A stretch of DNA of 24,179 nucleotides, taken from the IMG/VR virus record IMGVR_UViG_3300010354_000638, positions 1 through 24,179 of that record; one strand, 5' to 3'. Origin of the DNA: a virus. Within the stretch, counting starts at the first letter, position 1, and each line of letters begins with the position of its first letter. Made by a program: the position numbers and the translations under genes. Shown piece by piece: positions 1 through 24,179 of the stretch. A model generated the notes under the pieces. The model had not been told where the DNA came from, made no database searches, and worked only from the letters and a program-made list of their open reading frames with translations.

Positions 1-2598
1 GCGATCCATTTCTTCTTCGCTGGCGCCTGCTTTACCTGCTTTGGCTAATTCTTTCATACCTGGACCATATTTTTTCCAACCTTTGGCATGACGGCTCATT
101 GCTTCTAATGCTTGATCATCAGCATCCATGTCTTCTTGATAGGAACCATGGGCTATTTGATTGACCAGGTCCCCGTGTAGGTCTGTTAATTGCGCTAAAT
201 CTTCATCACTTAACGGAGTTCCGTCTGTATATTCACCTGAACTGAAGTAGGCATCTACATAGTCTGGATAATCTCTGCGATCCACACCATCTACTTCTAA
301 ACTGCTACTATCAACCATTTTACCGTTGAGTTCTATACCGTTAATATTTTCCTCCATACCACGCTCACCTTGACGCATAGAATAATCTGTATAATCATCG
401 TCGCTATCTTGGTCTATATGAAAGAATCTATCATAGGCCATACCAAATGCTCGTCTAAATAATTTAGGATCTGCTTTAACGATACTTGGCATCTTTTGTG
501 CCACAAGTTTCATATAGGTATTTTTATCACCGCCTTGTGGATATATGTCTGTAATTATTTGAGAAATATGAGATACCATACTATCGGTTTGGTATGAGGA
601 GCCTTCCGCCACACCTTGCTCTGCTATTTTGTCACCGGGAACATTGCCCTTCATTCGGATTACACTTTTGGCACCATGTCCGGCTGCTATGCGTTTGGCA
701 TCAGCATCGTCTTTGGCAGTAAAACGCTTTACTTGTCCATTACGCATCATCATTTCATATTTTTGTGTTTTGCCTTCGCCTTCCGCTACACCTTGCATAG
801 ATTCTGTTGTAGGGGCTCCGGTAGGAGAAACTGAAACATCTTTGCCTTTCATTTTTAAACTTCTGGCAATGTTCATGGCTTGCCGTTGATCAGCGAAAAC
901 TTTCCAAGGTTTTCCATTTATTGTTACCTGGTAGTTATTTCTTTCGTTTTCCAATCCTGCATTCCGCTCTCTATTACGAAAGGCAGTATCTTGTGGTACT
1001 CTACCACTTAGGCTCATAGGATCGTCACTAGATCCATAACCCTGTTGTAACATACGTTGATCAGCCTCTTGGCTAAGTTGATTGACCAATTTTTCTGCTA
1101 GAGCGGCTGCTTCTTCACCTAGCTCTTTTTTAACATGTAGAACAACACCAGTTTCGCCCTTAGGGAACTTGCCTGTTTCACGGTCATAGAATTGCTTGAC
1201 CATTTCTGCTATCTGTCTAAGGTTTACCTGTTGTGGCTCTACACCTTCTTCTTCCTGATCTTCTGACATGCCCATATCTTGAGCTGCCTCTGGATCTTCT
1301 TTCATAAGCCACGACTTAATAGTAGGTACCGGATCTGCTTCTGGATTTACCTTGGCCAGTTCTGACAAAGCACTTTCTAGTATGTCGTCATGAATACCGA
1401 TGCCCTGTAGAGCTTCTATGGCACTGACACCGTCAACACCTAAACTCAGTCCGCTTTCTACAAGTTCTTTTAACTGCATCAGTGTATCGGGCTCCATACG
1501 ACCTTCTTCAATTCTATTTGCCCAATCTACAAAACTTTCAAATTCATCCTGTCTTACAGTTTCAGTTTCTTCTAGTTGTTCCTCGTCTTGTACATATGTT
1601 TCTAGGTCTAATGTGCCTGTTTCTTGCATAATTCTATGAATTAGAGGAAAGAATTGTGTGAGATCTTCCTTGAAACTCTTAACTGTAAACTTACTTTTAT
1701 AATCTTCCATGGTGGCTTGATCTAGCACCATTTGTTCGTCTGTGAATGGCTGTATGGTTTCTTTCCACTGTTCGTAGAAACTTTGACGACATAAATTTTC
1801 CATGGTCTTTTTTAGATTGACTAATTTTTGGTCTGCTTTATGTGTGATTTCATTAACTTCTCTGTTCATGCTGTCATGTAGTCCTACATGACGTTTAAAC
1901 GCGGCTAATTCTGCTATGTGTTGACTCATTTCTATTATGGCTTTACCTGCATCATCGTAGGGCCTGCCACCATTAGCCACATGACGTTGCATGGCTTTGG
2001 CTCCTGCTAGATGTTCAAATGGATACTTAAAACGTTCCCCATCTTGATTTTCAATGTATAGAGCTTTGATATTATTGCGACGACTACGTGCGCCTAGCTG
2101 TGTTTCATCCACAGGTTTGTTATGTCTAACGATAAGTTTGGTTTTTTCTAATGGTAGATAAGAGCTTTTGGTGCTACCAAACATTTTGCTTTCCTGCATA
2201 GATGGCATTTCTGTTTCCTTTTGACCTGTAGACGCAAGATATTGAAAATCGTCTTTGTTAAGATGACTTTTGGTTATGTCTCTGGTATCAAATCTAAGTA
2301 GTCTGCGCTTGGCAAACATACGCATTTCTCTTAAGAAATCATACCATAGTTGTTTAACAAAACTGTCTTGATCTTCTAGTATACCTTGACTATAAAATAT
2401 TTTTAAACTTCCAAGTTCATTAATGCTGATACTGACTCGTCCAAGGTTATCACCTTCTATGACAAAATCAAAATCAAAAAATCTTGCCTTTTTTGGATCA
2501 CTGGTAACAGCACCTTGATCGTCGCCCATCTCTAGATTTTGAAAGCGACTTCGAACTTTGTCAAAAACATCTTGACTGATAATATGTATAGAATTCAT
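1..2598 (-). CDS. Large unrecognised phage protein, partial (C-terminus beyond left edge)
   Basis: Reading the minus strand from the ATG at 2598 gives 866 codons without a stop up to base 1, so the 3-prime end is missing. It begins MNSIHIISQDVFDKVRSRF. I do not recognise a family. Residues 1 to about 120 look folded and mixed alpha/beta; the middle (about 240-520) is highly acidic and helical; the C-terminal third looks low in complexity and disordered. The hexapeptide QGVAEG occurs at residues 602-607 and 661-666, bounding a 59-residue segment. The start has no Shine-Dalgarno sequence. A GATAAATA late-promoter box lies 4 bases upstream, inside the end of the terminase gene. Its position directly after the large terminase suggests a virion or packaging-associated role, such as a capsid-interior protein, but that is inference from context only. 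Confidence 0.85.
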   Translation of the reverse strand, partial: MNSIHIISQDVFDKVRSRFQNLEMGDDQGAVTSDPKKARFFDFDFVIEGDNLGRVSISINELGSLKIFYSQGILEDQDSFVKQLWYDFLREMRMFAKRRLLRFDTRDITKSHLNKDDFQYLASTGQKETEMPSMQESKMFGSTKSSYLPLEKTKLIVRHNKPVDETQLGARSRRNNIKALYIENQDGERFKYPFEHLAGAKAMQRHVANGGRPYDDAGKAIIEMSQHIAELAAFKRHVGLHDSMNREVNEITHKADQKLVNLKKTMENLCRQSFYEQWKETIQPFTDEQMVLDQATMEDYKSKFTVKSFKEDLTQFFPLIHRIMQETGTLDLETYVQDEEQLEETETVRQDEFESFVDWANRIEEGRMEPDTLMQLKELVESGLSLGVDGVSAIEALQGIGIHDDILESALSELAKVNPEADPVPTIKSWLMKEDPEAAQDMGMSEDQEEEGVEPQQVNLRQIAEMVKQFYDRETGKFPKGETGVVLHVKKELGEEAAALAEKLVNQLSQEADQRMLQQGYGSSDDPMSLSGRVPQDTAFRNRERNAGLENERNNYQVTINGKPWKVFADQRQAMNIARSLKMKGKDVSVSPTGAPTTESMQGVAEGEGKTQKYEMMMRNGQVKRFTAKDDADAKRIAAGHGAKSVIRMKGNVPGDKIAEQGVAEGSSYQTDSMVSHISQIITDIYPQGGDKNTYMKLVAQKMPSIVKADPKLFRRAFGMAYDRFFHIDQDSDDDYTDYSMRQGERGMEENINGIELNGKMVDSSSLEVDGVDRRDYPDYVDAYFSSGEYTDGTPLSDEDLAQLTDLHGDLVNQIAHGSYQEDMDADDQALEAMSRHAKGWKKYGPGMKELAKAGKAGASEEEMDR
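601..796 (-). repeat. QGVAEG-bounded 59-codon cassette
   Basis: The 19-base sequence GCCTTCCGCTACACCTTGC (778-796) recurs at 601-619 with one difference, 177 bases (59 codons) apart, and encodes QGVAEG both times. The residues between (EGKTQKYEMMMRNGQVKRF and on to KIAE) look like a compact beta-alpha unit inside a disordered region. Confidence 0.7.
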
Positions 2599-2602
2599 GG
2601 TG

Positions 2603-2610
2603 TATTTATC
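2603..2610 (-). promoter_or_regulatory. Late promoter box at the end of terminase for the next gene
   Basis: GATAAATA on the minus strand (one mismatch to TATAAATA), overlapping the terminase stop codon and 4 bases before the ATG at 2598. No Shine-Dalgarno sequence separates it from the start. Confidence 0.5.
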
Positions 2611-4195
2611 AGAAACTCATGTATATAGGTAATGGCATATCATATTCTTCTAGTCCAGTATGATCACGCATTTTTTCATATACCAAAGGATCCCAGTCTT
2701 GAAGGATCATGACCATTCTAACTGCCAACAAGATGCCTGCAACTAGATCATCGTGTTGCCCAACTTTGGCTTTGTAGGTTATACCTTGAGCTATAAATGA
2801 CTTGAGTTCGGTTATAAGACTTTTACTATTGATTTTTATTTGTCTAGTTTCTATAAGCTGTTTTAGCTTGGCACAGGCTGCTATTTTAGATGTATGAGTG
2901 GTATTAAACCCCTTTCTGAAACGTCTTACATGGCCCTTCTTTATTGGTTCACTTAGGAATAGACCGGGGATGGTTTCTTCACCGATTTCGTTGATTGCTA
3001 CCAGCGCACTTTCACCCAGAGTATTATTTTCGACACTGTAGTACAAGCTGGTATTGATACCGTCTTTGGTAAAATGATCATCTATGTGCTTACAAAGATC
3101 TCTTAAAATCCTTACCTGTGCCTGTATTGGTGTGGTGTTATGGTGCCACTCTGCTACCTGTATCATAGAGGGTAATTCTAAAATTTCTATAGCAGCATAG
3201 TCGCCACCTGTACCCATGGCAGGATCTAAGGCCACCAGATAAGTACAGGCTGTATTGATTTTTTTATACCATCTTGCCTGTCCCATTTTCATAACAGGTT
3301 CAGAACCTTCAAGAGTCGACAAACTAATACTATTAATCAGCGTTTCATCAAAAACTAAAAACTTACATTCATGTTCACGTTCAAAACGCTCTACTCCAAC
3401 GCGACTTCGCTCTGTATCAGCCCATTTTTCATCTCTGTCCGGATGCTCATTCCAAATCGCTATGAAGGGATAGAAGCCATTTTTTCCTAGCTCTTGTTCG
3501 TTTCCATATTCATCAAATCTTTTATTGGCTTCACTCCAGATAAGCGCGAACTGGTCTTCGTCAGAATTTGGAGTTGACGTTATGATAGCTTTACCACCAG
3601 TCGCCAAGGTGGGCGATATTGAAGTCCAAAATTCTACCGCTATATTAGGCTCGACATAGGCAAATTCATCTAGGTATATCATACTCAAGCTCATACCACG
3701 ACCAGTTGTTTCTGTAGTTGTTTGGGCTACAATACGACTGCCATTGTCAAATTCTATGCTTTGTTTATTATAACTGGTCACACCGCATCTTATATGATCA
3801 GGACACATTTCGTAGGCATATCTTAGCCTAGTCATAATTTCTTGAGCGCCTGTATATTTGTGTGCAGCGATAAGTATGGTGCTGTCGGGAATAAACATAG
3901 CATACCAAAGTAGATAACCTACCGCCGTGGTAGTCTTACCCATTTGTCGTCCTAGCATGTTTACACTGAAACGATGTTTATGATAACTAGATAATAATCC
4001 TATTTGATACTGATAAGGATCGTATTTGATTTTGCCCTTGGTAGGATGTTGTATGTAAAAGAAATTTCGTAAGAAAAAATCAGGACCTAGATCTTGATCC
4101 TGACACTGTAACAGTTCCTGTATGGTTTCTTCGGTGTATTTTTGTGTTGCGTTGGCCTTTTTGACCAATACACCGTCTAATGATTTGCTTCCCAT
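2609..4195 (-). CDS. 17: Terminase large subunit (T4 gp17-like packaging ATPase and nuclease)
   Basis: DNA-packaging motor that pumps genome into the prohead and cuts the concatemer. The 528-residue protein (T4 gp17 is 610) has an N-terminal ATPase with Walker A GRQMGKTT (residues 82-89), Walker B MIYLDE (172-177, catalytic E177) and coupling motif TSTPN (206-210). The C-terminal RNase H-like nuclease shows D324 in ALDPAMGTGGD, E389 in SVENN and D482/D483 in QHDDLVAG, matching the T4 gp17 acidic triad. The ATG at 4195 has no Shine-Dalgarno sequence. It follows a strong terminator and an AGTAAATA box 5 bases upstream, so it may have its own, possibly leaderless, late transcript. The small subunit candidate (6153-6620) is three genes upstream in the same orientation, as expected for a packaging module. 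Confidence 0.96.
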   Translation of the reverse strand: MGSKSLDGVLVKKANATQKYTEETIQELLQCQDQDLGPDFFLRNFFYIQHPTKGKIKYDPYQYQIGLLSSYHKHRFSVNMLGRQMGKTTTAVGYLLWYAMFIPDSTILIAAHKYTGAQEIMTRLRYAYEMCPDHIRCGVTSYNKQSIEFDNGSRIVAQTTTETTGRGMSLSMIYLDEFAYVEPNIAVEFWTSISPTLATGGKAIITSTPNSDEDQFALIWSEANKRFDEYGNEQELGKNGFYPFIAIWNEHPDRDEKWADTERSRVGVERFEREHECKFLVFDETLINSISLSTLEGSEPVMKMGQARWYKKINTACTYLVALDPAMGTGGDYAAIEILELPSMIQVAEWHHNTTPIQAQVRILRDLCKHIDDHFTKDGINTSLYYSVENNTLGESALVAINEIGEETIPGLFLSEPIKKGHVRRFRKGFNTTHTSKIAACAKLKQLIETRQIKINSKSLITELKSFIAQGITYKAKVGQHDDLVAGILLAVRMVMILQDWDPLVYEKMRDHTGLEEYDMPLPIYMSF

Positions 4196-4200
4196 ATTAT

Positions 4201-4208
4201 TATTTACT
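4201..4208 (-). promoter_or_regulatory. Weak T4-type late promoter box upstream of terminase
   Basis: AGTAAATA on the minus strand, two mismatches to the T4 late consensus TATAAATA, lies 5 bases from the terminase ATG and just after the terminator at 4208-4237. The match is weak, but the position repeats that seen at 8576, 14605 and 15394. Confidence 0.4.
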
Positions 4209-4237
4209 GAAAAAAATAGGCTCCTAAGAGCCTATTT
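4208..4237 (-). terminator. Intrinsic terminator between the 410-residue protein gene and terminase
   Basis: On the minus strand a perfect 10-bp stem (AAATAGGCTC pairing with GAGCCTATTT, plus positions 4214-4223 and 4228-4237) with a 4-base loop is followed by a run of seven U. It ends the leftward operon that starts at 8576 and separates it from the terminase transcript. Confidence 0.9.
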
Positions 4238-4287
4238 GAAAGTTAAAATTGTTTAACCTTTTCTTAGTTTCGAAAGTACTGCTCCAG

Positions 4288-5520
4288 CTACTTTTTCGCC
4301 TCTTTCCTTACTACCATATTTCTCTCCTGCTGTCTTAACTCTGGTTTACCTATATCTTTTCCGGCTCTGGCCTTCTTAGCACTGTAATCTCCTGTAGATT
4401 CACTTTTTAATCTGCCATCTCGCTCAGCACTCTTTAGCATATCATAACGATCTTTGTAGCCTGCAATACCAGGCTTGATATCTTGAGCAGCAGCCTTTTC
4501 ACCTGGTGTAGGATTCTTAATGTGTTTCATTGTGGTCTTAGCTTGACGTGATTTGTATTGTCTATCTTTACGATCAGCATCTAAGTCGCTCATAGCACCT
4601 TCCATTGTGCCACATTCTTTTAGACCATGGACAGGACATTTCTCACCTTTAGGGGTATGATTGCATTCGTCTTCGACACCTTCTCTTTTGATGTCGCCGG
4701 TGCCTTTACCATTGATTTTAATTTCTTTCCCTTTAGGTGTATTTTGTACTGCTTGACCGTAGGCATTACCTTCATTGGGGTCTTCTTTTACCTTGCCTTC
4801 TTTCTTTTTTGATTCAGTTATAAATCTTTGATATTCGGCAAATAGCCTTTCTTCCATGGTACCTTCTGGCCTGGCTCTTGCAAGTCCTGCTTGACGCTCT
4901 CTATGATCACCTTGATTAGGATTGTGCGCCATATGATCTGAATCCATTTTTGGTACTCGGGTTGGGTCCGAAGGTGTATTTGTATAACTTTCAACTTCGT
5001 CAGCATCTGGATCAGTTAGACTATCACCTGCTGCTGCGCCTGACAATGCGCCAAGAGCAGCGCCGGCTGGACCACCTGTGGCCAAGCCTGCTATACCGCC
5101 TAGAGCACCTCCACCTAGAGCACCTAGAATTTCCTCGCTCTGTGGCTCATTCATAGTATCAAGCATACGACGCATGCTGTCATCGTGACCGTGATCATGT
5201 GGTTGTGCCTGTTGTGCTACTCCTGCTAGACTCATGATATCTTGCAGCATGTGACTTAGTTCTTCAGCACTTCCTGCGCTTACATTTAGACTGGCAGGCC
5301 CAGTTGCTCCTTGCATGGGCATCATTCCACATTCTTCTATCTTTGATTCCTTTAGACCTGCTAGTGCTCTTAGATCAGACATGTCGTTTAGTGGTGGTAG
5401 ACTTGGAGAATTAACCATTTCTTTATTAAGGGTTTTAACATCTACCATGGGAGTGGTTTTTACGTTAGGATTATTAGAATCAAGTTCTGACAATCTTTTG
5501 AGTACGTCTATCATTTGCAT
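4288..5520 (-). CDS. Unknown phage protein with glycine zipper and Cys/His cluster
   Basis: No family recognised. The 410-residue protein is mostly hydrophilic and probably disordered, with three visible landmarks. There is a His-rich patch HDHGHDD at 108-114. A long Gly/Ala segment at 131-165 has glycine-zipper spacing (GALGGGALGGIAGLATGG), of the type that inserts in or crosses membranes. A Cys/His cluster CNHTPKGEKCPVHGLKEC at 286-303 could bind a metal ion. The motif IEECGMMP (61-68) resembles LKECGTME (300-307). The C-terminus is Lys/Arg-rich. The ATG at 5520 follows AAGGAAA 7 bases upstream, which overlaps the stop of the preceding gene, so the two are translationally close. It is the last gene before the terminator. 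The mix of a membrane-type segment and basic tail would suit a virion protein ejected with DNA; that is speculation. Confidence 0.85.
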   Translation of the reverse strand: MQMIDVLKRLSELDSNNPNVKTTPMVDVKTLNKEMVNSPSLPPLNDMSDLRALAGLKESKIEECGMMPMQGATGPASLNVSAGSAEELSHMLQDIMSLAGVAQQAQPHDHGHDDSMRRMLDTMNEPQSEEILGALGGGALGGIAGLATGGPAGAALGALSGAAAGDSLTDPDADEVESYTNTPSDPTRVPKMDSDHMAHNPNQGDHRERQAGLARARPEGTMEERLFAEYQRFITESKKKEGKVKEDPNEGNAYGQAVQNTPKGKEIKINGKGTGDIKREGVEDECNHTPKGEKCPVHGLKECGTMEGAMSDLDADRKDRQYKSRQAKTTMKHIKNPTPGEKAAAQDIKPGIAGYKDRYDMLKSAERDGRLKSESTGDYSAKKARAGKDIGKPELRQQERNMVVRKEAKK

Positions 5521-5522
5521 AA

Positions 5523-6134
5523 TTATTTCCTTGGATCTGCGGCCTGTTTAATAGGACTGTTATTATTAGCTGCAGAATCTGTATTAAATTTAGCTTTGCC
5601 TGCTGCTACGTTTTCGTTACCCTTGGCTTCTGGAATTTCTTCCCCGCGCTCTCTACGTTGTAATTTAAGAACATCGTTTAGTTCTTTTAAGAATTTTGAA
5701 TTATAAGCATCACCATAGTAATCTTCTGCTTTTACAGATTCAGCTTCTTTCATATCAGGATCTAGTAATCTTGCTTCTTTGTTGATAGTTTTTGGTTCTT
5801 GATATTCTTCGCTGGGCTCATTAGGACTTCTAACCACTAATCTGTCTTTGCCAATGCCTAGATTATGTGCTAGATATTCAGTCAATTCAAATTGTGTACT
5901 TGGATAATCTAAGGTAACTTCAAATATGCTTACTTCACAATTTTTTACCTGAGGAAAATCCAGGGGTAATTGTTGTACTGGAGTTTTAGTGGCTTTTTTA
6001 AACCCTTTGACTTCGTATCTGTCTAACAGAGTTTTTAATTTTGATTCTTGTTCGGTGGTGAAATCACCTGCAACCTTTACCTTAAATGTATAGGTCTTTT
6101 TTGATTCAGATAGATATTCTTTGAATGATTTCAT
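5523..6134 (-). CDS. Unknown protein with capsid-targeting-like N-terminus
   Basis: A 203-residue hydrophilic protein. It starts MKSFKEYLSESKK, which resembles the short N-terminal capsid-targeting sequence of T4 internal head proteins and contains L-S-E, a match to the L/I-x-E rule for the T4 prohead protease gp21. Residues 14 to about 105 look like a folded alpha/beta domain (alternating YTFKVKVAG, CEVSIFEVTLDYP), reminiscent of a ferredoxin-like fold. The remainder is charged and likely disordered. The start at 6134 is supported by AGGA about 12 bases upstream. An AATAAATA box lies in the tail of the upstream gene. It sits between the small-terminase-like gene and the Cys/His protein. A head-internal or DNA-associated role is inferred from the N-terminus and neighbours; no named family is claimed. 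Confidence 0.85.
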   Translation of the reverse strand: MKSFKEYLSESKKTYTFKVKVAGDFTTEQESKLKTLLDRYEVKGFKKATKTPVQQLPLDFPQVKNCEVSIFEVTLDYPSTQFELTEYLAHNLGIGKDRLVVRSPNEPSEEYQEPKTINKEARLLDPDMKEAESVKAEDYYGDAYNSKFLKELNDVLKLQRRERGEEIPEAKGNENVAAGKAKFNTDSAANNNSPIKQAADPRK

Positions 6135-6152
6135 TGTGATGGTTCCTATCTG

Positions 6153-6620
6153 TTATTTATTTAGATTTTTTAATTTTTCTAGTATGCTGTTTCTATCTGT
6201 TACTATGTAACCTTCACCGTCTATGGTGGCAGCACCTTCTCCATGTTTTTTATCAATAGCCAATTTCTTAATCTGAAGATCTACCATTTTTAATTTTTTA
6301 TCAATCTTATTAGTTTTTGCCTGGATGGCAGCACTCATCATTTGAGCTGCTACCTCGAACATTCTTGCACTGTACCTAGGATCTACGTTCATCCCTAGGT
6401 CCATTAGATCGTCATAGGCCTGCTCAGCCTTATTTGCCAACTGGTCAAATTCACTATCACTGAGGTCACCTAGGCCTTTGACTTTTGGCAGAGCAGCTGA
6501 GATCTTATCAAATTCTTCTAACTTTTCTTGAAGATCTATTGTAGGAGGCAATACTACTTCTTCTTTGAAATCTATTGGTACTGATTCAATGTTTAATATT
6601 TCTTCTAATTTTTTAGTCAT
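6153..6620 (-). CDS. 16: Probable terminase small subunit (T4 gp16-like)
   Basis: A 155-residue, almost entirely helical protein, close in size to T4 gp16 (164). The central segment at about 80-125 (DPRYSARMFEVAAQMM, then a long helix with IDKKLKMVDLQIKKLAIDKK) has the pattern of the gp16 coiled-coil oligomerisation region, where T4 has a comparable SPRHMEVFATLM stretch. gp16 forms rings that stimulate the gp17 ATPase and mark DNA for packaging initiation. The acidic N-terminus and short C-terminal tail also fit. The gene lies three genes upstream of the large subunit in the same direction. The ATG at 6620 lacks a convincing Shine-Dalgarno sequence and is 9 bases after the upstream stop, so coupling is likely. 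The identification rests on pattern and context rather than an alignment. Confidence 0.75.
   Translation of the reverse strand: MTKKLEEILNIESVPIDFKEEVVLPPTIDLQEKLEEFDKISAALPKVKGLGDLSDSEFDQLANKAEQAYDDLMDLGMNVDPRYSARMFEVAAQMMSAAIQAKTNKIDKKLKMVDLQIKKLAIDKKHGEGAATIDGEGYIVTDRNSILEKLKNLNK
6154..6161 (-). promoter_or_regulatory. Possible late promoter box ahead of the 203-residue protein
   Basis: AATAAATA (one mismatch to TATAAATA) on the minus strand, inside the last codons of the gp16-like gene and about 19 bases before the next ATG, which has its own AGGA. It could be coincidence in Lys/Asn codons. Confidence 0.3.
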
Positions 6621-6629
6621 AATTTTTAC

Positions 6630-7073
6630 TTATCTATTTTGTTTTCCTTGATGGAACAAATCTTTTTCATTTATTATTCTAAACTTGACACCTGTATTTT
6701 TACACCAGTTACTGGCAGCAGCCCATTTAGCCATATTTTTTACTAGCTGTGCTTGATTGTAGGGATTTTTCCCTACTCGTTCTACAAGTGTTTGATTAGC
6801 TGGCTTGACTTCCCACAATTCTACATGTTTTTTGTAATTTTTATCAACGTAGTGTACAAGGAAATCTGGAACATATACAGTCTGTCTACCAGTCAACGGA
6901 TCTCTATAGGGAATTTTGACACTTTCGCTGGCCCATTGCTGAATAGAGGGATTTTCATCACACATTTTCATCACACTGAATTCCCAGCCGCTTCTAAACT
7001 TAGGTGTTCCAGTTCCTATATATTTGTCTGGATTTTTTAGCTTATAAAATCCCTGACTAAACTTGAGACTCAT
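6630..7073 (-). CDS. 4: Head completion protein (T4 gp4-like, nuclease fold)
   Basis: The 147-residue protein matches T4 gp4 (150) in size and in its opening pattern GFYKLKNPDKYIGTGTPKF followed by RSGWEF. gp4 is needed to finish the filled head before the tail joins. Restriction-enzyme-like nuclease residues are visible: E31 in the first helix, D70 in VPDF and E88-x-K90 in WEVKP, a PD...E-x-K arrangement. The start overlaps the upstream stop in an ATGA (7070-7073), so it is translationally coupled, with no separate Shine-Dalgarno sequence. In T4 gene 4 lies far from genes 16 and 17; here it sits next to the packaging genes. Confidence 0.9.
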   Translation of the reverse strand: MSLKFSQGFYKLKNPDKYIGTGTPKFRSGWEFSVMKMCDENPSIQQWASESVKIPYRDPLTGRQTVYVPDFLVHYVDKNYKKHVELWEVKPANQTLVERVGKNPYNQAQLVKNMAKWAAASNWCKNTGVKFRIINEKDLFHQGKQNR

Positions 7074-7444
7074 GGTAAAATATTACGTTGTATTTCCGCA
7101 GCAGGATTAATGTTATTGACGAAGCCTAGTATGCTGCTTTTATATCTATTGTAGTTTAAAATTTCTGCAACTAGCGCACTCAACTGAACACTGTCAAGAC
7201 CTTGTAGTGTATCTATTATTTTCATAGGATTCACTTCATCCTTAGCACATTGATAAATTAAAATTGTAGCTATTGATTCGGCGCTTGAGTCTCCAAAACC
7301 TTTTGATTGAAAATAGCTTTTGAGATTTCTCAAATAATCTCCGTCGATAGACACATTGTTTGTGTAAAAGCTATCAAAAAATTTCTGCTCTTCTATTTTT
7401 AAAATATTATCTTGTAAGGGAACATTACTATAAATTTTTTTCAT
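7070..7444 (-). CDS. Unknown small phage protein
   Basis: A 124-residue protein starting MKKIYSNVPLQ. The frame is open upstream to 7477, but the ATG at 7444 is chosen because GGGAGGAAGG lies directly before it and the preceding gene stops in TAGAATG. The protein is helical with no transmembrane segment. Residues about 35-110 (IDGDYLRNLKSYFQSKGFGD, later NPMKIIDTLQGLDSVQLSAL) look like a compact helical domain. It is sandwiched between a tube-fold baseplate protein and gp4 in one operon and ends with the ATGA overlap into gp4. I do not recognise the family. Its place suggests a small virion or assembly factor for the tail or head. Confidence 0.85.
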   Translation of the reverse strand: MKKIYSNVPLQDNILKIEEQKFFDSFYTNNVSIDGDYLRNLKSYFQSKGFGDSSAESIATILIYQCAKDEVNPMKIIDTLQGLDSVQLSALVAEILNYNRYKSSILGFVNNINPAAEIQRNILP

Positions 7445-7445
7445 T

Positions 7446-8576
7446 CTACCTTCCTCCCAAGTCAACTGGTTTAGCATATGTTAAACCATAGTTGCCAAGC
7501 CTAGGAAAACTTATCCTAGTATTCAAAGCGCCTTGAAGTACTTGCCCTGTAGAGTTTTGTCCCGTAGCTGCCTGCGCTAACACACTGTTAGTTAGACTAT
7601 ATACTTCATCTTTTATTCCAGATTTAGTTAAATTTTTGGCATTATTAATTAAATTCTTACCTTGAATTGCTACTCTTAAAATATCAGCCCCACTGAGATT
7701 ATCTTGACTAAGAGTACCTAAAATATCACTAGCACCAGCTACTAGACCGCCGGGTCCAAAAATACTTTTTGTACCTTTCCCGCTGACACTGATTGGGCTA
7801 GGACTGTTGTCATAAGCTAATTGTGTAAATCCTGGTTCAGTTTTAGTTATAGATCTATTGTTTTGATCGTAGTAAACTGCTTCATAGGCAAATGTAATTT
7901 TGGTATCAAGTAGTCTATTACCAGTGTTCTGATCTAGAGATCCTGGACTGTACTCGGTGATTAATGGATTAATAATAGTAATAGAATTAAACGTTCTTCT
8001 ATTAAGTAAGAATATTGTAATACTTTTTATAAAAGAATTTTTTTGTTGATTATTCAAGCCATAAGCGTAGGCTCTATCTTTATATTTGGTATCTTGAAAT
8101 GCCTCAGGCAAGGATTTGGCTGCTGTACTTACACCTGTTACTGTTCCGTCATATCTTGAATCTGCATAGTAGTACTGATAATAATTTTTCCAAAAATTGG
8201 CAACAACATTAGACATATCATCGTGAAAAACTATAGACATAGGAGAATAGTTAATTTTAGTTTGTACCAAAGATTTTCTATTATATTGATTTATAGTTTC
8301 AACGGGTATGCTGATTCTTGGCTGATCAACCTGTTTAGCTAATAGACCAAGTTTATTTTTACTTCTATTAAACCATTGGCTGTCTAAGTGTCCTATACCT
8401 TGCATCTCGTTATTGAGTGTGATTTCAATAAAATAACTCCAAGGAGCTTTTGGAGTTAGGTCGTAATTATTATTTTGATATAATCTCGCAGCGTGTCGAT
8501 AATCTTTTAGATATCCAACATCTCCGAATACGCCACCGGCAAAACTACTTAGAAAATTTGTAAAAGCATTAGACAT
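7446..8576 (-). CDS. Tail-tube-fold protein, probably baseplate tube initiator (gp48/gp54-like)
   Basis: A 376-residue protein. Residues about 40-250 show the tail-tube pattern also found in gp19: a first strand (PWSYFIEITL), then LAKQVDQPRISIPVETINQY, then INYSPMSIVFHDDMSNVV, and late strands ending in ITFAYEAVYYD. T4 gp48 (364) and gp54 (320) carry this fold and cap the baseplate hub, where they start tube polymerisation; the length here fits them better than gp19 (163 in T4). The C-terminal 120 residues are Gly/Ser/Asn-rich. Its own gp19 partner lies just upstream beyond a terminator. The ATG at 8576 has no Shine-Dalgarno sequence but a CATAAATA late box 5 bases upstream, so it heads a separate, possibly leaderless, operon. 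A specific choice between gp48 and gp54 cannot be made by eye. Confidence 0.8.
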   Translation of the reverse strand: MSNAFTNFLSSFAGGVFGDVGYLKDYRHAARLYQNNNYDLTPKAPWSYFIEITLNNEMQGIGHLDSQWFNRSKNKLGLLAKQVDQPRISIPVETINQYNRKSLVQTKINYSPMSIVFHDDMSNVVANFWKNYYQYYYADSRYDGTVTGVSTAAKSLPEAFQDTKYKDRAYAYGLNNQQKNSFIKSITIFLLNRRTFNSITIINPLITEYSPGSLDQNTGNRLLDTKITFAYEAVYYDQNNRSITKTEPGFTQLAYDNSPSPISVSGKGTKSIFGPGGLVAGASDILGTLSQDNLSGADILRVAIQGKNLINNAKNLTKSGIKDEVYSLTNSVLAQAATGQNSTGQVLQGALNTRISFPRLGNYGLTYAKPVDLGGR

Positions 8577-8581
8577 GCTTA

Positions 8582-8589
8582 TATTTATG
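8582..8589 (-). promoter_or_regulatory. T4-type late promoter box for the tube-initiator operon
   Basis: CATAAATA on the minus strand (one mismatch to TATAAATA) directly after the terminator at 8593-8624 and 5 bases before the ATG at 8576. By T4 geometry the transcript would begin at the A of the start codon. Confidence 0.65.
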
Positions 8590-8592
8590 AAA

Positions 8593-8624
8593 CAAAAAAG
8601 CCTGCTTTTTAGGCAGGCCTTTTA
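8593..8624 (-). terminator. Intrinsic terminator after gp19
   Basis: On the minus strand GCCTGC (8618-8613) pairs with GCAGGC (8605-8600) around a 7-base loop, extended by an A-run/U-run pairing across a one-base bulge, and ends in six U (8599-8594). It begins directly after the gp19 stop codon, so it closes the gp18-gp19 transcript. Confidence 0.85.
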
Positions 8625-9257
8625 TTAGATACCAGTCGCAAACGTTCTTAGGGTTCGACCTACATTGGCACCTATACCAACATTATTGCCAGCACCGTCA
8701 ACCTGTAGTGCATTATCGTATTTGATAGTCAATGTCATGTCAATAGGGTCACTACTGGCATAGTCAGCATTACTATAGACAGTGTTTTGTAGATAACAGC
8801 CAAAGAGTTCAAATGTTTCTAGAACTCTTATACTAGTATCACCGTTTCCACCATCCAAGATTTCAATTCTAGTTAGGAATTTGTAATCAATGCCGCTGGC
8901 AGCAGAAGCTTGTTCAAAAAAGTCAAACTGTTTCTGAATCTGCTCACCTACCAGTTTGCTGACAGCACCAGTTACATCATCTCTAACTAATAACTGAACA
9001 TCAGCCCATGTGTAACGACCGGCATAGTTAATCTTACTATTGTAGACATTAAGCTCAACATTTTCGAATGAAACGCCGGGTCTAGTCACATTCATAACCT
9101 GTTTAGTAAGTTCAGTAGTAGGTTTTGATATACCAAAATTTTCTAGTGAAACTCTAAATCTGTATTTTAGTTTAGGCATCAATAAACCTTGATTGGGCGA
9201 AGTTTGCCCGGAAGGTAGTGGTACCGTAAATCTACTTAAACTTGAAATTGTTGCCAT
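8625..9257 (-). CDS. 19: Tail tube protein (T4 gp19-like)
   Basis: A 210-residue tube subunit that stacks in hexameric rings to form the DNA channel inside the contractile sheath. Visible pattern: an N-terminal extension of about 28 residues, then KLKYRFRVSLENFG, TRPGVSFENVELNVYNSKI (the strand and loop that line the tube), TWADVQLLVRDDV, and a closing strand DPIDMTLTIKYDNA. T4 gp19 is 163 residues, so the N-terminal tail and a C-terminal tail after about 185 are extra. The ATG at 9257 has a good AAGGAGC and lies 11 bases after the sheath gene, so it is co-transcribed and co-translated with gp18, as in T4. Confidence 0.93.
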   Translation of the reverse strand: MATISSLSRFTVPLPSGQTSPNQGLLMPKLKYRFRVSLENFGISKPTTELTKQVMNVTRPGVSFENVELNVYNSKINYAGRYTWADVQLLVRDDVTGAVSKLVGEQIQKQFDFFEQASAASGIDYKFLTRIEILDGGNGDTSIRVLETFELFGCYLQNTVYSNADYASSDPIDMTLTIKYDNALQVDGAGNNVGIGANVGRTLRTFATGI

Positions 9258-9268
9258 TATATGCTCCT

Positions 9269-12200
9269 TTATCTTCCAGCTGCTATTTCGCCAGTATTCT
9301 TCAATCTTAACGGAATGTAAATAAATTCAACGGCCTTTACTGGTTCAACCGCTACATCCACATATAACTCATTTCTGTCAATTCTAGCAGGAGTATTATT
9401 AGTTTCATCACAAACTACTATGAAATCATATAATGCTCTTAAACCTACTAATTCTAATAAGAAACTTTCTGTTGATTGTTTAATTTCATTACGAGTTATT
9501 CTATCATTAGGTTCAAACAAGAATGGTCTTGCTAGTATATCTAGTTGACGTCTTAGATAGGCAACAAGTCTAGCTACATTAATACGATCTAATGAGCTGG
9601 TATTTCTTGCTCTGGTTTTTTGCCCCATAACAATCAGGCCAGCACCAGGAATAGTTGAGATAGGATTAATCTTTACATCTTGTAGTACATCTCTTAGACT
9701 TTGGGGAATAGCAGATTGTTGAAATTCTCCGTTTAATAGATATCCAACAGCAGTGGCATTATCTACACCACCCCTTCTTGTTCCTGCCGGTGCGAACCAT
9801 GGATAGCTTTTCTGATCGCTCAATGCCATTGTTCTTAAAATCATATGGCTAGGCGGTACTAAAATAGTGTTGCCAAGATTGTCATTAGTTACACCACTTG
9901 GATAGAACATGCCCATGTATTCGTCGTAGCTAACAGAACCTGCATCGTTATTATCCAAAGCAGTTGTACTAGCTCCCCATTGTCGTAGAGCAGTTCCGTT
10001 AGCAGGTAATCTAAACGGTGTATCACCTATTACAAAGGCAGTTAGTCCTCTTGATACATTAAATGCTATCATGTTCTGAATAGTTTCTGGGTATCCAGGA
10101 CAGGCTATTAAATTTGCTATCAAGGTATCAGTGTCTCTAATAGAAATATTTGTGTCTATCATTTCTTTGAATTTTTTGATCACATAACCCCTTTGGGACA
10201 TGCGTCCAAACATTCCACTGCCATCAGGGTGATTACCTGTTGCATTGACCCATCTTGAAGCTCTATAGGCTGTCTGTCCTGTAGATCCGTCCATTACCTG
10301 ACTATTGAATCTTATATTTGTTCCGTTATTAGCTAGAATGTTAATAGCATCTTTTTTGTACATTTTAACATTGTTGCCGCTTCGTCTAGTATTCCATAAT
10401 TTTATACCTAATGGATATAGAGCGGGATCCGGAGCGTCCGGATCAAGATAATCACTTGTCTGCAGATTTTTGATTGTAGCAGGAATTTCATCATATCCAT
10501 TAGAACTCCATCTAGCATCTGCAAATAACCATCCAGTTGGTGTAGTTGAATCTGCTGTATCTTGCTTGACCCATCTAGACAGTATTGCACTGTATACATA
10601 GATATTTTTACCATACATTTCAGGATCTGAAGAATCTATCCAAATATCCCCTTCTACTAGAGGAGTTCCGTCGCTTTGACCTGTGTTTATATCAGGTATA
10701 GTTGCGGTTATAATTGGACCGTTAGGACTGGTATTAGGATAAACATTTTTATATCCTTTCCATGTTACTCCATTATGGACCATGATATCTACTTCATCTA
10801 TAATAGACGAAAACCATAGCGCTCCATTAGCGGGTTCTTGTGTTGGTTGTAGATTTTGAAAAAATGTAGGTGTAGTCAGTAGATTTACCGGTTTCCAATT
10901 ACTGATTCTCAGTGTTCCCACAGAGCTTTGAGAACCAGTTGGATATATATTAGGTGCAAATGTATTTGTACCTAGGTTATAAAAACCAAGTGTGTTAAAA
11001 ACACTGCCAGTATCTATTAGATAAATTTCACCACCTTCAGTGTGTTCTAATTTTAGAATTCTAGTTGTAGGATTCCATTCTGACGTAATATGACTGAGTC
11101 CACTACCACCTATGGCTGTTGCAACCCCTGCTACTGTGCTTGTGGTTAAGGTAACAGTAACAGGATTTGAAAGAGAGCTAGATCCGGGTACACTTTGACG
11201 TAGAATAAAAGTTGATCCTACTGTCATTGTCACACCTGTGGGAACTTCTACGAATGAAGTTGTAGGGGCGCTTGTTGTTCTACGATAAACCTTAAAATTA
11301 GCCTCTCCTGGAAGTGGGCCTTCATCGGTGTTGTACTGAACAAAAATAGTGCCGGCAGGTATTTGACGCCCGCCTGATGAATCTAGAGTAGCTATCGCGT
11401 GTTGAGTAGTAGGAAATAGCTGTGGACTTGTTGCTTCCCAAGACAAACTGGTAGCATTCCATCGTTTTATACTCCAATTCGCTCCTTGATTCTGTCTAGT
11501 GGTTTTTAGGTATATACTACCTGTAGCATTTTCGTTAGTTGAAAAAGTTGGAAAGCTGAAATGTGCTCCAGCATGATAGCCTACACCCCCGTAAGTACCG
11601 CGGGTAAGTCCAAGTCTAGCTAACATAGCATCAGCTGTAGTTTGATTACCAGCTTGTCTTTCTATACGTATTTTTCCATCTGGAGACAATGGATTGCCGG
11701 CACTGCTGGCTGTTTGATCTGTGAACAAATGTAGCAGTCCACCTACATTTTTTGCACCAACACCCAAATTAGTCATAGCTACATTTATTTGAGTGCAAAT
11801 TTGATCTAGAGCAGTCACCGCTCCGCTTGTTATTGAAAAGTTGATTATTTGACTGTTAATTATTAACCCATCGCCGTTTTGCACTGTGCCTATGGTTGTA
11901 GAAATCACAGGCCAGCTTGATAGCCAGGTATTACTGGTAAAAGTTGGTTGAGCTGCTCCTGTTCTAAAACTTAATTCTCCTGCCTGAAAAGGATTCCCGC
12001 TACTAGGATCAAGTCTTACATCAACCCAAATATTATCCATGTTTTTATACCAGAGAGCATTATCAACATTATCATTTAGCATTACTAGACAATAATCACC
12101 TACCCTACCAAAACTTTGAGAAGGACGTTGTCTTACAACCGCCCCTATAGTAGAAGAAGTTAGGAAAGAAGCTGCATTTAAGTCATCTATAATAAGAGGT

Positions 12201-12679
12201 CTGCGATCTGTAAATGTCTTAGTAGCACGATTCCATTCTGCTATACCAAATTTAGATTCATTTGTATCTACCCAAAGAGAATTAGTAAGAGGAAGACCTG
12301 TAGGAGCTGAAGACTTAGGTTCAAGTTCTTGAAGATCAACATCTGCTCTTACAACGTAAGCTCTCGCACTAATACCCAAAAAGCTATAGGCTGCTTGCAG
12401 GCCATACTCATTCAATTCTCCACCATGAATAGGATTACCGTTTGAATCCTTGTAAAAATAAGGGGTACCAAATGTATCTGTTAGATCTCTTTGACTGGTT
12501 ATTGTCCAGACTTTTCCAACATTGATATCTGTAGTTCCAGATGCTGTGGTTGTTGAGGATGCGTTTCTTTTATTTCTTCTTGTTGCTACAAAAAGAATAG
12601 GGGTTGTTCCTGGAGCTGCTGAAAGATAAAAACTTTCATCGATAACTGTTACTTCTACTCCTGCTGATTGTAAGGCCAT
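9269..12679 (-). CDS. 18: Tail sheath protein (T4 gp18-like), greatly enlarged
   Basis: Contractile sheath subunit of 1136 residues against 659 in T4 gp18. The N-terminal core (about 1-125; GVEVTVIDESFYLSAAPGTT, DLTDTFGTPYF) and the C-terminal core (about 755-1136) are classic: YPWFAPAGTRRG (about 959-970), LARPFLFEPNDRITR (about 1049-1063) and VDVAVEPVKAVEFIYIPLRL (about 1107-1126), the strand that meshes neighbouring subunits. Between them lie about 600 residues of Ser/Thr/Gly-rich beta sequence, including Trp-bearing motifs such as LWVDTNESKFGIAEWN, LWYKNMDNIWVDVRLD, LWFSSIIDEVDIMVHNG and DIWIDSSDPEMY (from about 678). These extra domains should face outwards, as T4 domains I and II do. 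The ATG at 12679 has AGGAG and a late box at 12708-12715, giving a leader of roughly 20 bases. No frameshift or stop interrupts it. Confidence 0.95.
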   Translation of the reverse strand: MALQSAGVEVTVIDESFYLSAAPGTTPILFVATRRNKRNASSTTTASGTTDINVGKVWTITSQRDLTDTFGTPYFYKDSNGNPIHGGELNEYGLQAAYSFLGISARAYVVRADVDLQELEPKSSAPTGLPLTNSLWVDTNESKFGIAEWNRATKTFTDRRPLIIDDLNAASFLTSSTIGAVVRQRPSQSFGRVGDYCLVMLNDNVDNALWYKNMDNIWVDVRLDPSSGNPFQAGELSFRTGAAQPTFTSNTWLSSWPVISTTIGTVQNGDGLIINSQIINFSITSGAVTALDQICTQINVAMTNLGVGAKNVGGLLHLFTDQTASSAGNPLSPDGKIRIERQAGNQTTADAMLARLGLTRGTYGGVGYHAGAHFSFPTFSTNENATGSIYLKTTRQNQGANWSIKRWNATSLSWEATSPQLFPTTQHAIATLDSSGGRQIPAGTIFVQYNTDEGPLPGEANFKVYRRTTSAPTTSFVEVPTGVTMTVGSTFILRQSVPGSSSLSNPVTVTLTTSTVAGVATAIGGSGLSHITSEWNPTTRILKLEHTEGGEIYLIDTGSVFNTLGFYNLGTNTFAPNIYPTGSQSSVGTLRISNWKPVNLLTTPTFFQNLQPTQEPANGALWFSSIIDEVDIMVHNGVTWKGYKNVYPNTSPNGPIITATIPDINTGQSDGTPLVEGDIWIDSSDPEMYGKNIYVYSAILSRWVKQDTADSTTPTGWLFADARWSSNGYDEIPATIKNLQTSDYLDPDAPDPALYPLGIKLWNTRRSGNNVKMYKKDAINILANNGTNIRFNSQVMDGSTGQTAYRASRWVNATGNHPDGSGMFGRMSQRGYVIKKFKEMIDTNISIRDTDTLIANLIACPGYPETIQNMIAFNVSRGLTAFVIGDTPFRLPANGTALRQWGASTTALDNNDAGSVSYDEYMGMFYPSGVTNDNLGNTILVPPSHMILRTMALSDQKSYPWFAPAGTRRGGVDNATAVGYLLNGEFQQSAIPQSLRDVLQDVKINPISTIPGAGLIVMGQKTRARNTSSLDRINVARLVAYLRRQLDILARPFLFEPNDRITRNEIKQSTESFLLELVGLRALYDFIVVCDETNNTPARIDRNELYVDVAVEPVKAVEFIYIPLRLKNTGEIAAGR

Positions 12680-12707
12680 TTCTAACTCTCCTAAATGGGG
12701 TCAAGTT

Positions 12708-12715
12708 TATTTATT
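12708..12715 (-). promoter_or_regulatory. T4-type late promoter box for gp18-gp19
   Basis: AATAAATA on the minus strand (one mismatch to TATAAATA), 28 bases before the sheath ATG. Unlike several other late boxes here it leaves room for a leader with an AGGAG ribosome-binding site. Confidence 0.5.
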
Positions 12716-12737
12716 TTAAAAATGGTTTTTTTTGAAC

Positions 12738-12745
12738 TGTAAATA
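12738..12745 (+). promoter_or_regulatory. Possible late promoter box for the small HNH gene
   Basis: TGTAAATA on the plus strand (one mismatch to TATAAATA), 27 bases before the ATG at 12773, with purine-rich AAAAGGGAG and AAAAGGG in the leader. It lies close to the oppositely oriented gp18 box at 12708-12715. Confidence 0.4.
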
Positions 12746-12772
12746 TAGGAAAAGGGAGCTGAAAAGGGCACT

Positions 12773-13108
12773 ATGAGAAAACTTTGTACGATCTGTAAAC
12801 GAAAACCAGTGGCTATAAATTACGTAAAAGAGGGCAGAATATTTTACAGATCTAAATGTGATAGCTGTGCTAGAGGCGCTAAGTCTCTGAGACCTAAATG
12901 GCAGTTAACGGGTTATAAAAAGTCAAACAGATGTGATAAATGCGGGTGTACAAGTAGGTACAGTGAAGTTTTTGATGTATATCATATAGACGGAGATCTT
13001 AATAACTGTAGAATTACAAATTTAAAAACAGTCTGCGCTAATTGTCAACGTATCCTATTAATATTAGGCTTACCATGGAAGCAGGGAGATCTAACTCCTG
13101 ATCTTTAG
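12773..13108 (+). CDS. Small HNH endonuclease-like zinc protein
   Basis: A 111-residue protein on the strand opposite its neighbours. Two Cys4 zinc sites are visible: C5/C8 with C29/C32, and C54/C57 with C88/C91. The HNH-type core is the stretch YHIDGDLNNCRITNL (70-84), with H71 as the likely catalytic base and N83, and the second zinc site holding the fold. The canonical final His after the last Cys pair (CxxCH) is Gln here (CANCQ), so cutting may be weakened. Such free-standing HNH proteins are common in T4-like phages as homing endonucleases. It occupies the gap between gp18 and the dNMP kinase gene. Its last 18 bases overlap the end of the kinase gene tail to tail, which argues that it has been fixed there for some time. 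Confidence 0.85.
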   Translation: MRKLCTICKRKPVAINYVKEGRIFYRSKCDSCARGAKSLRPKWQLTGYKKSNRCDKCGCTSRYSEVFDVYHIDGDLNNCRITNLKTVCANCQRILLILGLPWKQGDLTPDL

Positions 13109-13738
13109 GATATCCTCTAGCTGCATGAATAATTGATCTACACTGGAGTCGTTATGAATGGTTTGGTCAATTTGTTGCCCTATCCAAGCTGTTTCGCTAG
13201 AATGGATATTTAGGTCATTCAATTTACTCTTAGCTATGGCCCAACCTAGATTAGATTCTCCAGAATTTACCAGCACCATATCGTCATACCATTCTGGTTC
13301 AGGTCCGCGTTTAATCCTAACGACCATGCCTCCTGCACTGTGAATGGCACGTATTTCATTGGCAAATCGAACATCGGAAATTACAATATTATCTGTAGTT
13401 TTTCTTATACGATTTTCTAGACTGGCTATCCAAATATCGTCGTGAAAACCGTGTCTACAGACTTCTGTTCCCCAATACTGTAAGATCCAACGTGGTGTAA
13501 GATGAGGAATTGATAGCCTGTTGGCCCACCATGTGTCCACTTTCTCTCTCCATTCACGGGCTTCTTTTGTTCTGCCTTCTAGTAGAACACGATCCCAACC
13601 AAAAACTGCGGCTGCTGCGTCTTTGAGGGTATTGGCAAAACTGTCACGTCTGAACCCGTGAAAATTCACAAGATAATCTGCGGCTGTATCTTTACCACAT
13701 CCTATGAAACCTACGAAACCAATTACGGTGTTAGACAT
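13091..13738 (-). CDS. 1: Deoxynucleoside monophosphate kinase (T4 gp1-like)
   Basis: Phosphorylates dNMPs to dNDPs to feed phage DNA synthesis; cytosolic. The 215-residue protein (T4 gp1 is 241) opens with a P-loop GFIGCGKDTAADYL (G10 to K16-D17), the G-x-x-G-x-G-K-D form typical of this kinase family. VISDVRFANEI (around 120-130) fits the second, Walker-B-like strand and RFxNE motif of gp1-type kinases. The central part, RWILQYWGTEVCRHGFHDDI, fits the nucleotide-binding lid region. The ATG at 13738 has AAGGAAA upstream, and a sigma70-like promoter lies at 13763-13790, unlike the late boxes around it. It sits alone among structural genes, flanked on both sides by HNH genes. Confidence 0.9.
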   Translation of the reverse strand: MSNTVIGFVGFIGCGKDTAADYLVNFHGFRRDSFANTLKDAAAAVFGWDRVLLEGRTKEAREWREKVDTWWANRLSIPHLTPRWILQYWGTEVCRHGFHDDIWIASLENRIRKTTDNIVISDVRFANEIRAIHSAGGMVVRIKRGPEPEWYDDMVLVNSGESNLGWAIAKSKLNDLNIHSSETAWIGQQIDQTIHNDSSVDQLFMQLEDILKIRS

Positions 13739-13762
13739 ACTGTGCTTTCCTTAATAATAAAA

Positions 13763-13790
13763 ATTATATACTAAGTTAGCTTAAGATCAA
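13763..13790 (-). promoter_or_regulatory. Sigma70-like promoter for the dNMP kinase
   Basis: On the minus strand TTGATC (13790-13785, 4 of 6 to TTGACA) and a perfect TATAAT (13768-13763) are spaced by 16 bases, and a leader with AAGGAAA follows before the ATG at 13738. This is host-type rather than late, in keeping with an enzyme of nucleotide metabolism needed early. Confidence 0.6.
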
Positions 13791-13798
13791 TGATTATT

Positions 13799-14605
13799 TT
13801 AGCCGATGTTAGAAAAGAAATCATTAAAAAGTTGTTCCTGTGTTTTGTCGCATCTCATACCTTTTGAATAATTTAACGACTTATCTAACATTCTTAAGTT
13901 CGTCCAATGTCCGATTATATAAGGGGGAATATTATCTCTAAATCCTTGCTGAATACTATAAATATGATCAAGGTCTATTTTACTTCTATTTAATCTTGTT
14001 GGATTTATTTTATCAAAATAATTTTTCCAACTTAATTTTGTAAAATAAACAACACGATCATAATATAATTGTCTTAAGCTTCTTAAGTGTCGCGGAGTTG
14101 CACCATTAGTAATATTTGCATCAGATAGTTTTTTCCTAATAATAAGATTTTTACTGGGATTGTCTACTCCATATTTTTTAATAAATGTTTGACGTTGTTT
14201 TTCTTTTTGTTCTTCTGTATATGTGTCTTTAGATCTATACTTTCTACCTTTTTTAACTGCAAGTATGTTTCCTTCTCTACGCTTTTGATTAATCTCTTCC
14301 GTAAAACTATTTTTAAAATCTCCTCGTAAATGCTGTCGTTTGATTCTTGCATTACGACTGGATGTTTCTAAATATCGATTTTCCCACCATTTAACTTCTA
14401 AGTTTGTAATAGGGCATTTAGGTATCTCCCATACATCAGTTAATATATGCCATACTCTTTGTTTAGGCATAGCATCATATGGTAAAAAATTAGTTTTTGC
14501 TAATATTTGATTCCATAACTCTGGATGAGTTTTGTATAAGTACCTAGTGGCCGATTTATTATAAGATTTATCATCGGCAATGATAGTTAAAAGTATATGT
14601 TTCAT
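13799..14605 (-). CDS. HNH homing endonuclease
   Basis: A 268-residue protein, very AT-rich compared with its neighbours. The C-terminal HNH core reads DLDHIYSIQQGFRDNIPP (211-228) and then IIGHWTNLRML, with H214, N236 and N245 in NYSKG as likely catalytic and metal residues; this is the arrangement of phage group-I-intron-like and free-standing HNH enzymes. The middle has a basic segment and KKYGVDNPSKNLIIRKKL (about 150-167), a DNA-binding NUMOD-like pattern common in phage endonucleases. These enzymes cut cognate loci lacking them and spread by repair. It has no Shine-Dalgarno sequence, but GATAAATA lies 5 bases upstream of the ATG. It separates gp13 from the kinase gene. Confidence 0.88.
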   Translation of the reverse strand: MKHILLTIIADDKSYNKSATRYLYKTHPELWNQILAKTNFLPYDAMPKQRVWHILTDVWEIPKCPITNLEVKWWENRYLETSSRNARIKRQHLRGDFKNSFTEEINQKRREGNILAVKKGRKYRSKDTYTEEQKEKQRQTFIKKYGVDNPSKNLIIRKKLSDANITNGATPRHLRSLRQLYYDRVVYFTKLSWKNYFDKINPTRLNRSKIDLDHIYSIQQGFRDNIPPYIIGHWTNLRMLDKSLNYSKGMRCDKTQEQLFNDFFSNIG

Positions 14606-14610
14606 ACTTT

Positions 14611-14618
14611 TATTTATC
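14611..14618 (-). promoter_or_regulatory. T4-type late promoter box for the homing endonuclease
   Basis: GATAAATA on the minus strand (one mismatch to TATAAATA) in the 30-base gap after gp13, exactly 5 bases before the ATG at 14605. Predicted +1 equals the A of ATG. Confidence 0.6.
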
Positions 14619-14635
14619 TTATCCTATTACATAAG

Positions 14636-15394
14636 TCAGCCTATAATGAATGAAATAGGATCGCTACCATCTTTGTAATTAATTAGGTCAAGTTCCAGCA
14701 TTTCTAGATCAGCCTTAGCTTCATTTTTTAATGATGTACCGTTAAGTTGTGTGCCGCCTTGAGGACTGGCAATAGTGGCAAATTTTTCTCTTGCCTCGCC
14801 TAGCATGAGTTTACATGTGGCCAATGAGTAGTCTTTTATCCATAACCCGGAGTAGGTATCTGCTAAAAGATTAATTTCGGGTTTGAAGTTATAGATCCAT
14901 AACAAAACTTCTTCTTCTCCTCTAGGCCTCTGCATGACAGTTAATTTTTTCGTAACATTATTAAATGTAAAATTAATTTCACTACCAAACATTTTACCAA
15001 CTAATTTTTGATAGCTGGCAAAAGCATAGTATGTAGCCAGTCCACCCATGTTAGAGCTACTGAGAAGATAGGTATTCGTATAGGCTAGGTTAAATGGTTC
15101 AAACAGAGTTCCACCATCCCCACCACCTGATCTTGATCCAATAGATCTACGGAATATCTGTCTTACCTCCATTATCTCATTAGGTAGTGTATATTCATTT
15201 ACATCATTCTTAAGACTAATAAAAGCATAGCTTTCTTCAGTTGAATTAGAACTTCTTTGTCTATATCTTTGCAGCGCACGGTCAATAGCTGTGTTATAGT
15301 GACTTAGATCTAGTTCTACATCTACCATGCCACCCCCTAGCATGTTTTTGACATATTCTATTATAGATTGACGAAGGTTGACTGTATCGCTCAT
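14636..15394 (-). CDS. 13: Neck / head completion protein (T4 gp13-like)
   Basis: A 252-residue protein (T4 gp13 is 309). The N-terminal helices (LRQSIIEYVKNML, then VELDLSHYNTAIDRALQRYR, residues about 7-46) follow the pattern of connector-adaptor neck proteins, where helices pack under the portal. A beta-rich middle (YAFISLKNDVNEYTLPNEI) and a helical C-terminal half (SLATCKLMLGEAREKFATI) follow. gp13 and gp14 close the filled head and form the site for tail joining. The divergent neighbour is gp14-like and the next gene gp15-like, so the T4 gene order 13-14-15 is kept but gene 13 is inverted. The ATG at 15394 has only a badly placed AGG and GCTAAATA 5 bases upstream. Confidence 0.75.
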   Translation of the reverse strand: MSDTVNLRQSIIEYVKNMLGGGMVDVELDLSHYNTAIDRALQRYRQRSSNSTEESYAFISLKNDVNEYTLPNEIMEVRQIFRRSIGSRSGGGDGGTLFEPFNLAYTNTYLLSSSNMGGLATYYAFASYQKLVGKMFGSEINFTFNNVTKKLTVMQRPRGEEEVLLWIYNFKPEINLLADTYSGLWIKDYSLATCKLMLGEAREKFATIASPQGGTQLNGTSLKNEAKADLEMLELDLINYKDGSDPISFIIG

Positions 15395-15399
15395 AGCCT

Positions 15400-15407
15400 T
15401 ATTTAGC
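15400..15407 (-). promoter_or_regulatory. Late promoter box for gp13, back to back with that of gp14
   Basis: GCTAAATA on the minus strand contains CTAAATA, a variant I recall being reported for late promoters in T4-like cyanophages. It is 5 bases before the gp13 ATG and directly abuts the plus-strand box at 15408-15415. Confidence 0.55.
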
Positions 15408-15415
15408 TATAAATA
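15408..15415 (+). promoter_or_regulatory. Perfect T4 late promoter box for gp14-gp15-Nudix
   Basis: TATAAATA on the plus strand, identical to the T4 late consensus, 7 bases before the gp14 ATG at 15423, in a 28-base divergent gap. No Shine-Dalgarno sequence is present between box and ATG. Confidence 0.75.
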
Positions 15416-15422
15416 GTTTATC

Positions 15423-16631
15423 ATGCCGCGTTTATCCTTTTACAAACCAGAGAAAGGCAATGACTATAAATTCATTGACCGAGCTATTTTAGAACAATTT
15501 CAAATAGGCGGTACAGAAGTACTAATCCACAAGTACCTAGGCCCTGTTGCACCTATAGAAGGAACCAGCACTCCGGGTACACCTATTAATACTAATCCCA
15601 TTGAAGAACTTGGTATACAAGATCTTATCCTAATGGAAAATAGAGATAGAAAATATGATCAAGATGTCTATGTGCTTAGAGGTATCTATACCATGCAGGA
15701 CATAGATTTTAATTTAAGTCAGTTTGGTTTATTTTTACAAAATGACAACGTAATGATTACCTTTCATCTTAATAACTCTGTTTCTATGCTAGGTAGAAAA
15801 ATAATGGCAGGTGATGTATTTGAGCTTCCGCATCTAAAAGATGAATATGCTCTCGATGATTCGATGGTTGCCTTAAAAAGATTTTATGTGGTTACAGATG
15901 TTTCAAGAGCTGCTAGCGGATTCAGTCAAACATGGTATCCTCATCTTATTAGAGCTAAATGTGAACCCTTGGTTGACAGTCAAGAATTCAAAGAAATTTT
16001 AGACAGTCCGGCAGGCGATGGAAACAAGACATTGCGAGATGTACTCAGTTTATACAGTAAAAATCTTGAAATTAATCAAGCCATTATAGCTGAAGCAGAA
16101 AGCAGCATCGACCTCAGCGGTTACGACCAACAACATCTGTTCACAGTTTCTGTAAACGATCAAGGATTAATTGATTTTATAGATTCTAGTAATGATGACC
16201 TAACAGTAGATTCACTAGGTCAAGGCGGTTTAGATTCTACCAGCGTAGTAAACACACCTAACAAGAATTTTTACGTTGGATATTTAACAGATGACGGTCT
16301 TCCGCCCAATGGCGCTCCCTACAGTTTTGGTATCGATTTTCCTGTTGAAAAGGCTCTAGGACAATATCATCTACGTACTGATTATTTCCCAAATAGACTG
16401 TTTAGATGGGACGGGTCGAGATGGATAAGGTTTGAAGATAATGTAAGAATGACCATGAACAATCTTGGAATTAATCAAACTTCAACTGGTACAGCATATG
16501 TCGGAAAAGATCCTAGACAAACACTCAAAGGTACATTTATTAATAATGTTAATACTGCCACGATAGGCGGACAGATAGTACAAGAGCGTCAGGCATTGAG
16601 TAAAATTTTACGCCCTAAGGCAGATAATTAA
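15423..16631 (+). CDS. 14: Neck protein (T4 gp14-like)
   Basis: A 402-residue protein, longer than T4 gp14 (256). The first 200 residues carry the recognisable part: EQFQIGGTEVLIHKYLGP, then IQDLILMENRDRKYDQDVYV, a strand and turn SQFGLFLQNDNVMITFHLNN, and GRKIMAGDVFELPHLKDEY with LKRFYVVTDVSRAASGFSQT, typical of the beta-sandwich of this neck family. The C-terminal half is extra: a helical linker, then GAPYSFGIDFPVEKALGQYH and NRLFRWDGSRWIRFED, a Trp motif that recurs in other virion proteins of this window. gp14 works with gp13 at the head-tail joint. The ATG at 15423 has no Shine-Dalgarno sequence; a perfect late box lies 7 bases upstream. gp15 follows after about 70 bases on the same strand. 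Confidence 0.8.
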   Translation: MPRLSFYKPEKGNDYKFIDRAILEQFQIGGTEVLIHKYLGPVAPIEGTSTPGTPINTNPIEELGIQDLILMENRDRKYDQDVYVLRGIYTMQDIDFNLSQFGLFLQNDNVMITFHLNNSVSMLGRKIMAGDVFELPHLKDEYALDDSMVALKRFYVVTDVSRAASGFSQTWYPHLIRAKCEPLVDSQEFKEILDSPAGDGNKTLRDVLSLYSKNLEINQAIIAEAESSIDLSGYDQQHLFTVSVNDQGLIDFIDSSNDDLTVDSLGQGGLDSTSVVNTPNKNFYVGYLTDDGLPPNGAPYSFGIDFPVEKALGQYHLRTDYFPNRLFRWDGSRWIRFEDNVRMTMNNLGINQTSTGTAYVGKDPRQTLKGTFINNVNTATIGGQIVQERQALSKILRPKADN

Positions 16632-16632
16632 T

Positions 16633-16686
16633 ATGTATATCTATAAAATTACATATATTCCAACAGACAAGGAGGCTTCGGTTTAA
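16633..16686 (+). pseudogene. Short ORF, possible GIY-YIG endonuclease remnant
   Basis: A 17-codon ORF beginning one base after the gp14 stop: MYIYKITYIPTDKEASV, ending in TAA. The first 11 residues match the usual opening of GIY-YIG homing endonucleases (YIYKIT....G..YIG), but the YIG half and everything after it are missing. It is in the same frame as gp15 and its stop lies in the loop of the hairpin ahead of gp15. It may be a degraded mobile endonuclease gene, or a leader peptide; the sequence is too short to decide. Confidence 0.4.
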
Positions 16687-16698
16687 CACCGGAGTAAT
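16669..16698 (+). promoter_or_regulatory. Split ribosome-binding site with hairpin upstream of gp15
   Basis: AAGGAGG (16669-16675) abuts a 7-bp stem (CTTCGGT at 16676-16682 with ACCGGAG at 16688-16694, one G-U pair) around loop TTAAC. After the stem come 4 bases and the proposed start codon at 16699. The linear distance from Shine-Dalgarno to start is 23 bases; with the hairpin folded it is 4. T4 genes 25 and 38 use the same device. Confidence 0.6.
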
Positions 16699-18120
16699 AT
16701 TATCGATCATTTTTACGACGGGCAACTTAAAAGATATCTTGCTCAGTTTATGAGATTAATGAGTAATTTCAGCTACAAAGATGGTAGAGGTAACCTAACC
16801 GAGGTACCGGTAAGATACGGTGACATGAATCGTCAAGTAGCGGCAATTTTGAAAAAGAATTCTGAAAATACCATACAAGGTGCTCCCTTCATTGCCTGTT
16901 ATATCAAAGATCTACAACATGACCGTGGTCGTATGCAGGATCCTACTTTTGTCAGTAAGGTCAATATACGAGAAAGAGAATTTGATGAGACTAACAATCA
17001 ATACCTTAATACTCAAGGGCCGGGTTATACCATTGAAAGGTTAATGCCTACACCTTATATGGTCACTTTTAACACAGATATATGGACCACAAACACAGAT
17101 CAAAAATTTCAATTATGGGAACAGATAACTGTACTTTTCAATCCTAGTCTAGAACTACAGAGCACAGATAATTATATAGATTGGTCCAGTCTTAGCGTAG
17201 TAGAACTTATCGGCCAGACATTTGATTCTAGATCTGTGCCTCAGGGATTAGAATCTGATATCAGCATAGCCACATTGTCATTTAATTGTCCAATCTGGAT
17301 TAATCCCCCGGCCAAGGTGAAAAAATTAGGCATCATAACAAAAATTATTACAAGTGTATTTGCCAGTGAGGCTATCAATGAACTCAGTCTGCCTGGCGCC
17401 TACAGTAATAAACCTTTGGCAAATTTATTTGACGATGATTCATTAATTTCTAAGTCTGCTATAACACCGGGTAATTTCAGTCTTGTAGTTTTAAACAATA
17501 CTGCTAACATTATATATGTGCCTGAAACAAATGAAAATGAATTTAAAAACGTGTCTATTAATGGAAAATCTAATTGGTATAAAATTCTAGATCTGTATCC
17601 TGGTCAATTTAGAGCTGGTCTCAGTCAAATTAGGCTAACAAAACCAGAAGGAACAGAAATTATAGCATATGCTAGACTTAATCCCAATGATGATTTTGAA
17701 ATGTTATTAAATTTTGATCAAGATACCGTACCAGATAATTCAATTTTTGGATCAAGAGGAACCATAGATGCTATTATAGATCCTCAAAATTTTGTTCCTG
17801 AAACCAAATCTGTTGGCTTGAGATATCTTGTTCTAGAAGACATTAATATCGAAAGAGATAATATCACAGGCTATAGCGGGCCTGAGGCATGGAAAAATTT
17901 AGACAATTCAGATTTACTTGTGGCCGCAAACAGTGTGATTGAATGGAATGGTTCGGCTTGGCAGGTATTATTAGACAGTAGAACAGAAAGAACTGTAAGG
18001 TATGTGACTAATAGTTACACAGGTATTCAATATAAGTGGGCCAGTATAGAAGGCGATTGGCAATGGACAAAGAGTTTTGAAGGGATTTATGATCCAGGAA
18101 AATGGCGTATTGTTCTATGA
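16699..18120 (+). CDS. 15: Tail completion / sheath stabiliser protein (T4 gp15-like), non-ATG start
   Basis: gp15 caps the finished tail and joins it to the neck. The first ATG in frame is at 16750, but the frame is open upstream to a TAA at 16684 and encodes IIDHFYDGQLKRYLAQF before that ATG, which continues the conserved N-terminal helix of the family and leads into MRLMSNFSYKDGRGNL. I therefore place the start at ATT 16699 (ATC at 16702 is also possible). That gives about 473 residues against 272 in T4. Core motifs are VPVRYGDMNRQVAAIL, GRMQDPTFVSKVNIRER, YTIERLMPTPYMVTFNTDIW and VLFNPSLELQSTDNYIDWSS. The C-terminal 250 residues are extra and include VIEWNGSAWQVLLD and GDWQWTKSF, the Trp motif also seen in gp14, sheath and fibres. 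The end overlaps the Nudix gene. Confidence 0.88.
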   Translation: MIDHFYDGQLKRYLAQFMRLMSNFSYKDGRGNLTEVPVRYGDMNRQVAAILKKNSENTIQGAPFIACYIKDLQHDRGRMQDPTFVSKVNIREREFDETNNQYLNTQGPGYTIERLMPTPYMVTFNTDIWTTNTDQKFQLWEQITVLFNPSLELQSTDNYIDWSSLSVVELIGQTFDSRSVPQGLESDISIATLSFNCPIWINPPAKVKKLGIITKIITSVFASEAINELSLPGAYSNKPLANLFDDDSLISKSAITPGNFSLVVLNNTANIIYVPETNENEFKNVSINGKSNWYKILDLYPGQFRAGLSQIRLTKPEGTEIIAYARLNPNDDFEMLLNFDQDTVPDNSIFGSRGTIDAIIDPQNFVPETKSVGLRYLVLEDINIERDNITGYSGPEAWKNLDNSDLLVAANSVIEWNGSAWQVLLDSRTERTVRYVTNSYTGIQYKWASIEGDWQWTKSFEGIYDPGKWRIVL

Positions 18121-18542
18121 ATATTTCTTGTAGCGGCGGCTTATTTCTAGCCAAAGATACTAAACGTTTTTTATTTTTATTAAGAACCAAAGGTAAAACA
18201 GCAGGCACTTGGGGATTTATAGGGGGTAAAAAAGAAGACCATGATAAAAGTCCCTATGACACGCTGACCAGAGAAATCAAGGAAGAAGTAGGTAAAACTC
18301 CACAGATAAAAAAATTTATTCCATTAGAGTATTATACCAGCGTCGATAAAAATTTTGATTACAGCACATATGTATTGGTAATCGAAAAAGAATTTATACC
18401 GCAGCTCAACGATGAACACACAGCCTATGCATGGTGCTCGTATGGTAATTACCCACAACCGCTTCATAGAGCAGTAAAAAATATTCTCAATAATAAATTG
18501 ATGAAAAGTAAATTAGAACTTATAATAGAACTAGTTCATTAG
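18117..18542 (+). CDS. Nudix hydrolase
   Basis: Hydrolyses nucleoside diphosphate derivatives linked to another moiety (X); substrate not predictable. Counted from the ATG at 18102, the domain starts CSGGLFLAKDTKRFLFLLR (10-28) and continues GTWGFIGGKKEDHDK (35-49) and REIKEEVG (57-64). The box core REUxEExG is intact and should bind the metal ions. The spacing from GG to R is one residue longer than the consensus Gx5Ex7RE, and Lys49 occupies the usual Glu position. The ATG at 18117 is preferred because it forms an ATGA with the gp15 stop (18117-18120); ATG 18102 is possible, with AGGA only 2 bases away. The last 12 bases overlap the fibre gene tail to tail. T4 has a Nudix enzyme (NudE) of similar size (151). 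Confidence 0.88.
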   Translation: MNISCSGGLFLAKDTKRFLFLLRTKGKTAGTWGFIGGKKEDHDKSPYDTLTREIKEEVGKTPQIKKFIPLEYYTSVDKNFDYSTYVLVIEKEFIPQLNDEHTAYAWCSYGNYPQPLHRAVKNILNNKLMKSKLELIIELVH

Positions 18543-20432
18543 ATACCATCTAAATCCGTCACACATCAATGTTTTAGCAGTGCCTGTAAAAATGCTTCCT
18601 ATACTGTTATATGTAACAGTGGTTCCTTCACGCATTCTAACTGTGTAAGTACCTGATCTATTGGCAAATATAATAGACAGCCCTGCCAGTTGACTGCTGG
18701 CCCTAGGTAAGTAGACGTCACTTGTAGAAACCACTGGCTGCATGGTATATATATTAGCTGATAACGTTGCCGTAGTAAGCGTTGCCACAGTTACGGTACC
18801 AAATGCGGTTATATCTACTACAGACTGACGCATTAGACCTCGTATATCGGTAGCAGTTGATAAAATAATTGTACCGGTGCCATTAGGAGTTATAGCCATA
18901 GATTGATTTGTTTGTAGACTAGATATTGTGGCTATATTGTTATTATTATTACTGATTTGCAGATGATTATAGGAACCTGCATTGATGTTACTGGCAGTAA
19001 GAGTTCTACCTACTCCTATGCCACCATCTACCACAAAGGCACCTGTGGTTGTGCTGGTACTATTGGTAGTATCTGTTACTCTACTAGATAATCCGCCTCC
19101 TCCTGTGGCAGTTGTCCAAATAACAACATTACCGCTAGAAGTTGATATAAATGTTCCTGTACCTGCTATTATGCTAAGAACTGCTGTTGACCAAGTTGGT
19201 GTACCAGACAGGCTACGTAGAACAGTACCTGTTGCTCCTATGGGAAGGCTCACAGTTGTACCTGAACTGGCCTGGTAGAAAATTGCACCTCTCGCCCCGC
19301 CTATAATGTTTGTTGCTGTGGTAGCTGATGATGCGAAATTACTATTTCCTGATATGGCTTGACCGTTAACTAGTAGCTGACTGCCAGATGCACTTATGGT
19401 TACGGAACCTAGATAGATCGTTGAGCCTGCTAGATGCAGATCACGCCATTTCCTAGCCGCTGATCCAAGATCATAAGCAGAATCTGAAAAGGGTTCAATG
19501 TTACCTATAGATCTTATAGTACCATTTACATTCAAAGCACCATTTATCCCGACACCGCCGAGCACCTTAAGAGATCCATTAAATGGAGTAGTTGATGCTG
19601 AACCTATGCCTATGGTTACATCACGAAATATAAAATTCTTATTAGTTGACCAAGAATCTCCTGATTCATTATAAACAATATTTGCATTAACAAAATCTAC
19701 GGTAATTCCTGCTTGATCAGCTTGAGTGCTTGTAGAAGCTCCATAGGCCAGGGTAATATTTTTATCATTAACGGCAAGGTTGACGGTGTTAACATAGGTT
19801 AATGTACCTTGAACTAGAAAATCGCCGCCCACAGTCAAGCTACCTGCTACACGAAGGTCACGACCGATAGCCATACCTCCATAGGTAACTAGAGCACCGG
19901 TAAGTGAATTCGTGCTATTAGTTGTACCACTGAGTAATAAGGTTCTTGTAGAAGAATTAAATGACAGAAATGGACTAAACACAGTGGTACTATTACTGGC
20001 CTGAAATGGTATTTGGCCTACATCACCACCTAATAGGTTAAGCGTGGCATTAAAACTAACCGAGCTCCAACTGGGTAGACCATCTACCATAGTTAACACG
20101 GTACCAGTGCTGCCTGGACTGAGGTGTGCGGTCTGTCCTGGTTGAGATTGGTAGACCACAGTTCCAGTACTGCCTCCACTAAGATTAGTAGCTGTGGCTA
20201 CTGAACCTATTATGGTTCCTTGAACTACAAGATTACCACCAAAGGCTCCTCCACCGTAGACCACAAGATCACCAGTAGAAGTATTAAAAGCTTCATTGCC
20301 CCCTACTAGATATAAACGATCTAGAACGTTGTTAAAATCTCGACGCCAGGCGTTATAACCGGAATTGTAGATATATTTTATTCCGTTTACTACTGCTCGA
20401 GCACCATTGATTGGGTTAAGGGGAAATGACAT
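18531..20432 (-). CDS. Modular beta-rich tail fibre or virion structural protein
   Basis: A 633-residue Ser/Thr/Gly-rich protein built from two repeated modules. Module A (GALVTYGGMAIGRDLRVAG type) occurs at roughly 54-75, 181-206, 284-305 and 462-483. Module B (ATNLSGG...GTVVYQ, then TGTVLTMVDGLPSW) occurs at about 81-124 and 377-419. A DLGSAARKWRDLHLAG segment (about 320-335) is a motif I associate with marine phage fibre proteins. The opening, GIKYIYNSGYNAWRRDF, resembles the Trp motif of other virion proteins here. Such repeats form trimeric beta-helical shafts. The ATG at 20432 is used, with AGGA overlapping the stop of the upstream collagen-like gene; a TTG one codon earlier is less likely. 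It probably forms one fibre assembly with the upstream gene. The receptor-binding tip cannot be identified. Confidence 0.88.
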   Translation of the reverse strand: MSFPLNPINGARAVVNGIKYIYNSGYNAWRRDFNNVLDRLYLVGGNEAFNTSTGDLVVYGGGAFGGNLVVQGTIIGSVATATNLSGGSTGTVVYQSQPGQTAHLSPGSTGTVLTMVDGLPSWSSVSFNATLNLLGGDVGQIPFQASNSTTVFSPFLSFNSSTRTLLLSGTTNSTNSLTGALVTYGGMAIGRDLRVAGSLTVGGDFLVQGTLTYVNTVNLAVNDKNITLAYGASTSTQADQAGITVDFVNANIVYNESGDSWSTNKNFIFRDVTIGIGSASTTPFNGSLKVLGGVGINGALNVNGTIRSIGNIEPFSDSAYDLGSAARKWRDLHLAGSTIYLGSVTISASGSQLLVNGQAISGNSNFASSATTATNIIGGARGAIFYQASSGTTVSLPIGATGTVLRSLSGTPTWSTAVLSIIAGTGTFISTSSGNVVIWTTATGGGGLSSRVTDTTNSTSTTTGAFVVDGGIGVGRTLTASNINAGSYNHLQISNNNNNIATISSLQTNQSMAITPNGTGTIILSTATDIRGLMRQSVVDITAFGTVTVATLTTATLSANIYTMQPVVSTSDVYLPRASSQLAGLSIIFANRSGTYTVRMREGTTVTYNSIGSIFTGTAKTLMCDGFRWYLMN

Positions 20433-20441
20433 CAAATTTTC

Positions 20442-23400
20442 CTATGATTTTACCAGACATTCTACAAGGTCGTCTTGTCCGTCAGCCAGGGCAAAGGCAA
20501 AGGGCCTGCTACCATTGGAAACTGTCCATGCGTGTCCATCGTCGCATGGATATAGAGGATCATTCTTTTTGACTGCACCCCGAATTTTTACCCTAGTTCT
20601 TCCCAGCAGTGCTATAGGTTGTCCATCAGACTCACTGTTCATTGTGAAAGCTGGATTTTCGCTTATAACACCTAGAACATATTCAGTAGTAATATCAGCC
20701 TGAGTGGCTTCTTGTGATCCGCCTAGTTTGACCACTGTGCCTATGGAATATTTTTGATCAGTTAGGTATTTTTCAGCTATGTCAGCATACCTAGCTGTGA
20801 CAGCAGTGCCATGGAATATATTTGCTGATACTTCTGTAGCGGAAATACCGGCTCCGTTAACGCCGTTGAATGCAAATCCAGTCATGTAGGTGTTTGAATC
20901 ATAGGCTTTGAAGGTTGCATGACTTACTGTAATAGAGGGATATTGCCCGGCTCCTGTTTGAAAATATAATGCACTTGCTATGCCTACAGACGTACCATTA
21001 ATAACTATTCTCGGAACATAAATTTCATAGCTGTTCCAGAAAAAATTCACATTGGTAGTAACAGCAGTACCGTTAGAGTTTATAAACAGTATTCTATTGG
21101 CGCCTCCTCCTATACCAGCTAAGTCAAAAGTTCCCGGACTGCCAGTATAACCTATAGAACCTGTATATCCACGGCTTCCGTCGTAACCTGTAAATCCGCG
21201 GCTACCTGTATTACCATCACGACCGATACTGCCTGTATTTCCTGTAAATCCTAGACTACCTGTAAGACCCGCACTACCTGTGAATCCAGTAAATCCCCTA
21301 TCTCCTTGACTACCTGTATTACCCGCACTACCTGTGAATCCAGTAAATCCTCGGGCGCCTTCACTACCTGTGCGCCCTTCACTACCTGTGAATCCAGTAA
21401 ATCCCCTATCTCCTTGACTACCAGTGAATCCTCTGCTACCCGCAAAACCTTCGCCTCCTCGGTTACCCGGACTACCTGTGTAACCAACTGATCCAGTAAA
21501 TCCTTGAAATCCCCTTATACCTTGACTGCCTATATATCCTGCTGATGGGCTACCTGTAAATCCTCTACTACCAGCTGCTCCAGTACTACCTGTACGACTT
21601 TGGCTACCAGTGTAACCTGCTGATGGGCTACCTGTAAATCCTATGCTACCGGTACGACCTGTGCTTCCATCCCTACCCACTGAACCTTGGAAACCTGCTG
21701 CTGAACTACCAGTTAATCCTCGACTACCTATGAAACCCGTACTACCTACACGACCTTGGCTACCCGAATAACCGCCTACCCCAGAACTACCAGTGAATCC
21801 TTGACTACCAACGTGTCCTCTACTACCAATATTACCTTGCGAACCTGTGTAACCTGCTGATGGACTACCAGTGAATCCTCTACTACCAGCTACTCCGGCA
21901 CTACCTGTACGGCTTTGGCTACCAGTCCAACCTGGTGATGGACTACCATCAAAACCTCTACTTCCCGTATGTCCTCTACTACCATCCTTACCTGCCGCAC
22001 CAGTGCTGCCTGTGTTACCAGTGCTGCCGTCATTACCCGGACTACCTGTATACCCTCTTTGAGCAGCAGATCCGTAGAATCCAGTAATCCCTGCTGATCC
22101 TCTGTGTCCAACACTGCCTTGATCTCCTACACTTCCATCAGGGCCTGTACTACCTCTAAAACCTACTGATCCCTGTCGACCTACACTGCCTTGATGTCCA
22201 GGAAGACCTTGATCTCCTTGACTTCCGTCAAAACCTGCAGATCCCTTAAATCCTACTGATCCCTGTCGACCTGTACCAGGTGAACCTTGAAAACCCTCTG
22301 AACCTCTGAATCCCACAGAACCTCTGAATCCTACACTGCCGTCGGCACCTTCTAGGCCTGCTATACCTGGTGAACCTTGAAATCCAGCAGACCCTTTGAA
22401 ACCTTCTGAACCTCTAGCTCCCACAGACCCTGTGACACCTGCAGATCCTCTATAACCTGGATCTCCTGGACTTCCTACAAAGCCTACACTGCCTGACCAA
22501 CCAGGACTTCCAACGTGTCCCCGACTGCCTGCTGCTCCTTCACTACCTGTGTAACTCTGACTACCAGTAAATCCTCTACTTCCTGTATACCCAATACTTC
22601 CTGTGTAGCCTAATTCACCTTGACTACCTACATACCCCTGTGATCCTACGTATCCTTGACTGCCTGTATAACCTTGGCTTCCCGTGTGCCCTTGTGAACC
22701 CGCATACCCTTCACTACCTACATAACCAGATCCTTCACTGCCTGTATAGCCCTGGCTACCTGAGTAACCAATTGAACCCGCATATCCTTCACTACCTACA
22801 TAACCAGCTCCTTCACTGCCTGTATAGCCCTGGCTACCTGAGTAACCAATTGAACCCGCATATCCTTCACTACCTACATAACCAGCTCCTTCACTGCCTG
22901 TATAACCTTGACTGCCGGTAAAACCTATAGATCCTGAAAAACCTTGTTCTCCTTGACTGCCTGCTACGCCAACCGATCCTAAAAATCCTGAACTACCTGT
23001 AAATCCCTGACTGCCTGCAGCACCTGTACTACCATTGTTACCTGTTGAGCCAGCTACACCTGCACTGCCTGTATAACCTTGGCTACCAGTCAAACCTATT
23101 CCTATGCTACCTGAAAATCCCAATTCTCCCCGACTGCCAGTTAGTCCGATAGGTCCTTGACTGCCGGTATGTCCTGTGCTGCCTACAAAACCTTGACTGC
23201 CCGAAGGTCCTGGTAGAGTTTCACCGGGGCTACCAGTATAACCCGGACTTCCGTCAAATCCTCTTCCTTGACTACCTGTATGTCCTCGACTGCCTGAAGG
23301 GCCTGGAATATCGCTGGCACTACCTGTGAATCCTGTTCCTTCTGATCCAGTATAACCTAGACTACCTGTATTTCCAACGGAACCACCTACACCTGCTCCC

Positions 23401-24179
23401 ACTGACCCTGTGAATCCTGTTCCTTCTGATCCAGTATAACCTAGACTACCTGTTGCGCCAGTTGATCCGTCAGCACCCACACTACCACTATGGCCACGAC
23501 TTCCAGTATGTCCTATACTACCGTAAAATCCCTGATCTCCACGACTTCCAGTACGACCTGTGCTACCGTCTCTTCCAACGGATCCTGTGTGGCCTATACT
23601 TCCTGTGAATGCTCGACTGCCTGTAAATCCCTGACTTCCGTCATTACCCAGGCTTCCTGCAACACCTGCACTGCCTGTAAAACCCGCACTGCCTCTAAAT
23701 CCCTGTGATCCAGTATATCCCTCAGATCCAGTATAACCTTCTGGGGGGCCTGGATCGCCCTTGTCACCTTTACTACCAGTAAAACCAAAACTACCTACGA
23801 AACCAGCTTGTGCTACAGTGGTGCTGAAAAATGGTCCAGTGGTATCTACCCAAACAAGTTTTTCACCATCGTCTACTAATTCATAGTGTGTGTCAGTGCT
23901 TGGTTGATACCATATATCACCTTCTCGTGCTATAAGATTTGAAGGAGGATTTTCTGTGCTATAATAATTTGGAATGCGAAAACTTGGGCGTCCACCGTGA
24001 TCAATAGGCTGTCCATCTGGTACAGTTAGTCCCTGTAAAAATATAGTCTGTGTGCTGTCTACAATTATTCTACCGCCCGATGTAGCCGTTAATTTTATAT
24101 CAAGAGCAGGTAGATTAGGAGTGATTTCTCCTAGATTAAATTCTAAATTGCCTAGACTACTTGCATAACTAGTTCTCCA
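20442..24179 (-). CDS. Collagen-like giant tail fibre protein, partial (N-terminus beyond right edge)
   Basis: The frame is open from 24179 to the TAG at 20442, giving at least 1245 residues with no start codon in the first 230, so the true start lies outside the window. The visible N-terminal part (about 125 residues) is beta-rich and holds REGDIWYQPSTDTHYELVDD and LVWVDTTGPF, the Trp motif shared with the sheath. About 885 residues of Gly-x-y triplets follow (plus positions about 21133-23800), mostly with a six-residue period G-x-x-G-S-x (GYTGSQGYTGSE) and few Pro; short breaks such as GSPSAGYTGS interrupt it. This should form a long collagen-type triple helix. The C-terminal 200 residues form a globular domain with RYADIAEKYLTDQKYSIGTV and GVISENPAFTMN, a common phage fibre end domain resembling the Peptidase_G2-type chaperone family; self-cleavage is not shown here. 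Confidence 0.92.
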   Translation of the reverse strand, partial: WRTSYASSLGNLEFNLGEITPNLPALDIKLTATSGGRIIVDSTQTIFLQGLTVPDGQPIDHGGRPSFRIPNYYSTENPPSNLIAREGDIWYQPSTDTHYELVDDGEKLVWVDTTGPFFSTTVAQAGFVGSFGFTGSKGDKGDPGPPEGYTGSEGYTGSQGFRGSAGFTGSAGVAGSLGNDGSQGFTGSRAFTGSIGHTGSVGRDGSTGRTGSRGDQGFYGSIGHTGSRGHSGSVGADGSTGATGSLGYTGSEGTGFTGSVGAGVGGSVGNTGSLGYTGSEGTGFTGSASDIPGPSGSRGHTGSQGRGFDGSPGYTGSPGETLPGPSGSQGFVGSTGHTGSQGPIGLTGSRGELGFSGSIGIGLTGSQGYTGSAGVAGSTGNNGSTGAAGSQGFTGSSGFLGSVGVAGSQGEQGFSGSIGFTGSQGYTGSEGAGYVGSEGYAGSIGYSGSQGYTGSEGAGYVGSEGYAGSIGYSGSQGYTGSEGSGYVGSEGYAGSQGHTGSQGYTGSQGYVGSQGYVGSQGELGYTGSIGYTGSRGFTGSQSYTGSEGAAGSRGHVGSPGWSGSVGFVGSPGDPGYRGSAGVTGSVGARGSEGFKGSAGFQGSPGIAGLEGADGSVGFRGSVGFRGSEGFQGSPGTGRQGSVGFKGSAGFDGSQGDQGLPGHQGSVGRQGSVGFRGSTGPDGSVGDQGSVGHRGSAGITGFYGSAAQRGYTGSPGNDGSTGNTGSTGAAGKDGSRGHTGSRGFDGSPSPGWTGSQSRTGSAGVAGSRGFTGSPSAGYTGSQGNIGSRGHVGSQGFTGSSGVGGYSGSQGRVGSTGFIGSRGLTGSSAAGFQGSVGRDGSTGRTGSIGFTGSPSAGYTGSQSRTGSTGAAGSRGFTGSPSAGYIGSQGIRGFQGFTGSVGYTGSPGNRGGEGFAGSRGFTGSQGDRGFTGFTGSEGRTGSEGARGFTGFTGSAGNTGSQGDRGFTGFTGSAGLTGSLGFTGNTGSIGRDGNTGSRGFTGYDGSRGYTGSIGYTGSPGTFDLAGIGGGANRILFINSNGTAVTTNVNFFWNSYEIYVPRIVINGTSVGIASALYFQTGAGQYPSITVSHATFKAYDSNTYMTGFAFNGVNGAGISATEVSANIFHGTAVTARYADIAEKYLTDQKYSIGTVVKLGGSQEATQADITTEYVLGVISENPAFTMNSESDGQPIALLGRTRVKIRGAVKKNDPLYPCDDGHAWTVSNGSRPFAFALADGQDDLVECLVKS
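22741..22896 (-). repeat. Perfect 78-bp tandem duplication in the collagen-like region
   Basis: Bases 22741-22818 and 22819-22896 are identical. Each encodes 26 residues of the GYAGSIGYSGSQ...GAGYVGSE type. A further 40-odd bases to the left (about 22697-22740) are a near copy with two or three differences. Zero synonymous difference means a recent duplication or ongoing homogenisation. Confidence 0.92.
23323..23452 (-). repeat. Perfect 46-bp direct repeat in the collagen-like region
   Basis: Bases 23323-23368 and 23407-23452 are identical, 84 bases (28 codons) apart, and encode SLGYTGSEGTGFTG-type sequence. This is a second recent in-frame duplication in the same gene. Confidence 0.88.

Follow-up and report, generated by a model that had tools for sequence, protein, structure and literature searches.

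The window analyzed here is a 24,179-nt virus record whose source is a T4-like phage, and the features of interest lie around the junction of two of its genes (Table 1). The upstream gene encodes a gp14-like neck protein, which we take to be gp14 from the gene order of T4, and it is followed by a short open reading frame (mini-ORF), a Shine-Dalgarno (SD) sequence, a hairpin, and the gene for gp15. In a profile search the gp15 product matches PF16724 with 88.7 bits against a cut-off of 25 (residues 3–223), and it also matches by profile the gp15 structures PDB 4huh and 3j2m, with the alignment to T4 gp15 running from residue 4 of the solved protein. In relatives the TAA of the gp14-like gene either overlaps the gp15 start or directly precedes it. 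The codons of the mini-ORF (16633–16686) are ATG TAT ATC TAT AAA ATT ACA TAT ATT CCA ACA GAC AAG GAG GCT TCG GTT TAA, and from the 3′ end of the hairpin the sequence continues with TAAT, ATT (16699–16701), ATC (16702–16704), and GAT CAT TTT TAC.

Table 1. Features at the gp14/gp15 junction of the window.
Feature	Position	Strand	Remarks
gp14-like neck-protein gene	15423..16631	+	Ends in KADN before the stop; no Pfam match
Mini-ORF, MYIYKITYIPTDKEASV then stop	16633..16686	+	Stop codon TAA at 16684–16686
Shine-Dalgarno sequence AAGGAGG	16669..16675	+	Within the mini-ORF; conserved in the element
Hairpin between SD and start	16676..16694	+	Stem of 6–7 bp; loop contains the mini-ORF UAA
7-nt spacer TAATATT, hairpin to probable start	16695..16701	+	Includes the ATT (16699–16701) of the original prediction
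Probable start codon AUC (codon X)	16702..16704	+	AUG position in AUG-type relatives
gp15, tail sheath stabilizer/completion protein (PF16724)	16702..18120	+	472 codons plus stop
First in-frame ATG (MRLMSNF)	16750..16752	+	Not the start; an internal codon, in whose place relatives often have Ile

Three other open reading frames of the window are of note. A collagen-like ORF of GxTGS/GYTGS repeats (20442–24179, minus strand) exceeds 1,000 residues, runs off the end of the window and probably encodes a tail fiber or adhesin. A small ORF near the tail genes (12773–13108, plus strand) has a weak, below-cut-off HNH match and is possibly homing-endonuclease-like, and a 268-residue ORF with a weak DUF7487 match (13799–14605, minus strand), flanked by a deoxynucleotide monophosphate kinase and a gene 13-like ORF, has the appearance of a mobile insert.

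Direct reading confirms that the gp15 frame, which is uninterrupted after the TAA at 16684–16686, contains no ATG, GTG or TTG until 16750. The ATG at that position is nevertheless ruled out as the true start by strong coding constraint upstream of it. We refer to the codon three before FYD, which is invariant in the gp15 N-terminus of relatives, as codon X, and the stretch that follows it lies mostly upstream of the first ATG of the window. Among 107 distinct non-AUG relatives this stretch has an N/S ratio of 0.056 in the gp15 frame versus 1.6 and 2.3 in the other two frames, with values of 0.050 where X is AUH (AUU, AUC or AUA) and 0.076 where X is UCG. The proposal that gp15 begins upstream of 16750 is therefore upheld, the upstream stretch being under the coding constraint of gp15 itself.

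The unusual start is not peculiar to the window. Protein-based, element and start-region scans of public contigs yielded 195 distinct gp15 5′ regions, 113 of them without a standard start, although the start-region scans selected AUH or UCG and the proportions in the whole set are biased accordingly. In all 113, X is an Ile codon (ATT, ATC or ATA) or the Ser codon TCG. The element scans, which were blind to the start codon, gave 24 distinct sequences, every one of which precedes gp15 and 23 of which have exactly 7 nt between the hairpin and X; here X is AUH in 22 and UCG in two, and never AUG, GUG or UUG. Ascertainment by protein gave 89 distinct regions, of which 12 are of the non-AUG type. 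That gp15 has a non-AUG start, as had been suggested, is thus borne out by its recurrence in relatives that also have no standard start. All of the non-AUG examples come from metagenomic contigs; a cultured phage with the element was not found, and the isolates with a distant gp15 that were checked (Atu_ph07, Phosso, PA5oct, SCTP-2, 121Q, and a Vibrio phage) have ordinary starts in their annotations. On the gp15 tree (FastTree) the AUG, AUH with hairpin, AUH without hairpin, and UCG states are interspersed, with at least 26 changes between AUG and non-AUG, 17 of them forced by well-supported branches, counts that rest on the FastTree topology and on some long branches. Such a distribution fits an element that is mobile and is exchanged horizontally.

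The hairpin consists of the arms CTTCGGT (16676–16682) and ACCGGAG (16688–16694) around the loop TTAAC, and it is present in both the minimum free energy and centroid structures of the 141 nt that were folded (−26.5 kcal/mol, z −2.4). As originally described, and as is evident by direct reading, AAGGAGG is followed by a 7-bp hairpin and folding reduces the distance from the SD to the ATT from 23 to 4 nt. Among 25 distinct elements 86% of the cells are paired and five of the six pairs have changed on both sides, with compensated arms such as CAACAG/CTGTTG, CAATAG/CTATTG, CGACAG/CTGTCG, and CATTGG/CCAATG; the covariation score is 0.375 versus 0.04–0.16 for slid registers, and none of 500 shuffles scored as high. 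When the hairpin loci were fitted to a fixed geometry, with one or two extra nucleotides permitted, 61 of 70 had exactly the order SD, 6-nt arm, 7-nt loop, 6-nt arm, 7 nt, and X, with no extra nucleotide. This geometry and the covariation support the proposed likeness to T4 genes 25 and 38, in which a hairpin also splits the SD from the start. In most elements (including L058, L074, L025, and L060) the 3′ arm ends in NUG (AUG, UUG, GUG or CUG), which is out of frame with gp15 and is replaced by GAG in the window, and which may reflect mere pairing or a decoy start. Initiation at this NUG (CCGATG/CCGTTG) followed by a frameshift was considered and rejected, as several such frames run at once into stops (ATG TAA in L062 and ATG TAT TAA in L074).

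The precise position of the start can be approached from both the AUG-type relatives and the alleles that have no hairpin. The AUG of the AUG-type relatives precedes FYD by three codons (MDYFYDG) or by four (MSDHFYDG), and AUC 16702 aligns with the AUG of those that read MDYFYDG or MEHFYDG. X likewise occupies the AUG position of the nearest AUG-type relative in three comparisons (L110 vs. L113, L231 vs. L127, and the window vs. L001/L002): L113 reads AATTA ATG GAT TAT where L110 reads ACTAAA TCG GAT TAT, with TCG in the place of ATG, and L001/L002, the nearest relatives of the window, read ATG GAT TAC/TAT. The ATC of the window lies 26 nt from the SD, or 7 nt without the 19-nt hairpin, and the hairpin-less alleles L008, L150, and L157, which came from protein scans without any spacing condition, retain AAGGAG, 7 nt, and AUH. 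The hairpin is absent from these alleles yet the 7 nt are kept; of all the sequence evidence, this argues most strongly that the role of the hairpin is to bring the SD and X together and that X would be the start. Since these alleles keep 7 nt and X is in the place of AUG, gp15 in the window most likely starts at AUC 16702 rather than at the preceding codon, AUU 16699, which was the original choice. AUU does serve as a start in infC (PMC5472188), and this one does sit between the hairpin and gp15, only 4 nt past the former. However, when its conservation was checked, the site in relatives was found to hold AAA, ACA, CAA, ACT, GTT, and others, while only AUH or UCG follows it, and the hairpin-less alleles have 7 rather than 4 nt between the SD and AUH. 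A start at AUU 16699 is thus improbable, and AUC 16702 fits better with both the AUG of relatives and the constant 7-nt gap.

The nature of the start codon is closely tied to the presence of an SD. Among the protein-ascertained loci an SD is found at only 4 of 77 AUG starts, the typical junction of which is TAATG, but at all 12 of the non-AUG starts (Fisher p 8e-12), and the median anti-SD duplex is −5.0 kcal/mol for the AUG type and −9.3 kcal/mol for the non-AUG type. On the gp15 tree the third base of AUH has undergone at least 22 changes, none of them to G (p ~1e-4 given equal rates), and AUG is thus avoided although it lies a single step from AUH. The rule that pairs an SD with a non-AUG codon is strong but not absolute, with exceptions in L009, which has a strong SD and AUG but no hairpin, and in L165, which has a weaker SD with AUG. 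The gp15 of T4 forms one six-membered ring per tail. The simplest reading is that the two arrangements would set the dose of gp15, either by a strong SD with a poor codon or by a coupled AUG without an SD, and the suggestion that the non-AUG start limits gp15 is, from this pairing, probably right. An excess of gp15 would presumably be harmful, and our search of the literature returned nothing direct on such harm.

The UCG alleles are a special case. They make up 27 of the 107 distinct sequences, a set that is partly scan-selected, and UCG differs from AUG at two bases. An in-frame near-cognate (one-mismatch) codon is absent from 15 of 25 distinct UCG loci, and the base before every UCG is A, which creates an out-of-frame AUC one base upstream, or else an in-frame AUC or AUU precedes it. 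There have been at least 16 switches between AUH and UCG on the gp15 tree. A distant gp15 clade that has no hairpin (L266, L268, L280, L243, and L246) shows AAA-AUH (ATC or ATT) as well as AAA-TCG behind GAGG, and the AUH/UCG alternation therefore extends beyond the hairpin element. UCG at X goes beyond an ordinary rare start of the AUU type. An M-S start with UCG as codon 2 was rejected since L110 and L113 put UCG in the AUG position itself, although such a start is possible for the subset in which AUC or AUU comes just before UCG. Other possible explanations for the UCG alleles are placement independent of the codon, slippage by one base from AUC at an early stage, or a tRNA of unknown kind.

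The first of these can be generalized, in that the SD, the hairpin and a terminating ribosome would put any codon located 7 nt on into the P site, with AUH and UCG simply being the two surviving ends of the element. The UCG alleles have the same geometry and are under the same coding constraint as the others, and the majority of the UCG loci offer no near-cognate codon in frame, all of which fits. Free positioning would, however, permit many different codons, whereas X has remained AUH or UCG through all of these switches, and an in vitro survey found that only Watson-Crick pairs are tolerated at codon bases 1 and 2 (PMC10158994). As a general account we therefore regard codon-independent initiation as rather unlikely. 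The narrower proposal, that a mobile element consisting of the SD, the hairpin with its loop stop and the 7-nt spacer directs translation to begin at a set position where there is no cognate or near-cognate codon, and that UCG alleles lacking a one-mismatch codon are functional, is put forward tentatively and with more doubt than conviction. The UCG alleles do pose the question of whether an SD plus structure alone can define a bacterial start. The same in vitro study reported that initiation at AUH with the ordinary initiator tRNA is very poor in the presence of IF3 and that initiator tRNAs with matching anticodons work well (PMC10158994), as would be needed if a phage or host initiator tRNA with an altered anticodon reads AUH and UCG. 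Yet the loci share no unusual tRNA, nine of 12 records have none at all, and the tRNAs in the 183-kb record of L285 are limited to Arg, Leu, and Met(CAU). Such a tRNA is therefore very unlikely, although the records are partial and AUG is in use at other genes, which leaves it some room.

The origin of the element can probably be traced to a homing endonuclease gene (HEG). In some relatives the ORF upstream of gp15 is full-length (169–187 residues), and in all five of those tested it contains a GIY-YIG domain (PF01541) that scores above the 22.6-bit cut-off. These full-length copies begin with MYIYKFTH or MHIYKFTH at the end of gp14, where empty alleles have the AUG of gp15, and they mostly end in GKRVW..KEASV and a stop, or similar, with the last codons forming the SD and the 5′ arm of the hairpin. 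One 369-kb record with a full-length GIY-YIG gene and a UCG-type gp15 (L228) has 47 tRNA matches. Other loci have short in-frame shells of 46 (L028), 19 (L025) or 15 codons (L060), the minimum being MEASV and a stop. The window lacks an intact GIY-YIG domain and has 17 codons left, and by this comparison its mini-ORF is, in all likelihood, the remnant of a GIY-YIG HEG after in-frame internal deletion, one that holds the old ATG of gp15. This remnant, with its stop in the hairpin loop, had escaped notice in the original prediction.

In 63 of the 70 hairpin loci the loop stop terminates an ORF that has a start; six lack the start and one lacks a stop at that place. The frame leading to the loop stop is kept in 20 of 25 distinct short HEG remnants that have the endonuclease N-terminus, as opposed to an expectation of one third (p 2e-6), and in L285 and L312 the loop stop is UGA in place of UAA. 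L281, which has no upstream ORF, has lost the loop stop, and in most of the hairpin-less alleles the UAA of gp14 itself overlaps the SD. Selection appears to have favored termination in the loop, which suggests that initiation is coupled to it. Re-initiation in E. coli seems to be carried out by a 30S subunit; it requires IF2, and an SD lowers its sensitivity to IF3 (PMC2268962). Coupling to the mini-ORF is not obligatory, because seven hairpin loci, including L058, L059, L074, and L227, have no ORF that ends in the loop.

Two further alternatives would make direct use of the upstream ORF. Stop readthrough, or programmed bypassing like that of gene 60, would produce an HEG-gp15 fusion, and indeed the loop stop is in frame with gp15 in 61 of the 70 hairpin loci and a stop within a hairpin recalls gene 60. 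However, the four loci just named and the hairpin-less alleles have no such ORF, five others (L110, L115, L231, L070, and L063) are out of frame, several (L025, L085, and L089) have a further in-frame TGA, and matching take-off and landing codons were not found, so that a fusion is highly improbable. Removal of the insert from the mRNA in the manner of an intron, such that ATG 16633–16635 is rejoined to GAT 16705, is even harder to credit. Dropping 16636–16704 does recreate the arrangement of the AUG-type relatives, but the insert is just 69 nt long, Rfam covariance models gave no ribozyme or intron match (E up to 5), the only match being a chance snoRNA far below the gathering score, and L058, L074, L227, and the hairpin-less alleles have no ATG to rejoin. 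Finally, a sequencing or assembly error, with ATG misread as ATT or ATC, is refuted by the recurrence of non-AUG codons in about 100 distinct 5′ regions on contigs from independent metagenomes.

We propose that HEG capture, followed by an SD-anchored, termination-coupled start at a poor codon that caps the gp15 dose, is the best overall explanation for this locus, and we consider it probable, if well short of certain. A GIY-YIG HEG would have inserted at the gp14/gp15 junction and taken the native AUG of gp15, leaving gp15 with a replacement module made up of the SD AAGGAGG, a hairpin that gives an effective spacing of 7 nt, and a non-AUG start, presumably AUC 16702 in this case. The HEG of the window would subsequently have collapsed to its 17-codon in-frame remnant, with the stop still in the hairpin loop. 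Ribosomes that finish the remnant, or gp14 where there is no remnant, would terminate on or next to the SD, which would anchor the 30S subunit while the hairpin folds between the SD and the start, and initiation at X would then be inefficient. The poor codon would thereby counterbalance the strong SD and keep gp15 scarce. The module, the covariation of its stem, the constancy of the spacing, the way in which AUG is avoided, the association of the SD with non-AUG codons, and the retention of frame by the mini-ORFs are all apparent in the sequences that we compared; they suggest that initiation may occur at X, that it is coupled to termination, and that dosage may be the reason.

If correct, nature would here provide a case, repeated and spread by horizontal exchange, of a selfish gene that steals the start codon of a host gene, with the robbed gene surviving thanks to an SD that a hairpin accommodates and a start that is poor by design. 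Because AUG without an SD contrasts with non-AUG with a strong SD, the idea that the start codon sets the dose can be put to a direct test. Moreover, AUC, AUU, AUA, and UCG starts are missed by gene finders, and hence the annotation of every such phage probably shortens or misplaces a tail gene that is essential.

Our literature search, which left most subscription journals outside its coverage, found no paper on this combination of elements, but its parts can be compared with several known systems. In the bypassing of T4 gene 60, a stop codon is located in a hairpin beside a homing-endonuclease-related insert. The present element differs in that it has no matching take-off and landing codons and in that many alleles have no upstream ORF or have one that is out of frame. 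A closer resemblance is to T4 genes 25 and 38, where a hairpin between the SD and AUG shortens the spacing from 27 to 11 nt and from 22 to 5 nt, respectively (PMC3014915, reviewing Nivinskas 1999; Malys and Nivinskas 2009). Here the effective spacing is similarly reduced, from 26 to 7 nt, and in both cases late tail genes of T4-like phages are involved. Genes 25 and 38 have AUG, in contrast to the 24 element-selected loci, none of which has AUG, GUG or UUG, and the present element is tied to an HEG, has an upstream ORF that stops in the hairpin loop, and is patchy on the gp15 tree.

The start codons themselves recall infC, whose E. coli and Streptomyces versions begin with AUU and AUC, respectively, and the GUC of sigR, which is limited by IF3 (PMC5472188). 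AUU, AUC or AUA behind an SD is likewise found at the putative start in the window and in all AUH-class loci, and in both instances a non-AUG start would keep expression low. In the infC type IF3 acts on cellular regulators, however, whereas here a phage structural gene is concerned, its SD is accommodated by a hairpin, and there is a UCG class. GIY-YIG endonucleases of the free-standing (seg) kind frequently occur between the genes of T4 (PMC2988022), and the HEG described here resembles them in its domain and in its insertion between conserved genes, but differs in that it seems to take the start codon of gp15, its 3′ junction would provide a new non-AUG start, and most of its copies are in-frame remnants. 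Hence, the separate parts are known, with the split ribosome-binding site of T4 genes 25 and 38 and the AUU of infC as examples, while their combination in one mobile element seems to be new.
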